This document shows, piece by piece, positions 1 to 64,000 of a DNA stretch of 64,000 bases. How positions within the stretch are numbered: the first letter of the stretch is position 1; each line of letters opens with the position of its first letter. The notes below the pieces were generated by a model. That model was not told where the DNA came from and did no database searches. It saw only the letters and a list, made by a program, of their open reading frames with translations. The DNA comes from an uncultured Clostridia bacterium (GTDB lineage: Bacteria > Bacillota > Clostridia > Oscillospirales > Oscillospiraceae), in NCBI GenBank assembly GCA_947307255.1, contig CAMZIO010000002.1:1-64000 (forward strand), read 5' to 3'. The position numbers and the translations under genes are program-made.

Positions 1-1
1 C

Positions 2-610
2 GGCGCCGTTGCCGAATTGGGTCGGCAGGCAGATCCGGAGCGAGATCGTATCGCGGTGGACGGCGCGGCAGTGCATCTGCCGGAGCGGAAGCGCTATCTG
101 ATGCTCAATAAGCCGCGCGGCTACGTCTGTACGCTCAGCGACGAGCAGGGAAGGCCGACCGTGGCCGAGCTGGTCGAGGACTGCGGTGCGCGGGTTTTCC
201 CGGTGGGTCGGCTGGATCTGGATTCGGAGGGCCTGCTGCTGCTGACCAATGACGGCGAATGGATGCAGCGGATATTGCATCCGCGCTATGAAATCGACAA
301 GGTTTATCATGTTACAGTTGCCGGCGCTGTGGACAGCGCGGCGCAGGCGCTCGGCGCGCTGCGCGACCTCGACGGCGAGGAGATCCGCCCGGCGCAGGTG
401 CGTTTTTTGCGAAAGGGAACGGAGACGGCGGAGCTTTCCATCGTGATCCACGAGGGGAAAAACCGCCAGATCCGCCGCATGTGCGCACGGGTCGGGCTGC
501 ACGTCAAACGGCTGCGCCGTGTGCAGGAGCACACGGTAAAGCTCGGTACGCTTAAGCCGGGCGAATGGAGAGAGCTGCGTGCGGAGGAGATCCGCGCGTT
601 TGATCACTAA
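2..610 (+). CDS. rluB: rRNA pseudouridine synthase, RsuA/RluB family (5' partial)
   Basis: LNKPRGYVCT...GRLDLDSEGLLLLTNDGE and EGKNRQIRRM motifs; frame is open to the window edge. Confidence 0.9.
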   Translation, partial: GAVAELGRQADPERDRIAVDGAAVHLPERKRYLMLNKPRGYVCTLSDEQGRPTVAELVEDCGARVFPVGRLDLDSEGLLLLTNDGEWMQRILHPRYEIDKVYHVTVAGAVDSAAQALGALRDLDGEEIRPAQVRFLRKGTETAELSIVIHEGKNRQIRRMCARVGLHVKRLRRVQEHTVKLGTLKPGEWRELRAEEIRAFDH

Positions 611-625
611 TTAAGGAGAACGAGC

Positions 626-1489
626 ATGGCAAAGAACATTTTACATACGATCGAAAAGAATATGAACAGCTTTTCCAAGGGCCAAAAGCTGATCGCACGA
701 TACATTCTCAGCAGCTATGATAAGGCTGCGTTTATGACGGCCAGCAAGCTGGGAAAAACGGTGCAGGTAAGCGAATCCACTGTGGTGCGCTTTGCCACGC
801 AGCTCGGCTATGACGGGTATCCGAGTATGCAGCGGGCCTTGCAGGAGATGATTCGCGGCAAGCTGACGTCTATCCAGCGCATCCAGGCGTCCGACGGGAC
901 GCTCTCCGGCTCTGACCTGCTGACGAACGTGCTGCAGCGGGACATGGAGAAGATTCGCATGGCGATCGACCAGACGGACGGAGCGGAATTCGAGCGTGTG
1001 GTGGAAACCGTCAATGCGGCAAAACGGATTTATATCATCGGGTTCCGTTCCTCGTCCTTCCTTGCCGGATATCTGAATTTCTATTTTCGCTTGATCTACG
1101 ACAATGTCATCCTGGTGCAGGGCGGCGCTGCGGGTACGTTTGACCAGCTCTTCCGCGTCGGCGCAGGCGACGTGGTGTTTGCCATCTGCTTTCCGCGCTA
1201 TTCAGAGCTGGCCATTAAGACGATCCAGTTTGCCAAGGATCGCGGCGCAACGATCATCGGCTTGACGGACAGCGAGATGTCTCCCGTTTACCATCTGTCC
1301 ACCTGCTCGCTGCTCGTGCGCAACGAGATGATCTCCTTCGTGGATTCTCTGGCTGCGCCGATGAGTATGCTCAACGCGCTGATTCTTGCAGCCGCCCGCA
1401 AGAAGGGGGCGGACGTTTCCGCCACGTTCTCGGAGCTGGAGCACGTTTGGGATCGCTTCGGCATTTTCGGGAAGGTAGAAGATGAATAA
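626..1489 (+). CDS. MurR/RpiR family transcriptional regulator (HTH + SIS)
   Basis: N-terminal RpiR HTH (VSESTVVRFATQLGYDGYPSMQ) and SIS domain. Confidence 0.9.
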   Translation: MAKNILHTIEKNMNSFSKGQKLIARYILSSYDKAAFMTASKLGKTVQVSESTVVRFATQLGYDGYPSMQRALQEMIRGKLTSIQRIQASDGTLSGSDLLTNVLQRDMEKIRMAIDQTDGAEFERVVETVNAAKRIYIIGFRSSSFLAGYLNFYFRLIYDNVILVQGGAAGTFDQLFRVGAGDVVFAICFPRYSELAIKTIQFAKDRGATIIGLTDSEMSPVYHLSTCSLLVRNEMISFVDSLAAPMSMLNALILAAARKKGADVSATFSELEHVWDRFGIFGKVEDE

Positions 1490-2723
1490 GCAGGTGTTGG
1501 TGATCGGAGGCGGAGCCTCCGGAATGATGGCGGCGATTTGCGCAGCGCGCAAAGGCGTCGCCGTTACGCTGCTGGAGCCGAACGAGCGTCTGGGCAAAAA
1601 GCTCAACATCACCGGAAAGGGACGCTGTAACGTAACGAACGAGAGCGGCTGCGAGGAGCTTTTGGCAAACGTGCCACGCAACGCCCGCTTTTTGTACAGC
1701 GCCTTTTCCCGCTGGGACGGGCGCGATACGATGGCGTTTTTTGAATCGCTTGGCGTTGCGCTCAAGGTGGAGCGCGGTAAGCGCGTTTTCCCCGTGTCGG
1801 ATCGTTCGTTCGACGTCAGCAGCGCACTGGAACGGGAGCTGAGGCGGCTGCGCGTGTATTTGGTGCGCGACCGCGCCCGGGAGTTGTGCGTGCGCGACGG
1901 GCGGGTGTGCGGCGCGTTGGGAGAGAAAGACGCCTATGACGCGCAAGCGGTCATCGTCGCCACCGGCGGCGTGTCCTATCCCGCTACGGGCAGCACCGGA
2001 GACGGATACCGCCTGGCCGCCCAGGTGGGACATACGATTGTCGAGCCGCGCGGCTCGCTCGTTCCGATCGTGATCGACGACGCTTGCTGCGGCACCATGC
2101 AGGGACTGACGCTCAAGAACGTAACGATGACGGTCAAAAACCAGAAAAACACGGTGGTTTTTCAGGAGCTGGGCGAGCTGCTCTTCACCCATTTCGGCGT
2201 CAGCGGCCCGCTGGCGCTCTCTGCCAGCGCGCATCTGCGCGATTTTGAAAAGAATCGGTATCGGCTCAGTATTGATTTGAAAAGCGCGTTGGACGAGCAA
2301 AAGCTGGACGCGCGGTTGCTGCGCGATATGACGGAGCGCAGCAATCAGAACTACGCCAGCTTCCTTGGCGGGCTGGTCAACCGCAGCATGATCCCCGTTA
2401 TGATCGAAAAGACCGGCATTCCCGCCGATACGAAAGTACACTCCATTACGCGCGAGCAGCGCCGTGTGCTGCTGTATCTGCTCAAAAACTTTGAACTGCC
2501 GATTTCCGGCCTGCGCAGTGTGAGAGAGGCGATCATCACCGCCGGTGGCGTCAAGGTTTCTGAGATCAACCCCACTACGATGGCCTCCAAATGTGTAGAC
2601 GGCCTGTTTTTTGCCGGGGAAGTTATGGACGTGGACGCCTATACCGGCGGGTTCAACCTGCAGATTGCCTGGGCGACCGGAAAGGCAGCGGGAGAGGCAG
2701 CAGCTGCTGCACTGCTTGCATAA
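1482..2723 (+). CDS. NAD(P)/FAD-dependent oxidoreductase (HI0933/BaiN-like flavoprotein)
   Basis: VIGGGASGMMAAICAARKG, GKGRCNVTN, GFNLQIAWATGKAAG. Confidence 0.9.
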   Translation: MNKQVLVIGGGASGMMAAICAARKGVAVTLLEPNERLGKKLNITGKGRCNVTNESGCEELLANVPRNARFLYSAFSRWDGRDTMAFFESLGVALKVERGKRVFPVSDRSFDVSSALERELRRLRVYLVRDRARELCVRDGRVCGALGEKDAYDAQAVIVATGGVSYPATGSTGDGYRLAAQVGHTIVEPRGSLVPIVIDDACCGTMQGLTLKNVTMTVKNQKNTVVFQELGELLFTHFGVSGPLALSASAHLRDFEKNRYRLSIDLKSALDEQKLDARLLRDMTERSNQNYASFLGGLVNRSMIPVMIEKTGIPADTKVHSITREQRRVLLYLLKNFELPISGLRSVREAIITAGGVKVSEINPTTMASKCVDGLFFAGEVMDVDAYTGGFNLQIAWATGKAAGEAAAAALLA

Positions 2724-2762
2724 TAAAGTAAAATTACTTTACAGATATTGAGAGGCGGAATT

Positions 2763-3440
2763 ATGAAAGAACATTATGCGATTGCAATTGACGGGCCTTC
2801 CGGCGCCGGGAAAAGCACGTTGGCAAAGGCGATCGCCGCGGAGCTGAAGATCACCTACGTAGACACCGGCGCGATTTATCGCACGATCGGTTACGTCGCC
2901 TGGCAGCGCGGGATCGCGCCGGAGGACGAGGCGGCCGTGCTGTCGCTTTTGCCGCAGCTGGAGATCGGCATAGCGCACGGCGGTGAGGACGGACTGCAGC
3001 ATATGCTGCTTGACGGGGAGGATATCACCGACCAGATTCGCCTGCCGCAGATTTCGATGTATGCCTCCGCCGTTTCAGCGATTCCCGGCGTGCGCGATTA
3101 TCTGCTGGAGACGCAGCGCACCTTTGCAAGACGGCAGAGCGTTATCATGGACGGACGCGACATCGGCACCGTCGTCCTGCCAGACGCTGATATCAAAATC
3201 TACTTAACGGCCTTGCCGGAGATCCGCGCGCAGCGCCGGTTTCTGGAGCTGGAGCAGCGCGGTACGCCAAAGCCCTTCGAGGAGGTGCTTGCCGAGATCA
3301 TCGAGCGGGATTACAACGATATGCACCGCGACGTCGCGCCGCTGCGCGCCGCTGAGGACGCTGTCGTGATCGACACCTCGGAGTTGGACTTCGAGCAGAG
3401 CAGGGAATTGCTGCTGAAAACGATCGAGGAGCGCCTATGA
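2763..3440 (+). CDS. cmk: (d)CMP kinase
   Basis: IAIDGPSGAGKSTLAK; DGRDIGTVVLPDA; start at MKEHYAIAI. Confidence 0.95.
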   Translation: MKEHYAIAIDGPSGAGKSTLAKAIAAELKITYVDTGAIYRTIGYVAWQRGIAPEDEAAVLSLLPQLEIGIAHGGEDGLQHMLLDGEDITDQIRLPQISMYASAVSAIPGVRDYLLETQRTFARRQSVIMDGRDIGTVVLPDADIKIYLTALPEIRAQRRFLELEQRGTPKPFEEVLAEIIERDYNDMHRDVAPLRAAEDAVVIDTSELDFEQSRELLLKTIEERL

Positions 3441-4033
3441 ATCGCTTTTATATGACGGTATGCACCGTGGCAGCGCCGGTGATTCATCTGCTTTTCCCCG
3501 TTACCGTCAGCGGGCTGGAAAATCTCCCCGGGGAGCAGGGCGTCGTGTTTTGTGCAAACCATGCCAGCGCGTGGGATCCGATCCTGCTGTGCCTTGCACT
3601 GCCGCGCCGGATGCCGATCCGCATTATGGCGAAAAAAGAATTGATGGAAAAGCCGTTGATCGGCTGGTTTCTGAAAAAGCTCGGCGCGTTCGGAGTGGAC
3701 CGCGGGCATTCCGATTTGAACGCGGTCAAAACCGCGATCCAGAGCGTCCGTAACGGTGGAAACCTGTTGGTGTTTCCGGAGGGGACGCGCGTGGAGCGTG
3801 CCGGGCAGGTGCGTGCCAAGGGCGGCGTGGTGATGATCGCCATGCGCACGGGCGCGGCGCTGCTTCCCGTATACGTCGGCGGGAAAAAACGGCTTTTTCA
3901 CAGAACGCATATCGTCTTTGGACAGCCTTATCACCCGGTAACGGCAACGCGCCACGGCACGGCGGAGGAATATCAGGCTTTTGCCGATGAAATCCTGCGC
4001 AGGGCCTACGCGCTGTCTGCGCAGGAGGAATAG
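3437..4033 (+). CDS. plsC: 1-acyl-sn-glycerol-3-phosphate acyltransferase
   Basis: NHASAWD (HxxxxD) and FPEGTR motifs. Confidence 0.92.
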   Translation: MNRFYMTVCTVAAPVIHLLFPVTVSGLENLPGEQGVVFCANHASAWDPILLCLALPRRMPIRIMAKKELMEKPLIGWFLKKLGAFGVDRGHSDLNAVKTAIQSVRNGGNLLVFPEGTRVERAGQVRAKGGVVMIAMRTGAALLPVYVGGKKRLFHRTHIVFGQPYHPVTATRHGTAEEYQAFADEILRRAYALSAQEE

Positions 4034-4054
4034 GTGCGGCTTCGGAGGAAAACG

Positions 4055-6043
4055 ATGGAGGTAATACTTGCGAAAACTGCCGGCTTTTGTTACGGCGTGG
4101 AGCGCGCGGTTGCGCTGGCGGAAAAGACCGCACAGGTGTGCGGCGGCGTCATGCTCGGCAGCGTGATCCACAATGCCAACGTGATTGCACGGCTGGAGTC
4201 GTTTGGAATGCGCCGGGCGGAAAGTCCGGAGGAAGTCGGGCCGGGGGAGACGGTTTTGATCCGCTCGCATGGCGAGCGGCGGCAGACCATGGACGCCCTT
4301 GCCGAACGCGGCGCAGACGTCGTCAACGCGACCTGCCCCAACGTGCAGCGGATCCAGCGCCTGATCGCAGAGGCACAGCAGGAGGGGCGAAGCGTGGTGA
4401 TTATCGGCGAAGCGCGGCATCCGGAGGTCATCGGACTTTCCAGCTGGTGCGGTGAGGCGGTGGTGCTGGAAACGGAGGAGCAGACGCGGAAATGGCTGGC
4501 TGAGGATCTGATAGGATCGGATAGACCGCTGCTCGTAGTGTCTCAGACGACCTGTATCCGTGCCTTGTGGGAAAAATGCGTAGAAATTATAAAAAAAGAG
4601 TGTACAAATCTAAAAGTTCATGATACAATATGCAACGCTACGCAGAAACGGCAGGAAGAGGCGGCAAAAATTGCCGCCAAAGCCGACGTGATGGTAGTGG
4701 TAGGGGACCGCAAAAGCGCAAACACCAGGCATTTGACAGAGATTTGCAAAGAGGCCTGCCCGCGGGTGATCCAGATCGAAGCCGCGGACGAGCTCTCGCC
4801 GGATATCTTCTTGGGATGCTCTCTTGCGGGTCTTACCGCCGGCGCGTCAACGCCTGCGAGCATCATTAAGGAGGTATATACAACCATGACGGAAGAAATC
4901 AAAACCACGGAAGGAACGGAGTCCTTCGAAGAACTGCTCGAAAAATCTTTCAAGACTTTAAATACAGGAGATAAGGTAACCGGCGTCGTTACGGCGATCG
5001 GCGCAACTGAGATTCAGGTTGATCTGGGCTGCAAGCAGGCCGGTTACATTCCTGTGTCTGAGCTGAGCAACGACCCCGACGCAAAGGTCGAGGATATCGT
5101 CCACGTTGGCGACGAGATCGAGACCTACATTGTCCGCGTCAACGACGTGGAAGGTTACGCAACCCTTTCCAAGAAGCGCCTCGACGCGGTGAAGGTTTGG
5201 GAGAATATCGAAGAAGCCGTTGAGAACAAGACCGTTCTTGAGGGCGTGGTCACGGAAGAGAACAAGGGCGGTATCGTCGTTTCCGTCAAGGGTGTTCGCG
5301 TTTTCGTTCCCGCTTCCCAGAGTGGTCAGCCGCGTGATGCGGATCTGAGCGCTATGCTCAAGCAGAAGGTTCAGTTGCGCGTAACCGAGGTCAACCGTGC
5401 CCGCCGCCGCGTGGTCGGTTCGATCAAGTCCGTGCTCAACGAGGCGCGCCAGGCCGCCCAGGCGGAGATCTGGAACAACATCGAGGTTGGCAAGCACTAC
5501 ACCGGCACGGTCAAGTCCATGACCTCTTACGGCGTGTTTGTGGACATTGGCGGCGTGGACGGCATGGTCCACATCTCCGAGCTCTCCTGGAGCCGCATCA
5601 AGAATCCTGCCGAGGTCGTCTCTGTCGGCGACACGCTGGATGTCTACGTCATCTCCTTCGATCCCGAGAAGCGTAAGATCTCCCTCGGCGTTAAGGACCG
5701 CACCCAGAACCCTTGGGATGTGTTCATGAACACCTATAAGGTCGGCGACGTTGCCAATGTCCGCATCGTCAAGCTGATGACCTTCGGCGCTTTTGCTGAG
5801 GTCGTTCCCGGTGTGGACGGTCTGATCCACATCTCCCAGATCGCGGATCGCCGCATCGACAAGCCCTCCGACGTGCTGTCCGAAGGCCAGATGGTCGACG
5901 CCAAGATCACCGCTGTGGACGAGGAAAAGAAGAAGATTTCTCTGAGCATCCGCGCGCTGCTCGCTCCCGCCGCGCAGGAAGAGGCGGTTGAAGAGGCGGT
6001 CGAAGAAGCGGCTGAACCCGCAGAGGCTGCCGACGCTGAGTAA
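4055..6043 (+). CDS. ispH-rpsA: Fused 4-hydroxy-3-methylbut-2-enyl diphosphate reductase / ribosomal protein S1
   Basis: IspH N-terminal half (AKTAGFCYGVERAV, NATCPNV, TTMTEE) continuous with four S1 domains (YGVFVDIGGVDGMVHISELSW etc.). Confidence 0.95.
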   Translation: MEVILAKTAGFCYGVERAVALAEKTAQVCGGVMLGSVIHNANVIARLESFGMRRAESPEEVGPGETVLIRSHGERRQTMDALAERGADVVNATCPNVQRIQRLIAEAQQEGRSVVIIGEARHPEVIGLSSWCGEAVVLETEEQTRKWLAEDLIGSDRPLLVVSQTTCIRALWEKCVEIIKKECTNLKVHDTICNATQKRQEEAAKIAAKADVMVVVGDRKSANTRHLTEICKEACPRVIQIEAADELSPDIFLGCSLAGLTAGASTPASIIKEVYTTMTEEIKTTEGTESFEELLEKSFKTLNTGDKVTGVVTAIGATEIQVDLGCKQAGYIPVSELSNDPDAKVEDIVHVGDEIETYIVRVNDVEGYATLSKKRLDAVKVWENIEEAVENKTVLEGVVTEENKGGIVVSVKGVRVFVPASQSGQPRDADLSAMLKQKVQLRVTEVNRARRRVVGSIKSVLNEARQAAQAEIWNNIEVGKHYTGTVKSMTSYGVFVDIGGVDGMVHISELSWSRIKNPAEVVSVGDTLDVYVISFDPEKRKISLGVKDRTQNPWDVFMNTYKVGDVANVRIVKLMTFGAFAEVVPGVDGLIHISQIADRRIDKPSDVLSEGQMVDAKITAVDEEKKKISLSIRALLAPAAQEEAVEEAVEEAAEPAEAADAE

Positions 6044-6050
6044 AAGTTTA

Positions 6051-6100
6051 AAAAGCAAAACGCAGGCGTGGCCATTCGGCCACGCCTGCGTTTTGCTTTC
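6051..6100 (+). terminator. Rho-independent terminator after ispH-rpsA
   Basis: aaaacgcaggcgtggccattcggccacgcctgcgtttt perfect hairpin plus T-rich tract. Confidence 0.85.
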
Positions 6101-6123
6101 TTTTTCTGCATTTCGCGCCCGGT

Positions 6124-6402
6124 CCACAGCTTCGCGGCAGATCTATTGAAAGTCATCTGTTATCACAAGTAAGTTATGCACAACAAGGTGTTGACAAGCC
6201 ACTGGAAGTTTGTGCAAAATATGTGATGACAGATGAAAGCCGAGTGAGGCGTGGTGGATGCTGGAATAATCAACGCAAAAAAGTATCAGGCGCAAAAGTT
6301 TGGGTCGACACGAACGGCTGCGCATGATATAATATTACATAAGAAAGGAAAGAGAAAATCATGGAAATGGCGTTGAACATGGGCACGTTTGAGGCACTCG
6401 AC
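6124..6402 (+). repeat. Cassette anchor A, copy 1 (promoter region + leader start)
   Basis: ccacagcttcgcggcagatctattgaaag...gaggcactcgac, repeated four times nearly identically. Confidence 0.97.
6305..6333 (+). promoter_or_regulatory. sigma-A-type promoter, cassette 1
   Basis: TCGACA - 17 nt - TATAAT. Confidence 0.75.
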
Positions 6403-6630
6403 AACAGCGAGTTGTTCGCCGTGGACGGCGGCCGACCTGCGGCACAGTGGATTGAAGGCGCTTGTGCTGTTACTGGCTTGATCGTTGGGGGTGTTGCAGG
6501 TTATGTGGTTGGTAATGCAGCTGGTGCTTATGCTGGAGCAAAATGGGGCAGAGTCATTGGCTTCGCGGCTGGAACAGCGGTGACTATTGTCGTTTCAAAG
6601 GTAATTCGAAACATCTACTATGGAGATTGA
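6361..6630 (+). CDS. Double-glycine-leader bacteriocin-like precursor, cassette 1
   Basis: Leader MEMALNMGTFEALDNSELFAVDGG, then a small Gly/Ala-rich hydrophobic core with GxxxG motifs (GLIVGGVAGYVVGNAAGAYAG). Confidence 0.85.
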   Translation: MEMALNMGTFEALDNSELFAVDGGRPAAQWIEGACAVTGLIVGGVAGYVVGNAAGAYAGAKWGRVIGFAAGTAVTIVVSKVIRNIYYGD

Positions 6631-6653
6631 TTGACGGAACGAGGAGGGTTTTG

Positions 6654-6947
6654 ATGTCTTTGCGCAATTTTCTAATTTCACTGGGAACAGGTACCCTTTT
6701 ATCAGTTTTTTTTGCATTTTTTGAAACACGCACAAATATGAAGCGAAAAATACTGGATAAGTTGGGCCGGGGTTGGTCTTCTGTTGTATACCTTTTGCTT
6801 GTGGTTGGGCTTGTAGTGGTCTGTGTTGACCACTTTGGCGAAGACATACTAAACAATCCTGTGGTATATGGAATACTTTGTGCAGTTGCTTTTTATGCTG
6901 TGCCAAGATCATTTGACCAAAAGAGTAAGGAGAATAGATATGAGTGA
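6654..6947 (+). CDS. Small membrane protein, putative immunity protein of cassette 1
   Basis: ATG after gaggaggg SD; MSLRNFLISLGTGTLLSVFFAFF...; three hydrophobic segments; directly follows the precursor gene. Confidence 0.6.
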   Translation: MSLRNFLISLGTGTLLSVFFAFFETRTNMKRKILDKLGRGWSSVVYLLLVVGLVVVCVDHFGEDILNNPVVYGILCAVAFYAVPRSFDQKSKENRYE

Positions 6948-7076
6948 TAAAACTTTTTGCAATTTAAGCGATGGTTAGTTGGGCCTTGTGCTGCGCTGCT
7001 ATTGGTGGACTTTTTTGAGATAAGAAAAGCAAATACGAGTGGATAATTCCGCTCGTATTTGCAACTAAGATGGAAC

Positions 7077-7152
7077 ATGAAATACTACTGCATCAAGCAT
7101 CATAACGGATTGCTGGGCGGCGTGCCTTGCCACCGTGTCCAAACAGTACGGG
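7077..7152 (+). pseudogene. 5' fragment of C39 peptidase/ABC exporter gene, cassette 1
   Basis: atgaaatactactgcatcaa...gccaccgtgtccaaacagtacggg matches 11423 onward, then diverges. Confidence 0.9.
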
Positions 7153-7183
7153 AGCTTTCTATATAGATAAATAGATAAATAGA

Positions 7184-7225
7184 GAACGACGAGGGCCGTT
7201 ACGGCTCCCGTCGTTCTGCTTTTTT
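7184..7225 (+). terminator. Cassette 1 terminator
   Basis: gaacgacgagggccgttacggctcccgtcgttctgctttttt hairpin plus T tract. Confidence 0.8.
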
Positions 7226-7504
7226 CCACAGCTTCGCGGCAGATCTATTGAAAGTTATCTGTTATCACAAGTAAGTTATGCACAACAAGGCGTTGACAAG
7301 CCACTGGAAGTTTGTGCAAAATATGTGATGACAGATGAAAGCCGAGTGAGGCGTGGTGGATGCTGGAATAATCAACGCAAAAAAGTATCAGGCGCAAAAG
7401 TTTGGGTCGACACGAACGGCTGCGCATGATATAATATTACATAAGAAAGGAAAGAGAAAATCATGGAAATGGCGTTGAACATGGGCACGTTTGAGGCACT
7501 CGAC
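7226..7504 (+). repeat. Cassette anchor A, copy 2
   Basis: Direct repeat of 6124-6402 with a couple of substitutions. Confidence 0.97.
7407..7435 (+). promoter_or_regulatory. sigma-A-type promoter, cassette 2
   Basis: TCGACA - 17 nt - TATAAT. Confidence 0.75.
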
Positions 7505-7681
7505 TATCGGGAAATGATGAATGTGGAAGGCGGCGGTCCGTTCGGCTGGATGCTGGCAGGCTTTGCCGTTGACGGTGTAGTAAAGGCTGCAACAGGTCGA
7601 TATGTGGGTGAATGGTTTGCCTATGCCATTGAAGAGACCCCTCCAAAAACTCCGCCTATTAAGAATTATCGTCATCGCTGA
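7463..7681 (+). CDS. Double-glycine-leader bacteriocin-like precursor, cassette 2
   Basis: Leader MEMALNMGTFEALDYREMMNVEGG; core GPFGWMLAGFAVDGVVKAATGRYVGEWFAYAIEETPPKTPPIKNYRHR. Confidence 0.8.
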   Translation: MEMALNMGTFEALDYREMMNVEGGGPFGWMLAGFAVDGVVKAATGRYVGEWFAYAIEETPPKTPPIKNYRHR

Positions 7682-7739
7682 TAGTTGACATTGTCGAGAA
7701 TTATAATTTTTTTGTAAGGGAAAACATTTTAAAAGGAAC

Positions 7740-7773
7740 TATCATGGGCGGCAATTATTTGCCGCCCATGATA
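7740..7773 (+). promoter_or_regulatory. Perfect hairpin between precursor and immunity gene, cassette 2
   Basis: TATCATGGGCGGCAA-ttat-TTGCCGCCCATGATA, 15-bp arms. Confidence 0.8.
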
Positions 7774-7825
7774 AAAAACAGGAAAATCCCATGCTTTTAT
7801 CGTCTTTTTATGTTTGAGGTGTTCT

Positions 7826-8446
7826 ATGCGTCTGAGGTACAAAGGATTCGTTAGAAATGCAACCGACTTGCCGGAGTTCGATTTGCCTGCCAATGCGGTT
7901 CAGTTCAAAGAGCCGGAAACAGTGAAAGGATTTTTTCGCAGAGCGATGTTTCTTTATTCGATTCCCTTGATAGCATTTGTTTTGGCTATCCGAGGCGCAG
8001 AGATTCGTCTTTGGGAAACATATGTTCCTTGGGAACCCTGTGATTTATTGGGCTGTTTGATTGCACTTCTACTTTTAGTTCCGCATGAATTGCTGCACGC
8101 CGTTTGCTTCCCGAAGGAAGCCGAAGTATATCTGTATTTCTGCTCACAGGGTGCGATGGTAACTTGTAAAGAACCTCTATCAAAACGTAGGTTTATCTTT
8201 ATGTCATTGCTCCCGCTGATAATACTTGGCATTTTACCGATGCTTATCTGGCTGGTGATGCCGCCTGCACAATTCTCTTCCGACTTCCTGTTTACGTTTT
8301 ATACCGTTGCTGCTATCAATACGCTTGGCTGCTGCGGGGATTTGATGAACGTGTACAACGCTATGAGGCAAGTTCCGAACGATGCCCTGGTTCAGATGTC
8401 AGGGATCCATACTTATTGGTTTGCTACCGATGAGAATAACGGATGA
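7826..8446 (+). CDS. DUF3267-like membrane protein (putative zincin), candidate immunity protein of cassette 2
   Basis: PHELLHAVCF (HExxH) in a multi-span membrane protein; ATG at 7826 follows gaggtg. Confidence 0.7.
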   Translation: MRLRYKGFVRNATDLPEFDLPANAVQFKEPETVKGFFRRAMFLYSIPLIAFVLAIRGAEIRLWETYVPWEPCDLLGCLIALLLLVPHELLHAVCFPKEAEVYLYFCSQGAMVTCKEPLSKRRFIFMSLLPLIILGILPMLIWLVMPPAQFSSDFLFTFYTVAAINTLGCCGDLMNVYNAMRQVPNDALVQMSGIHTYWFATDENNG

Positions 8447-8455
8447 GAATAACGT

Positions 8456-8531
8456 ATGAAATACTACTGCATCAAGCATCATCACGGATTGCGCCGCGGC
8501 GTGCCTCGCCACCGTGTCGAAGCAGTACGGG
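8456..8531 (+). pseudogene. 5' fragment of C39 peptidase/ABC exporter gene, cassette 2
   Basis: Same start and same 3' breakpoint as 7077-7152. Confidence 0.9.
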
Positions 8532-8554
8532 AGCTTTCTATATAGATAAATAGA

Positions 8555-8595
8555 GAACGACGAGAGCCGTTACGGCTCCCGTCGTTCTGCTTTTT
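8555..8595 (+). terminator. Cassette 2 terminator
   Basis: gaacgacgagagccgttacggctcccgtcgttctgcttttt. Confidence 0.8.
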
Positions 8596-8874
8596 CCACA
8601 GCTTCGCGGCAGATCTATTGAAAGTCATCTGTTATCACAAGTAAGTTATGCACAACAAGGTGTTGACAAGCCACTGGAAGTTTGTGCAAAATATGTGATG
8701 ACAGATGAAAGCCGAGTGAGGCGTGGTGGATGCTGGAATAATCAACGCAAAAAAGTATCAGGCGCAAAAGTTTGGGTCGACACGAACGGCTGCGCATGAT
8801 ATAATATTACATAAAAAAGAAAAGAGAAAATCATAGAAATGGCATTGAATATGGGCACGTTTGAGGCACTCGAC
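8596..8874 (+). repeat. Cassette anchor A, copy 3
   Basis: Direct repeat of 6124-6402; first leader ATG is ATA. Confidence 0.97.
8777..8805 (+). promoter_or_regulatory. sigma-A-type promoter, cassette 3
   Basis: TCGACA - 17 nt - TATAAT. Confidence 0.75.
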
Positions 8875-9015
8875 CAGCAGGAAATGTATGACGTGGACGG
8901 CGGCGGCGGAAAAATTAGGGACTGGGCTATTGGTTTTTTCGTTGACAAAGCCATAAGTTTTCTTGTTTATTGTTCTAAAAACTATCCAGACCCGTATCGT
9001 GAGCATCATCAGTAA
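8839..9015 (+). CDS. Double-glycine-leader bacteriocin-like precursor, cassette 3 (58 aa, absent from supplied ORF track)
   Basis: MALNMGTFEALDQQEMYDVDGGGGKIRDWAIGFFVDKAISFLVYCSKNYPDPYREHHQ*, same leader as cassettes 1, 2 and 4. Confidence 0.8.
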   Translation: MALNMGTFEALDQQEMYDVDGGGGKIRDWAIGFFVDKAISFLVYCSKNYPDPYREHHQ

Positions 9016-9034
9016 ATCATAGAGCATCAAAAAT

Positions 9035-9068
9035 TATCATGGGCGGCATATATTTGCCGCCCATGATA
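9035..9068 (+). promoter_or_regulatory. Hairpin between precursor and immunity gene, cassette 3
   Basis: TATCATGGGCGGCA-tatatt-TGCCGCCCATGATA, same arms as cassette 2 hairpin. Confidence 0.8.
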
Positions 9069-9776
9069 CAGGTCTTGCAAGCGTTGATTCTTTTTGCCGT
9101 GTTTTGCTCTTTAGTCTGTGAGGTGAGGTATGTGAGTAGAAAAAGACTGTGTATCATTTTCTTCATTTTGCAGCCATTATGCAGTTTCTTGTTGGCTGTA
9201 ACTATATACGATATAGCGGAAGTACCCGAATATTCTATCGCGCAAGATAGCGTACGGGCATATGCCATTGTGCTGATTTCCCTGTTGTTCAGCACATATA
9301 TCGCCTATCGCAATCGCAACGTCATGAAGCGCGATTACGTGGAGCAGGAGAAGCGGCCAGCGATCTTTTTGTGCAAAACGCTGATTCTTTTGGTTATTAC
9401 TCTGCTTTTGGGAGAGCTGTGTTACTATTTGGTGGATACCTTTTTCCCACAGGTGGTTTGGGAGAACGAACAATACCTTGACTTATATCAATCTCTGGTT
9501 CCATTCCCGCTTTTCTTTGCGAATATTTGCATTTTTGGTCCCATAGCAGAAGAACTCGTCTTCCGCTACGCCCTGCAAGGTGGGATTAAGCGAAAACCTT
9601 GGAATGTGATTTTTGCATCTCTGATTTTTGGACTTTTACATACAGGGTTTCATCCAGAGATTATCGTCTATGCGGTGTTAGGGTTATGCTATGGCATTGC
9701 CTATGAAAAGACGCAGGATATCAATGTGCCGATTTGTATGCACATTGCGAATAATGTGTTTTCTACAATATTTTGA
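9063..9776 (+). CDS. CPBP family intramembrane metalloprotease, candidate immunity protein of cassette 3 (start uncertain)
   Basis: EELVFRYALQGG, FGLLHTGFHPE, MHIANNVF motifs; track start 9039 lies in the hairpin. Confidence 0.8.
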   Translation: MIQVLQALILFAVFCSLVCEVRYVSRKRLCIIFFILQPLCSFLLAVTIYDIAEVPEYSIAQDSVRAYAIVLISLLFSTYIAYRNRNVMKRDYVEQEKRPAIFLCKTLILLVITLLLGELCYYLVDTFFPQVVWENEQYLDLYQSLVPFPLFFANICIFGPIAEELVFRYALQGGIKRKPWNVIFASLIFGLLHTGFHPEIIVYAVLGLCYGIAYEKTQDINVPICMHIANNVFSTIF

Positions 9777-9797
9777 TTTGTAGAGAGGAGCGGATTC

Positions 9798-10040
9798 ATG
9801 GTTTCGAAATTTATAGAAAAATGGGCAGACGAACGTTCCGGCGGGATGCAAAAATACTATGTCCGTCATTTATTGGGCATGACTGGAATTCTGAGTGCCA
9901 TGATTATTGGAGATTATCTTGCAAACAAAGAGTTCTCAGTTCTTTTCCTTTGTATAGCTATAGTCGTTTCTCTATGCTTTCCTATACTGTCTTGGTTTTT
10001 AAACGAATTGCGCTACCGTAAGTACCTACGTGATCAATGA
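9798..10040 (+). CDS. Small two-span membrane protein, candidate accessory immunity protein of cassette 3
   Basis: MVSKFIEKWADERSGG...; stop overlaps ATG of the C39 fragment (ATGA). Confidence 0.55.
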   Translation: MVSKFIEKWADERSGGMQKYYVRHLLGMTGILSAMIIGDYLANKEFSVLFLCIAIVVSLCFPILSWFLNELRYRKYLRDQ

Positions 10041-10105
10041 AATACTACTGCATCATCACGGATTGCGCCGCGGCGTGCCTTGCCACCGTGTCCAAGCAGT
10101 ACGGG
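10037..10105 (+). pseudogene. 5' fragment of C39 peptidase/ABC exporter gene, cassette 3
   Basis: In frame as MKYYCIITDCAAACLATVSKQYG then SFLYR*; same 3' breakpoint as other copies. Confidence 0.9.
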
Positions 10106-10128
10106 AGCTTTCTATATAGATAAATAGA

Positions 10129-10169
10129 GAACGACGAGGGCCGTTACGGCTCCCGTCGTTCTGCTTTTT
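10129..10169 (+). terminator. Cassette 3 terminator
   Basis: gaacgacgagggccgttacggctcccgtcgttctgcttttt. Confidence 0.8.
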
Positions 10170-10448
10170 CCACAGCTTCGCGGCAGATCTATTGAAAGTC
10201 ATCTGTTATCACAAGTAAGTTATGCACAACAAGGTGTTGACAAGCCACTGGAAGTTTGTGCAAAATATGTGATGACAGATGAAAGCCGAGTGAGGCGTGG
10301 TGGATGCTGGAATAATCAACGCAAAAAAGTATCAGGCGCAAAAGTTTGGGTCGACACGAACGGCTGCGCATGATAAAATATTACATAAAAAAGGAAAGAG
10401 AAAATCATAGAAATGGCATTGAACATGGGCGCGTTTGAGGCGCTCGAC
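10170..10448 (+). repeat. Cassette anchor A, copy 4
   Basis: Direct repeat of 6124-6402; first leader ATG is ATA; -10 TAAAAT. Confidence 0.97.
10351..10379 (+). promoter_or_regulatory. sigma-A-type promoter, cassette 4 (weaker -10)
   Basis: TCGACA - 17 nt - TAAAAT. Confidence 0.7.
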
Positions 10449-10616
10449 AACAGCGAGTTGTTCGCCGTGGACGGCGGCGGGCCGGCTACGATATTTCTTT
10501 CTGCAGTTGGCGTTGCAGTTAGTCCTGTAGTTATGTTCTTTAATCCATGCGTCGGTATAGGATTGCTCTTTGTATCGTCAGGGACGCTACTTAATGAAAT
10601 TGAAAAGTATAGGTAA
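10413..10616 (+). CDS. Double-glycine-leader bacteriocin-like precursor, cassette 4 peptide a
   Basis: Leader MALNMGAFEALDNSELFAVDGG; hydrophobic core. Confidence 0.8.
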   Translation: MALNMGAFEALDNSELFAVDGGGPATIFLSAVGVAVSPVVMFFNPCVGIGLLFVSSGTLLNEIEKYR

Positions 10617-10637
10617 TTTATATGAGGGGGATTCTAT

Positions 10638-10838
10638 ATGATTTCTACGCATAGTTTTCTTGAGTTAAGCATAGATGAATCATACTTAATAAACGGTGGC
10701 GGTACGCTGGGTAATAGCCTTATATTTGTTGGCGGTGTATGCATCGCTGTCGGTGGATGTGTTTGTGAAGCTCCATTGGTTATCGCCGTTGGGGTGTATG
10801 TTGCGATTCTCGGCCTTTGTCAAGCTCAAGGTTGGTGA
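10638..10838 (+). CDS. Double-glycine-leader bacteriocin-like precursor, cassette 4 peptide b
   Basis: Different leader MISTHSFLELSIDESYLINGG; Gly/Cys-rich hydrophobic core. Confidence 0.75.
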   Translation: MISTHSFLELSIDESYLINGGGTLGNSLIFVGGVCIAVGGCVCEAPLVIAVGVYVAILGLCQAQGW

Positions 10839-10853
10839 ATGAATAGATCCGGA

Positions 10854-10883
10854 TCCGAGCAATGCAGATACTCATTGCTCGGA
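10854..10883 (+). promoter_or_regulatory. Hairpin between precursor pair and immunity-like gene, cassette 4
   Basis: tccgagcaatg-cagatact-cattgctcgga, 11-bp arms. Confidence 0.7.
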
Positions 10884-10913
10884 CCTTTATTGGAAAGCGG
10901 GAGGAATGTTTGC

Positions 10914-11426
10914 ATGAGAAGCATGATAATAGTCTATACAGTGTTTGTCGTTTCTTTTTTACTATTTCAAATTTTTTCAGTTGTTAGATTTGCGGTGAGA
11001 GCCAGGCGCGCCCATGCATCATTCTTGCTTGATTTGGGGTATTCATTTGCGATGCTTTTGTTTCATATTGTTGGTTTTTCGCTGTTATTTGATGCGATTT
11101 ATTGCGTTCTTATAAGTCCTGACGCATTTGCTGATAATCCTTTACCATTTGCTGTTGGAACAATGCCGATTATAGCTTCTTTATCGTCATTGATGTTGAA
11201 TGAGGGATTATTTGCATATACAGATGATAGATTATATGGACGAAGCCATATATGGGAACTATCAAGTATTGAAGATATCGCTGCGAAGAGCAGTATGCCA
11301 TTTCATCGCGCGAGGGTAACCATATCGTTTGACAACTCAAAAAAAGCTCTGATTCGCACTTCAATGTCTCGGTACGAAAAGTTTAGCAAGGCTGTTAAGA
11401 ATTCAAGAATTGACCCTATACAATGA
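10914..11426 (+). CDS. Membrane protein, candidate immunity protein of cassette 4
   Basis: ATG after gcgggagg SD; N-terminal membrane spans and C-terminal soluble part; stop overlaps exporter ATG (ATGA at 11423). Confidence 0.6.
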   Translation: MRSMIIVYTVFVVSFLLFQIFSVVRFAVRARRAHASFLLDLGYSFAMLLFHIVGFSLLFDAIYCVLISPDAFADNPLPFAVGTMPIIASLSSLMLNEGLFAYTDDRLYGRSHIWELSSIEDIAAKSSMPFHRARVTISFDNSKKALIRTSMSRYEKFSKAVKNSRIDPIQ

Positions 11427-12115
11427 AATACTACTGCATCAAACAGCACGACATCACGGATTGCGCCGCGGCGTGCCTCGCCACCGTGTCCAAACAGTAC
11501 GGGCTGTCCACGTCCATCACGAAGATCCGCGAGATCGCCGGCACGGATAAGCTGGGCACCAACGCCTACGGCATGGTCAAAGCCGCCGAACAGCTCGGCT
11601 TTACCGCCAAGGCGGTCAAGGGCAACAAGGAGGCGCTGTTCTCCGAGTTTCCGCTGCCCGCCGTCGCCCACGTTGTCGTGGACGGGACGCTGCTGCACTA
11701 CGTCGTGCTGCATAAGATCACGCAAAAAGAGATCGTGATTGCCGACCCCGCCAAAGGGCTTGTCAAAAAGACGCCCGAGGACTTTTTTAAGGAGTGGACG
11801 GGCGTGCTGATTTTGCTCGTCCCCGCGCAGACCTTCCAAAAGGGAAAGGAGACGAAAAACATCTTCGAGCGTTTCTGGGGGCTGCTGTTGCCGCAGAAGC
11901 GCTTGGTTCTGGACATTTTCGCCGCCTCGCTCGTCATCACCGCCCTCGGCATTCTGGGTGCATTTTACTTCCAGATCATCATTGACGACATCCTGCCCGC
12001 AGGCCTGAAAAAAACGCTGACGGTTTTATCCGTTGGCGTGATATTGCTGCGGCTGTTTTCGGTGGCGCTGTCGGTGCTGCGCACGCAGCTTTCTTTACCA
12101 AAACAGCGTAGATGA
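11423..12115 (+). pseudogene. Truncated C39 peptidase/ABC bacteriocin exporter (peptidase domain plus start of TM domain, no ATPase)
   Basis: MKYYCIKQHDITDCAAACLATVSKQYG (C39), HYVVLHKI, IADPAKG; ends LSVLRTQLSLPKQRR* at a fusion junction; no Walker motifs follow. Confidence 0.85.
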
Positions 12116-12692
12116 AACCGGCACACCACTGTCCGTTTCCCTTGCGACGGTAGAGCAGCTTTCGGCGATCATGAACCGCTTGGAGAGCACTGAAACGCAG
12201 ATTGAAGAGTTGGACGCACAGATCGAACGGACAGAAGAACAGCTTCGTCACGGCACTGTCCGCGCCGAGCAATCGGGGGTCCTCAATGCTGCGTCTGCCA
12301 TCGTAGCGGGAGATGTGATCACGTCTGGCAGCGTTCTTGCAACGATCATTCCTGTTGATGAAAGCGAGTTCAAGGTGCAGATCTATGTCAGCAGCGCGGA
12401 TATGGGGAACTTGAAAGTGGGGGATGAGATCAAATATAACATTTCCGCCCTGCCGAGCAATCAGTACGGAACGGTTTCCGGCAAAGTATTGAGCATATCG
12501 CAGGATGCTCTGGTACAGGATGGGCAATACTCCGGCTATTTTCTCGTGGAGGGCAGCATTGGCAATGCGGAACTGAACGATAAGGACGGTAACGTGGGGA
12601 AGATTGCGATTGGAATGCAGACTGAAGCAAAGATCGTAACGCAGACCAAGACGATCATTCGCTATCTATTGGAAAAGATCAACCTGTTCTGA
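12092..12692 (+). pseudogene. 3' remnant of HlyD-family bacteriocin export accessory protein
   Basis: Open frame LYQNSVDETGTPLSVSLATVEQLSAIMNRLES...VRAEQSGVLNAASAIVAGDVITSGSVLATIIPVDESEFKV; N-terminal membrane segment missing. Confidence 0.8.
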
Positions 12693-12925
12693 AATACTGC
12701 ATATCTCCGTTTTCTCACATAAACCACCCTGTAAGGTGTTAAGACCAGCAGGGCGGCTGCGTTCCCGCCCGTAAATATCATATTTCAAAAGGCAGCCCGC
12801 CCGCCACTGCCTCCGGGGCGCTTTTTTTGCATTTTCCCTTTGCAAATCGGCTTGGATATGCTATACTTATTATGCTATTGACTTCTGACTTTGCGCGCAA
12901 ATGAATCATACAGGAGGTTTTTCCC

Positions 12926-14266
12926 ATGGACTATGCTGCACTCTATCAGAAAAAGCTGACCAGCGCCGAGAATGCGGTTAAGCTCGTCAAATCCGGCGAC
13001 TGGGTCGATTATGGCTGGTGCACCAACCATCCCTACACGCTGGATAAGGCGCTTGCCGCGCGGACGAACGAGCTTAGAGACGTTAAGGTTCGCGGCGGCG
13101 TAACGATGTGGATGCCTGAAATCTGCAAGGCGGAGGATGCCGGCGAGCATTTCACCTGGCATTCCTGGCATTGCAGCGGCATTGACCGCAAGATTATTGC
13201 CAAGGGTATGGGCTATTTCTCCCCGATGCGCTACAGCGAGCTGCCGCGCTTTTACCGCGACGGCAACGTCAGCGTGGACGTTGCGATGATCCAGGTTACC
13301 CCGATGGACAAGCATGGCAACTTCAGCTATGCACTGGCGTCTTCTCATCTGGCGGATATGCTGGAGCGGGCCAAAACGGTCATCGTCGAGGTCAACGAAA
13401 ATATGCCCTGGATCTACGGTCTGACCGGCTGCGAGATCAACATTGAGGACGTCGATCTGGTCGTCGAGGGAGAGAATCCCCCGGTGGCGCAGCTTGGCGC
13501 CGGCGGCGCGCCCACGGAGGTGGACCGCGCGGTGGCAAATCTGGTCGTGCCGGAGATTCCGAACGGCGCCTGCCTGCAGCTCGGTATCGGCGGTATGCCG
13601 AATACGATCGGCTCGATGATTGCCCAGTCCGATTTGAAGGATCTGTCCGTCCATACGGAGATGTACGTCGACGGATTCGTCGATATGGCGCTCGCCGGCA
13701 AGATTACCGGCAAGTATAAGACGCTGGACAAGGGCCGCCAGGTGTTTGCGTTCGCCGCGGGTACGCAGAAGCTGTATGATTATATGGACCGCAACCCCGC
13801 CGTGATGGGCGCGCCGGTGGACTATACCAACGACGTTCACGTCATCAGCCAGATCGACAACTTCATCTCCATCAACAATGCGATCGACTGCGATCTCTTC
13901 GGCCAGATCAATGCTGAATCCGCCGGTATCAAGCATATTTCCGGCACCGGTGGCCAGTTGGATTTCGCCATGGGCGCATATCTCTCCCGGGGCGGGAAGA
14001 GCTTTATCTGTATGTCCTCCACCGTTACCGGTAAGGACGGCAGCGTCAAGAGCCGCATCGTACCGACGCTGACGCCCGGCTCCATCGCAACCGACCCGCG
14101 TTCCTGCGTGCATTACGTCGTTACGGAGTACGGCATGGTCAACCTCAAGGGCCTGTCTACCTGGGAGCGTGCGGAGGCGCTGATCGGTATCGCTCATCCC
14201 GACTTCCGCGATGAGCTGATCGCACAGGCGGAAAAAATGCACATCTGGCGTCGTTCCAACCGTTAA
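12926..14266 (+). CDS. Acetyl-CoA hydrolase/transferase family protein (butyryl-CoA:acetate or 4-hydroxybutyrate CoA-transferase-like)
   Basis: [49 protein letters not shown]. Confidence 0.88.
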
Positions 14267-14287
14267 ATCGTTTTCAAATCTTTTTAA

Positions 14288-14318
14288 GGAAGAGGGGCAG
14301 TTGCCGCTCTTCCTTTTA
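14288..14318 (+). terminator. Terminator after CoA-transferase gene
   Basis: ggaagaggggcagttgccgctcttcctttta. Confidence 0.7.
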
Positions 14319-14460
14319 TAAATGCCTTTATAAATTTCAATATCGGGCTTGAAAGATTTGATAAAATCGTATATAATTACTTTAACTTGGTATAACGGAC
14401 GATGCAATCGGACAGGTCCGATACCGCCTGTGGTCTATCAGAGGGGAGGTGGGCATAACC

Positions 14461-14952
14461 ATGTTTCAAATCGGTGATAAGATCGTGCATCCCATGCACG
14501 GGGCCGGCGTGATCGAACAGATCACGGAGGAAAAGATCGGCGGGAAGCTGACGACCTTTTACGTGTTTAAAATGCCCATTTCCGGTCTGACGCTGAAAAT
14601 ACCCACCGGCAACAGCGATGCAATCGGTATCCGGGCAATTTCCAGCAGAGAAGAGATCGAGCAGATGATCCGCGAGATCCCTGCCCTCTGCATCGACATG
14701 ACGGCAAACTGGAACCACCGCTATCGGGAGAATATGGAGCGGCTGAAAAGCGGCAACCTGCTTGAGGTGGCGGGGGTGATTAAGGCGCTGATGCACCGCG
14801 ACAACGATCGCGGCCTGTCGAACGGGGAGCGCAAAATGCTCCACAGCGCCAAGCAGATTCTGATTTCAGAGATCGTGCTGGCCGAATGTGTGGAGTATTC
14901 CGCCGCAGAAGCGCGGATCAATGCCGCCATGCTGACGAAGGAGAGCGCGTAA
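14461..14952 (+). CDS. CarD family transcriptional regulator
   Basis: MFQIGDKIVHPMHGAGVIEQI and C-terminal CarD helical region. Confidence 0.9.
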   Translation: MFQIGDKIVHPMHGAGVIEQITEEKIGGKLTTFYVFKMPISGLTLKIPTGNSDAIGIRAISSREEIEQMIREIPALCIDMTANWNHRYRENMERLKSGNLLEVAGVIKALMHRDNDRGLSNGERKMLHSAKQILISEIVLAECVEYSAAEARINAAMLTKESA

Positions 14953-15680
14953 TGGGATTTCTGCAAAAACTGTTTTCCAAAAAGCAGACCAAAAAACAAT
15001 ACTGCACCGCACTGATTGCGGCGGCGGGCAATTCCAGCCGCATGGGCGGGGAGAATAAGCTGCTGCTTTCGCTTTCCGGAAAGCCGGTGATCGTGCATAC
15101 GCTGCTGGCCGTTGAACGGGCGGCGCAGGTGGATGAGATCGTCATTGCTGCGCGGGAGGAGGACTTGTTGACCTATGCGGATCTTTGCAGGACGTATGGG
15201 ATCACAAAACCCGTTAAGGTCGTCATAGGCGGGGCAAGCCGGGAGGAGTCCGTGCTGCGTGCAGCGATGGAGGCAAATGAAAAGGCGACGCTTCTTGCCG
15301 TGCAGGACGGCGCGCGCGCACTGGTTACGGGCGAGCTGATCGACGCCGTTATTGAAAAGGCGCGCGTATGCGGCGCGGCGGCGCCCGCCGTTCCCGTACA
15401 TGATACGATCAAGGCTGCGGTCAACGGCGTCGTTACCGCCACACCGGATCGCGCCACGCTCTATGCCGTGCAAACGCCGCAGGTGTTCGACGCGCAGTTG
15501 TTGCGTGCAGCGCTGCAGTCCGCGGTGGAGAATCATGCGCAGATAACGGACGATTGTTCTGCCGTAGAGCGCATTGGCAAGCAAGTTTACTTGACAGAAG
15601 GATCGTTGGAAAACATCAAAATCACAACGCCGCTGGATCTGGTTCTGGCACAGGCAATTTTGGATAAGCGAGGAGAATGA
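14952..15680 (+). CDS. ispD: 2-C-methyl-D-erythritol 4-phosphate cytidylyltransferase
   Basis: ALIAAAGNSSRMGGENK, VQDGARALVT, QTPQVFD, TDDCSAVE. Confidence 0.93.
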   Translation: MGFLQKLFSKKQTKKQYCTALIAAAGNSSRMGGENKLLLSLSGKPVIVHTLLAVERAAQVDEIVIAAREEDLLTYADLCRTYGITKPVKVVIGGASREESVLRAAMEANEKATLLAVQDGARALVTGELIDAVIEKARVCGAAAPAVPVHDTIKAAVNGVVTATPDRATLYAVQTPQVFDAQLLRAALQSAVENHAQITDDCSAVERIGKQVYLTEGSLENIKITTPLDLVLAQAILDKRGE

Positions 15681-15720
15681 TTCATTTTCCGCATTTCTTT
15701 TGCCATAACGGAGGTAAGAT

Positions 15721-16206
15721 ATGACGGATTTGCGCATCGGGCAGGGATATGACGTACACCGCCTGACGGATGGCCGCGCGCTGATTCTTGGGGGAGAGGC
15801 GATTCCCTATGCAAAGGGGTTGGCGGGACACTCGGATGCCGACGTTTTGCTACACGCCGTGATGGACGCGCTGCTGGGCGCGGCGGCGCTGGGCGATATC
15901 GGGGATCGGTTTCCCGATTCAGCGGCGGAGTTTCGCGGTATCTCCAGCCTGATACTGCTGCGCAGGGTGGCGCAGCTGCTGTCTTCGGCGGGGTATCGCG
16001 TCGTCAACGTGGACGCAACGCTTCTGGCACAGGCGCCGAAGATCGCGCCGTATCGCGATAAAATGCGCGCGAACATTGCCGACGCGCTGCAAATCGACGT
16101 CTCCCGCGTCAGCGTCAAGGCCACCACCGAGGAGGGGCTTGGTTTTACCGGCGCAGGAGAGGGCATTGCCGCTCATGCCGTTGCACTACTGGAAAAGGCG
16201 GAATAG
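15721..16206 (+). CDS. ispF: 2-C-methyl-D-erythritol 2,4-cyclodiphosphate synthase
   Basis: [50 protein letters not shown]. Confidence 0.97.
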
Positions 16207-16242
16207 AAGAGAACGGAATACGGCAACGGCACCGCGCTTGAC

Positions 16243-16268
16243 AGCCTGCAGCTTGCAGGCTGTTTTTT
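16243..16268 (+). terminator. Terminator after ispF
   Basis: agcctgcagcttgcaggctgttttttt. Confidence 0.75.
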
Positions 16269-16317
16269 TCACCGCCCCCATCGGCTGCTCATAGTATGCG
16301 GTGAGGGGGCGTTATTT

Positions 16318-16569
16318 GTGGATCGTTATTATTTGTCCGCCCGCTCTGTCACGTATGCCCAGAAAATGGCAAAGGTGCTGGAGCAGAACGGAATCCATCC
16401 TAAAATTCGCCGCGTCAGTGCAACTATGAGCGGGCGCGGCTGCGGATATACGCTGGAGATTGCGGCATATCAGTACGAAAGAGCCTTGGCATTGCTGAAA
16501 GCAGCCGGATGGAACCCAACCCGGGTGTTCGTCTCCGCGGACAGCAGATTGCGTGAGGTAGGCGTATGA
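16318..16569 (+). CDS. DUF3343 domain protein (GTG start)
   Basis: Size, SGRGCGYTLEI motif and adjacency to a class-V aminotransferase. Confidence 0.7.
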   Translation: MDRYYLSARSVTYAQKMAKVLEQNGIHPKIRRVSATMSGRGCGYTLEIAAYQYERALALLKAAGWNPTRVFVSADSRLREVGV

Positions 16570-17684
16570 TTTATTTTGACAGCGCAGCGACGACGTTTCA
16601 AAAGCCGGCGAGCGTGTACCGGGCAGTTGCCCGCGCCATGCAGACGATGAGCTCGCCGGGGCGCGGCGGGTATGCGCAGGCGCGCGCAGCGGAGGAGATG
16701 ATCTTCCGCTGCCGTGCCGCAGCCGCGGAGCTTTTCGGCGTCGAGTCAGAAGAACAGGTCGTATTCACCACCAGCGCAACACACGGGCTGAACATCGCCA
16801 TCAAAAGCCTGATCCACCCGGGCGACAGGGTTATCGTTTCCGGATACGAGCATAACGCGGTAACGCGCCCGCTCCACGCCCTTGGCGCAGAGATCATTGT
16901 TGCAGGCGGCTCGCCGTTTGATCCGGAGAGCATTCTCCGCTCCTTTGCGCGCGCGATCGCCGTCGGCGCGGACGCCGTGGTCTGCACTCATGCGTCCAAC
17001 GTGTTCGGGTATATTCTGCCGATTGAACAGATTGCGGCGCTGTGCCGCAGCGCCCGGATTCCGCTGATTGTGGACGCGGCGCAGTCGGCGGGGATTTTAC
17101 CGCTTGACCTGTGCGCACTGGGCGCCGCGTTTATTGCCATGCCGGGGCATAAGGGACTCTACGGGCCCCAGGGCACGGGGCTGCTGTTATGCGCACGCCG
17201 GACGCAGCCGCTGCTGGAGGGTGGAACAGGCAGTGAGTCCCTGATACAGGATATGCCAGAGTTTTTACCGGACCGTCTGGAGGCGGGGACGCTGAACGTT
17301 CCCGGCATTGCAGGCCTGGAGGCAGGACTCCGCTTTGTGAAAACAGTCGGCCCCCAGCGCCTTTTGCGCCACGAGCAGGCCCTGGTGCAGCAGGCGGCAC
17401 AGCAGCTTTCGCGTCTGCCGGGGATCACGTGTTATCACGCGCAGAACACCGCACTGCAGGCCGGGGTATTGTCCTTTACGGTACAGGGGCAAGATGCCGA
17501 GGTGGTCGCACAGACGTTGTCCGAGCGAGGGATCGCCGTGCGCGCCGGATTGCACTGCGCGCCGTTTGCGCATAAAACGGCGGGCACACTGGACACGGGG
17601 ACCGTGCGCGTCAGCTTTTCCGCCTTCAACCGCATGCAGGAGGTGGAAACGCTCGCACATGCGCTGCGCGACGCAGGGAGGTAG
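16566..17684 (+). CDS. Class-V aminotransferase / cysteine desulfurase family protein
   Basis: YFDSAATTFQKP, THASNVFGYILPI, DAAQSAG, PGHKGLYGPQG, RAGLHCAP. Confidence 0.92.
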   Translation: MIYFDSAATTFQKPASVYRAVARAMQTMSSPGRGGYAQARAAEEMIFRCRAAAAELFGVESEEQVVFTTSATHGLNIAIKSLIHPGDRVIVSGYEHNAVTRPLHALGAEIIVAGGSPFDPESILRSFARAIAVGADAVVCTHASNVFGYILPIEQIAALCRSARIPLIVDAAQSAGILPLDLCALGAAFIAMPGHKGLYGPQGTGLLLCARRTQPLLEGGTGSESLIQDMPEFLPDRLEAGTLNVPGIAGLEAGLRFVKTVGPQRLLRHEQALVQQAAQQLSRLPGITCYHAQNTALQAGVLSFTVQGQDAEVVAQTLSERGIAVRAGLHCAPFAHKTAGTLDTGTVRVSFSAFNRMQEVETLAHALRDAGR

Positions 17685-17785
17685 AATCATTTTTTTCAAT
17701 TTCATGGAAAATTCACAACCGCCCCGTTGCAATTTTTTTTCGCTTATATTAGAATAAGAATAACTATTGCTTAAGGGGAACTTCC

Positions 17786-18673
17786 ATGGATATTATCACT
17801 ACGTTTTTGGAAGGAATACTGCGATATCTGACGACGATCCGCCTCAAGGATTATCTGGATATCGCACTGATGGCCTACGCCATGTACTGGCTTTTAAAGC
17901 TGGTCGGCGGCTCGCACGTGGCGCGCCTGGGCAAGGGTGTGCTGGTGTTTCTGGCAGCGCTGTGGATTTCGGACGCGCTCAAGCTCAAGGGAATTTATTT
18001 CCTCCTGAGCCATATGGTCCAGATCGGGCTGGTCGCGCTGGTCGTACTGTTCCAGCCGGAGATCCGCCGCATTCTGGAGCAGCTTGGGTCGAGCAAGCTC
18101 AGCTCGTTCAATCCCTTTGCCAGGGTACAGGAATCCACGGCGATTGAAAATGCGATCGCGCAGACGGTGCTTGCGTGTACCGAAATGTCCAAGTCGCGCA
18201 CGGGCGTACTGATCGTCTTTGAACGGGAAAACAATCTGGACGATATTGCACGCACCGGCACCGTCGTGGATGCGCAGGTGAGCAACGAGCTGCTGAAGAA
18301 TATTTTCTTCGTTAAGGCCGCAATGCATGACGGCGCGGTTATTATTCGGGATGGGCGGCTGTTTGCCGGTGGATGTATGCTTCCGCTTTCGCATAACGTC
18401 AATCTCAGCCGCGATCTCGGTATGAGGCATCGTGCCGGTATCGGTATCAGTGAAAACTCCGACGCGGTGGTCGTCATCGTCTCGGAGGAGACGGGCAGCA
18501 TTTCTGTTGCAATCGGCGGGATGCTCAAGCGGCATCTGATGCCGGAGACGCTGGAAAAGCTGCTCATCCGGGAACTGATGCCGAACACGGGAGAGGAGCA
18601 GAACAATAAGCTTTCACTGCACCTGTCGACGCTCTTTAAGGCCAGAAAGGAGGGAGAGCATGAAGCTGAGTAA
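17786..18673 (+). CDS. cdaA: Diadenylate cyclase
   Basis: DisA_N motifs DGAVIIRDGRL and RHRAGIGISE; N-terminal TM helices. Confidence 0.93.
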   Translation: MDIITTFLEGILRYLTTIRLKDYLDIALMAYAMYWLLKLVGGSHVARLGKGVLVFLAALWISDALKLKGIYFLLSHMVQIGLVALVVLFQPEIRRILEQLGSSKLSSFNPFARVQESTAIENAIAQTVLACTEMSKSRTGVLIVFERENNLDDIARTGTVVDAQVSNELLKNIFFVKAAMHDGAVIIRDGRLFAGGCMLPLSHNVNLSRDLGMRHRAGIGISENSDAVVVIVSEETGSISVAIGGMLKRHLMPETLEKLLIRELMPNTGEEQNNKLSLHLSTLFKARKEGEHEAE

Positions 18674-19901
18674 CCATCGCAAGGCGTTTTATATCACAAT
18701 TTCCATTTTGCTCTCCTTCTTCATCTGGTTTTACATCGCCAATGACGAGGAGGTCGTGCTGTCTGTCGATGAGATCCCCGTGGAATTTTTAAACGAGGAG
18801 ACCGCGCTGGCTGACAAGGGCTTGATGCTTCTCAAGGGCGACGACGCCACGGTGGATCTGGAGCTGCGTATGCCGCGCAGCCTTACCTACCGCTTTGATA
18901 CCGACAGCGTGCGGATCGTTGCCGACCTGAGCACGGTGAACACCTCCGGGACGCAATCGCTCAGCTATACGATCGTCTATCCGTCCCGCGTATCATCAAG
19001 CGATATTTCCGTCAAATCTCCCGCAGTGCGTGCGATCCCGATCGAGATCGGCGAGCTGTTCCGCAAGGAGGTTGAGATTCGCTGCAAGCTGGTGGGCAAT
19101 GTGGCGGAAGGCTATATGGCCGGCAGCCCGCAGATCCTGCCGGAGCTGCTGGAGGTGCGCGGCCAGCAGGTGGATATCATGCAGGTTAGCTATGCACAGG
19201 TTACGCTCAACGTTGAAAACGCCAAATCCACGATCGTCGAGCTGCTGGATTTCGAGCTTTACGATTACAATGACCAGTTAATAGAAAACAGCCATATCCA
19301 CCCGGCAAGCGAGAATATCCAGGTTACCCTGCCGGTCATCTCCGTGAAGGAAGTGCCGCTTTCGGTTGAACTGGTAGAATCGCCCGGCGCCAGCGCATCC
19401 AGCTTCGATTTCAGCATCGAACCCACGAGTGTTACCCTCTCCGGAGATGCAGCGGTCCTCTCTGCCGTGGACCGGATCGTTTTGGATACCATCCACCTGG
19501 AAGAGATTACGACCTCCGTTTCCAAGACCTACGAGATTACGATCCCCGAAGGGCTGAATAACCTCAGCGGTATCACGAGCGCAACGATGAATCTAATCAA
19601 TCGGGCGATGTCCACGCAGACTTATGAGGTTACGCAGTTCGATTATGAGAACGACGCTTCCGGGCATAGCGTCGAGATCGTAACGACTTCTCTCATGCTG
19701 ACGCTGCGCGGCGCGCAGGAGGATCTTGCCGCACTGAATGCAGAGGATATCCGCATCATAGCGGATCTGACGGACGTGGAAGCTGCCAGCGGCACCTACA
19801 CCGTTCCGGCAAGAGTCGATACCCGCACCCACGTTGACGTCGGCGCGGTCGGCAGTTATGAGGTAACCGTGCGGCTCGACAGCCACGAAAGCGGGCACTG
19901 A
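18660..19901 (+). CDS. cdaR: YbbR-domain protein, CdaA regulator
   Basis: Single N-terminal TM plus repeated YbbR domains; adjacent to cdaA. Confidence 0.88.
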   Translation: MKLSNHRKAFYITISILLSFFIWFYIANDEEVVLSVDEIPVEFLNEETALADKGLMLLKGDDATVDLELRMPRSLTYRFDTDSVRIVADLSTVNTSGTQSLSYTIVYPSRVSSSDISVKSPAVRAIPIEIGELFRKEVEIRCKLVGNVAEGYMAGSPQILPELLEVRGQQVDIMQVSYAQVTLNVENAKSTIVELLDFELYDYNDQLIENSHIHPASENIQVTLPVISVKEVPLSVELVESPGASASSFDFSIEPTSVTLSGDAAVLSAVDRIVLDTIHLEEITTSVSKTYEITIPEGLNNLSGITSATMNLINRAMSTQTYEVTQFDYENDASGHSVEIVTTSLMLTLRGAQEDLAALNAEDIRIIADLTDVEAASGTYTVPARVDTRTHVDVGAVGSYEVTVRLDSHESGH

Positions 19902-19921
19902 TCGGGAAAAGAGGAAGTCAA

Positions 19922-20329
19922 TTGAAACAGATTGCAACGATTGAAAAGCTTTTAGACGGCGGCAAGGCGCAGATTTCAGTGGCGCGGCAATCCGCCTGTG
20001 CGCACGACTGCCGCGACTGTGCCGGCTGCGGTACGACGGCTGCGCCCGTGCGCGCCGTGGCGGACAACCCCGTTGGCGCGGCCGTGGGACAAAAGGTCGT
20101 GGTGGAAAGCAGCAGCAAAAAGCTCTTGTGCATTATGCTGGTGGTGTATATGCTGCCGATCGCGCTGTTTTTCCTGGGATATTTCTGTTCGGCGGGAATG
20201 GTGTCGGAAGGGCTTCGCTATGGGTTCGGCGCGCTTGCATTTTGCATCGGCGTGCTCTGCAGCGTGCTTTACGACCGGAGTACCCGAAAAAGAGGGAGCC
20301 TTTCCTTCACCGTCGTGCGGATACTATAA
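19922..20329 (+). CDS. SoxR-reducing system RseC family protein (TTG start)
   Basis: CAHDCRDCAGC cluster and two TM helices. Confidence 0.85.
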   Translation: MKQIATIEKLLDGGKAQISVARQSACAHDCRDCAGCGTTAAPVRAVADNPVGAAVGQKVVVESSSKKLLCIMLVVYMLPIALFFLGYFCSAGMVSEGLRYGFGALAFCIGVLCSVLYDRSTRKRGSLSFTVVRIL

Positions 20330-20341
20330 CGGGTAACGATC

Positions 20342-21250
20342 GTGTTTGGATATATCAGACCCGCCGCGCATCGTCTGCCCGCGCAGGAAACCGAACGTTT
20401 TCGCACGGCTTATTGCGGCCTTTGCCACACGCTCGGCAAACGATACGGCTTTGCGGCGCGGTTCCTGCTGAATTATGATTTCGTGTTTTTGGTAATACTG
20501 CTTTCAGACGGGACGGAGGCGGCGTGCGTTTCGTGCCGCTGTGCAGCGCATCCGCTCAAGCGGCGATGCGCCATGGCCGGCCAGCGCGCGCTGGAGCTGG
20601 CTGCAGACCACAGCGTGGTGCTTTCCTGGTGGCAGCTTCAGGATCAGATTGCCGACCACGGCTTTTGGGCGGGACTGCCTTACCGCCTCGCTGCACTGCT
20701 GCTGCGCCGCGCCTATCAAAAGGCCGGGGCGCGCGTGCCGCAGTTTGACCGGTCGGTGTGCCGGCGCCTGAGCGAGCTTTCCCACCTGGAGGCGGAGCGC
20801 TGCGCGTCGATTGACCGTGCGGCGGAGCCGTTTGCATCGCTGCTTGCGGAAATCGCGCAGCACGTTGACGAGCCGGACCGCCGCAGGATCCTGCAGCACA
20901 TTCTCTACCACCTCGGCCGCTGGATCTATCTGATTGACGCAGCGGACGATTTTGCCGGGGATGTGAAAAGCGGCTGCTACAATCCGCTGCGATACCGCTA
21001 CGCAGTGGCGGGGGACGAGCTGCCGCAGGAGGTAAAGCAGGTCCTTGCGCAAACACTGGACGAATCCATCCGCCAGATGTCCGGCGCCTATGCGCTTTGT
21101 GATTACGGCGTATGGACGCCGATCCTCGACAGCATTTTTTATGACAGCTTTTACGGAATCGGGCAGGCTGTGCTCAGCGGAAGCTATCATAAGCCAACCC
21201 GGCGGGAGCTGTTTCGTATCAAACAGAGAGACGAAGAGGAACCACTATGA
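20342..21250 (+). CDS. DUF5685-like protein (GTG start)
   Basis: MFGYIRPAAHRLPAQETERFRTAYCGLCHTLGKRYG. Confidence 0.75.
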   Translation: MFGYIRPAAHRLPAQETERFRTAYCGLCHTLGKRYGFAARFLLNYDFVFLVILLSDGTEAACVSCRCAAHPLKRRCAMAGQRALELAADHSVVLSWWQLQDQIADHGFWAGLPYRLAALLLRRAYQKAGARVPQFDRSVCRRLSELSHLEAERCASIDRAAEPFASLLAEIAQHVDEPDRRRILQHILYHLGRWIYLIDAADDFAGDVKSGCYNPLRYRYAVAGDELPQEVKQVLAQTLDESIRQMSGAYALCDYGVWTPILDSIFYDSFYGIGQAVLSGSYHKPTRRELFRIKQRDEEEPL

Positions 21251-21861
21251 ACGATCCCTATCAGGTTTTAAATATTTCCCCGGATGCGACGGATGAAGAG
21301 GTGAAGCACGCCTATCGGGAAATGGCGCGCAAATATCACCCGGACAACTATCACAATAACCCGTTGGCCGATCTGGCACAGGAGCGGATGAAGGAAATCA
21401 ACGAGGCGTATGAAACGATTCAACGCCGGCGCAGGATATCCTCCGGCGCGGGTGCGCAGCGTCAGACGGACGGCTATTCCTATCAAACGTCCAGCCGGGA
21501 TCCGGCGATGCAGCAGGTGCGCCTGGCGATCAGCCGGGGCGATATTTCCCTGGCGGAGCGGCTGCTCAATTCCACCGCCGTGCACCATGCGGAATGGAAC
21601 TTCCTGATGGGAATCGTCTGCTCCCGCCGCGGCTGGATGGACGAGGCGCGCCGCTATCTGGAGACGGCGGTTCAAATGGAGCCGGGCAACGCCGAGTATC
21701 ACAGCGCGTTGGCCGCCTTGAACAACGAAGGGTACCGACCCGCGGGATTTCGCGGGGTTTCCACGGCAAATTACGACAGCAGCGTTTGTATGCGCTTTTG
21801 TACGGCGTGGCTGTGCTGCAACCTGCTCGGCGGGGGCGGATGCTTCTTCCTGCCGTGCTGA
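21247..21861 (+). CDS. DnaJ-domain protein with TPR-like segment
   Basis: NDPYQVLNISPDATDEEVKHAYREMARKYHPDN (J domain, HPD). Confidence 0.92.
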   Translation: MNDPYQVLNISPDATDEEVKHAYREMARKYHPDNYHNNPLADLAQERMKEINEAYETIQRRRRISSGAGAQRQTDGYSYQTSSRDPAMQQVRLAISRGDISLAERLLNSTAVHHAEWNFLMGIVCSRRGWMDEARRYLETAVQMEPGNAEYHSALAALNNEGYRPAGFRGVSTANYDSSVCMRFCTAWLCCNLLGGGGCFFLPC

Positions 21862-21885
21862 TAAAGACTTGGAGGGAAACGTATT

Positions 21886-22782
21886 ATGGTAAAAAGCATG
21901 ACCGGCTACGGCCGCGCGAAGGAGCTGCGCTCCGGCCGGAATATCACCGTCGAGGTGCGCAGCGTGAACAATCGGTATCTTGACTGCACGGTCAAGCTGC
22001 CGCGCGCTTTTATCTTTGCGGAGGACGCGATCAAGTCCCGCGTGCAGAAGGCGGTTTCCCGCGGAAAGGTGGACGTGTTCGTTACCATCGAAGCAATCGC
22101 CGCCGATGAGACGGTCGTCGCCGTTAACGAGCCGCTGGCCAACGCCTATATCGACGCCGTCAGAAGAGTTTCCGAGCTGGCTATGGACAAGCTGGTTGGG
22201 ATTTCCCAAAGCGTCTATTCCGCTGTGGATATTGCGCACTTTCCGGACGTTTTGACCGTTACCAAGGCGGAAGAGAACCTGGAGAGCGTTGCGGCCGATA
22301 TTTGCGCGGTGCTCGATCAGGCGCTTGCGGCCTATACCGCGATGCGCGCCACGGAGGGCGAACGGCTTGCGGAGGATATTGCCGGCAGACTTACGACCAT
22401 CGAGACGCTTACCGGCCTGGTCGAGCAGCGCTCGCCGCAAACCGTAAAGGAATACCGCGACCGCCTGACCGCCAAGATGCAGGAGGTCCTGCAAAGCACC
22501 ACGATCGACGAATCCCGTATTCTTATGGAAGCCGCCATTTATGCGGACAAGATTGCGGTGGATGAGGAAACCGTCCGCCTGCGCAGCCACGTTGCGCAGC
22601 TGCGGGATATGCTTCGTTCCGATGAACCGATGGGGCGCAAGATGGACTTCATGATTCAGGAGGTCAACCGCGAGAGCAATACGATCGGCTCAAAATGCAA
22701 CGATATTGAGATCACACAGGACGTTGTCGCGCTCAAGGCGGAGGTTGAGAAAATCCGCGAGCAGGTGCAGAACATCGAGTGA
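21886..22782 (+). CDS. YicC/YloC family endoribonuclease
   Basis: MVKSMTGYGRAKE and C-terminal FMIQEVNRESNTIGSKCND. Confidence 0.95.
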   Translation: MVKSMTGYGRAKELRSGRNITVEVRSVNNRYLDCTVKLPRAFIFAEDAIKSRVQKAVSRGKVDVFVTIEAIAADETVVAVNEPLANAYIDAVRRVSELAMDKLVGISQSVYSAVDIAHFPDVLTVTKAEENLESVAADICAVLDQALAAYTAMRATEGERLAEDIAGRLTTIETLTGLVEQRSPQTVKEYRDRLTAKMQEVLQSTTIDESRILMEAAIYADKIAVDEETVRLRSHVAQLRDMLRSDEPMGRKMDFMIQEVNRESNTIGSKCNDIEITQDVVALKAEVEKIREQVQNIE

Positions 22783-22791
22783 GGGGACGCT

Positions 22792-23058
22792 ATGAAACTG
22801 ATCAACATTGGCTTCGGCAACATGATTGCAGCGGAGCGTATGCTGTCCGTTGTCAGTCCCGATTCCGCCCCGATCAAGCGATTGATCCAGGAGTCGCGTG
22901 AGCGCGGGATGCTGGTCGACGCGACCTACGGGCGCAAAACGGCGTCGGTTTTCATCATGGACAGCGACCATGTGATCCTTTCTGCGATCCCCGCCGACAA
23001 GATCCTCAAGGGCGTGAGCGGCGTGGAAGTACTGGGAGATTTTAAGGAGGAAGCATAA
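22792..23058 (+). CDS. remA: Extracellular matrix regulator RemA / DUF370
   Basis: [34 protein letters not shown]. Confidence 0.93.
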
Positions 23059-23062
23059 GACG

Positions 23063-23656
23063 ATGACAAAGGGAAAGACTTTTATCATCTCCGGCCCTTC
23101 GGGCGTGGGCAAGAGTACGGTGCTCAAAGCGCTGTTCCAGGGACGCGACGATCTCTATTTTTCCATTTCTGCCACCACGCGCGAGCCGCGTGAGGGGGAA
23201 GTGGACGGCGTACATTATCATTTCATGGACGTTGCGGGTTTTCAGTCCATGATCAATGAAGACGCATTTTTGGAATATGCCGAGTACGTCGGCAATTTTT
23301 ACGGTACGCCGAAACGCTTTGTGGACGAGGCGATGGAGCAGGGAAAGGACGTGATCCTCGATATCGAGGTTCAAGGCGCGCTGCAGGTGTATACGAAACG
23401 TCCGGATACGGTGCGTATTTTCATTGCCCCGCCGTCCTGGGACGAGCTGGAGCGCCGGTTGATCGGACGCGGAACGGACAGCCCGGAGAAAATCAACAAG
23501 CGCCTCGTGCGCGCCAAGGTGGAATTCCAGACCGCCAATACATACGATTATTTTGTAATCAACGACACAGTCGAACAGGCCGTGCGTGAAATTAACGCGA
23601 TCATGCTGGCAGAGCATTGCAAGCCGGCGGAACGCATGAAGATTCTATCCGAATAA
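23063..23656 (+). CDS. gmk: Guanylate kinase
   Basis: IISGPSGVGKSTVLK, SATTREPREGEVDGVHYHF. Confidence 0.97.
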   Translation: MTKGKTFIISGPSGVGKSTVLKALFQGRDDLYFSISATTREPREGEVDGVHYHFMDVAGFQSMINEDAFLEYAEYVGNFYGTPKRFVDEAMEQGKDVILDIEVQGALQVYTKRPDTVRIFIAPPSWDELERRLIGRGTDSPEKINKRLVRAKVEFQTANTYDYFVINDTVEQAVREINAIMLAEHCKPAERMKILSE

Positions 23657-23694
23657 AATACTTGCCATGATCTGGCAGAAGGGAATGACAGACT

Positions 23695-23907
23695 ATGATG
23701 CTTTATCCTGCAATGTCGAAACTCAACGAGAGCGTGCCCAACCGTTATCTGCTTGTCAACGTGGTGGCGCGCCGCGCGCGTCAGATCGCCGAAGCTGCAG
23801 ACGTGTCGGGTACGCCGCTGACGGAAAAGCCCGTTACCACGGCCATCAACGAGGTTGCCAACGGTGAAATTACCAGCGGCGGCGTGGACACTTCGATCGA
23901 GCACTGA
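23695..23907 (+). CDS. rpoZ: DNA-directed RNA polymerase omega subunit
   Basis: NRYLLVNVVARRARQIAE; downstream of gmk. Confidence 0.92.
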   Translation: MMLYPAMSKLNESVPNRYLLVNVVARRARQIAEAADVSGTPLTEKPVTTAINEVANGEITSGGVDTSIEH

Positions 23908-23940
23908 TCCGGTCTCTGTGCGGAAGGGAGGGACTGCACC

Positions 23941-26391
23941 GTGAATCAGACAATCGCCCGCCTTGCAGTCTCCGGAATTCCGTATGCCGCGGACAAGCTA
24001 TACAGCTATCGCGTTCCTGCGGAGCTGGCAGATGCCATACAGCCGGGGATACGCGTGCAGGTGCCCTTTGGCCGCGGCAACCGGCGCACGGAAGGATTCG
24101 TGCTCGAATGCGAGCAGGGAGACGGGTTGCCGCTCAAGACGATTCAGTCCGCGCTGGACGCCCGTCCGCTGCTGGACGGCGAAGCCATGCGGCTGGTCAA
24201 ATGGATGAAAGCGCGCTATTTCTGTACCTATTACGATGCGATCAAGACGATTTTGCCCGCCGGTCTCTGGCTTCGCTATCGGGAGACCTACCGCGCCGGC
24301 GACGCGGCCGCCGAGCAGCCGCTGCAGTTGACGCAAGCGGAGCAGTCCGCACTTGACGCGGTCGTTTCGCTCGGTGAAGCAGATCGCGGTCAGATCGAGG
24401 CGGCCCTGGGCGCGGATGCCGAGGCAGTACTCAGATCATTGGAGAAAAAAGGACTGATCTGCAAGAAGACCCATATAAAGCAAGCGGTGGGAGATAAATC
24501 CGTGCGCATGGTTTCACTTGCCGTCAGCGCCGAGGATGCGATGGCGGATGCGGAGCGTAAACGGCGCTCCGCACCGGTCCGCGCCGCGGCGATTGAGCTT
24601 CTGTGCACGGAGGGGACGATTGCCTCCGGGGAGCTGTGCTACTATACAGGCGCGACGAACGCAACGCTGAAAAAGCTGGAAAGCGACGGCATCGTTGCCT
24701 TTTCCGAGCAGGAGGTCCTCCGGGTCAACCGCCATACTGTTGTGGAACAGGCGGATCCCATCGTACTCAATGACGAGCAGGAGACGGCCTATACCGGTCT
24801 TGCCGCGTTGATGGACAGCGGCGGGGCGAAGGCTGCGCTGCTGCATGGGGTTACCGCCAGCGGGAAGACGCTTGTGTATATCCGGCTGGTGCAGGAGGCG
24901 CTGCGGCGGGGAAAAACGGCGCTGGTGCTGGTGCCGGAGATTGCTCTGACGCCGCAGATGATGGCAAAATTCACCGCCTATTTTGGCGACGAGGCCGCCA
25001 TGCTCCACAGCGCGCTGCGTCTCACGGAGCGCTACGACCAGTGGAAGCGTATCCGTCGCGGCGAGGTGCGCGTGGTACTGGGAACGCGCTCAGCGGTCTT
25101 TGCGCCATTGAAGAATCTGGGGCTTATCGTCATCGACGAGGAGCAGGAGGCAACCTATCACTCGGAAAATCCGCCGCGCTATCAAGCAAGCGACGTTGCC
25201 CAGTTCCGCTGCGCGCAAAACGACGCGCTTCTGCTTTTTGGATCCGCAACCCCATCCGTTGAAACTGCATATTATGCTAAAAACGGGCGCTATAAAGTAT
25301 TTTCACTTCACAGTAGATACAATCAGCAAAGCCTGCCCAGCGTGCTGATTGCCGATATGCGCCAGGAGCTGCGGCGGGGAAATGACGGCGCGCTGAGCGA
25401 GATTTTGCGCCGTGAACTGGCGAATAACCTCTCCCGCGGAGAGCAGAGTATTCTGTTTCTCAACCGCCGCGGCAACGCCCGGATGCTGCTTTGCGGCGAG
25501 TGCGGCCACGTGCCCGAATGCCCGCGATGCAGTGCGCCGCTGACGTACCATTCGGCAAATCGTCGGCTGATGTGCCACTACTGCGGCTATTCTCAGGGCG
25601 CTTACGAGCGCTGTCCGGAGTGCGGGGGGCAGATGAAGCGGTTGGGCCTCGGTACGCAGAAGGTGGAGGAGGAGCTTGCCGCGCTGTTTCCGGACGCAAG
25701 AGTGCTGCGCATGGACGCGGACACGGTCAGCGCCATGCACAGCCATGAAAAGCTGCTGTCGGAGTTTGTCAGGGAAAACGTCCCGATCCTGCTCGGCACG
25801 CAGATGGTTGCGAAGGGGTTGGATTTCGAAAACGTAACGCTTGTCGGCGTACTGGCTGCAGATCTTTCCCTGTATGTCAACAACTATCACGCGTCGGAGC
25901 GTACCTTTAACCTGCTGGCGCAGGTGATTGGGCGCGCCGGACGCGGCGGAAGGCAGGGCAGGGCCGTCGTGCAGACCTATACGCCCGAAAACGACGTGAT
26001 CCGCGCTGCTGCGGCGCAGGATTACGAGGCGTTTTATCAAAGCGAGATCCGTATGCGAAAGCTACGCCGCTATCCGCCTTTTGCTGATCTGTTCACCTTT
26101 ACGGTGAGCGGTACGGACGAAGTGCAGGTGCTTCGCGCCGCTGCCGCGTTGCGCGACGGACTGCGCGAGGCGGTGCGGCAGCCGAAACTGAGCGATCTGG
26201 AGCCGGAGGTGCTCGGCCCCGCCGGTGCGCCGGTGGTCAAGGTCAACAACCGCTATCGCTATCGGGTCTATCTCGTGGGAAAAAACTGCAGCGCGCTGCG
26301 CCGTCTGGTTTCTGAATTTCTCCATGCCTTTTATCGGCATCGGGAAAACCGTGGACTGGACGTATTTGCCGACTGCAATGCGCTGCAATAA
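23941..26391 (+). CDS. priA: Primosomal protein N' (helicase)
   Basis: HGVTASGKT, DEEQE, Cys-rich zinc region CGECGHVPECPRC...CHYC, QVIGRAGRGG. Confidence 0.97.
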   Translation: MNQTIARLAVSGIPYAADKLYSYRVPAELADAIQPGIRVQVPFGRGNRRTEGFVLECEQGDGLPLKTIQSALDARPLLDGEAMRLVKWMKARYFCTYYDAIKTILPAGLWLRYRETYRAGDAAAEQPLQLTQAEQSALDAVVSLGEADRGQIEAALGADAEAVLRSLEKKGLICKKTHIKQAVGDKSVRMVSLAVSAEDAMADAERKRRSAPVRAAAIELLCTEGTIASGELCYYTGATNATLKKLESDGIVAFSEQEVLRVNRHTVVEQADPIVLNDEQETAYTGLAALMDSGGAKAALLHGVTASGKTLVYIRLVQEALRRGKTALVLVPEIALTPQMMAKFTAYFGDEAAMLHSALRLTERYDQWKRIRRGEVRVVLGTRSAVFAPLKNLGLIVIDEEQEATYHSENPPRYQASDVAQFRCAQNDALLLFGSATPSVETAYYAKNGRYKVFSLHSRYNQQSLPSVLIADMRQELRRGNDGALSEILRRELANNLSRGEQSILFLNRRGNARMLLCGECGHVPECPRCSAPLTYHSANRRLMCHYCGYSQGAYERCPECGGQMKRLGLGTQKVEEELAALFPDARVLRMDADTVSAMHSHEKLLSEFVRENVPILLGTQMVAKGLDFENVTLVGVLAADLSLYVNNYHASERTFNLLAQVIGRAGRGGRQGRAVVQTYTPENDVIRAAAAQDYEAFYQSEIRMRKLRRYPPFADLFTFTVSGTDEVQVLRAAAALRDGLREAVRQPKLSDLEPEVLGPAGAPVVKVNNRYRYRVYLVGKNCSALRRLVSEFLHAFYRHRENRGLDVFADCNALQ

Positions 26392-26429
26392 GGATATGCG
26401 CCGCTGGATGCGGCAGAATGGAGAAAAAT

Positions 26430-26933
26430 ATGGCAATTCGTAAAATCGTAGAGCGGGGCGACCCTATTCTGGCAAAGGTTTGCCGCCCGGTTACGGACTT
26501 TAACGCGCGGCTGCACACGCTGCTGGACGATATGGCGGAAACGCTGGAGGAGTCCGGCGGCGTCGGTCTTGCTGCGCCGCAGGTGGGGATTCTCCGCCGT
26601 CTGTGCATCGTAGAGGACAGCGAGGGCGAGCTCATCGAGCTGATCAATCCGGAGATCGTGGCATACGAGGGCGAGCAGACGGGGCTGGAGGGCTGCCTGA
26701 GCATTCCGGGACGCTACGGCATCGTTACGCGCCCGTATAAGGTGCGCGTGCGCGCGCAGGATCGCTACGGCATAACCTTCGAGGTTGAGGATGAGGATCT
26801 GACGGCGCGCTGCTTCTGCCACGAGATCGAGCATCTGGACGGCCACCTTTTCACCGAGCACTGCGACCACCTGCTTAGCGATAAGGAGATGGAGGAATAC
26901 CTGCGCGAGCAGGAAGAGGAGAACAGGGAATGA
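26430..26933 (+). CDS. def: Peptide deformylase
   Basis: GVGLAAPQVG, EGCLSIPG, HEIEHLDGHLF. Confidence 0.96.
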   Translation: MAIRKIVERGDPILAKVCRPVTDFNARLHTLLDDMAETLEESGGVGLAAPQVGILRRLCIVEDSEGELIELINPEIVAYEGEQTGLEGCLSIPGRYGIVTRPYKVRVRAQDRYGITFEVEDEDLTARCFCHEIEHLDGHLFTEHCDHLLSDKEMEEYLREQEEENRE

Positions 26934-27892
26934 GGATCGCCTTTATGGGTACGCCGGCGTTTGCGGTTGCATCGCTCAAACGCCTGGTGGAGGACGGTCA
27001 TGAGATTTGCGGCGTGTTTACCCAACCGGATAAGCCAAAAAACCGCGGGATGCAGCTCGTCTTCCCACCGGTGAAGGAATACGCCCTCTCCCAGGGACTG
27101 CCGGTTTTTCAGCCGGACAGCATGAAGGAGGAATCCGCGATTGCGCTGCTGCGCAGCCTTGCGCCGGAGCTCTCCGTCGTCGCTGCCTACGGGCAGATTT
27201 TGCCGGAGGCAGCGCTGCAGGCGCCGACGCTGGGCAGCATCAACGTGCACGCCTCGCTGCTGCCGCGCTATCGCGGCGCGGCGCCGATCAACTGGGCTAT
27301 TCTTAACGGCGAGACGCAAACCGGCGTAACGATCATGTATATGGCAAAAAAACTGGACGCCGGGGACATCATCACCATGCGCAAAACGCCGATTGATCCC
27401 GAAGAGGATGCGCAGATGCTGTTTGAGCGGCTCTCCGTGCTGGGGGCGCAGCTTCTCTCTGAGACGATTCCACTCCTCCGGACTGGCACGGCAACGCGAA
27501 CGCCGCAGGACGAGGCACTGTCCTCGTATGCGCCTATGCTCTCGCGCGCCATCTCTCCGATCGACTGGAACCGGCCCAGCCGGGCAATCCTCGATCAGAT
27601 CCGGGGTCTGATTCCCTGGCCGGTTGCGTCAACGACGCTGGCGGGGAAGACGCTCAAGCTCTATCAGGCGCAGCCGGGTGCAGCGACCAATGAAGCGCCC
27701 GGTACGATGCGCGCCGTCAAGGGCGGCATCGAAGCCGCCTGCGGCGACGGTAAGACGGTTCTCATCACACTGCTGCAGGCGGAAGGTGGAAAATGCATGA
27801 GCGCGAGCGCCTATCTCAACGGTCGACGGATTGCTCCCGGCAGCTATCTGACGGAACCAGCGCAGGAACGGAAGGGAGATTCGAATGTATAA
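26930..27892 (+). CDS. fmt: Methionyl-tRNA formyltransferase
   Basis: MRIAFMGTPAFA, INVHASLLPRYRGAAPINWAI. Confidence 0.97.
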   Translation: MRIAFMGTPAFAVASLKRLVEDGHEICGVFTQPDKPKNRGMQLVFPPVKEYALSQGLPVFQPDSMKEESAIALLRSLAPELSVVAAYGQILPEAALQAPTLGSINVHASLLPRYRGAAPINWAILNGETQTGVTIMYMAKKLDAGDIITMRKTPIDPEEDAQMLFERLSVLGAQLLSETIPLLRTGTATRTPQDEALSSYAPMLSRAISPIDWNRPSRAILDQIRGLIPWPVASTTLAGKTLKLYQAQPGAATNEAPGTMRAVKGGIEAACGDGKTVLITLLQAEGGKCMSASAYLNGRRIAPGSYLTEPAQERKGDSNV

Positions 27893-28619
27893 TACGTACT
27901 ACGGAAACTACGCCGGCTTTTTGGCAAACAATCTCTATTTTGTGCTGTTGATTCCCGTGATGCTGCTCTCGCTCTGGGCACAGTTTAAGGTCAGCGGCAG
28001 CTTCCGCCGTTTCAGCGAGGTTCCCAATTCCCGGCGCATGACCGGTTATCAGGCGGCGCGTCTGGTGCTGCAGGCGCACGGCGTGCAGGGCGTGGAGATC
28101 AGTTCCTGTGCCGGCACGCTGACCGACCACTACGATCCGCGCGACAACACGATCTATCTGTCCGAACCGGTGTATAACGCCGCCACGGTCGCTGCGATCG
28201 GCGTCGCAGCACACGAGGCAGGGCACGCCGTGCAGTACGCTGAGGGATACAGTCCCATCAAGCTGCGCAACGCCATCATTCCGATGACGCGCATCGGCTC
28301 GCAGTTTTCCATGATTCTGCTGCTGATCGGCATCCTTCTTTACAGCCAGCAGATGTTTCTGCTGGGTATCGTTCTCTTTTCGTTTACGACGCTCTTTCAG
28401 CTCATCACCTTGCCGGTGGAGTTTAACGCCTCCGCCCGTGCGGTAGAGACGCTGGACGGCTCCGGGCTTCTGGAAGAGGAAGAGCTTTTCGGTGTGCGCA
28501 AGGTGCTGAGCGCGGCGGCGCTGACGTATGTGGCGGCGCTGCTGATGTCGGTTCTGCAGTTGCTGCGCTACGTTTCGATCTTTATGAGCCGAAGCGGTCG
28601 GCGCGGAGGACGCAGATGA
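27885..28619 (+). CDS. Zinc metallopeptidase (YugP-like)
   Basis: AAHEAGHAVQYAEGY (HExxH), membrane spans. Confidence 0.9.
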   Translation: MYNTYYGNYAGFLANNLYFVLLIPVMLLSLWAQFKVSGSFRRFSEVPNSRRMTGYQAARLVLQAHGVQGVEISSCAGTLTDHYDPRDNTIYLSEPVYNAATVAAIGVAAHEAGHAVQYAEGYSPIKLRNAIIPMTRIGSQFSMILLLIGILLYSQQMFLLGIVLFSFTTLFQLITLPVEFNASARAVETLDGSGLLEEEELFGVRKVLSAAALTYVAALLMSVLQLLRYVSIFMSRSGRRGGRR

Positions 28620-29950
28620 CGCGCACCGCTGCACGCGATATCGCGCTGCAGGTTCTCACCGCCTGCCGGGTAAACCACGCCTGGGCGGACGCAGCGCTCA
28701 AGGCACGGCTTGGTACGGCGGAGCTTTGTCCGGCGGATGCGGCGTTGTGCAGCCGCATCGTATACGGCGTGTTGCAAAACCGCCTGCTGCTCGATTACGA
28801 TCTTGCCGCGTTCTGCACGCAAAAGCTGGAAAAGCTGCAGCCGCCGCTGCAGGATATCCTGCGCATCGGCGCGTATCAGATATTGTTTTTAGACAAGGTG
28901 CCGGTCAGCGCGGCGGTCAACGAATCGGTGGAGCTCGCCAAGCGCAACGGCCGCGCCGGTGCAGCCGGACTGGTCAACGCAGTACTGCGAAGGCTTGCGC
29001 AGTCCCACTGCGCGCTGCCGCCGCTGCCGCAGGAGCCTCTCGCGCGTCTGAGCATCTTGTACAGCCATCCCAAATGGCTGGTGGAGCGTATGGTCGCCCT
29101 GTTGGGAGCGACGGAAGCGGAGCAATATCTGCAAAGAAATAACGCCGCCGCACCCTTGACGGTGCAGGTCAACCCGCTGCGCACGGACAAGACCGCGCTG
29201 ATTGGGGAGCTTGTACGCTGCGGCGTGCAGGTGCAGGAGCATTCCTGGATCCCGGACTGTCTGAATCTCGGCGCTACCGGCGATCTGAATGCCCTGCCGG
29301 CGTTTTGCAGCGGGGAATTCCTGGTGCAGGACGGGGCGGCGCATCTTGCCGCGCTCGCCGCCGGCGTGCGGTCGGGGCAGCGTGTGCTGGACGTGTGCGC
29401 GGCGCCGGGCGGGAAATCCTTCGCCATCGCGCTTGCCATGGCGGATCGCGGGGAGGTCCTCTCCTGCGACCTGCATGAGAATAAACTAAAACGCATCCGC
29501 GAAGGCGCGCGGCGTTTGGGGCTCACCTGCATCCGGACGATTGCGGCGGACGCCCGGGTATTTCGTCCGGAATGGGCGGCGGCATTTGACACGGTGGTGT
29601 GCGACGTGCCGTGCTCCGGACTCGGTATCATCCGCAAAAAGCCGGACGTCCGGTATAAGGATCCGCAGGAGCTTACCGCGCTGCCGGCGATTCAGCGCGC
29701 AATTCTGGATAACAGCGCACGCTACGTGGGGCCCGGCGGCACGCTGCTCTATTCCACCTGCACGGTACTGCCGGAGGAAAACGAGCAGGTGATACAGAGT
29801 TTTTTGTCTGCACATCCCGATTTTTCCTATGATTCGTTTGCGCTTCCGGCGCCCGTCAGCACGGTAAACGGGCAGATAACGCTCTGGCCGCAGCGACACG
29901 ATACGGACGGGTTCTATATCTGCCGCATGACAAGGAGAACGCATGACTGA
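28616..29950 (+). CDS. rsmB: 16S rRNA (cytosine-5) methyltransferase
   Basis: VCAAPGGKSFAIA, CDVPCSGLGIIRKKPDVRYK, YSTCTVLPEENE. Confidence 0.95.
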   Translation: MTRTAARDIALQVLTACRVNHAWADAALKARLGTAELCPADAALCSRIVYGVLQNRLLLDYDLAAFCTQKLEKLQPPLQDILRIGAYQILFLDKVPVSAAVNESVELAKRNGRAGAAGLVNAVLRRLAQSHCALPPLPQEPLARLSILYSHPKWLVERMVALLGATEAEQYLQRNNAAAPLTVQVNPLRTDKTALIGELVRCGVQVQEHSWIPDCLNLGATGDLNALPAFCSGEFLVQDGAAHLAALAAGVRSGQRVLDVCAAPGGKSFAIALAMADRGEVLSCDLHENKLKRIREGARRLGLTCIRTIAADARVFRPEWAAAFDTVVCDVPCSGLGIIRKKPDVRYKDPQELTALPAIQRAILDNSARYVGPGGTLLYSTCTVLPEENEQVIQSFLSAHPDFSYDSFALPAPVSTVNGQITLWPQRHDTDGFYICRMTRRTHD

Positions 29951-30980
29951 TATCAAAAGCATGACGCAGGAGGAGATCGTTGACGCGGTCAAGGCGCTGG
30001 GCGAGCCAGCCTATCGCGGAAAGCAGATCTTTTCCTGGCTGCACCGCGGCGCAAGGACATTTGAAGAGATGAGCAATCTCTCAAAGCCGCTGCGCACCGC
30101 GCTTGCAAAGGAATATTACATTACAGTGCCGCGCGTTGCGCGCAAACAGGTTTCTCAACGGGACGGCACGGTCAAGTACCTCTGGGAGCTTAATGACGGC
30201 AACTGCATTGAGACCGTTCTGATGTCCTATCACCACGGAAATACGGTTTGTATCTCCTCGCAGGTGGGCTGCCGAATGGGATGCAGATTCTGCGCCTCGA
30301 CCGTTGCGGGCAAGGTGCGCGATCTGCGGGCGTCGGAAATGCTCGATCAGGTGCTTTTCACCCAGCTCGATTCCGGGCGCGAGATCTCCAATATCGTGCT
30401 GATGGGAATTGGCGAGCCGCTGGATAACCGGGAGAACGTCCTGCGCTTTTTGACGCTGGTGAACCATCCGGACGGACTGAACATCGGGATGCGCCACGTT
30501 TCACTTTCCACCTGCGGCGTGGTACCGGGGATCGACGCGCTTGCTGAGTTGGGGCTGCAGCTGACGCTCTCCGTTTCGCTGCACGCGCCGGACAGCGAGA
30601 CGCGCAGCCGCATCATGCCGGTAAACAATGCCTACGACGTGGAGGAGCTGTTTGCCGCCTGCCATCGCTATTTTCAGAAGACGGGGCGGCGCATCTCCTT
30701 CGAATACGCCATGATCGACGGCGTCAACGATCACGAGTGGCAGGCGGATCTTCTGGCAAAGAAAATCCACGGTATGCCGGGACACGTGAATCTGATCCCG
30801 CTCAACGACGTGGTGGAGAGCGAATTGAAACCGAGCAGGCGCACCGCGTTATTCCAGCAGCGGCTGGAATCCCACGGCGTTACGGCCACGGTGCGGCGCA
30901 GCCTCGGCGGCGATATTGACGCATCCTGCGGCCAGCTGCGCCGCAAGGAACTGGAGCAAAGGGGGAGGAGAGGCGTATGA
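29943..30980 (+). CDS. rlmN: 23S rRNA (adenine2503-C2) methyltransferase
   Basis: CISSQVGCRMGCRFCAST radical SAM cluster, GIGEPLDN. Confidence 0.97.
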   Translation: MTDIKSMTQEEIVDAVKALGEPAYRGKQIFSWLHRGARTFEEMSNLSKPLRTALAKEYYITVPRVARKQVSQRDGTVKYLWELNDGNCIETVLMSYHHGNTVCISSQVGCRMGCRFCASTVAGKVRDLRASEMLDQVLFTQLDSGREISNIVLMGIGEPLDNRENVLRFLTLVNHPDGLNIGMRHVSLSTCGVVPGIDALAELGLQLTLSVSLHAPDSETRSRIMPVNNAYDVEELFAACHRYFQKTGRRISFEYAMIDGVNDHEWQADLLAKKIHGMPGHVNLIPLNDVVESELKPSRRTALFQQRLESHGVTATVRRSLGGDIDASCGQLRRKELEQRGRRGV

Positions 30981-31714
30981 GAGCCTGGGGAATCACAGAT
31001 ATCGGGCTGCAGCGCAGCGAGAATCAGGACACTTACGCCATCGACCAGCGCCCGGACGGCACTTGCACGGCCGCCGTTGTATGCGACGGCATGGGCGGCG
31101 TAAACGGCGGAAGGCTGGCAAGCTCGATTGCCGTTGATACGTATATTACCCACACCCGCGCGCTGCTGCATGAGAATATGAGCGTTGCGCAGATGCGTGA
31201 GATGCAGTCGTTCTGCGTTTCGCAGGCGAACGCCGCCGTGTATGATTACGCCAGGGAAGACGCCGCCTGCCACGGCATGGGGACTACGTTGGTCTCTGCG
31301 CTGACGTTCGACGGGGGTGCCGTCGTCTGCAACGTGGGAGACAGCCGCGCCTATCACATCGGGGCTCATGGGATTACGCGGATCACCCGCGATCATTCCG
31401 TGGTGGAAAACCTGGTGCGCAACGGCGAGCTGACGCCGGAGCAGGCTCGCAACCACCCAAACCGCAATCTGATTACGCGCGCACTGGGTCCGGAGCGCTC
31501 CATCTGCTGCGATCTCTACGATGTTGTCATGCAGGAGGGGGACAGCCTGCTGCTCTGCTCGGACGGGCTGGTAATCACCGTACCCGACGAGGAAATTCTG
31601 GAGATCGTTCAAGGGGAAGCGGACGCACAGCAGTGCCTTTCGCATCTGCTGGCGCGCTCCAGGGAAAACGGCGCGCCGGATAACGTAACGGCGGTGCTGA
31701 TTCAAAACTGCTGA
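30977..31714 (+). CDS. PP2C-family Ser/Thr phosphatase
   Basis: CDGMGGVNGG, GDSRAY, CSDGL. Confidence 0.95.
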   Translation: MRAWGITDIGLQRSENQDTYAIDQRPDGTCTAAVVCDGMGGVNGGRLASSIAVDTYITHTRALLHENMSVAQMREMQSFCVSQANAAVYDYAREDAACHGMGTTLVSALTFDGGAVVCNVGDSRAYHIGAHGITRITRDHSVVENLVRNGELTPEQARNHPNRNLITRALGPERSICCDLYDVVMQEGDSLLLCSDGLVITVPDEEILEIVQGEADAQQCLSHLLARSRENGAPDNVTAVLIQNC

Positions 31715-31728
31715 GGAGGTGAGACGGC

Positions 31729-33531
31729 ATGGATAATATGATCGGCAAGATGCTCGACAACCGCTACGAGCTGCTGGAAGTGATTGGCAACGGCGGTATG
31801 GCGATGGTCTATAAGGCGAAGTGCCACCGTCTCAATCGCCTGGTGGCTGTTAAGATCCTAAAGAGCGATTTGGCGGAGGATGCGGATTTTCGCCGGCGTT
31901 TCCGTGATGAATCACAGGCCGTTGCGATGCTCTCTCACCCAAATATCGTGTCGGTTTACGACGTCTCGCGCGGCGAGATTGAGTATATCGTCATGGAGCT
32001 GATCGACGGCATCACGCTCAAGCAGTATATGGAACGGCGCGGCCAGCTCAACTGGCGCGAAGCGCTGCATTTCATAACGCAGATCATGAAGGGGCTCAGC
32101 CATGCCCACAGCCGCGGCATCATTCACCGCGATATCAAGCCGCAAAATATCATGGTGCTGCGGGACGGCAGCGTTAAGGTGGCAGATTTCGGCATTGCCT
32201 GCCTGTCCAATTCTGCGCAGACGATGACCCAGCAGGCGCTCGGCTCGGTGCACTACATCTCGCCGGAGCAGGCAAAGGGCGAGCGCACCGATGCAAGATC
32301 CGATATCTATTCCGCCGGCGTGGTGCTCTACGAGATGCTTTGCAACCGTCTGCCCTTTGAGGGCGATTCCGCGGTGTCCGTCGCCATTCAGCATCTAAGC
32401 TCTGTTGCGCTTTCGCCGCGGGAGATCAATCCCGAGGTGCCGAAAGCTCTGGAGCTGATCTGCATGAAAGCAATGGCAAACGACATTGAAAAGCGTTATC
32501 CGTCGGCGGAGGCGATGCTTGCCGACCTGGAAGAGTTTCGCAAGAACCCCGATACAGATCTGCACTTTACGATCAAAAGCCTTCAAACCCCGCCCAGCGA
32601 GGACGCCACACAACCCTTGCCGAACGTGCAGGACGTGTCGGCGCATCGCACGGAGCCAGTGCGCAAGAAGGACGAGAGGGAAAGGCCGGCCATTCCGAAG
32701 TGGATGGTCTATACCGGTATTGTGTTGGCCGGCCTGGCGGTGATTATCGCGCTGTTTCAGATGATTTTGAGCAGCTTTTCCAACGATCCACAGCCTACGG
32801 AGTTTGAGGTGCCGTCGCTTTTGGGTATGACGATTGAAGAAGCGCGCGCCGACGCCCGCGTGGATGGGATCTTTACCATCGAGATGATTGGCCAGCGTGC
32901 GGACAGTGAATTCGCCGCCGGCGAGATTGTTGAGCAGTCTCCCAACGCAAAAAGCATGGTCAAGGCGAATCGAGTGATCTCCGTGTTTATCAGCACGGGC
33001 GTAAAGACCGACGTGATGCCAATGCTGACCGGACAGGAATACCGCACCGGTGTGATCCAGTTGAAGAACATGGACATGGATCTCAACATCCAGCGCACGG
33101 AGCAGTTTTCCGATAGCGTCGCATCGGGCTGCATTATTGAAACGATCCCAGCCTCCGGCGGCACGCTGAAGGCCGGGGATGACGTGGTCCTCGTTGTCAG
33201 CAAGGGCAGCGATACCAAGCCGATCCCCGTGCCGACCTTTACCAATATTGACATCGAAACGGTGCGCCAGCAATTGAGCGATCTGAATCTGACGATCGGG
33301 CAGGTTACGCACGCCAACAGTGAAACCGTGCCGAAGGATTGCATTATCCAACAGAGCCTTGCGCCCAAGACGGAGGTAGCGCCCGGAACGGTGATCGACT
33401 TCATCGTCAGCGACGGGCCGATCGTTCCGGAGCCGCCGCAGCCCGGCTCGGATACTGAGCCGGTGCAGCCGCCGGATGAAACGCCTGATGATTCCGTTGA
33501 CGAAGGCGGCGAAACGGAGGAGCAGCCGTGA
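31729..33531 (+). CDS. pknB: PASTA-domain Ser/Thr protein kinase
   Basis: HRDIKPQNIM, DFGIA, one TM, three PASTA repeats. Confidence 0.96.
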   Translation: MDNMIGKMLDNRYELLEVIGNGGMAMVYKAKCHRLNRLVAVKILKSDLAEDADFRRRFRDESQAVAMLSHPNIVSVYDVSRGEIEYIVMELIDGITLKQYMERRGQLNWREALHFITQIMKGLSHAHSRGIIHRDIKPQNIMVLRDGSVKVADFGIACLSNSAQTMTQQALGSVHYISPEQAKGERTDARSDIYSAGVVLYEMLCNRLPFEGDSAVSVAIQHLSSVALSPREINPEVPKALELICMKAMANDIEKRYPSAEAMLADLEEFRKNPDTDLHFTIKSLQTPPSEDATQPLPNVQDVSAHRTEPVRKKDERERPAIPKWMVYTGIVLAGLAVIIALFQMILSSFSNDPQPTEFEVPSLLGMTIEEARADARVDGIFTIEMIGQRADSEFAAGEIVEQSPNAKSMVKANRVISVFISTGVKTDVMPMLTGQEYRTGVIQLKNMDMDLNIQRTEQFSDSVASGCIIETIPASGGTLKAGDDVVLVVSKGSDTKPIPVPTFTNIDIETVRQQLSDLNLTIGQVTHANSETVPKDCIIQQSLAPKTEVAPGTVIDFIVSDGPIVPEPPQPGSDTEPVQPPDETPDDSVDEGGETEEQP

Positions 33532-34403
33532 AGGGACGGATTCAAAAAGCACTCAGCGGTTTTTATTACGTCAAAAGCGGGGAAGTGCTTTATACCTGTC
33601 GGGCACGTGGAAAATTCCGCAAATCCGGGATCTCCCCTCTGGTCGGTGATTTTGTGGAATTTCTCCCATTGGACGGCGGAGAGGGAATGATCGAGAAGAT
33701 CGAGCCGAGAAAGAACGCCTTTGACCGTCCGGCCGTTGCGAATATTGATCAACTGGTGATCGTAGTGTCCCAGGCGCTTCCAATCACAGACCCCTATCTG
33801 ATCGACCGCATGACGGCTATCGCAGCGCTGAAAAACTGCGGCGTGCTGATTTGCATCAACAAGTGCGACCTTGATCCGGGGCAGGCGCTGTATGCGTATT
33901 ACACGCAAGCCGGATTTCCAACGCTTTGTGTCAGCGCTGCATCCGGCGAAGGAATGGAAGCGCTTTCCCAGACAATAGCCGGCAAGCTATCTGCCTTTAC
34001 AGGAGATTCCGGTGTTGGAAAGTCCAGCATCCTCAACGCACTTGATTCGAGCTACCATTTAAAGGTGGGCGAGGTCAGCCAGGCGCTGGGGCGCGGACGG
34101 CATACCACGCGCCACGTGGAGCTGTATACGCTCAGCAGTGGTGCGGAGATCATTGATACGCCTGGTTTTTCCTCGTTTGACGCGCAGGGGCTTAGCCTGG
34201 CGCTCAAACGCAAGCTGCCGGAGACGTTTGCCGACTTTGCGCCGTATTTGGGCCAGTGCCGCTTCGTCGGCTGCACACATACGAAGGAAAAGGGATGCGC
34301 CGTGTTGGCGGCGGTGAAGGAAGGCAAGGTGGTCAGGGGCCGCCACGACAGTTACCTGAGGCTTTTCAACCAGCTCAAGGAGCTGGAGGAGTGGAATCAT
34401 TAA
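33528..34403 (+). CDS. rsgA: Ribosome small subunit-dependent GTPase
   Basis: GDSGVGKSSILNAL, GRGRHTTRH, DTPGFSS, zinc-binding C-terminus. Confidence 0.96.
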   Translation: MKGRIQKALSGFYYVKSGEVLYTCRARGKFRKSGISPLVGDFVEFLPLDGGEGMIEKIEPRKNAFDRPAVANIDQLVIVVSQALPITDPYLIDRMTAIAALKNCGVLICINKCDLDPGQALYAYYTQAGFPTLCVSAASGEGMEALSQTIAGKLSAFTGDSGVGKSSILNALDSSYHLKVGEVSQALGRGRHTTRHVELYTLSSGAEIIDTPGFSSFDAQGLSLALKRKLPETFADFAPYLGQCRFVGCTHTKEKGCAVLAAVKEGKVVRGRHDSYLRLFNQLKELEEWNH

Positions 34404-34439
34404 CGGGCAGGGAAACTTTCGTTTCCCTGCCCGTTTTTT
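34403..34439 (+). terminator. Terminator after rsgA
   Basis: acgggcagggaaactttcgtttccctgcccgttttttc. Confidence 0.85.
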
Positions 34440-34511
34440 CTCTGTACGGAACACTGCCGGCACGCCGCGCTTATAATGGGCTGTGAGGAGTACCGACAGG
34501 GGGGAGATTCG

Positions 34512-34664
34512 ATGTACCGAAGCAAATGGCGTCTGGCCGGCTTATGCGCGCTCACGCTGGGACTGGCAATCCTTATCGTTGCGGTGTTTCCCATTGGCGC
34601 GCTGCTGTTTCTCGTCGCTTTTCTTCTCATTTTCTGTGGAATCGGCTGTATCCGCAGGTATTAA
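34512..34664 (+). CDS. Small two-span membrane protein
   Basis: MYRSKWRLAGLCALTLGLAILIVAVFPIGALLFLVAFLLIFCGIGCIRRY after ggggga SD; immediately upstream of spoVM. Confidence 0.6.
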   Translation: MYRSKWRLAGLCALTLGLAILIVAVFPIGALLFLVAFLLIFCGIGCIRRY

Positions 34665-34676
34665 GGAGGTGGGCAT

Positions 34677-34757
34677 TTGAAAATCGTCGTCTGGAAATCA
34701 CCCAAGGTGCTCAGCGCTTTGCTGCGGCGCCTGTTCGGCATCAACGAGCAGGCATAA
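34677..34757 (+). CDS. spoVM: Stage V sporulation protein M (26 aa, TTG start; absent from supplied ORF track)
   Basis: aaggaggtgggcatTTG; (M)KIVVWKSPKVLSALLRRLFGINEQA aligns without gaps to B. subtilis SpoVM MKFYTIKLPKFLGGIVRAMLGSFRKD; downstream of pknB-rsgA as in Bacillus. Confidence 0.85.
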   Translation: MKIVVWKSPKVLSALLRRLFGINEQA

Positions 34758-34812
34758 TAATCGCAGGACGGGCATAGGATATGGCAACACTGTGCCAAAG
34801 GAGAGGACTCAC

Positions 34813-36336
34813 ATGGAAGTGGAACTGCAAAAGGAAAGCTACCCCTGCTATCAAGCCGCGCCGGAGATCGTCGACACACATGAGGAGTCAACGGAGACGA
34901 TCATTCCGGATTACTGCCCGGATATTGCGCGCATTGTCGACGCCAATGCCTGCCTGCTGCTGCACGGAGCGGAACTGCTGAACGGAAAAGCCACCCTTTC
35001 CGGCTCAATTGAGATTACACTGCTGTACATGGCCGACGATGCGCAGGGCTTGCGTAAGATGGACTATTCGATTGCGTTGCAGCATACTGTGGAGCGCGAG
35101 AGCCTGAAGGATTGCAGCAATCTGTCGCTGGAAGGGCACGTCTGCGCGCCAGAGGTGCGCCTGCTCAACCCGCGCAAAATCTTCACGCGCATAGACGTGG
35201 AGATACGCGCGACGCCATACGCTGCGCAGACGCTTTGCGTGTGCAGCGGCGTTGCGCAGCAGTCGGCGTATCACATGGAAACGCTCTGCGAAACCCACGA
35301 GGCCTCGCTGCTGCGCGGCATTCGGGAAAAGGGATTTACCGTTTCAGACGAGATCCCCATTCCCGGCGGCAAGGCGGCAATCCATCAACTGCTGAGCGTT
35401 TCGGCAAAGCCGCGCCTGACAGATTGCAAGGCGGTGGGGAATAAGGTGATGCTCAAAGGCGTTGCCTGCGTCAGTATGCTCTACGCGACGGAGTCCGGCG
35501 CGCCGGAGCATTGTGCTATGGAGATGTCGTTTTCGCAGATCGTGGACGGCCTTGACGCCGCGGACAGCGACGTTTCTGCCGAGGCGCTGCTGCGCACGAC
35601 GGAATTCGAGGCGCATAGCGACGGTGAGGGCCGCACGCTGTCCGTTTCCCTGGCGCTTCATGCTTTTGTCATCCTGCGGCAGAGCGTTTCGCTGCGCTGC
35701 ATTGCCGATCTTTACAGCACATCCCACGAGGTGAACGCCGAAAGCGAGCTGCTGGAGCTGTCGCGCCCGCCGGTATGCTCCGTCCGTCAGCAAAACGTCC
35801 GCGAGCAGATCGACACCAGCGTAGAGATCGGCTCGATCCTCTGCGCCGAGGCATGCCTCGGCAGCCCAAGTCTGACGCGCAGCGGCGATTCGTTCGTTCT
35901 GCGCACCGTTGCAACGATCAAGGTACTCTATCTGGATGAAAACGGCGTGCCGCTGCTGGCCGAACGCCGCAGTGAGATTACCCTGGACAGCGACGCCGAA
36001 GCGGGCGATCCGATCTCCGTCAGCGGCGTCTGTTCGGACGATATAACCACTGGGATCAACGCGCAGGGGATTGAGGTGCGCTTCCCTGTAATCTTCCGGA
36101 TCACCTCTGCGCCGCGTCTGCGCTGCGTGTGGATCACCGCGCTGCAGGCGCAGGAGCGTACCGATAACGGAGAAACGGCGCCCTCGCTGACGCTGCGCGC
36201 GCTGCAGCCGGATCAAACGCTGTGGGACCTCGCCAAGCAGTGCCGTACGACGGTGGAGGAGATCGTTTCCGCCAACGAGCTAGGCGAAAAAACCGCCGCG
36301 GTCGGCGAATTGCTGCTGATTCCGAGAAAACGCTGA
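34813..36336 (+). CDS. DUF3794 (SPOCS)/LysM domain protein, likely spore-associated
   Basis: Repeated SPOCS-like regions and C-terminal LysM (TLWDLAKQCRTTVEEIVSANEL). Confidence 0.85.
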   Translation: MEVELQKESYPCYQAAPEIVDTHEESTETIIPDYCPDIARIVDANACLLLHGAELLNGKATLSGSIEITLLYMADDAQGLRKMDYSIALQHTVERESLKDCSNLSLEGHVCAPEVRLLNPRKIFTRIDVEIRATPYAAQTLCVCSGVAQQSAYHMETLCETHEASLLRGIREKGFTVSDEIPIPGGKAAIHQLLSVSAKPRLTDCKAVGNKVMLKGVACVSMLYATESGAPEHCAMEMSFSQIVDGLDAADSDVSAEALLRTTEFEAHSDGEGRTLSVSLALHAFVILRQSVSLRCIADLYSTSHEVNAESELLELSRPPVCSVRQQNVREQIDTSVEIGSILCAEACLGSPSLTRSGDSFVLRTVATIKVLYLDENGVPLLAERRSEITLDSDAEAGDPISVSGVCSDDITTGINAQGIEVRFPVIFRITSAPRLRCVWITALQAQERTDNGETAPSLTLRALQPDQTLWDLAKQCRTTVEEIVSANELGEKTAAVGELLLIPRKR

Positions 36337-36370
36337 AAAAGGAGCCGATAAATTCGGCTCCTTTTTCAGC
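36332..36370. terminator. Hairpin terminator after DUF3794 gene
   Basis: ctgaaaaaggagccgataaattcggctcctttttcag. Confidence 0.8.
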
Positions 36371-36438
36371 TTGTCATATTCCGTGTCGCTTTCACATATG
36401 AATAGAGCAAGTACGGTGAGGATTCGGAGGAAAATGGA

Positions 36439-37920
36439 ATGAATGCAAATACCGGAATCTATCAGGATATCTCCATACGCACCGCGGGGGATATTTACAT
36501 TGGCGTGGTCGGACCGGTGCGCACCGGCAAATCCACCTTTATCAAGCGCTTTATGGAGACGCAGGTGATTCCCCATATCGACAACGTCTACCGCCGCGAG
36601 CGCGCCAAGGACGAACTGCCGCAAAGCTCATCCGGTCGCACGGTGATGACGGCGGAGCCGAAATTCGTCCCGGAAGAGGCGGTAGACATCGCGCTGGACG
36701 AAGGAACCGTTTGTTCCGTTCGACTGATCGACTGTGTGGGCTATATGGTTCCCGGCGCAATGGGGCAGAGCGACGGCGATTCTCCGCGCATGGTAACGAC
36801 GCCATGGCTGGATCATGCGGTTTCCATGAGCGAGGCAGCAGAGCTGGGCACCTCCCGCGTGATCCGGGAGCACTCCACGATCGGTATTGTGGTTACGACG
36901 GACGGCAGCATCACCGAGATCCCACGCGAGGACTATATGGAAGCAGAGGGGCGCGTGATCCGCGAGCTGCAGGAGATCGGCAAGCCGTTTTTGGTGCTGC
37001 TGAACGCCGCACAGCCGCAATCGGAGCGGGTACAGGCGATGGCCAGGGATATTGCCGATCGGTACGGCGTAACCTGCCTTCCCGTCAACTGCCTGCTGCT
37101 GGACGACGCGGCCGTTGGAGATATTCTCAAGGCGATTCTCTATGAGTTTCCGCTTACGCAGTTGGATATTTCCATTCCGGCATGGGTGGAGGCGCTGCCA
37201 AACGACCATCCGATCAAGTGCGGGTTGTATCGCAATATCCGGCAAAGCGCCAAGGCGCTGCACTGTATTCGGGAGGTAACCCCGGCCGTGGAGGCGATGG
37301 GGGCATACGAGGGGATCAGTGCGGCAAGGGTGAGCGCCATACAACTCGGCAGCGGGGTCGTATCGGCCGAGTTGGAACTGCCGCGCGCACTGTTTTATCA
37401 GACACTCAGCGAGCAATCCGGGTTCTCCGTCTGCGACGACGGGGATCTGATGTGCCTGCTTACGCAGCTTTCCGCAGTCAAGGCGGAGTATGACAAGGTG
37501 GCCCAGGCGCTGCACGAAGCAAAGCAGACGGGCTATGGCATCGTGGTCCCCAGCGTGGAGGAACTGAATCTGGAGGAACCGGAAATCATGAAGCAGGGCG
37601 GCCGGTACGGCGTGAAGCTCAAGGCCAGCGCACCGTCCATCCACATGATTCGCGCCGATATTGAAACCACCGTTTCACCGATCGTCGGCAATGAAAAGCA
37701 ATCGGAGGATATGGTCAATTATCTGCTCCAGGAATTTGAAGGGGATACGGGGAAAATCTGGCAGTCGAACATCTTCGGCCGCAGCTTTCACGAGATCGTC
37801 AATGAGGACCTGCTCAATAAGCTCAAGCATATGCCGGAGGATGCGCGCGGCAAGCTGCGCCAGACGCTGGAGCGCATTATCAACGAGGGCAGCGGCGGAC
37901 TGATCTGCATTATCCTCTAA
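36439..37920 (+). CDS. spoIVA: Stage IV sporulation protein A
   Basis: YQDISIRTAGDIYIGVVGPVRTGKSTFIKRFMET. Confidence 0.97.
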   Translation: MNANTGIYQDISIRTAGDIYIGVVGPVRTGKSTFIKRFMETQVIPHIDNVYRRERAKDELPQSSSGRTVMTAEPKFVPEEAVDIALDEGTVCSVRLIDCVGYMVPGAMGQSDGDSPRMVTTPWLDHAVSMSEAAELGTSRVIREHSTIGIVVTTDGSITEIPREDYMEAEGRVIRELQEIGKPFLVLLNAAQPQSERVQAMARDIADRYGVTCLPVNCLLLDDAAVGDILKAILYEFPLTQLDISIPAWVEALPNDHPIKCGLYRNIRQSAKALHCIREVTPAVEAMGAYEGISAARVSAIQLGSGVVSAELELPRALFYQTLSEQSGFSVCDDGDLMCLLTQLSAVKAEYDKVAQALHEAKQTGYGIVVPSVEELNLEEPEIMKQGGRYGVKLKASAPSIHMIRADIETTVSPIVGNEKQSEDMVNYLLQEFEGDTGKIWQSNIFGRSFHEIVNEDLLNKLKHMPEDARGKLRQTLERIINEGSGGLICIIL

Positions 37921-37939
37921 TCGAATCATAACGGAACGC

Positions 37940-37972
37940 GAAAAAAGAAGCGGCATCGCCGCTTCTTTTTTC
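37940..37972. terminator. Bidirectional terminator between spoIVA and pfk
   Basis: gaaaaaagaagcggcatcgccgcttcttttttc. Confidence 0.85.
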
Positions 37973-37978
37973 GTGCCT

Positions 37979-39217
37979 TTATTCTGCCAGCACCTTTTTA
38001 AGCCGGGCAAAGCGGGGCAGAGAATCCTCCTTCGGAAGCGGCGGCTCGCCCTGAATCAGCGGCAGGGCGTAGTCGATGAAGTCGTGGGTAACGCCGTTAT
38101 GATCGGCGTTGATCCACGCCAGCGGAACCTTCTTCTCAAAGTTTGCCACCTCGGTCAGCCCCAGCAGCTTCGTGCGGCAAACGTAATGTCCGTCCACCGT
38201 ATCGCGCTCAAAGGCGACCATCTTGTCTGTAATGCCCGCCACGGCGTTTTCCACGGCCGCCTTGCCCGCCATATAGGCTTCCTCGATATCGGTCTCACTG
38301 GCGAGATGCGCGCCGCAGCGCTGCAGCAGGCTCAGCTCGATCCCACGTACCTTCGCGCCGGTGCGCTCCTTGACGATGTTGGCCAGCAGTGCGGCGAGGC
38401 CGCCGAGCTGCGCGTGGCCGAAGCCGTCTGTCGCGCTGGTCTTTGCCTCGGAGACAAAGCTGCCGTCAGCGTAGTGGATCCCCTCGGAAACGGCGACCAT
38501 GCAGTTGCCCGTCTCGCGGTAAACCCGCTCCACATCCGCAAGGAAGAGGTCCATATCAAAGTCCGTCTCCGGCAGATAGATCAGATCGGGGCCGGCGCCG
38601 TATTCACTCGCCAGCGCGGCGGCGGCGGTCAGCCAGCCGGCGTGGCGGCCCATGATCTCAATAATGCAGATCATGCCAGTATCGTATACGCGCGCGTCCT
38701 GGTAGACCTCCATGCAGCTCGTAGCGATATACTTCGCAGCGGAGGCGTAGCCGGGGCAATGATCGGTGCCGAACAGATCGTTGTCGATCGTCTTGGGCAC
38801 GCCCATCACGCGGCACTCGTAGCCGACCTTCTGCATATACTTGGATATCTTATTGCACGTATCCATGGAATCGTTGCCGCCGTTGTAAAAGAAATAGCGG
38901 ACGTCGTGCTTGCGGAATACCTCTAAAATGCGCCGATAGTCCGTGTCGTCCACGTCCGGATCCTTCATCTTGTAGCGGCAGGAGCCGAGCGCGGAGGAGG
39001 GGGTATACTTGAGTAATTCCAGTTCCTTCGCGTCCTCGGCGTCCATATCAAACAGGCGATCGTTCAAAACGCCCTTGATGCCGTGCTCCGCGCCGTAGAC
39101 CTTGGTGATCACGTTGCTATCCAGCGCGGTGCGGATCACGCCGTAGGCGCTGGCATTGATGACGGAAGTAGGACCGCCGGACTGACCGATAACGCATGCA
39201 CCTTTGAGTTCAGTCAT
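37979..39217 (-). CDS. 6-phosphofructokinase, PPi-dependent type
   Basis: VIGQSGGPTSVINAS, GGNDSMDT, VPKTIDNDL. Confidence 0.9.
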   Translation of the reverse strand: MTELKGACVIGQSGGPTSVINASAYGVIRTALDSNVITKVYGAEHGIKGVLNDRLFDMDAEDAKELELLKYTPSSALGSCRYKMKDPDVDDTDYRRILEVFRKHDVRYFFYNGGNDSMDTCNKISKYMQKVGYECRVMGVPKTIDNDLFGTDHCPGYASAAKYIATSCMEVYQDARVYDTGMICIIEIMGRHAGWLTAAAALASEYGAGPDLIYLPETDFDMDLFLADVERVYRETGNCMVAVSEGIHYADGSFVSEAKTSATDGFGHAQLGGLAALLANIVKERTGAKVRGIELSLLQRCGAHLASETDIEEAYMAGKAAVENAVAGITDKMVAFERDTVDGHYVCRTKLLGLTEVANFEKKVPLAWINADHNGVTHDFIDYALPLIQGEPPLPKEDSLPRFARLKKVLAE

Positions 39218-39391
39218 GGTAATAATCTCCTTGTGATTACCGCATCAGCGGCAATGATTTTTGATCGTTTTTCGCCGCGACATGCGCGTGGCGAAAAACA
39301 CTTTGCGCAAAGCGCCCGTGCGCCAAGGGCGTGCGGGAAGCGAAGCGCTGGGGGAATCGAAAGGGGGGACTGGTCCCCCCTTTAAGAAGTC

Positions 39392-40357
39392 TTAGGCTTT
39401 GCCGTCGCAGCCGAGGACGTCCACGATCTTGTGCGCGACCATGGCCTTGATCGCAGCGCGGGCAGGCTTGAGATACTGGCGCGGGTCGAAGTCGGAGGGG
39501 TGCTCGGCAAAATGCTCGCGGATGCAGGCGGTCATCGCAAGGCGCAGGTCGGAGTCGATATTGATCTTGCAAACGGCCATCTTTGCCGCCTGGCGCAGCT
39601 GCGCTTCGGGGATACCGACAGCGTCCGGCATCTTGCCGCCGAAGGCGTTGATCTTGCGGACGAACTCCTGCGGGACGGAGGACGAGCCGTGCAGCACGAT
39701 GGGGAAGCCGGGCAGGCGGCGGGAGACGTCCTCTAAAATGTCAAAGCGCAGGGGAGGCGGGACCAACTCGCCGTTTTCATTGCGCGTGCACTGCGCAGCG
39801 GTAAACTTATACGCGCCGTGGCTGGTGCCGATGGCGATGGCCAGCGAGTCGCAGCCGGTGCGCTCCACAAACTCCTGTACGTCCTCGGCGCGGGTATAGG
39901 AGGAATCCTCGGCGCTGACCTTGACCTCGTCCTCCACACCGGCGAGCGTGCCAAGCTCCGCCTCGACGACGACGCCGTGGTCGTGCGCGTACTCGACGAC
40001 CTGGCGGGTGATGCGGATGTTCTCTTCAAAGGATTCGCCGCTCTTGTCGATCATCACGGAGGTAAATCCGCCGTCGATGCAGCTTTTGCACAGCTCAAAG
40101 CTGTCGCCATGGTCCAGATGGAGTGCAATGGGCAGACCCGTTTCGATAACGGCAGCCTCGACCAGCTTCATCAGATAGGTGTGGTTGGCATAGGCGCGGG
40201 CGCCCTTGCTGACCTGGAGAATCAACGGAGCGTTCAAGTCCATGGCGGCTTCCGTGATGCCCTGCACGATCTCCATATTATTGACGTTGAACGCGCCGAC
40301 GGCGTAGCCGCCTTGGTATGCCTTTGCAAACATTTCCTTCGTCGTTACCAGTGGCAT
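39392..40357 (-). CDS. fba: Class II fructose-bisphosphate aldolase
   Basis: GAFNVNNMEIVQ, LHLDHGDSFE, LHGSSSVPQEFV. Confidence 0.94.
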   Translation of the reverse strand: MPLVTTKEMFAKAYQGGYAVGAFNVNNMEIVQGITEAAMDLNAPLILQVSKGARAYANHTYLMKLVEAAVIETGLPIALHLDHGDSFELCKSCIDGGFTSVMIDKSGESFEENIRITRQVVEYAHDHGVVVEAELGTLAGVEDEVKVSAEDSSYTRAEDVQEFVERTGCDSLAIAIGTSHGAYKFTAAQCTRNENGELVPPPLRFDILEDVSRRLPGFPIVLHGSSSVPQEFVRKINAFGGKMPDAVGIPEAQLRQAAKMAVCKINIDSDLRLAMTACIREHFAEHPSDFDPRQYLKPARAAIKAMVAHKIVDVLGCDGKA

Positions 40358-40511
40358 AATCATCTCTCCTTTAGCATAAAGTCATTTGATACGATGGATC
40401 ATCAATAGCAAGTTCAGTGTACCATATTACGCGGAAAAAGCAAGGGAAAACGGGGAACTGTGAGCGAAAAAGAGAGGCAAGCGCAAACGTGCATTGCCTC
40501 TGATGATGGTA

Positions 40512-41444
40512 TTATAGCTTGCGGATTCGCGCGGCGATCTGATCCGCCGTCAGCCCGTATTCGCGCAGGACGTCCGCCGCCTTGCCGGACTGACCGAACT
40601 GATCGTTCACGCCGATCTTGAGGAATTTGCAGTTGACCTTGCCCATCAGCACCTCAGCCACGGTGTCGCCCAGGCCGCCGATCACGCTGTGCTCCTCGAC
40701 GGTAACGACCTTGCCGCACTGCTGCGCATAGCGCGTGATGCACGCGGCGTCAATGGGCTTGATGGTGTGCACGTTGATCACGGCTGCGTCGATGCCGTCG
40801 TCGGCAAGCGCCTGCGCGGCGAGCAGCGCCTCGTTGACCATCAGGCCGCAGGCAAAGATCGCCACGTCGCTGCCCTCGCGCAGGACGTTGGCCTTGCCGA
40901 TTTCAAAGGGCTTGACCATCTCGCCTTCAAAGACGGGCGTGGCCAGACGCGCAAGGCGCATATACACCGGGCCGTCAAATTCCGCAATCGCCATGGTAGC
41001 TGCTCTTGCCTCATTCGCGTCGGCGGGACAGATGACCGTCATGCCGGGAATCACACGCATCAGCGCCAGATCCTCGATGCACTGGTGGCTGCCGCCGTCT
41101 TCACCGACGGAGACGCCGGCGTGCGTGGCGCAGATCTTTACGTTGAAGTGGGGATAGGCAATGCTGTTGCGGATCTGCTCGTAGGCGCGGCCGGCGGCGA
41201 ACATGGCGAAGGTGGAGCAGAAGGGAACGAGGCCCATCGTAGAAAGCCCGGCGCCAATAGCCATCATATTTGCCTCGGCAATGCCGCAGTTATAAAACTT
41301 TTCCGGGTGCGCCTTGGCGACCTTGGCGGTTTGGGTCGCATTGGCAAGGTCGGCGTCGAGAACAACGACCTTGTCGTTCTTTTCCACCAGCTCGATCAAC
41401 GCCTCGCCATAGGCCTGGCGGGTTGCAATCTTATCACTCATCAC
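40512..41444 (-). CDS. Transketolase C-terminal subunit
   Basis: PFCSTFAMFAAGRAYEQIRNSIAYPHFNVKICATHAGVSVGEDGGSHQ. Confidence 0.94.
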   Translation of the reverse strand: MMSDKIATRQAYGEALIELVEKNDKVVVLDADLANATQTAKVAKAHPEKFYNCGIAEANMMAIGAGLSTMGLVPFCSTFAMFAAGRAYEQIRNSIAYPHFNVKICATHAGVSVGEDGGSHQCIEDLALMRVIPGMTVICPADANEARAATMAIAEFDGPVYMRLARLATPVFEGEMVKPFEIGKANVLREGSDVAIFACGLMVNEALLAAQALADDGIDAAVINVHTIKPIDAACITRYAQQCGKVVTVEEHSVIGGLGDTVAEVLMGKVNCKFLKIGVNDQFGQSGKAADVLREYGLTADQIAARIRKL

Positions 41445-42254
41445 TCAATCCTCCAATTCCTTCAGGGCCTGCTCGCGCTGCTCGGCGTTTGGTGCCTTGC
41501 CGTGCCAGCCGACCTGGTTTTCCATAAAGGAAACACCTTTGCCCTTGACCGTGTGCGCGATAATGCACTTGGGCTTGCCGACGACCGGGGCGGAAAGCGC
41601 CGATTCGATCGCGTCGAGATCGTGCCCGTCTGGCAGCTCAAACACCTCGAACCCGAAGGCGCGCAGCTTCGCAGGGAGATCGCCCAGCGACATAACCTGG
41701 TCGTTCGTACCGTCGATCTGCAAGCCGTTGTTGTCGACGATCACGGTCAGGTTGTCCAGTTTATAGTGCGCGGCAGCCATATAGGCCTCCCAAATCTGGC
41801 CTTCTTGACTCTCGCCATCGCCGGCAAGGGCAAACACCTTGACATCCTTGCCCTGGTGCTTGGCGCCCAGCGCCATGCCGACGGCAATCGAAACGCCCTG
41901 GCCGAGAGAGCCGGTGGATGCATCCACACCGGGAACCTTCTTGGCGTCCGGATGGCCCTGCAGGATGCTGTGGAGCTGACGGAAATTGGCATATTCATCC
42001 CGGGAGATAAATCCCTTGGCCGCCAACACTGCGTAATAGCAGGGCGCAGCATGACCCTTAGAGAGGACAAACCGATCACGGTTAGGATTGTGGGGATCGG
42101 CGGGATCGACACGCATATGGTTGAAAAACACACTGGTCATCAGCTCCACCGCGGAGAGGGAGCCGCCGGGATGGCCGCTGCCGGCATTGGCGGTCATCGT
42201 GATGATATCACGCCGCACCTGCCGGCAAACCTTGGTCAGTTCTGTTGTTGTCAT
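41445..42254 (-). CDS. Transketolase N-terminal subunit
   Basis: GHPGGSLSAVE, RDRFVLSKGHAAPCYYAVLA, GDGESQEGQIWEA. Confidence 0.94.
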   Translation of the reverse strand: MTTTELTKVCRQVRRDIITMTANAGSGHPGGSLSAVELMTSVFFNHMRVDPADPHNPNRDRFVLSKGHAAPCYYAVLAAKGFISRDEYANFRQLHSILQGHPDAKKVPGVDASTGSLGQGVSIAVGMALGAKHQGKDVKVFALAGDGESQEGQIWEAYMAAAHYKLDNLTVIVDNNGLQIDGTNDQVMSLGDLPAKLRAFGFEVFELPDGHDLDAIESALSAPVVGKPKCIIAHTVKGKGVSFMENQVGWHGKAPNAEQREQALKELED

Positions 42255-42400
42255 AGTGGCCTCCTGTATCTGAAAAAATGATATCTATGGATCAGTTTAT
42301 CGGAAAAAGGGCAGAAAGTCAATCAGAATCTATCCCATATCGAGCGGCGTTTCCCGCAAACGGGCACGGCGCATAAACTGTACGGAAGGGGGAGATTCGC

Positions 42401-42901
42401 ATGAGACTTACCGCATATGACCGCGCTGCGGCCGTTCGCTACGCGCATACCTGGGCCTATGGCAGAAATCCGCGCTTTTACGACTATGAGGATATCGGCG
42501 GAGACTGCACCAACTTTGCCTCACAGTGCCTTTTGGCAGGGGGAGGTGTGATGGATTATACCCCGACGTTCGGCTGGTACTATATTGACGCCAATCGCAA
42601 ATCACCCTCCTGGACGGGGGTAACGTATCTGTATAATTTTCTCACGCGCGCAAGAGACAGCGTCGGCCCGGCCGCGCGCGACACTTCAATTTGGGAGATG
42701 CAGCCCGGCGATATCATACAGCTTTCCTTTAACGGCGTTGCCTGGCAGCACTCGCCCGTCGTCGTCGCAGTGGAAACGCCCGGATCGGCAGACGGTATTC
42801 TGGTTGCCGCGCACACTTACGATGCGGATAATCGCCCGCTTTCGACCTACGAATACCGAAGCGTGCGTTTTCTGCATATCACCGGCGTCTATCGCCCGTA
42901 A
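42401..42901 (+). CDS. Putative amidase-domain protein
   Basis: YDRAAAVRYAHTWAYGRNPRFYDYEDIGGDCTNFASQCLLAGG. Confidence 0.88.
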   Translation: MRLTAYDRAAAVRYAHTWAYGRNPRFYDYEDIGGDCTNFASQCLLAGGGVMDYTPTFGWYYIDANRKSPSWTGVTYLYNFLTRARDSVGPAARDTSIWEMQPGDIIQLSFNGVAWQHSPVVVAVETPGSADGILVAAHTYDADNRPLSTYEYRSVRFLHITGVYRP

Positions 42902-42927
42902 CGCAGGCAGGGCAGGAGGGGAGGACG

Positions 42928-43941
42928 TCAGGTTTCGCCCTTTGGCGTTTTTTTGACCCGCGAGAGGGGATTGGCTTTTGCCGCCACGCGCAGCGCCTCG
43001 TTGTCGATGTGGGTATAGATTTCCGTGGTATTGAGATGATCGTGTCCCAGAACCTCCTGCACGGCGCGCACGTCCACGCCGTTTTGCAGCATCAACGTCG
43101 CCGCGGTATGGCGCAGCTTGTGAGAGGAATACTGCGCGGCGTCCAGCCCGGCGGCGGAGATGTGCTTTTTTACCAGCGCGTGCACGGTGGATTTGCTGAT
43201 GCGCTCGTTGCGCGAGGACAGAAACAGCGCGTTTCGATCGCGCCCCGCAATGGGACGGCGCACGGCCAGATAGGACGCCAGCGCCTCCTTGCAGGCGTCA
43301 TTGAGATAGACGATGCGCACTTTATTGCCCTTGCCGAGCACGCGCATGGCCTCGCCCTGTATATCCGGCAGATCCAGACCGCACAGCTCGGAAATTCGCA
43401 GCCCACAGTTCAAAAACAGGGTTAAAATGCAATAATCACGCTCTTTATTCTGACCGTCTACCGATTCCAGCAGATGGATACTTTCATCCAGCGTGAGATA
43501 CTTCGGCAGACTTTTTTTCAGCTTCGGCGCGTCCAAATCTTTCACCGGATTGTCTCGAATCAAATGCGCTTTATTCGTCAAATAGTTGTAAAAAGACCGA
43601 ATTGTTGATATTTTTCTGGCTCTTGATGCTGCATTCAGACCAAAACCGGAGTTTTCGCTGTTTTGATGCAGCACGCGCTCTCGGCTCAAATAGGTCATAT
43701 AACTGTAAATATCGGTAAGCGTTACAGATTGAACAAAATCTAAATCCACGTCCAGAATAGAGATCTCGCTCAGCTCGCACGTACGCAGAGCGGGATCGCG
43801 CAGCTGCTTGAGATAGCGGAAAAAATTACGCAAATCCAAAAAGTATTCGTCGACGGTCTTGGCAGAATGACCCTTGATGGTCTCGTGATAAGCGAGAAAA
43901 TCGCGTAAAATCTGCGGTGATTCCAAACGGTAATCCATCAT
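42928..43941 (-). CDS. Tyrosine recombinase, XerC/XerD type
   Basis: Catalytic R..HxxR..H..Y: GLRISELCG, SSHKLRHTAATLML, LGHDHLNTTEIYTHID. Confidence 0.92.
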   Translation of the reverse strand: MMDYRLESPQILRDFLAYHETIKGHSAKTVDEYFLDLRNFFRYLKQLRDPALRTCELSEISILDVDLDFVQSVTLTDIYSYMTYLSRERVLHQNSENSGFGLNAASRARKISTIRSFYNYLTNKAHLIRDNPVKDLDAPKLKKSLPKYLTLDESIHLLESVDGQNKERDYCILTLFLNCGLRISELCGLDLPDIQGEAMRVLGKGNKVRIVYLNDACKEALASYLAVRRPIAGRDRNALFLSSRNERISKSTVHALVKKHISAAGLDAAQYSSHKLRHTAATLMLQNGVDVRAVQEVLGHDHLNTTEIYTHIDNEALRVAAKANPLSRVKKTPKGET

Positions 43942-44099
43942 AAAAAGACTCCTTATCATCGGTAAATCAGAAATGAGAACGAACGTCTGTACGGCAGACC
44001 GGACGCGGCGGACCGCGGTGAAAACGGAAACGATGTACGAGGGGCAAATCATACGGACGCTTTGATTTTGATCGTACAATCAGCGCGCCGCCGTGTGTC

Positions 44100-44225
44100 A
44101 AACAGTCTGCGCGGTGCAGCAAAGTTTCCGGTTTCATCCGGCCGCAGCGTAGGGGTCGCTATGCATAAGCCTGCGCGGTTATCCCAGACTTTTGGCTATC
44201 GCACTCCCCTATATTAAACAAAGTT
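44100..44225 (-). ncRNA. Candidate structured leader RNA upstream of the Xer-type recombinase (approximate bounds)
   Basis: Noncoding, with several short complementary arms on the minus strand (AGGGG...CCCCT; CCGG-atgaaa-CCGG; GCGATAGCC/GGCTTATGC). Confidence 0.35.
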
Positions 44226-44408
44226 TTTATTTTGTTCAATAAGATATGCATTTATTTGGGGAAGCACCGTTCGCTTCCCTTTTCTTACCCGTTCTCCGCA
44301 CGATGGTAAACACAGTTCATTGATACCACGGATTGCAAGAATTGTCAAGCGTCATGAAGCGTATAGAAACACGCAATCTGCACAGATTATACGAAAAGGA
44401 GTGAAAAT

Positions 44409-44651
44409 ATGATGAGTTTCATCCCATGCAGTGCAAATTGCGTGTTTCAAAATGACGGCGCCTGCGCGCTGCAATACGCAACCGTGATCGGACGGGCGGA
44501 TCGCGGTGGCAACGATTGCCTGCACTATATCCCGCGAAACGCCGCGCTCAGGAACGCGCAATGGCACGCAGCGCCTCCCCGATATTCTGCACCGGAATCA
44601 GGCGAAGTCCCTCCGCCTTCCCCAGGCGGTCTGCATACTGTTTGGGAATGA
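44409..44651 (+). CDS. Small Cys-containing protein upstream of and convergent with radA
   Basis: aaggagtg SD; MMSFIPCSANCVFQNDGACALQYA...CLHYI. Confidence 0.55.
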   Translation: MMSFIPCSANCVFQNDGACALQYATVIGRADRGGNDCLHYIPRNAALRNAQWHAAPPRYSAPESGEVPPPSPGGLHTVWE

Positions 44652-45912
44652 TGCAGGTTTCAAAGCCAAGACGCTCCACTTCGCTCAGCCGCTGACCCAG
44701 GTGGCTGACGCTGCGGACCTCGCCGGTGAGCCCGACCTCTCCGATCGCTGCAACACGCGAGCCGATGGACCGGTCGAGATAACTGGAGGCAAGCGCAAGG
44801 ATCGTCGCCAGATCCGCCGCTGGCTCGTCCAGGGTAAGCCCGCCGATCACGTTGATAAAAGCGTCGCAGCCCAGCACCTTCAGCGCACCGCGCTTTTCCA
44901 GCACCGCCATGAGCATGGCGGCGCGGTTATAGTCAAAGCCGTTGCTGTTGCGGCGCGGCAAGGACTGTCCTGCCGGCGCAAGCAGCGCCTGTACCTCCGC
45001 AAGGACGGGGCGTGCCCCCTCCATCACGCAGGTTACGCAGGTACCAGGCGCGTCAGCCGGGCGGCCGGCAAGCAGCATTTCCGAGGGATTCGGCACTTCG
45101 ACGAGTCCTTCGCTCTGCATTTCAAATACGCCGATCTCATTCGTTGCACCGAAACGGTTTTTTGCCGCGCGCAAAATACGGTACGTCATGTGCTGATCGC
45201 CTTCAAAGTACAGTACGCAGTCCACCATGTGCTCGAGCACCTTCGGTCCTGCGATAGACCCCTCTTTGTTGACGTGCCCGATTACGAAGACCGTAGTCCC
45301 CTGCCCTTTGGCAAGCTGCATCAGCGTCATGGTGCATTCTTTTACCTGGCTGACGCTGCCTGCCGGAGAATCCGACTCTTCTTGATAAAGCGTCTGGATC
45401 GAGTCAATGATCAGAATATCCGGCTGCTCTTCCTCCACGCTGCGCAGCACATCCCCCAGGCAAGTCTCAGCGAGCACGAGGAGATTCCCGCTTGCCACGT
45501 GCAAACGCTCTGCACGCATTTTTAACTGCCGAGGAGATTCCTCGCCAGATACATATAAAATGCGCGATGATTCTGCCATTTTCCCACAGATTTGCAACAT
45601 TAACGTGGATTTTCCGATGCCTGGGGCGCCGCCGACCAGCACGAGCGAGCCTTTCACTGCACCGCCACCGAGCACGCGATCCAGCTCGCCCATGCCGGTG
45701 GCGAAGCGCAGCTCCTCCGAGACGTCCAGCTCGGTAACCGGATGCGCCTTGGCGCGCGCCATACCGCCGGGACGGGACTTCCCTGCCGACGCGGATTTCG
45801 GCACGACCTGCTCCGTGATCGTGTTCCACGCGCCGCATTTCAGGCAGCGTCCCGCCCATTTCGCCGTCTCGTTGCCGCACTCCGTGCAGTAAAAAACCGT
45901 TTTTGCTCTCAT
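44548..45912 (-). CDS. radA: DNA repair protein RadA
   Basis: FYCTECGNETAKWAGRCLKCGAWNT, GGAPGIGKSTLMLQ, KNRFGATNEIGVFEM. Confidence 0.97.
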   Translation of the reverse strand: MRAKTVFYCTECGNETAKWAGRCLKCGAWNTITEQVVPKSASAGKSRPGGMARAKAHPVTELDVSEELRFATGMGELDRVLGGGAVKGSLVLVGGAPGIGKSTLMLQICGKMAESSRILYVSGEESPRQLKMRAERLHVASGNLLVLAETCLGDVLRSVEEEQPDILIIDSIQTLYQEESDSPAGSVSQVKECTMTLMQLAKGQGTTVFVIGHVNKEGSIAGPKVLEHMVDCVLYFEGDQHMTYRILRAAKNRFGATNEIGVFEMQSEGLVEVPNPSEMLLAGRPADAPGTCVTCVMEGARPVLAEVQALLAPAGQSLPRRNSNGFDYNRAAMLMAVLEKRGALKVLGCDAFINVIGGLTLDEPAADLATILALASSYLDRSIGSRVAAIGEVGLTGEVRSVSHLGQRLSEVERLGFETCIIPKQYADRLGKAEGLRLIPVQNIGEALRAIARS

Positions 45913-45925
45913 GCCTCTTTCCCTT

Positions 45926-46648
45926 CTAACCTTCCCGATCTGCGGCCAAAAAGCCCGCCGCGATCGAAACGGCCAATTTCTTTTGATGTGATGCTTGCTG
46001 TAATCGTTCCGTTTCCTGCGGATTGGAGAGAAATCCGCATTCTACCAAAATCGCCGGACAGGATACGTTTTTCATCAAGTAGATCGTCGGCTCGATCTGT
46101 TTTTCCCGCTTTCCGTGCCCGGTGTTGATCGTCTGATTGAGCGCCTGCTGAACGCAAACGGCTATGTCGCTGCTTTTGGGGGTATCCGCATAGAAAACCT
46201 GCGCGCCGTGAACCCCCGGAACGGACGGCAGACTGTTTTGATGCACGCTGATCAGTACGGCGTCCGGCACGGCGTTTACCGCCGCCGCACGGTTTTTCAG
46301 ATCCGAGACTTTCTTTTCCCGCAGCGTCTGCGCATTGGCGGAATGTACGGAGACGTCCTCCGTTCGTATCATCTGCGTATCCTCGCCGATAAGCTGCAGC
46401 AATGCGTCCAGCTTTTTGGCAATGGCAAGATTGATCTGACTCTCTACCGCGCCGGAAAGCGCAACCGCGCCGCCGTCTTCCCCACCGTGTCCTGCGTCGA
46501 TCACAACCGTGCGCGCCGCACGATGCACCGGGGACATTGCCGGCGCCGCCGGGAGTCGAATCAGGATCGCCGCCGCTGCAATGGCGAGGAGCGCTCCGAA
46601 AAAAAATAACAGCGTCTTTCGTTTTATCACAAAAAACAAATCGTTCAC
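45926..46648 (-). CDS. cwlD: N-acetylmuramoyl-L-alanine amidase CwlD
   Basis: VVIDAGHGGEDGGA, SVHQNS, LVECGFLSNPQE; N-terminal TM. Confidence 0.92.
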   Translation of the reverse strand: MNDLFFVIKRKTLLFFFGALLAIAAAAILIRLPAAPAMSPVHRAARTVVIDAGHGGEDGGAVALSGAVESQINLAIAKKLDALLQLIGEDTQMIRTEDVSVHSANAQTLREKKVSDLKNRAAAVNAVPDAVLISVHQNSLPSVPGVHGAQVFYADTPKSSDIAVCVQQALNQTINTGHGKREKQIEPTIYLMKNVSCPAILVECGFLSNPQETERLQQASHQKKLAVSIAAGFLAADREG

Positions 46649-46798
46649 CTCTGATAAAGGGTATGATTTTGCTCTTGTGATGATTCCCTATTATAACAGG
46701 TCGTCCGGAAAAAGGAAAGTCCGAGTTTCGGTTTTCAGCGCCCGGCATAAGATGAAACTGAGCGGAATGCTCAACTATCATCAAGGAGGAGTTCTTTC

Positions 46799-47332
46799 GT
46801 GGAATCCACCACAAAACCGGGGAAGCCGAACACTGACGCAGCATCCGCTTCCCGTCCGGCTAACACCACGCCGGCTGCCTCTACTTCAACGAACGCCGCC
46901 TCGTCAGATCGGTGCGGTATGGGCAGCGGTATGCTGCCTGCGTGCGCACCGCTGGCGTTTCCTTATGTACCGATGCAGGAGAACAATCCCGACCGCTATT
47001 CCCAGCAGGACGCCATGCGCGCCGGTACCCTGTTTCCGGGGCTGCATCTTCCCTTCCATCAGGAGCTTGACACACGCTTCCCGGCGTCGAATACTGCGCT
47101 TTCTGAGTTGATGGCGCTGGATTTTGCCGTCGATGAGCTTGGTTTATATCTCACGACGCATCCGAATGACGCGGAAGTGCTGGATCTTTACTGGTCGTAT
47201 ATCCGCCTTTCCCGCGAGGGGCGTGAAAAGTACCAGCAGATGTATGGCCCGCTGCTGCAGACCGATATCACGCCGCAGGAGTACAAGTGGCTCAAAGACC
47301 CATGGCCCTGGGATGTAGGAGGGGATCGCTGA
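46799..47332 (+). CDS. cotJA-cotJB: Spore coat CotJA-CotJB fusion protein
   Basis: CotJA-like PLAFPYVPMQ...GTLFPGLHLPF, then CotJB-like LMALDFAVDELGLYLTTHPNDAEVLDLY...YGPLL...WLKDPWPWD in one frame. Confidence 0.82.
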   Translation: MESTTKPGKPNTDAASASRPANTTPAASTSTNAASSDRCGMGSGMLPACAPLAFPYVPMQENNPDRYSQQDAMRAGTLFPGLHLPFHQELDTRFPASNTALSELMALDFAVDELGLYLTTHPNDAEVLDLYWSYIRLSREGREKYQQMYGPLLQTDITPQEYKWLKDPWPWDVGGDR

Positions 47333-47439
47333 TGTTTGTCTATGAAAAGAAACTGCAATATCCGGTAAAGATCAAAACGCCGAACCCCAAGCTTGCTATG
47401 GCGATTATTTCTCAGTACGGTGGACCTTACTACAATTAA
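47332..47439 (+). pseudogene. cotJC: Truncated cotJC (N-terminal 33 codons of the Mn-catalase-like coat protein)
   Basis: ATG overlaps cotJAB stop; MFVYEKKLQYPVKIKTPNPKLAMAIISQYGGPYYN* matches CotJC N-terminus then ends. Confidence 0.8.
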
Positions 47440-47462
47440 CTACTAATGAAGGGAGAATACCC

Positions 47463-47663
47463 ATGAAAACCATGACCACCCTCACCCTCTACGACCGCGC
47501 CTATGAGCGCACCCTGGAGCTCTGGCACGCCGAATCCACGCACCTGGAAGAATCCCGTCGCGCCGGCACGCCACCCGATCCTGATGTGCAGGAGCGCTAC
47601 GATCTTTACAACGCGCAGCTCTCCGAACTCTCCAGCATCCTGATCAAGCTTCGCGGTGAATAA
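47463..47663 (+). CDS. Hypothetical protein, 66 aa
   Basis: gaagggagaatacccATG; MKTMTTLTLYDRAYERTLELWHAESTHLEESRR... Confidence 0.5.
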   Translation: MKTMTTLTLYDRAYERTLELWHAESTHLEESRRAGTPPDPDVQERYDLYNAQLSELSSILIKLRGE

Positions 47664-47664
47664 G

Positions 47665-47699
47665 AAGAAGGCAGCACCACTCGGTGCTGCCTTCTTCTT
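47665..47699. terminator. Bidirectional terminator at the host/phage boundary
   Basis: aagaaggcagcaccactcggtgctgccttctt. Confidence 0.8.
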
Positions 47700-50600
47700 T
47701 TATCCTCCCAGCGACGGCAGGCTCAGCCCGCCCCCTCTGGCATTGCCGAGTTCCTTTGCATCCAGCACCTGCTGGCCGATGCTCCGGCTGTACGGATTGT
47801 TCTTCGCGCTCTTCGACGTTGTCATCAACTGCCACAGTACCGCACTGTGATTGCTCGGCAGTCCCGCATTTCCTCCCAGTGTTGGCAGGCTCAGCCCACG
47901 TACCGCGCCGCCCATGGCGTCGATGGCCGCCTTCACTTCGTCCTGGCTGTAGCTTCCGTTCTGGTTGGCATCATACTCCGGCATGATCTCCTTGAGTTTG
48001 ACGTAGCTCTCCGGCTGCACGCCGAACCTGTGCGCGATCTCGATCTTTTTATACTGATCTTCCGGCATGACCACGCTCAGCGCCTGCATCTGTTTCTCCG
48101 CGCCGCTCACCGCGTCCAGTGCTGCGCGCCACTTCTGCACGTCGCTAACCTCTTTCTTACCTTCCTGCGGTTTCAGTCCGCCTATCCCCTCGGCTACGCT
48201 TACCGCCGTCTTGATATCAAGCCCGGCGTCCTTGTACTCCAGCACCTTCCCGAGATCCATGCCGTCGGCCCGAAGTCTCATCGCCTGCGAAGGGTCCAGC
48301 CCCGCGTCCATCGCTCGAAGCAGCTTCGCGTACTGTGTCGGATTTCCGCCGTCCGTCTCCAGATCGGTCCCCATGACGTACCCCGCCGCGACCTTCGTCT
48401 GCTCCTTGTTCAGCTTCATTCCTGCCAGCGTGCTCAGCTTGTCCGCCGTACCGCCCGCATCCTTGAGCGTCATCACAACCTCGCCAGCCCGCCCGCTGTC
48501 CATGCCGGCGTCGGTCATGGCATCCATACCTTCGCGCTCCTTATCGCTGGCGAGCAGGCCGTAGAATACAATCGCCTTGCCCTTGTCGTTTATGTTGGAC
48601 GACTGCAGGATCTCCCTCTGGCGCTCCGCCTTGCTCTGCTCATCTCCTGCCTTTGCGCTTCTCAGCTCGTCGATCAGGCCATACGCCTCGCGGCTTTTCA
48701 CGCCTGCCGCGGTCAGATCCTCATAGATCGCCGTCTGCTTCGCGCTCAGGCTGTTGAAACCGTTGTTGACCCACTCGCGCGCTGGCTTCAGGCTGCTCTT
48801 TCCGAAAAACAGCGCCCTGGCGATGTTCCCCGCCGTCTCCGCTTTGGAGTTGTTGAACACGGGATACTGCAGCACCTTGTCGCCGTTGCTGTCCATCGAA
48901 TAGCTTCCGCCCTCGATGATCGCCTTCGTGCCTTTCCATGCCTTTTGCAGTTGGTTCCCGCCGAACGGCAGCGCCGCGTAGATCAGCGGCTTGCTCAGCT
49001 CTTTCCCCGCCGTGCTCAGACGCTTCTTTCCGCTCCACTTGTCGTTCACCGCGGCCTTGGCCAGATTCTCCACGTCCGGCAGCGAGCTGCTGATCGGGAT
49101 ACGCCCGCCGCCGAGGATCCCGCCGACCATCGGCAGCTCGTCCACAGCGTTCTTGGCCAGATTGCCCAGCGCCTCATACGTCCCGGTCTTCTCCGTTTTC
49201 AGCGACCTGTCCTCGCCGGTGATCGCTTCGATCATATTGGGCAGTTCATACCCGGTCAGATCTCCAGCCGTTTCGTTCAAAATGCCGATGGGGTCCAGCG
49301 CGCATCTGCGCCCGACGAAATACTCGTAAACGTCGTTGAAAAGGTATGCCCCCAGGAAGTATTTCAGCAGCGTTCCGACGAGCACCGCCATACCTCTTTC
49401 CCTGGCCACCTTCGGCAGATCCTTGAACACCTCGCTGAACTGATTGTTCACCTCCAGCTGGAACTGCGTGAACAGCTTCACAATCGGATTGCTGGACTGG
49501 AACAGCGTCGGCATGCTGCCCTTGCTCCGGTCCGCCATCACGCGCCGGGCGAATGCGTCGGCGTCGTCCATGGCCGCCTGCTCGCTCATGTTGTGCCGAA
49601 GATTCTGGTTGTAACGTGCGCGCACGATGCTGTCCGAAGCAAACCTGTCGATCAGCTCCATCGGCGTGCCCAGCACACCGGAGGCCTTTTGCTGCCAGTT
49701 TTTCACCAGCGGATCCGTCCCGCGCCTGCTCGTCAGAAAGGCCGACCGCTCCGCAAATCCGTCTTTGTTCTTGTAGGCCTGCAGCGTCTGCCACATGCCC
49801 TTGAGGATCTGCCCGCTCTCCAGCTGCGCGTTGGCCTGCGTCAGCGGGATGAAGTTGGTCAGCGCGCTGCCGATGTTGCCCGCGATCATATTGGCGCCCA
49901 CGCGGCTTTCCCAGTTTTTCATGATCGTATAGGCGCGCCGCCCGATCATGGCCTCCATGTTGCGGTCGTACTTGCTCTTCTTGTTGGCCAGCAGGTTGGT
50001 GTACTCCTCCAGCTCGTTGACGAAGTTGCCCAGCTCGAACTTGCCGTGCTCATAGATGGCGTCTATCTTTGTTTGCTTCTCGTCCTCCGTCAGCCGTTTG
50101 TCCTGCAGCACCTCGTCCACCTGCTTGCGGATTCCCTCGTCGCTCGTGCGATAGCGGATCTGCTGCGAAAGCGCGCGCAGGTTCTGGATGTTGTCGGTGT
50201 GGAAAATCACGTCGCCGGCGCCCTGCACGTACTTGTCAAAGCCCTCCACCGCGTCGTACGCCGTGTTGAAGCCCAGGCGCTCCTGCGCGTTTCCAAACCA
50301 TGCGATCCCCGGCTTGAAGGTGTGCGTCAGGCCGTTGATGGTCGTCGGCAACGCGGTGATCTCCGTCGTGATCCCCATCGCCTTTCCAAACTGCGTGAGG
50401 ATTCCGTCGCTGCTCCCCGGCTGGAAGTGCGGGAAGTACCCGTGGCGGTAGTTGATCGGCTCGTAGCCGTTGCGGACGCGCACCTCGTTCATCCGCTCAA
50501 AAAGCTCGTCATAGATGTCGCGGAAGTTCTGCACCGCCTGCTCGATCTTGGCAAAGTCCAGGTTCGGATTCTGCTCCTTCAGGTTCTCCACGATCCCCTG

Positions 50601-53600
50601 CCAGTCGCTCAGCGTCTTGCCGTCCCGCTCGCGCAGGCGGCCGCGGCTTTTCTGCAGCATTTCGATGTTGTCCGTCGCCTCGCCCAGCAGCTGCACGGCG
50701 TGCGCCTCGCTGACCTCGTTGCCCTGTTCGATCTTTCTGGAAAGGTTCATCTTCCGCACGCGGTCGCGCATCTCGTTGAGCCAGCGCGTCTTGTTCGCCT
50801 CGGCCTTATGTACCGGCTCGATGTACGCCTCGGTGATCCGCTTTGCTCCGGCCTTGTCCCGGAACACGTCCTCGATGTTGCGCTCCATCGTTTCGCGGGA
50901 CAGAAGCAGCCCTGCGATCTTGTCCTTCGTATGCCCTGCCTCTCGCAGCATGGCGTCGGCGCTCTCCCGCCGCGCGGCGCGGATCGAGCGCTTGAACTCG
51001 CGCAGCTGCTCAGCGTATTGCTCATACTCCCTCTTCGCCTCATAGACCTCGCGGATCCCCTTCGCGTTGCTGTCTCCCGGCAGGGACTCCGGTGTGATCT
51101 CGCCGCGCAGCAGCCTGCCGACCAGCAGCTCGTCGCTCTCCGTCAGCAGGTTGCGGCTCACCGCGCGGTCCACACCGCGCCGCAGCTGCTTCACCTGCTT
51201 CCAGGTCTCTTTCGCCTCGGCCACAGTCAGGATCTTCTTTTGCGGCTTCTCCGCTTTCTTATCCGCGTCATAGCGGCGCACCGTGCGCAGCTCCGTCAGC
51301 GTCTGGTTCACCGCCTCGGCAAAGTCGTTCTTTGCCCACGCCTTGAAGTCCTTGCCGTTCTGCTCGTCCAGCGTCTTCTCCACGCGGTCTGTGCTCTGCG
51401 ATACCTCCAGCATTCGCCGCAGCTGATCCGCCGGGCGCGTGATATCCGCCGGGAACATATCCGGCGCCATGTCCTGCAGCTGCTCATAGGCCACGTCCAC
51501 CGGAAGCCCGCCCGAATTGACGATCTTCAGCCTCCCCGTTGCACTCCTGCGCCAGTCTCCCCAATCCGTGAAGTCGGCCTTGTCCGTCTCGCTGATCGTT
51601 ACCGCCGTCGTGCGCATCCGGTTCCGGACCTCTTTGTACGTGTCATACATCTCGCTGTCCACGATCCGCCCCTGCTCCCAGGCTGTCTCAAACAGCCGGT
51701 CCACGGTCTCCTGCGAAACGCTGCCGCTTTGCAGGTACTCGTCGCTCATTTCCCGCACCATGCCCTGCAAATAATCCCGCCGCGCCCAGCTTTGCACGTC
51801 CAGCGCACCGCTGATGCGCCGCAGCATGGCATTCTCCGTGCGCTTGAGATAGTCCCTCGCCTTTTGCGGCAGCGTGTCGCGCACATTCTCCGCGGTCTCC
51901 TGCGCGCTGTCCTCGATGCTGAACGCCTTCTTCCCGCCGTCCTCCATGCCCAGCTGCCGCGCAATCTCGCGCTGGAACGGCGTGCGGGTATCCGTTTTCT
52001 CCAGTGTCGGCAAACTCAGCCCTCTTACATTTTTCTGTTTAATTTCCTTGACATCTTGCCCGCTGTCTGGTACAGTATCGCCAGAGACCAGCGGCTCTGG
52101 ACGGCTTTTCTTGGCTTCGGCCAAATCAGTCACGCGACGCTGGTCTTGTTCTGTGTAAATGCGATGTACCCAAAACAAATTGCGTTGCGGGCTTTGCCGA
52201 ATGTCAATATAGACCGGATAGGTTTCTCCTCCAATCTGCACGTCAGCCTTGATATAGCTGTACGTCAGATTGGAGTTTTGATTATGTTCATTAGCCTGAT
52301 CCAGCGCTACAATTTTGCCGTTTTCAATAATCTCCGGCAGCATCCTTGCCGCAGCCAACTTCAGCTCTTTGATTTTCCTCGGAAGCGTTTCGTACCTGTT
52401 TCCTCTTCCGAACGTCTCAAAGATGCCTCGCTTGCTGATTTCAACGTTTCTGCCGGTCGCGTTGTTGGTGACTATCCTGCGCCCATCCGGTCCCAAGATA
52501 CCTTCGTTTTTCAGCGTGTCAAAAACCTGGTTCTGAACGTGAACGTAATCGTTCACCTTTTCGATCCCGAAGCCCTGCAGCAACTGTTGCGCTTCCTCGT
52601 CGCTGATGCTGTACTCCCTCAGCATAGACACGTCGTTCAGGCTCTCGTCCTCCTCCAGTGCGTCCATGGCTTCGTTGTATTCCTCCTCGGTCAGCTCCCC
52701 GGCCTCCAGACGTGCCGCCAGATCCTCGCGGCCCCGGTTTACCTGCTCGTTCACCCGCCCGGCCTCATAGTTCCCGCGCGTCTCACTGAGCGCACGGCTG
52801 TAAAGCTCCCGCGTCCGCCGCAGGAAGGCGCGCTCCTCCGCGTTCTTGTTGCCCAGCTTGGCCAGCAGTGCGTCGATCACGTTCAATATCCGCTCGCCGA
52901 AGCTCGGCTCATAGGCCACGATCTCCCGGATAGCTGCCTCGTCCGTCAGCAGCCTTTTCTCCACGAACTCGGCCACCAGCTCCCGCTCCGCGCTCTCCCG
53001 GTCCAGCGTAACGCCGTGGCGCGCGTAGCTCTCCTGCTTGCGCGTCAACGCCTGCGCAAGGTCCTCCTGCCCGCCGATGCGGTTGAGAATCATGCTCTTG
53101 ATCCGCGCGTAATCCGCCGCGCCCTCCAGTGTGTGCGTCAGCTCGTGCCCCACGATCTGTGAAACGGCGTTGCCGCTGTTCACGTTCACGTAGATCTTCC
53201 CGCTCTTTCGATCGAAGTAACCGTTCTCTCCGGCGTCGCCCTGATAGAATACGACCTCCCGGCCGATGGCCTCGCTCAGCCGCTGCACGCGCTCCGTGGT
53301 CTCGCGGTCCACGTTCAGCACCCTTGCCGACCATACGAAATCCGTCTCCGGTTCCATGCCCATCTGCCGCGCGACCTCGCGCTGGAAGTCCGTGCGGTTA
53401 TCCTGCCTGTTCTGGGCTTGTGCCGTCTCCCCCTGAAAATATCTCCCAAGGTTTGGAAACTGCTGAGCATCAAAAGGCTTTGCCTGCTGCGCAGTCTCCG
53501 TCTGTGCCGTCTGCGGCTCCTGTGCCGCCGGACGGTTTTTTTCATTTTCTGCAGAAGTCTCCGGCGCTTTATCCGTCTGCTGAATCCTGCGCGCCTCGTC

Positions 53601-55028
53601 CGTCGCCTGCCGCAGCAGCACGCCCACCTCGCGGTCGCTCACGCTCTCGCCGCGCGCAATCTTATCCTGGATGATCTGCGCGCTCTTGCTCGTTTCGTCG
53701 CCCATGCCGAGACCCATCTGCACCAGGTCGTTGAGCATCCCCTGCTGCTTGATCGCCGCGCCGGTCTCCTGGTATGCGCGCTCCAGCTTCGCCTTTTGTG
53801 CCGTGCTGTTCACACCGCTTGCGGCCAGCGCCTGCCCGCCGCCGAGCACGCCGCCGACCACCGCGCCGCCGGCATACTCCTGTGCGGACGTCCGCGGGTT
53901 AAGCACTGCGTTCTCGTCCGTCAGCGAGGCGATCGGATTCTTTTTCCCGTAGGCAAGGTTCTGCAGGCCTCGCTCCACAATGCCCTGCCAGACTTCCTCT
54001 CCGCCCTCCTCGTGCGCCGCTTTCAGCCAACGCTTGAAGGTCATCGGGCCTTCCTTCAGCTCGCCCGGCAGCGTCTCAAGACCGCCGCCTACTTCGATTG
54101 CTGCGTTGCCCAAACCGTTTGTGAGCGCGTAGAGCGACGCCTGCATCTCGCTTGCACCGTCCTCCTTTGCCTGTGCATAGCTGTTTCCCGCCGTCTGCAG
54201 GAAGCTCGTCCAGTACTGTGGATTCTTCGCGTAACTCATGGCAATCTGCCGCACGCTGTTGAGGATCGTTGGGCTCGCCTGCGCCGCCGTCGACAGAGCC
54301 TCCAGCCCTTGTCCGCCCAGGCTCATGCCGCCGCTCATGAACGCGCTGACCGCCTGCGGGATCGCCGCCACCGTTGCCGCGCCGTATCGGTCGAGGAGTT
54401 CTGCCGCCTTACCGCCTTTTTCGATGTTTTCCGCGTACTTTTTTTCTGCCGCCTGCTGCTCGCGTTTGATTCCCTCGTTCCACTTGTAAAAAACGCCGTG
54501 CTGCTCCTGCAGATCGTCAAGACCGGTCAGCGCCTCCGGAACGGCAAAGAGCGCCTTTTCCAGCCACGACAGCGTTTCGGACATACCGCGCGCTGCACTT
54601 GTCGTGCCCTTCTCCGCCATTCCTGCGAGGAGCTTCCCTGCAGAAAAGCCCGTCCCGCTTTTCTGCTGCAGCGCACCGCGGCGCGGGTCAATTCGCCGCG
54701 CACGTTCCCGCGCCGTTTCTTCTTCGCCCCCGCCGACCGTCTCCGTCTCTGCCGTTGGCTCAATCACACGCTCCCGCGCATAGGATTCCTGTTTCTTGCG
54801 CTGTTCTATCTCCGCCGCCCGCGCGCGCAGGCGGTCTCTCGCACTCGTTTCCTGCTGCCCCTGCATCCGCTCTACCGTGCGCGCCGCGTCCAGCAGATCA
54901 AGCATCTGGTTTCGCTGCTGCCTCTCTATCTCCGGCTGTGCTTTAATCTCCGGAAGGGCAGCGGCGCGCCGGCGCAGACGATCTCTCGCTGTGCCGGCGC
55001 CGTTATTGTTGAAATATCCCAGTGGCAT
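47700..55028 (-). CDS. 2442-aa phage polyvalent/internal virion protein with HExxH metallopeptidase domain
   Basis: Single 7.3-kb frame; IVGHELTHTLEGAADYARIK; central low-GC domain; Gln/Ala-rich linkers; C-terminal DANQNGSYSQDE loop. Confidence 0.75.
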   Translation of the reverse strand: MPLGYFNNNGAGTARDRLRRRAAALPEIKAQPEIERQQRNQMLDLLDAARTVERMQGQQETSARDRLRARAAEIEQRKKQESYARERVIEPTAETETVGGGEEETARERARRIDPRRGALQQKSGTGFSAGKLLAGMAEKGTTSAARGMSETLSWLEKALFAVPEALTGLDDLQEQHGVFYKWNEGIKREQQAAEKKYAENIEKGGKAAELLDRYGAATVAAIPQAVSAFMSGGMSLGGQGLEALSTAAQASPTILNSVRQIAMSYAKNPQYWTSFLQTAGNSYAQAKEDGASEMQASLYALTNGLGNAAIEVGGGLETLPGELKEGPMTFKRWLKAAHEEGGEEVWQGIVERGLQNLAYGKKNPIASLTDENAVLNPRTSAQEYAGGAVVGGVLGGGQALAASGVNSTAQKAKLERAYQETGAAIKQQGMLNDLVQMGLGMGDETSKSAQIIQDKIARGESVSDREVGVLLRQATDEARRIQQTDKAPETSAENEKNRPAAQEPQTAQTETAQQAKPFDAQQFPNLGRYFQGETAQAQNRQDNRTDFQREVARQMGMEPETDFVWSARVLNVDRETTERVQRLSEAIGREVVFYQGDAGENGYFDRKSGKIYVNVNSGNAVSQIVGHELTHTLEGAADYARIKSMILNRIGGQEDLAQALTRKQESYARHGVTLDRESAERELVAEFVEKRLLTDEAAIREIVAYEPSFGERILNVIDALLAKLGNKNAEERAFLRRTRELYSRALSETRGNYEAGRVNEQVNRGREDLAARLEAGELTEEEYNEAMDALEEDESLNDVSMLREYSISDEEAQQLLQGFGIEKVNDYVHVQNQVFDTLKNEGILGPDGRRIVTNNATGRNVEISKRGIFETFGRGNRYETLPRKIKELKLAAARMLPEIIENGKIVALDQANEHNQNSNLTYSYIKADVQIGGETYPVYIDIRQSPQRNLFWVHRIYTEQDQRRVTDLAEAKKSRPEPLVSGDTVPDSGQDVKEIKQKNVRGLSLPTLEKTDTRTPFQREIARQLGMEDGGKKAFSIEDSAQETAENVRDTLPQKARDYLKRTENAMLRRISGALDVQSWARRDYLQGMVREMSDEYLQSGSVSQETVDRLFETAWEQGRIVDSEMYDTYKEVRNRMRTTAVTISETDKADFTDWGDWRRSATGRLKIVNSGGLPVDVAYEQLQDMAPDMFPADITRPADQLRRMLEVSQSTDRVEKTLDEQNGKDFKAWAKNDFAEAVNQTLTELRTVRRYDADKKAEKPQKKILTVAEAKETWKQVKQLRRGVDRAVSRNLLTESDELLVGRLLRGEITPESLPGDSNAKGIREVYEAKREYEQYAEQLREFKRSIRAARRESADAMLREAGHTKDKIAGLLLSRETMERNIEDVFRDKAGAKRITEAYIEPVHKAEANKTRWLNEMRDRVRKMNLSRKIEQGNEVSEAHAVQLLGEATDNIEMLQKSRGRLRERDGKTLSDWQGIVENLKEQNPNLDFAKIEQAVQNFRDIYDELFERMNEVRVRNGYEPINYRHGYFPHFQPGSSDGILTQFGKAMGITTEITALPTTINGLTHTFKPGIAWFGNAQERLGFNTAYDAVEGFDKYVQGAGDVIFHTDNIQNLRALSQQIRYRTSDEGIRKQVDEVLQDKRLTEDEKQTKIDAIYEHGKFELGNFVNELEEYTNLLANKKSKYDRNMEAMIGRRAYTIMKNWESRVGANMIAGNIGSALTNFIPLTQANAQLESGQILKGMWQTLQAYKNKDGFAERSAFLTSRRGTDPLVKNWQQKASGVLGTPMELIDRFASDSIVRARYNQNLRHNMSEQAAMDDADAFARRVMADRSKGSMPTLFQSSNPIVKLFTQFQLEVNNQFSEVFKDLPKVARERGMAVLVGTLLKYFLGAYLFNDVYEYFVGRRCALDPIGILNETAGDLTGYELPNMIEAITGEDRSLKTEKTGTYEALGNLAKNAVDELPMVGGILGGGRIPISSSLPDVENLAKAAVNDKWSGKKRLSTAGKELSKPLIYAALPFGGNQLQKAWKGTKAIIEGGSYSMDSNGDKVLQYPVFNNSKAETAGNIARALFFGKSSLKPAREWVNNGFNSLSAKQTAIYEDLTAAGVKSREAYGLIDELRSAKAGDEQSKAERQREILQSSNINDKGKAIVFYGLLASDKEREGMDAMTDAGMDSGRAGEVVMTLKDAGGTADKLSTLAGMKLNKEQTKVAAGYVMGTDLETDGGNPTQYAKLLRAMDAGLDPSQAMRLRADGMDLGKVLEYKDAGLDIKTAVSVAEGIGGLKPQEGKKEVSDVQKWRAALDAVSGAEKQMQALSVVMPEDQYKKIEIAHRFGVQPESYVKLKEIMPEYDANQNGSYSQDEVKAAIDAMGGAVRGLSLPTLGGNAGLPSNHSAVLWQLMTTSKSAKNNPYSRSIGQQVLDAKELGNARGGGLSLPSLGG

Positions 55029-55038
55029 ACGCTCCTCC

Positions 55039-56430
55039 TTACTTAAGCAGGTTCAGGTTCATCCCATTCTTCTGTTGATTCGCTCCGCGCACTGTGCGCC
55101 GATAGATCGGATCGCCCTTGCTGTCCGTCCCTACCATCTCGATCATACCGAGCGCCTCCAGCTTCTCCGCGTCGTCCCAGCTCACCGTACCGTATCCCGG
55201 CACGCCAACCTCATTGCGGCTTCCGCCGGTCGTGTTCCCCGCATATCCCGCCGCACGCAGATCCGCTTCCGTGTAACCCATCGCCAGCAGTTGGGAGATC
55301 ACTTCACTGCTGTAATCTCCGGCCTGAAACCGTGCCACCGGGTCGTCTGCGGTTGCTCCTCCGCTGTTCGCTGCGTTCCCGGAGGATCTTCTGCCGCTCC
55401 CGCCGCTGCCTCCGGACAGCTTGGCCGCCGCCTGCTGCATCTGGAATTCCCGGTATGCCTGATCCGCCGTCGGCGTCCCCGCCGCGAGGCCCAGCGCGTT
55501 TGCGCCGCTATCCGGCACGTAGCCGGAAAGCTGGTAGAGGGCCAGCGCGTTGTCAAACGCCTGCTGATCCGCCGCCTGTCTCGCCTGCTGCGCCGCCATA
55601 CCGCGGTTGTAGTCCGTCTCGCTCTGGCCTCTCAGATTGTCCAGGTACGTCTGCATCATGTTGTAATCGTTCAAATACTGATTGTACGCCTGCTGGCGGT
55701 CCGTATTGTACTGGCCAAGCTGATCCAGATACTTCGCATAGTCCATCTGTTCCTGCGTGTTCACGGCGTTCAGGTCGCTGAGCTTCCGGCTGTACTCGTC
55801 GCGGTATCGGTCATACGCCTGCTGATAAAGCTCCGGGATTTTATCGCTCAGCTTCGTCGCGTAGTAGTCTCCGGCCTGCGTCGCCGCATTCACCGCATAG
55901 CTCGACGGTCTCCCGCCGCTGGCTGCGCTTGCCTGGGCAAGCGCGTTTGCTGTGGCCCGCTCGCCCTCGCGCAGATACTGTTTTTTGTAGCTCGCCCAGT
56001 TGGGGTCCTGCTCTTTGCTCCAGCTGAAGTCCGGCCGGTTGAGAATGCTCTCCAACAGCATCTGCTGCTGACTTGCATAGCGATTGTCGTATGTCGGCGC
56101 ATCCGCGTAGGAAAACTGACCGAACGATCCGATTTTCCCCAGCATATCGTCGATCCGGTTTTCGTACAGTCCGGTGGAAATGTACCGGCTTCCGTCGCTG
56201 CCGCCGGTGTAATTTCCGTAGCTCGACCGCAGCCGGTTGGCCGCTTCGTTCGCCAGCAGCCGCTGTTCGTCCGTTTTTGCGTTGTTATAGTCCTGCTTGA
56301 GACTCAGGATACTCATGCCGAATTCCGGGTGCTGCCTGGCAAGATCCAGGTCATAGCTGGAAAAATTCTTCATCAGCCCGGCGCTGTTTGCCGCCCGCTC
56401 AAAGTCTTCGTAACTGTAAGGCATCTTCAA
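55039..56430 (-). CDS. Putative phage virion protein
   Basis: 463-aa Tyr/Gln/Asp-rich protein in the phage structural cluster. Confidence 0.5.
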   Translation of the reverse strand: MKMPYSYEDFERAANSAGLMKNFSSYDLDLARQHPEFGMSILSLKQDYNNAKTDEQRLLANEAANRLRSSYGNYTGGSDGSRYISTGLYENRIDDMLGKIGSFGQFSYADAPTYDNRYASQQQMLLESILNRPDFSWSKEQDPNWASYKKQYLREGERATANALAQASAASGGRPSSYAVNAATQAGDYYATKLSDKIPELYQQAYDRYRDEYSRKLSDLNAVNTQEQMDYAKYLDQLGQYNTDRQQAYNQYLNDYNMMQTYLDNLRGQSETDYNRGMAAQQARQAADQQAFDNALALYQLSGYVPDSGANALGLAAGTPTADQAYREFQMQQAAAKLSGGSGGSGRRSSGNAANSGGATADDPVARFQAGDYSSEVISQLLAMGYTEADLRAAGYAGNTTGGSRNEVGVPGYGTVSWDDAEKLEALGMIEMVGTDSKGDPIYRRTVRGANQQKNGMNLNLLK

Positions 56431-58034
56431 TTCCTCCCTGTCCTCGATCTCAATTCGCTGCCGGAATACCGCTCCCGCGTCATGGAATAGACGCGGCAGC
56501 CGCCCGTCCCGCTGAGCTTTACGCGGTAGTGATCCGCTCGCCTCGGTATGATCGGCAGGTAGTAGCTGCGCTTCACATCAGCCTGCAGCGTGCTCACCTT
56601 CTGCCACGTCCCCACGGAGTCGAAACGCATCCACACGTCCACCGTCGCCCCCGTGTCCACCTCAAGGCGGATCTGCAGCTTGCTCAGCCCCTTCTTGTTG
56701 GGATCGCCCTCGGTAAAGTCCGCGAATTCTGCAAACCACGCAAAGTCCGCCTCCTCTGTCGCCCCGTCGGCCGCCTCCGTGGCAAACAGTTTTCCGTCCG
56801 TCCCCAGGCAATAGGTGTTCGCGCCGTACCTTGCCCAGCCCACGGCGCGCGTCGCGTCCTCACGGTGCCACAGGCCGCGCTGCGCGTCGTAAACGAACAG
56901 GCTCCATCCGCCGCCAACCTTCTTCGTGCTCGCGTAGTATTTCAGTCCGTCGCTTCCGGCCACGGCATTTTCGTACCGGTCCAGGCCGAAGGCGTCTCCG
57001 ATCGGCTGCGGGATCCCGCCGCTATACGCCACGAATCCCGCCGTACTCTGGTAGAACAGTATTTCCCCGGCCACCGCCAGGCTCATCGCGCTTCCCTCGG
57101 CCACGCCCAGCGTCGCACTGCCCATCATCTCAAAATTGCTCGGCATCGAGCCGTACACCTTGTAGATGTGATCTTCCTTGAAAAAAATCGGATATCCGAG
57201 ATACGATACGCAGGCCGTAAACCTTCCCGCCGATCCGGTATCCACGGCGTAGCTGTCAGTGTCCAGGCCGTCGTACACGTTCCAGTTGAATATATCGCCC
57301 AGCTTGCTCGCGTAGATCGTTCGCTCGTCGCAGCCCCACAGCCGATTTTCATTTTCACAGCAATACAGAAGATCCGGCATCTTCCGCGCGATCGTTACGC
57401 CGGACTCTGAATAGGCCGTCGTCCCCTCGCTCCCGCTCAGCTTGAACACGTTTTCATAGAAGCGTAGCTTGTTCCCGTCGATCTCGCGTATCACCGGCGT
57501 CTTGTTGTTCTCCGGGTGCACCGTGCAGCCGGAGATCGTTACCGCGTCGCCCACCCGGAAGTAGCTTGCCCAGTTCACGCCGTTCGCCCGGATCGTGTTG
57601 GCCTCGGCCTCTTCTTCAAAAAGCGTCCCGTTGTCAAACGTTACGCTCCCGCTCCACGAGCTCTCCAGGCTGCCGAATTCGTCCGTCTCCACGTTGTAGA
57701 ATTTCTTGTCCGGCAGGATCACGACGTACGCGCCCAGCGCCGCAAACGTTTTCGCGCCGTCGCTCACGCTGCCCTTGGCCGTCCCGTCGTAGTAGAAGGT
57801 CGTCCCGTCCACCCAGCACAGCTTGTCCCATGAAAACAGGCCGTTCGGCTTCGTCAGCGTGCGCAGCGTCCACCGCTTTCGCCGCGTGGACAGCACCGGA
57901 TAGTGATCCGAGCACAGATTCTCCATGTCGTAGATTTCTCCATCACCGGCGCCGAGCGTGTGGCAATATCCGCGCCACTGCGTTTGCGTCGCCTTCTGGA
58001 TTCTGTCCGCAACGCGCATCGTCGGCAGTTTCAT
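56427..58034 (-). CDS. Putative phage tail/head stabilization protein
   Basis: MKLPTMRVADRIQKATQTQWRGYCHTLGAGDGEIYDMENLCSDHYPVLSTR; beta-propeller-like repeats. Confidence 0.55.
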   Translation of the reverse strand: MKLPTMRVADRIQKATQTQWRGYCHTLGAGDGEIYDMENLCSDHYPVLSTRRKRWTLRTLTKPNGLFSWDKLCWVDGTTFYYDGTAKGSVSDGAKTFAALGAYVVILPDKKFYNVETDEFGSLESSWSGSVTFDNGTLFEEEAEANTIRANGVNWASYFRVGDAVTISGCTVHPENNKTPVIREIDGNKLRFYENVFKLSGSEGTTAYSESGVTIARKMPDLLYCCENENRLWGCDERTIYASKLGDIFNWNVYDGLDTDSYAVDTGSAGRFTACVSYLGYPIFFKEDHIYKVYGSMPSNFEMMGSATLGVAEGSAMSLAVAGEILFYQSTAGFVAYSGGIPQPIGDAFGLDRYENAVAGSDGLKYYASTKKVGGGWSLFVYDAQRGLWHREDATRAVGWARYGANTYCLGTDGKLFATEAADGATEEADFAWFAEFADFTEGDPNKKGLSKLQIRLEVDTGATVDVWMRFDSVGTWQKVSTLQADVKRSYYLPIIPRRADHYRVKLSGTGGCRVYSMTRERYSGSELRSRTGRN

Positions 58035-58414
58035 TCCTCTGCCTCCCACTCGATCCACGGCGCGAGCGCTTCAAGCTGCTCCGGCGTGATCGTCTCCGGC
58101 GCTCTCACGCGCATTTTTTCGCCCTCTGCTCCGGTTTCCGTTTCGGCCAGCTCTTTCCTTGCCTTCTCGTAATCTGCCGCGCACGCGCCGGCACGCAGCG
58201 CGAATCGCCCGTTTTCATTCACTCGGATCCTTCCGTCTTCGTCCCTGGCCGCATATTCCTCTACCAGCTTGCGCTCTTCCTCCACGAAAAAGTCTTTCAG
58301 ATCGCTCGTCGCGCGCTTCACCTTCACCACGGCCAACGCCGTGGCGTACGGCATTTTTTCGCGCGAGAGTGCCTGCGCCGCCATATAGGCGTTCACCGCT
58401 TCGATCAGCTTCAT
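58031..58414 (-). CDS. Small phage protein
   Basis: MKLIEAVNAYMAAQALSREKMPYATALAVVKVKRATSDL...; overlapping start/stop with neighbours. Confidence 0.5.
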   Translation of the reverse strand: MKLIEAVNAYMAAQALSREKMPYATALAVVKVKRATSDLKDFFVEEERKLVEEYAARDEDGRIRVNENGRFALRAGACAADYEKARKELAETETGAEGEKMRVRAPETITPEQLEALAPWIEWEAEE

Positions 58415-59577
58415 GTTGTCTCCCCTCTCAGTTGTCTCTTGATCCGCTGTATCTCGTTGATACACAGCACCACCAGCTCTCCGTATGCGATGGAGTACAC
58501 CTTATCTCCATCCTCCACGCGCCAGCCGAGCGCGCCGAAATCGTGCACGCGGGTCTGCGTCTCCTTCAGCGCGTCGAGCACCTCCTGCGCAATCAGCCCG
58601 GTGCAGCGCCGGCTTCGGTCGCCCTTGCGGTAATACGTGCACGGCCGCAGCCTGTCAAAGATCCGCTCGAAGGCGTCCACGTCATAGCGGATATCCTCCT
58701 TCACGCGCCGATCGGAGGACACCTGCATCTGGCTGGTGGCGTAGCATCCGCCGTTTGCGACGAATATACTGTGCGGGCCCGCGCCGTAGGTCATGCGCAC
58801 GCCGCCCGAAGTTACGACGACGTAGTTGCTCAGGCTTATGTCTGAGATGGCGACGCCAGCAAACTGCGCCGCATTGGTGGCGCCCATATAGCCGTATACG
58901 GTGCTTCCGTATTTTGCGGCCAAAAATCCGTCCATCGCCAAATTCGCCGCACTCAGCGTCCCTGTGGTGATGTTCCCTGCGTTGATGACGGTCTCTCCTC
59001 CCGTCTGGCTCAGGTTCGTGAAGGTAACGTAGCCGTCCAGTTGGATATTCTGCGCCACGAGCTGGATCGCCCGGTCGCTGAGTGTGAAGTTGCTTGCGCT
59101 CGTCCCGCTCGCCACGATCCAGTTGATCTTCTGCGCCGTCTGCGTAACGCTTGAGATATCCCCCTCCGCGCTCTGCACACGGGCAGTCAGACCCGCCGCC
59201 GTCTGCTGCAGCACGGACACGTTCCCCTCCGCGCTTTGTATCCGCGCCGTCAACGCTGCCTCGGATAGCTGCAATGCAGAGATATTTCCCTCGGCGTCGC
59301 TCACCTGCGCGGCAAGTCCCTCCGCCGTCGCCGCCAGCATCGTCAACTTTCCTTCCTCGTCTTCCAGGCGCGCGTACACGGGCTCCGTGATCACCTGCTG
59401 CAGCTTATCCAGTGCCGCGGCGTTAAAATTCCGTAAATCCAGGTTGTTCAGCGTATAGCGCATCTGCTCCACCAGCATGAACACGTAATTCTGAATCGTC
59501 GTAACCTTCTCGTCCGTGCTTTCGCCCTGTGTAAAGGTCGGGAAATTCGTGTCAATATATAGCCAGTTCGAGGGCAA
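58411..59577 (-). CDS. Phage tail fiber with C-terminal S74 intramolecular chaperone
   Basis: SSDRRVKEDIRYDVDAFERIFDRLRPCTYYRKGD...TGLIAQEVLDAL...INEIQRIKRQL. Confidence 0.82.
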   Translation of the reverse strand: MPSNWLYIDTNFPTFTQGESTDEKVTTIQNYVFMLVEQMRYTLNNLDLRNFNAAALDKLQQVITEPVYARLEDEEGKLTMLAATAEGLAAQVSDAEGNISALQLSEAALTARIQSAEGNVSVLQQTAAGLTARVQSAEGDISSVTQTAQKINWIVASGTSASNFTLSDRAIQLVAQNIQLDGYVTFTNLSQTGGETVINAGNITTGTLSAANLAMDGFLAAKYGSTVYGYMGATNAAQFAGVAISDISLSNYVVVTSGGVRMTYGAGPHSIFVANGGCYATSQMQVSSDRRVKEDIRYDVDAFERIFDRLRPCTYYRKGDRSRRCTGLIAQEVLDALKETQTRVHDFGALGWRVEDGDKVYSIAYGELVVLCINEIQRIKRQLRGETT

Positions 59578-59637
59578 TTCTCTTCCTCCTTTCCGGAAAG
59601 CGGGCCGGCCGTTCCGGCCGGCCCGCGGCCTCAGCGC

Positions 59638-60264
59638 TTATTCCAGCTTGCCCAGACGGTCAAGGACCGTCAGCACACGGCAAAGATCCTCGCTCAGATT
59701 CAGCTCGCCCTTTGCGTCTCCTTTGAGCGCGCCTTTCTCCACGCACTTGCGTACCGCCTGCGCGTACCACTCCGGCACGTCTTTGAGCGTTTTATAAATC
59801 ACCATCTTTTTTTCCTCCGTCTTCGTCTCTGTCTTTTTCGGCGGCATCATCGGCGGCAATATCCCCGCGCGCAGCAGCGCCCCCGTCCATCGGCCTCTGT
59901 CGTCCCATTGCAGGTGCGGACGATCGGTAAAGCTCTTCCAGTCGCCGCCCCAGGAAAAGCCGAGCTCCTTTGCGATGGCGGCGACCTCCGCGAAAAAGGC
60001 AAGATCCCGGTACTCCTGCCCCGGAACGTTTTTGCAGAAATCGAAGGCCAAGCCGCAGCCGTGGAAGGTCGTTACCTTGCTGTTTGTAACGATCTGACCG
60101 GGGCGTGTCCGTCCCTGCGCATACAGCAGCGCCTGGTACTCGTCGTCTCGCAGTGTCTGCGTGATCAGCACGTGCAGGCCCCGCCTGGCGCACCGCTCCA
60201 GCAGCACCTCCGCGTTCAGCTTAACGTCGGCGCGCAGATCGTCAAGGCTCCTGCTGTTGATCAT
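59638..60264 (-). CDS. M15-family D-Ala/L-Ala-D-Glu peptidase, phage endolysin
   Basis: LRDDEYQALLYAQGRTRPGQIVTNSKVTTFHGCGLAFDF...DRPHLQW. Confidence 0.88.
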   Translation of the reverse strand: MINSRSLDDLRADVKLNAEVLLERCARRGLHVLITQTLRDDEYQALLYAQGRTRPGQIVTNSKVTTFHGCGLAFDFCKNVPGQEYRDLAFFAEVAAIAKELGFSWGGDWKSFTDRPHLQWDDRGRWTGALLRAGILPPMMPPKKTETKTEEKKMVIYKTLKDVPEWYAQAVRKCVEKGALKGDAKGELNLSEDLCRVLTVLDRLGKLE

Positions 60265-60601
60265 GCCGCTCCCTCCCCGTCAGGTATCCGATCAGCCTCT
60301 CGATCACGCCCAGCGCATCCGCGTACAGCTCGTCGTAGCCGTACATGGCGGCATAGGCTACCAGCAGCCCCAGCAGCGCCCCGGCAGCCAGCGCGCCGAG
60401 GCACGCCCACACACTCAGCCAGCTCTGCAGTGTGATCGCCGCGAAGCACGCGCCCTCGCTCAGCACGACCGCCCAGAGCACCACCACGTGCTCCGGCGTT
60501 TTGACCTTCACAACGCGCTTCGTAATTTCGGTGAATACGTTCACCGCCGCCACCAGCGCGGCGATCAGCGCCGGCAGCGGCACAAATTCAAAGATCTTCA
60601 T
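60242..60601 (-). CDS. Phage holin-like membrane protein
   Basis: MKIFEFVPLPALIAALVAAVNVFTEITKRVVKVK..., hydrophobic segments; overlaps endolysin start. Confidence 0.75.
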   Translation of the reverse strand: MKIFEFVPLPALIAALVAAVNVFTEITKRVVKVKTPEHVVVLWAVVLSEGACFAAITLQSWLSVWACLGALAAGALLGLLVAYAAMYGYDELYADALGVIERLIGYLTGRERHDQQQEP

Positions 60602-60872
60602 GTACGTCCTCTCTTTCCCGGCTCTTGCCGAAAATAAATCCGTCGTTGTGTTCAAAGATGTTTCCCGCGGTCTTGAGCATTGCAACACCCAAAATCGCAT
60701 CGATCGCCGACTGAGACAGCTCCACCACCGGGAACGGCTGGCCGAACTTCACTGTCGCATAGCCGGCAATCAGATAGCTGATCGTCACCCAGCAAATCGC
60801 CGCGATCGGAATGATCACGTAGAGCCATTTTGTTACGCTCAACAAAATGCTTTTCTTCTTCCGTGTCTTCAT
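60588..60872 (-). CDS. Phage-region membrane protein
   Basis: Hydrophobic segment VTKWLYVIIPIAAICWVTISYLIAG; overlapping starts and stops. Confidence 0.6.
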   Translation of the reverse strand: MKTRKKKSILLSVTKWLYVIIPIAAICWVTISYLIAGYATVKFGQPFPVVELSQSAIDAILGVAMLKTAGNIFEHNDGFIFGKSREREDVHEDL

Positions 60873-61237
60873 GCGCCGCCTCCAGTCTCATACTCGGCCA
60901 GGATCGACCGCTCGATCTCCTTCTGCGCCTCCTCGGCGTTTTGGAACTCCTCCCAGGCGTCCTCCAGCTCCCCGTTGGGCGGCGGCTTAATCAATGCGTG
61001 ATGCATCCAGAAAAGCAGACGCCCCTCTGCGCGGCGCCGCCGTTGCTCGGCCTCGCTGCGCTTTCGCTTGATCTTCAGGCGCTCCTGCCGCTTTGCCTCC
61101 GCGCTCACAAGCTTCTTGTCAAAGTAGCGTTTGAGGTAATGCAGCGCCAGCCCGGAGATCAGGAAACTCACCAGCGCACCCGGCACAGCGTTCGCCGCCG
61201 CGCGCAAAAACTCACTCATCTGTATCCTCCCCGGCAA
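60869..61237 (-). CDS. Phage-region membrane/coiled-coil protein
   Basis: N-terminal TM then a charged helix KRQERLKIKRKRSEAEQRRRRAE. Confidence 0.55.
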   Translation of the reverse strand: MPGRIQMSEFLRAAANAVPGALVSFLISGLALHYLKRYFDKKLVSAEAKRQERLKIKRKRSEAEQRRRRAEGRLLFWMHHALIKPPPNGELEDAWEEFQNAEEAQKEIERSILAEYETGGGA

Positions 61238-61303
61238 GCTCCAGCAATCGGTCCAGTCGGAGCAGCCGATCCAAAATCCGAAAAATGATCCGTTCCATGC
61301 CGC

Positions 61304-63949
61304 TCACCCCTCCATGTATTTCGCTGCCAGCTCAATCCCGCTGACCTCTGCCGTTACCGTGAGCGTGTTGCTTCCAGCCGTCAGCCGCAAAGCCTGTGGC
61401 GCTGCGCTCTCGGTCGTCGGCGCGTCCTGTACCCAAATGGATACGGCCCCGGCGTCCGAATAAAACACGTTCCCGCCGGCAATCGTGTCGATTTGCTGCG
61501 GCGTGAGCTGGTATACGACCGGCTCGATCGGCAGAATGAAGCGAAATGCCGTGGCGTCGTATTTTGCGTTAAACAGCGTTACGATGTTGTCGCCCTCGTG
61601 GTACTCTGGCAAAGCACCAAAAGGCACATACATATGTAGATATTGTGTTGCCGAGCCGATGGTGCCCGCCGTATTGGCGTGCCAATCGTACACGCTGCCG
61701 GACACGACAGGAATCAAATTACCGCGGCATTTGTGTATATCGGTGCTGCTTCTGCGCAAATAGCTGCCGTCAAGGTATATTCTGCCATAGAAGCCATTGG
61801 CGCCCTTTGAAAAGGCTCTCCAGTCTGTGCCGGTCCGCATCACTCGATCCACCGTCAGCGTACCGTTGACAATATCCAGCGTACCGCCGTACACCGTTCC
61901 GGCAGAGACCGGGAATGTTTCGGGATAGTCTGTCGGCGCAACGTACGGCTCCCAATCCGTAGCGGTCGAGCCGCGTTCAAGCTGGATGTAGCAATCCGCG
62001 TTGACCTCCACGCCGACGGTCGCGCAGTTGACGTTGATGTAACACGCCGTCGCCTCGGTCAGCGTTACCGTCGTTTGTGTTCTGGTGCTGTTGATCCAGT
62101 CAACGCTTGCCGGGGAACCCGTAACTCGTCGGAGCTGGATCACGCAGTTGACGCACGTGCCGACCATCGAAAAAGTGTATGTGCCTGCCGGTAAGTTGAT
62201 CGCTCTGCTGGACGGAATCGCGGTGCGGTTCGCGCCCGCAGTGGTCGTACCGCTCGCCAAAACCTTGGAATCCACGCACGAAAACGTAACGCCGCCGTTC
62301 GTGTACTCCGCCATGTCCTGCACGTCCAGCAGGTTTTTCACGGCCTTTGTCAGCGTTGCCTCCGTCCATCCCGCAATCGGGCACTCGTTGCTATAAGGCG
62401 CATAGCTTGTCGCCGTGTCGCCAAGCTCAAGCTGCGGCGTGCACAAGGAGATATCCACATCGTCAATGTCTGCAAACCGATCGCTCGCACGCATGACGGT
62501 GAGCCGGATATAGGCCGCGCTCGTGTCCGAAATCGTAAATGTTTTGGTTCGGTTCCCGGTAATTTCGCTGTCGCTGTTCGTCGATCTGTTCCCCAACCAA
62601 TTTTTCGACGCATCAAAGTAGTTGTAGTTGATCCAGGCTATGTCTTGCGTTTGCTGCTGGTCAATGCTCATCGTGTAGGCCGCGCCCGGCGTGATGGCGA
62701 TATACGGCGACGTTTGACGGGTGCTATATGCCTCCCAAGTACCATTGTTATATTGGCCGACAGCCCAGCCATCGCTTGGGCAGACGTTTTTCCCGGCTCC
62801 ACCCGCCCATGGTTTGTCGTAGCCGTGGAGGTCTTGCGTTGGCTCTAAACTGACGATCGCCGCGTTGATCGGCGTCGCCGCCTCCGCGTCGAACGTCGCC
62901 ACAGCGCCGCTGTACTCCGTGCCCGGCGCGTGTACGACGATCGCGCCGACGTCCAGCGCCCCGGTGCTGCTGAGGTACGGCCTGCCGACGTCCTGCGTCC
63001 CGTCGTACAGGATAGCCTCCGTGCGCCGCGTTACCTCGCCGGAAATGATATCCTGCGTGTCCGCTACGCTGCCCACCGCAAGCAGATCAACCGCGCCCGC
63101 CGTGTCGCCGCTGGTGGCGGTGATGACCTCCGGCGTGCCGGTTACGGTCCTCACGATGTGGGAGTAATCGTAGCCTCCAACGGTCGGGGTCGTGCCGACC
63201 GGCTCGAAAAAGGTCTCGGATACCGTGTCATACCAGCCAATTTCTCCGTCGCTCACACGCTCACACGGAATACCCTTGAATCGCAAGCCGTTAGGCCCTT
63301 CTACCTCAACATTCCCAAAGAGTGTACCTCTAAAAGACGCCGCCGAGGTGGTTGTGCTCGTTGTGCCAATGAAGAAATCATTAGGACAGACGAAATCAAT
63401 CTCTTCCCATGTGCTGTCAATCTCCATTCCGGCGGCGCCGGTCGGTGTGATTGCGACATCGTATCTCTTACCCTTAATCGATTTGCTACTGTATTGCCCG
63501 GAGTAATATCGCAGGTATTTGTAATTATCCGAGTTCGTGTACAAAGAATAGTTCGCACCACTTGCCGATCCGCTGTAACTGCCGATTACGTTGCAAGCAT
63601 TATCTATCTCATATGAGAATCGAAGCGTGTCAGCGCCAGTCAGATGGAAGTCCGGCACCACATAATAGCAGTTGTTATTCATCGACATGGACAAAAGCCG
63701 CCTGTATCCGTCGGGCAGCTCGTCGTCGTGCAGACCAATCACGCCGTTATTGCACTTGAGCGCGCCGCTCTCAACCGTGCATTTCCCACGCTGGATTAGT
63801 GAGCGAAGCAGGCCCGCCTTGGCGTTTGGAAGCGACAGAGGGCTCACTCCGTCCACTGTAACCACAGCCCCACTGGCGCCTCCGATCACGCCCATGCCGC
63901 GCAGCCAGATCAGCCGGTGCAGCAGCGTCCTATCGTTGCGCACAATCAT
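61304..63949 (-). CDS. Large phage tail/receptor-binding-like protein with beta-rich modules
   Basis: Repeated TYTFSM.../YIRLTVMRA.../LELGDTATSYAPY carbohydrate-binding-like modules. Confidence 0.6.
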   Translation of the reverse strand: MIVRNDRTLLHRLIWLRGMGVIGGASGAVVTVDGVSPLSLPNAKAGLLRSLIQRGKCTVESGALKCNNGVIGLHDDELPDGYRRLLSMSMNNNCYYVVPDFHLTGADTLRFSYEIDNACNVIGSYSGSASGANYSLYTNSDNYKYLRYYSGQYSSKSIKGKRYDVAITPTGAAGMEIDSTWEEIDFVCPNDFFIGTTSTTTSAASFRGTLFGNVEVEGPNGLRFKGIPCERVSDGEIGWYDTVSETFFEPVGTTPTVGGYDYSHIVRTVTGTPEVITATSGDTAGAVDLLAVGSVADTQDIISGEVTRRTEAILYDGTQDVGRPYLSSTGALDVGAIVVHAPGTEYSGAVATFDAEAATPINAAIVSLEPTQDLHGYDKPWAGGAGKNVCPSDGWAVGQYNNGTWEAYSTRQTSPYIAITPGAAYTMSIDQQQTQDIAWINYNYFDASKNWLGNRSTNSDSEITGNRTKTFTISDTSAAYIRLTVMRASDRFADIDDVDISLCTPQLELGDTATSYAPYSNECPIAGWTEATLTKAVKNLLDVQDMAEYTNGGVTFSCVDSKVLASGTTTAGANRTAIPSSRAINLPAGTYTFSMVGTCVNCVIQLRRVTGSPASVDWINSTRTQTTVTLTEATACYINVNCATVGVEVNADCYIQLERGSTATDWEPYVAPTDYPETFPVSAGTVYGGTLDIVNGTLTVDRVMRTGTDWRAFSKGANGFYGRIYLDGSYLRRSSTDIHKCRGNLIPVVSGSVYDWHANTAGTIGSATQYLHMYVPFGALPEYHEGDNIVTLFNAKYDATAFRFILPIEPVVYQLTPQQIDTIAGGNVFYSDAGAVSIWVQDAPTTESAAPQALRLTAGSNTLTVTAEVSGIELAAKYMEG

Positions 63950-64000
63950 CACTCCTTAAAGCTAAACTGTTTCCCCCAGGCGTCGGCGGTCTCCTTAAAA
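63949..64000 (-). CDS. 3' end of another phage gene (partial)
   Basis: Frame ...FKETADAWGKQFSFKE* with stop overlapping the downstream ATG. Confidence 0.45.
   Translation of the reverse strand, partial: FKETADAWGKQFSFKE

Follow-up and report, generated by a model that had tools for sequence, protein, structure and literature searches.

How does a row of bacteriocin units come to carry near-identical ends around unrelated contents? The question is raised by a locus in the window (the whole 64-kb stretch of DNA analyzed here), in which four units lie in tandem at positions 6124 to 12692. Each opens with a near-identical anchor followed by an unrelated payload, and units 1 to 3 are closed by a 5' stub of the exporter gene and a terminator. 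Comparison of the units confirmed the modular cassettes described in the initial annotation, and their features are listed below (coordinates, strand, feature, basis).

6124..6402, +, anchor 1: predicted promoter TCGACA-17-TATAAT (6305-6333) and leader start (sequence comparison)
6361..6630, +, unit 1 double-glycine bacteriocin precursor, 89 aa, GxxxG-rich core (PF10439, 34.5 bits, above the cutoff of 27.1)
6654..6947, +, unit 1 small membrane protein, candidate immunity (weak BacA-like match only; position)
7077..7152, +, exporter stub 1, 5-bp deletion, out of frame (match to exporter start)
7153..7225, +, junction 1, predicted hairpin terminator (sequence comparison)
7226..7504, +, anchor 2 (sequence comparison)
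7463..7681, +, unit 2 double-glycine precursor, 72 aa (PF10439, E = 0.0013, under cutoff; same leader as unit 1)
7740..7774, +, unit 2 palindromic hairpin between peptide and immunity gene, common with unit 3 (sequence)
7826..8446, +, unit 2 DUF3267 putative membrane zincin, candidate immunity (PF11667, 91 bits)
8456..8531, +, exporter stub 2 (match to exporter start)
8532..8595, +, junction 2, predicted terminator (sequence comparison)
8596..8874, +, anchor 3, ATA in place of ATG, with an internal ATG at 8839 (sequence comparison)
8839..9015, +, unit 3 double-glycine precursor, 58 aa (TIGR03949, 21.1 bits against a cutoff of 21.5; PF10439 under cutoff; same leader as unit 1)
9034..9068, +, unit 3 palindromic hairpin (sequence)
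9063..9776, +, unit 3 CPBP (Rce1-like) protease, candidate immunity, start codon uncertain (PF02517, 74 bits)
9798..10040, +, unit 3 small membrane protein, stop overlapping the start of stub 3 (ATGA) (ORF reading)
10037..10105, +, exporter stub 3, 12-bp deletion (match to exporter start)
10106..10169, +, junction 3, predicted terminator (sequence comparison)
10170..10448, +, anchor 4 (sequence comparison)
10413..10616, +, unit 4 double-glycine precursor A, 67 aa (PF10439, E = 8e-4, under cutoff; same leader as unit 1)
10638..10838, +, unit 4 double-glycine-type precursor B, 66 aa, possible two-peptide partner (leader with GG seen in the sequence; no match to any family)
10914..11426, +, unit 4 membrane protein, 170 aa, candidate immunity, stop overlapping the exporter start (ATGA) (ORF reading)
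11423..12090, +, C39 exporter, 5' 667 nt only, peptidase and first membrane segments (TIGR01193 positions 1-217 of 708; breakpoint by comparison with locus L030)
12093..12692, +, HlyD accessory protein, 3' part, fused to the exporter by a 3.2-kb deletion (TIGR01843 positions 245-411)

Constant flanks and unrelated payloads

The four anchors (279 bp each) align without gaps at 97.1 to 99.3% identity, and four repeats of ~280 bp cannot have arisen by chance. In units 1 and 4, the similarity runs ~40 bp past the anchor, across the leader up to the GG. The sole DNA common to payloads is a 37-bp palindromic hairpin in units 2 and 3, and a genome-wide repeat search found it only there. Every anchor carries the predicted promoter (with TAAAAT in unit 4), for which the genome has just one further exact site, and the leader in units 3 and 4 begins at an internal ATG (ATAGAAATG). 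The GC content of the payloads is 40 to 44%, compared with 58% for the exporter and 57.6% for the 64-kb window. As flanks of 97 to 99% identity surround nonhomologous payloads, the payloads were probably exchanged after the flanks had been copied.

The three stubs match the exporter start at 11423 and, judging from their sequence, are dead. They represent a mixture of the exporter alleles of the source genome (G000) and a second genome, G015. The stub and terminator blocks of units 1 to 3 had been described as identical; a predicted terminator-like hairpin is present at every junction, but the blocks are only near-identical, with small indels and a few substitutions.

A truncated exporter at an otherwise empty site

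The C39 exporter reported at the end of the array is present in its 5' part but is not intact. The 3' end of the HlyD gene is joined to its first 667 nt, which amounts to a 3.2-kb deletion relative to a sister species. The product lacks the full-length C39 architecture (TIGR01193, 171 bits against a cutoff of 523.85), and L030 encodes an intact 718-aa relative. No C39 exporter was found elsewhere in the source genome, the assembly of which is 86% complete and has no intact copy that could be found. A second fusion of the exporter 5' end to the HlyD 3' end occurs in locus L154. With its exporter truncated, the array may at present serve only to store immunity genes and no longer support secretion.

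The array sits between rpsA and a CoA-transferase gene, an interval that is empty in all 15 other congeners in which it was located. G015 encodes an exporter protein 94% identical to that of the source genome, with a different payload and at a different chromosomal site. The change of payload between G000 and G015 is a swap at the level of species. A near-strain pair, L048 and L049, is ~98% identical at the exporter and differs by about one 372-bp peptide gene, the leader of which is present in a second, near-identical copy. Payloads may still be exchanged by way of the leader and exporter arms.

The initial annotation had suggested looking for the anchor beside other payloads; among 401 genomes of the family, it was found in the source genome only. 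A mobile carrier for the array was rejected: viral contigs had no match to the anchor pattern, the junction pattern, or the exporter, relatives on plasmids and phages are at most ~61% identical, and stubs were absent from the five plasmid loci read (four from Paraclostridium sordellii and one from Clostridium). We also rejected an integron cassette array, as the ORF list has no integrase in the rpsA/CoA-transferase interval and the junctions consist of a terminator and an exporter stub.

Exporter stubs in other genomes and the origin of the array

The exporter scars are real and recurring, as first proposed, with stubs in at least ten other genomes from two families, among them cultured Lachnospira multipara ATCC 19207; every stub takes in residue 1 of the exporter. 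When full-length exporters served as queries, all non-self exporter-specific fragments start at residue 1, save one 25-aa piece (residues 195 to 219) directly behind a residue-1 stub. A scan of 31 whole genomes agreed with this pattern, except for cases at contig ends and one frameshifted piece. HlyD gave no comparable fragments in 26 loci. The stop codon of the immunity gene overlaps the exporter start at 7 of the 29 sites checked. The arrangement of units varies: L042 has two units with a 164-bp anchor (94% identical) and a stub between them, L033 has one stub and four units whose anchors are similar, and L035 and L045 each have a scarred cassette downstream of the exporter. The order in L030 is stub, second immunity-type gene, and exporter, with no anchor or terminator between.

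The L. multipara stub locus with operon remnants, L053, comes from an isolate. Its scar at 7727 contains, in operon order, 125 bp of the exporter 5' end, 39 bp of HlyD (100% identity), another 26 bp of HlyD, and the post-HlyD terminator. Its scar at 6802 joins exporter residues 1 to 42 to residues 195 to 219. Because the scar at 7727 holds HlyD and terminator remnants, it is a decayed operon copy and not a clean insertion scar, so some stubs, at least, derive from the decay of whole operons. In the three junctions of the array, no remnant of HlyD or of the native terminator was recognizable, so operon decay is shown in L053 and not in the array itself.

We favor, at a probability of roughly 60%, a history in which whole operons accumulate, surplus exporters are lost by deletion, and recombination in conserved flanks renews the payloads. 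The locus would have started from a class II (double-glycine) bacteriocin operon gained by horizontal transfer, which turned into a tandem library, its working unit consisting of promoter, leader/peptide(s), immunity gene(s), C39 exporter, HlyD, and terminator. Complete extra units with other payloads would be added by homologous recombination in the common flanks, either by a single crossover of incoming DNA or by unequal crossing over; genes might also be added by illegitimate joining at one end. As a single exporter would handle every peptide with the common leader, further copies of exporter and HlyD would be redundant and lost by internal deletion, leaving the first 30 to 200 nt of the exporter in upstream units. 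The left limit of these deletions would be the immunity gene, the stop codon of which overlaps the exporter start. Subsequent exchange of the segment bounded by the conserved anchor and the stub/terminator would swap payloads and leave the flanks nearly identical; we infer both the crossovers and the role of the flanks as arms. The last exporter of the source strain would have been deleted in the same way as the upstream copies.

Alternatively, DNA carrying a payload and exporter could pair with the resident exporter at one end and join illegitimately inside the exporter 5' end, producing a stub in one step with no whole-operon intermediate. This homology-facilitated illegitimate insertion, which has been proposed for the type VI secretion system (T6SS) immunity arrays of Vibrio cholerae (PMC5361080), accounts for stubs being always 5' ends, and the L030 stub directly before a second immunity-type gene fits it better than operon pile-up. 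The identical joint of the array could also reflect one deletion followed by amplification of the unit. We nevertheless consider the insertion route doubtful in view of the HlyD and terminator pieces and the residue 1-42/195-219 joint in L053, the L035 and L045 stubs, which lie downstream of the exporter operon, and the full anchor, promoter, and terminator held by the array units.

The initial annotation envisaged a dedicated capture site beside the exporter, with new cassettes entering there, older ones pushed upstream, and the leader and exporter start serving as homology arms. Anchors and stubs are indeed conserved, and an intact or least-broken exporter stands at the downstream end in most loci. 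However, scar decay shows no upstream gradient in the window array or in L053, the L035 and L045 scarred cassettes lie on the wrong side of the exporter, one L053 scar is a decayed operon, and the array has no integrase or attachment site, making such a site improbable. Hardly any weight is given to collapsed or chimeric repeats as the origin of the array and the exporter deletion, an artefact against which the initial annotation had cautioned. The source is a single MAG of 61 contigs with ~430-bp near-identical repeats, and unit order, copy number, and the exporter deletion are known from this assembly. Still, an artefact is unlikely to be the source of the architecture, because it recurs in independent assemblies (L033, L042, and the isolate L053), and the stubs differ in indels and alleles.

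A broader and tentative picture is that gut Clostridia might share a recombination-driven pool of bacteriocin/immunity cassettes. The leader/promoter anchor and the first codons of the exporter would be portable homology arms by which units cross species into any resident exporter, and some strains might drop the exporter and retain the library for broad immunity.

Relation to known toxin/immunity arrays

The likeness to orphan toxin/immunity arrays put forward initially is borne out in logic. This logic is already known from CDI, Rhs, T6SS, and T7SS loci; in the open-licence literature, we found neither a report of it for double-glycine bacteriocins nor a prior account of exporter stubs in bacteriocin arrays. 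The V. cholerae T6SS arrays, for which homology-assisted recombination has been proposed (Kirchberger 2017, PMC5361080), likewise show stepwise addition of effector/immunity modules, retention of old immunity genes, and remnants of replaced genes. The secretion system differs, and so does the gene that is lost: there the effector disappears apart from its 3' end, whereas the present units usually keep the toxin peptide and retain only the 5' end of the exporter. Orphan cdiA-CT/cdiI modules likewise stand in tandem next to the active locus and have a conserved flank for recombination, but the orphan toxins lack a start codon (PMC9086364), while each unit here keeps a promoter and start and the scar is that of the exporter. 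The payloads are small double-glycine peptides and membrane proteins, not C-terminal toxin fragments of the CdiA/Rhs/VgrG type; the resemblance to CDI/Rhs/T6SS orphan arrays goes no further than their logic.

The pneumococcal blp region shares double-glycine peptides, CAAX-protease and small membrane immunity proteins, fluid content, and leader recombination, but it is one region under quorum sensing (PMC4860687), in contrast to the separate promoter-terminator units with exporter stubs seen here. A blp-type locus was rejected, as a reading of the ORF list between rpsA and the CoA transferase found no pheromone, histidine kinase, or response regulator. In the T7SS esaG/tipC arrays, conserved blocks at both unit ends drive recombination, as the flanks would here, but these arrays comprise homologous immunity genes only (PMC9484751), whereas the payloads here are unrelated.

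The orphan toxin/immunity principle extends from large contact-dependent toxins to small exported bacteriocins in gut Firmicutes. The exporter 5' stub provides a simple sequence signature for past bacteriocin gain or loss, orphan immunity, and exporter loss in genomes, and it makes the diversification of bacteriocin repertoires in the gut directly testable. Stubs also flag candidate immunity genes of unfamiliar types, such as DUF3267 proteins, S41 peptidases, and small membrane proteins. Their recurrence points to a general route by which gut bacteria build libraries of toxin/immunity genes.

Fixed ends and unrelated payloads

Four tandem units lie between an ispH-rpsA fusion gene (end 6043) and a CoA-transferase gene (start 12926). 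The window's evidence comes from one MAG, and immunity roles were assigned by position and family.

Anchors, payloads, and motifs of the array
6124, 279-bp anchor, unit 1: small membrane protein (candidate immunity)
7226, 279-bp anchor, unit 2: DUF3267 zincin (candidate immunity)
8596, 279-bp anchor, unit 3: CPBP protease (candidate immunity) and small membrane protein
10170, 279-bp anchor, unit 4: two peptides; 170-aa membrane protein (candidate immunity)
6174-6182 (+) and 6211-6219 (-), repeated in anchors 2 to 4: DnaA-box-like sites
7222-7230, 8592-8600, and 10166-10174: further DnaA-box-like sites

In sequence comparison, the anchors were 97 to 99% identical to each other and gapless over 279 bp. 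Each contained a promoter (TCGACA-17-TATAAT, with a TAAAAT variant in unit 4) and the first part of a double-glycine leader. The leader was common to all precursors; that of unit 1 scored above the Pfam Bacteriocin_IIc cut-off and those of units 2 to 4 below it. Payload DNA was similar between units only in a 37-bp palindrome (units 2 and 3), which bears out the fixed ends and unrelated payloads of the initial annotation. Units 1 to 3 ended in 69 to 76 bp of the exporter 5' end (the stub) and then a terminator junction, as annotated, except that the junctions were near-identical rather than identical.

Several other elements were observed. Of the window's 15 matches to the DnaA-box-like motif TTWTNCACA, 11 cluster in the upstream portions of the anchors (2.4 expected), although they amount to no more than about three independent sites. 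The anchor of the sister species (G015, locus L030) lacks this portion, and the cluster is possibly an origin-derived or DnaA-bound element. A 12/13-bp inverted repeat, read by eye (CATCTGTTATCAC / GTGATGACAGATG; 6154-6166 and 6225-6237, also in other anchors), is a possible operator upstream of the promoter. The GTCGACAC...TATAAT promoter motif also occurred at other genes of the source genome, G000 (G000:C19:9002-9031 and G000:C9:6119-6164), and in bacteriocin anchors of two other species (L030, about 9274; L033, about 4787). In several species a conserved ~157-aa gene preceded the bacteriocin operon (L030 7343-7817; L031 5159; L032 7116; L038 8226), with no Pfam match when tested for L032. 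In unit 1 the stretch ahead of stub 1 (6940-7064) holds a short, disrupted ORF resembling a leader (MSDKTFCNLSDG*) together with a hairpin, likely the remains of a second peptide/immunity pair. The ispH-rpsA (S1) fusion is a single 669-aa ORF (4034-6043).

Exporter scars in other genomes

Exporter scars recur beyond the window. With each full-length exporter compared to its own locus (tblastn; loci fetched through the exporter), extra fragments were found in L030, L031, L033, L035, L038, L045, and L053 (three; the cultured strain Lachnospira multipara ATCC 19207). All began at exporter residue 1, and the sole other piece (residues 195 to 219, L053) lay directly behind a residue-1 stub. The L042 stub was 11 residues long. 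L065 to L069 were possibly retrieved by virtue of their own stubs; the seven loci were not stub dependent, because they carry full-length exporters. A scan of 31 whole genomes with exporter residues 1 to 218 agreed with the residue-1 pattern, the exceptions being contig ends and one frameshifted piece. HlyD, the accessory protein, gave no convincing fragment among 26 loci in the same tblastn test.

The L. multipara locus comprises three successive pairs of immunity-type gene and stub, an integrase gene, peptides, and the intact exporter. Its stub at 7727 runs into 39 bp of HlyD (100%), then a 26-bp piece from late in HlyD and the post-HlyD terminator, all in operon order, and its stub at 6802 joins residues 1 to 42 to residues 195 to 219. 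Fusions of the exporter 5' end to the HlyD 3' end occur in L154 and in the window's last unit. Given the operon-order remnants and fusions, at least some scars derive from whole operon copies whose exporter and HlyD were lost through internal deletion, leaving an exporter 5' scar. One-sided illegitimate insertion, proposed for Vibrio cholerae T6SS arrays (PMC5361080), fits the L030 scar better, as that stub is followed at once by a second immunity-type gene. Operon decay and one-sided insertion may both operate. The proposed direction of growth, with capture beside the exporter and upstream displacement of older cassettes, is unsupported, because in L035 and L045 the exporter operon is followed, not preceded, by the stub, and scars did not become visibly more decayed toward the upstream end.

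Probable payload exchange and the chromosomal site

The window flanks differ by 1 to 3% while the payloads are unrelated, and all of the junctions seem to descend from a single deletion, which places the change of payloads after junction formation. At six variable sites, a small number, each of the three stubs combines G000-like with G015-like exporter alleles in a different way, suggesting separate histories. L048 and L049 are about 98% identical around the exporter; the difference between them is about one peptide gene of 372 bp, and a second, near-identical copy of its leader is present. L042 shows the same pattern as the window (164-bp anchor at 94%, two S41-peptidase payloads), and the four units of L033 have leaders that resemble one another and CPBP proteases. 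S41 peptidases, possibly an unrecognized immunity family, occupied the immunity position in three cassettes (L031 7632-8993; L042 6307-7848 and 8331-10001).

Among 16 hand-picked peptide-immunity intergenic regions, 12 folded into a strong hairpin (z of about -3 or lower) whose sequence differed from cassette to cassette. Such hairpins may set the peptide-to-immunity ratio via message stabilization or partial termination. Units 2 and 3 share one hairpin, which separates unrelated genes and has no further copy elsewhere in the G000 genome; it may therefore be a further crossover point.

The rpsA/CoA-transferase site is empty in all 15 other genomes of the genus in which the CoA transferase was found, since rpsA lies only ~100 to 230 bp from it. 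The G015 bacteriocin operon sits at another chromosomal location. GC content was 40 to 44% in payloads versus 58% in the exporter and 57.6% in the window. Close relatives of the window exporter are patchily distributed: only a few of 401 family genomes had one with at least 60% identity, and a species-wide scan found close relatives in Oscillospiraceae, Ruminococcus, Lachnospiraceae, and others.

Known systems and the truncated exporter

The suggested resemblance to orphan toxin/immunity modules holds as a working likeness to CDI (PMC9086364), T6SS (PMC5361080), and T7SS (PMC9484751) arrays, and the content overlaps with blp (PMC4860687). The array belongs to none of these systems, because here the exporter is the scarred gene, units retain promoter and start codon, and the array interval holds no quorum-sensing genes. 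We found no earlier description of such an array in the open-licence literature.

The exporter at 11423 is itself incomplete, a point the initial annotation missed. Its first 667 nt (89% identity to the intact 718-aa exporter of L030) lead directly into the final 600 nt of HlyD, which amounts to a 3.2-kb deletion relative to L030. The deletion looks recent, judging from the C39 part, which has 94% protein identity to G015 and no frameshift. In the G000 assembly (86% complete), the best TIGR01193 matches elsewhere began past the C39 domain, and a C39 query had no match outside the array; given that completeness, an unassembled exporter is possible. With its exporter truncated and none with a C39 domain found elsewhere in the genome, we infer that the array may at present be immunity-only.

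Follow-up and report, generated by a model that had tools for sequence, protein, structure and literature searches.

The cotJ Locus and the Interruption of cotJC

The window analysed here is a stretch of 64,000 nucleotides from an uncultured Clostridia bacterium, and positions beyond its right end carry the prefix C2, the numbering of which is that of the window itself (Table 1). It contains a cotJ operon in which cotJA and cotJB form a single open reading frame (ORF); ORFs of like length and content are found in two other genomes, G002 and G007. The operon is preceded by a −10 element of the kind recognized by sigma-E and sigma-K, a motif type that precedes cotJA, at a distance of some 50 nt, in 29 of 35 loci, with 4.0 expected. 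Directly after the fused frame begins cotJC, whose translation over 47332–47439 reads MFVYEKKLQYPVKIKTPNPKLAMAIISQYGGPYYN and then stops. The first 32 residues match the start of the Mn_catalase profile (2.7e-7), and after codon 32, at position 47426, the gene is cut, such that the frame runs on to a stop codon at 47437–47439 inside an inserted element. The other 167 codons are found on the same strand of the same contig, 41.0 kb farther downstream. When the entire genome (1.66 Mb in 61 contigs, 86% complete) was searched for Mn_catalase, exactly these two pieces were returned, and a second, full-length cotJC was not found in it.

Joining the two parts at the core that they share, GGTGGACC, takes out 40,995 bp and yields MFVYEKKLQYPVKIKTPNPKLAMAIISQYGGP followed by DGELGASLRYLSQRFSMPYPE..., a frame of 198 codons with no stop. 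The joined protein aligns to the Lactobacillus plantarum catalase 1jku (3.4e-17) with Glu35, the Glu-x-x-His motif and the later Glu and His positions all kept, residues that we take to be metal ligands. A preliminary description of the window had proposed that cotJC begins after cotJB and is then cut, that phage-type genes follow the cut, and that an attachment site lies within 47413–47430; the catalase match, the PHROG and Pfam matches of the genes that follow, and the position of the shared core bear this out. It had also placed the rest of the gene, including a specific 3′ motif and a second copy of the core, past the prophage and to the right of position 64000, where all of them were indeed found, and it was correct in expecting that excision would rebuild cotJC, that no complete copy exists elsewhere (as far as the 86%-complete genome extends), and that the 66-aa ORF at 47463 belongs to the element.

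Table 1. Features of the interrupted cotJC locus and of the prophage within it.
Feature	Position	Strand	Basis or remark
sigma-E/sigma-K-type −10 of cotJ operon, CATAAGAT	46746..46753	+	motif type common to cotJA loci
fused cotJA-cotJB	46799..47332	+	Pfam CotJA 7e-11, CotJB 8.1e-24
cotJC 5′ part, codons 1–32	47332..47426	+	Mn_catalase positions 1–32
attL core GGTGGACC	47419..47426	+	identical to attR core
prophage, 41.0 kb (share in window)	47427..64000, on to C2:88421	.	phage gene matches, cores
66-aa ORF inside element	47463..47663	+	ORF list
2442-aa phage protein with LPD3 domain	47700..55028	-	Pfam LPD3 1.4e-12
internal virion protein	56427..58058	-	phrog_511, 1.9e-76
tail fibre-like protein	58411..59577	-	phrog_5481, 1.4e-13
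endolysin	59638..60264	-	phrog_6523, 1.3e-34
head, portal, terminase genes	C2:66775-73938	-	beyond window
candidate directionality factor, 67 aa	C2:82967-83170 (= L010:2967-3170)	-	homology to minimal elements' small genes
S24 repressor, CI-like	C2:83566-84204	+	beyond window
large serine recombinase (LSR), 486 aa	C2:86927-88387	+	Resolvase, Recombinase, zinc-ribbon domains; phrog_95
attR core GGTGGACC	C2:88414-88421	+	identical to attL core
cotJC 3′ part	C2:88414-88923	+	beyond window; Mn_catalase positions 30–198 at C2:88414-88878, E 1.4e-40

The Prophage and Its Recombinase

Structural, packaging, lysis and lysogeny genes are all present in the insert (among them, in addition to those named in Table 1, genes for a helicase, the small and large terminase subunits, the portal, the major head protein and a replication initiator), and by gene content it looks like a complete prophage. 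The 66-aa ORF near its left end has no PHROG or Pfam match, and the 2442-aa protein has no PHROG match, LPD3 being the sole domain recognized in it. The LSR gene ends 26 bp before the attR core, and the attP site assembled from the two inner flanks of the element has arms inverted about the core, agreeing at 16 of 25 positions. Three hallmarks of an intervening element are present at this locus: a sporulation gene is interrupted (cotJC, in an operon with a sigma-E/K-type −10), a short direct repeat stands at both ends with the frame restored on joining, and a site-specific recombinase is encoded in the element beside one end. The host genome carries spo0A and a full-length sigma-K-like gene.

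LSR-A, as the relatives of this recombinase are called here, occurs in 27 of 301 genomes of the family. At 25 of these loci, cotJC is present within 1.5 kb as a fragment cut near residue 28–36; the remaining two loci stop at contig ends. In the GTDB genome collection, a cotJC fragment accompanies 65 of the 80 best-scoring LSR-A loci, nearly always directly adjoining the LSR. Isolates with LSR-A and a cotJC fragment include Pseudoflavonifractor gallinarum DSM 107456, P. phocaeensis An569, Ruminococcus flavefaciens SAb67, Agathobaculum sp. Marseille-P7918, Anaerosolibacter carboniphilus DSM 103526, Sinanaerobacter BAD-6 and Petroclostridium sp. X23. A cotJC edge is also found on 13 of 80 viral contigs, and other viral contigs (e.g., L203, L206, L207, L212 and L244) have an uninterrupted palindromic attP-like site after the LSR, which fits unintegrated phage. 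Phage records yielded a single relative of the LSR, a distant one at 44.7%. Judged by these gene neighbourhoods, LSR-A is a recombinase family fixed on the cotJC site.

Recurrent Splitting of cotJC

Among the genomes of the genus, nine have an intact cotJC and seven a split one; in two the gene was not found. A cotJC match was obtained in 319 of 401 genomes of the Oscillospiraceae-like family, about 115 of which (counted by reading of the result table) have no full-length match, and in a class-wide sample fragments only were seen in about 50 of the 238 genomes with a match; both counts are inflated by fragments at contig ends. The 71 family genomes that were searched again have two or three cotJC fragments each, and in nearly all of them the interruptions fall at one or two of the following places: near profile positions 32 (site A), 64 (site B) and 150 (site C); G401 is cut elsewhere, near position 52. 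Doubly cut genes occur in the combinations A + B (G167, on one contig, and G046, G041 and G001), A + C (G404 and G407) and B + C (G128). Split copies are found in single-contig genomes (G114, with 3.1 kb, G381, G560, with 8.3 kb, and G790, together with the doubly cut G517 and G738). Over all genomes the elements in cotJC measure 2.3–47 kb, and they are present in complete genomes and isolates as well.

Aligned to 1jku, the A core falls three codons before Glu35, the B1 core encodes Gly-Thr-Glu, with the second glutamate of the metal site beside it, and the C core encodes Ala-Ala-Glu, with the third; all three glutamates are presumably ligands. On this alignment no single part of a split cotJC could encode a full metal site. 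The recombinases fall into four clades, namely A (25 tips, support 0.975), B1 (16 tips, 0.997), B2 (2 tips) and C (2 tips), and because B1 and B2 are separate, site B was taken twice.

At the lower end of the size range are minimal elements of 2.3–6 kb, in which the LSR is accompanied by host-like cargo and, in many cases, by a small gene; the LSR frames of a few small elements are shortened. By sequence, the cargo of small elements includes a RecQ-like helicase, a pyrimidine-nucleoside phosphorylase-like protein, a MATE-like transporter, sugar kinases and Amidase_6, and carriers of host-like cargo are L034 (G015), L100 (G114), L101 (G182), L107 (G319), L109 (G408) and L180. One 19-kb site-B element in cotJC (L032–L033, G012) carries a 1152-aa Cas9-like protein and a long CRISPR-like repeat array. 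In G013, where cotJC is present intact as well, a second cotJC 5′ part (L040, residues 8–67) lies at the end of contig C20, possibly owing to a strain mixture.

A Candidate Partner Gene and a Mother-Cell-Type −10 Element Before It

Besides the LSR, several small LSR-A elements (G068, G167, L122, L127 and others) have a divergent small gene encoding a protein of 51–93 aa with the conserved pattern ...EQR..A..L...YLNELFRGRAVF.... The corresponding gene of the window's prophage, missed by a regular-expression search, was located by homology from these minimal elements, and its 67-aa product shares 55% identity with the G068 protein over 53 residues. Its neighbours are a small HTH gene and an operator-like palindrome; the latter, upstream of the gene at about L010:3215–3240, is the perfect palindrome TTGTATCGTAATACGATACAA and probably constitutes a phage repressor operator. 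Elements at site B1 have a different small gene (FLxxYxxAVLLAL...), usually before the LSR. None of the small proteins has a convincing match in Pfam or PHROG. We regard the small protein of the LSR-A elements as a candidate directionality factor of their LSR.

The motif CATANNNT stands 14–40 nt before the start codon in 10 of 21 distinct copies of the small gene, the window's included, where 0.5 would be expected, although these copies are related sequences rather than independent tests and their −35 region is not constant. The motif is of the same −10 type as that found before cotJA; most of the ten read CATAG..T, and the candidate −10 of the small gene is CATAGGCT. It should be kept in mind that the −10 elements of sigma-E and sigma-K are very alike in C. 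difficile (PMC3789822). Upstream of LSRs overall the same motif is enriched (20 found, 6.6 expected). Since it is absent from the 420 nt upstream of the window's LSR, control in the window's element would seem to be placed on the small gene.

Selection on Split Genes and Alternative Explanations

A view based on ordinary phage biology is that a prophage has inactivated a dispensable coat gene, that it leaves only at phage induction with no role in development, and that cotJC is targeted only because ligand-coding DNA is very conserved. The window's prophage does look complete and repressor-controlled, and since CotJC does not seem to matter much for assembling the coat in B. subtilis (PMC3533761), some lineages may simply have lost cotJC. 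Moreover, some splits are beyond repair: in G793, G437, G711 and G160, simple excision cannot rejoin the parts, which are separated by 157 kb to 1.1 Mb or sit on opposite strands. Against this view stand the sequences of the split genes themselves. The joined frame is open in full register at 24 of 25 junctions, a few of which have a shared string of only 2–3 nt. Junctions were set by frame register; the longest shared string alone misplaced those of G197, G408, G162, G387, G107, G003 and G381, all of which except G381 could be placed by register. For species pairs that have the same small element in common, split cotJC copies are under strong purifying selection: in G070 and G214 (4.8 kb, same gene order) the protein is 100% identical at a dS of 0.47 (omega 0.005), and omega is 0.023 for G197 and G319 and 0.022 for G182 and G274, the LSRs of these pairs giving 0.08–0.21. 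This is not what a permanently broken gene would show. The window's own split gene gives 0.05–0.08 against intact relatives (median of intact pairs 0.053), a value that says little alone because the insertion may be recent. Phage-free elements furthermore retain the recombinase and often the small gene, and a mother-cell-type −10 precedes the latter. With these observations in hand, simple inactivation appears unlikely.

It might also be imagined that the two parts act as separate genes and give a two-chain or shortened protein, since both parts stay open and the 3′ part has an internal ATG (L010:8471). That ATG lies after Glu35, so that neither part would have a full metal site, the left parts read on into the element, where they acquire codons of no relation to cotJC and then a stop, and other ligand motifs are themselves interrupted by cuts B and C; we consider this very improbable. 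Finally, the wrong joining of a phage contig into cotJC during assembly or binning, conceivable in a draft of 61 contigs and 86% completeness, is ruled out as the cause of the pattern by single-contig genomes and isolates with the same cuts and by the shared cores, and is next to incredible at this locus, where both junctions lie within one 103.6-kb contig and have an 8-nt core in common.

A Proposed Model for Developmental Excision

What we consider probable is that the temperate phage in cotJC is a developmental intervening element, excised in the mother cell by its LSR together with the small protein. The reading of the locus as a sporulation intervening element, put forward in the preliminary description, is supported by the sequences compared here, and the picture is wider than the one proposed there, with three insertion sites, four recombinase lineages and doubly cut genes. 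For regulated excision, relatives provide strong indirect support, because split genes are under purifying selection and minimal elements keep a recombinase and often a small gene, about half of whose copies have the −10. From these data we infer excision as such, its cell type and timing, and the small protein's role in directionality.

The following course of events can be envisioned. A temperate phage would integrate by means of its LSR at a conserved attB within cotJC and so divide the coat catalase gene in two, a split that would be cheap during growth, since only the mother cell requires cotJC. The LSR would be made in most cells, and the small protein would be produced from its sigma-E/sigma-K-type promoter in the mother cell, and also on phage induction, turning the LSR towards excision. 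Recombination of attL with attR at the core would then release the phage from the mother-cell chromosome as a circle, whole cotJC would be expressed with cotJAB, and the forespore would retain the prophage.

Relation to Known Intervening Elements

To our knowledge, the spore-gene intervening elements known so far comprise a handful in Bacillus and a few in clostridia. SP-beta in spsM of Bacillus subtilis is likewise a prophage in a spore-envelope gene. It has an LSR and a small partner gene whose start is closely preceded by a mother-cell −10, and its excision restores the frame, although the gene, recombinase and small protein are all different and excision is proven for SP-beta and inferred for cotJC (PMC4191935). 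For its partner gene sprB, transcription begins 20 nt ahead of the start codon, from a sigma-E/K promoter with a perfect −10 and an imperfect −35, a geometry that the small-gene promoters of cotJC elements resemble (PMC4191935). Experimental precedents for a recombinase and its partner are SprA/SprB (PMC4191935) and CD1231/CD1234 (PMC5025042). The latter pair belongs to skin in sigK of Clostridioides difficile, where a large serine recombinase likewise works with a directionality factor, CD1234, that is under sigma-E; the likeness is one of role, and skin splits a sigma factor gene, whereas cotJC encodes a structural coat enzyme and is split at three sites (PMC5025042). In Bacillus cereus ATCC 10987, gin is a small non-phage element in gerE, a spore gene restored during sporulation, and is comparable to the cotJC elements of 2.3–6 kb, in contrast to the full prophage of the window (PMC5595907). 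A prophage-like element in a clostridial spore-coat-related gene is yin, in yabG of Clostridium botulinum V73, but it is reported from a single strain, while cotJC elements recur across many genera (PMC10747680). The attachment site of phi027 in C. difficile R20291 lies beside a CotJC homologue (cotG), adjacent to the gene with no split reported and restoration not proposed (PMC11222575, PMC12122855). No element inside cotJC is reported in the open-access papers found; as far as the open literature shows, the class of mechanism is known, and the target, its recurrence and the scale are new.

Implications

Here, recombinases that are not related to one another have repeatedly split one structural gene, in a class that includes many uncultured gut species. 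The comparative data suggest that roughly a third of a large gut-bacterial family may routinely rebuild cotJC by cutting out DNA when making spores. We lean, with some reserve, towards the broader proposal that about a third of the Oscillospiraceae-like family, and among the sampled Clostridia perhaps a fifth, have cotJC in two or three parts, to be joined only in the mother cell; that its metal-ligand codons became attachment sites independently in four or more recombinase lineages; and that phages repeatedly decayed to elements of 2–6 kb in which a recombinase and a directionality factor would form a fixed DNA-splicing system. The cotJC elements form a natural series, with seemingly active phages at one end and domesticated remnants at the other, and they supply new pairs of recombinase and candidate partner protein with known sites. 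Automated surveys will score cotJC as absent or broken in many gut spore-formers in which it may be only interrupted, and if excision does take place, programmed DNA rearrangement would be a common part of sporulation in these bacteria.
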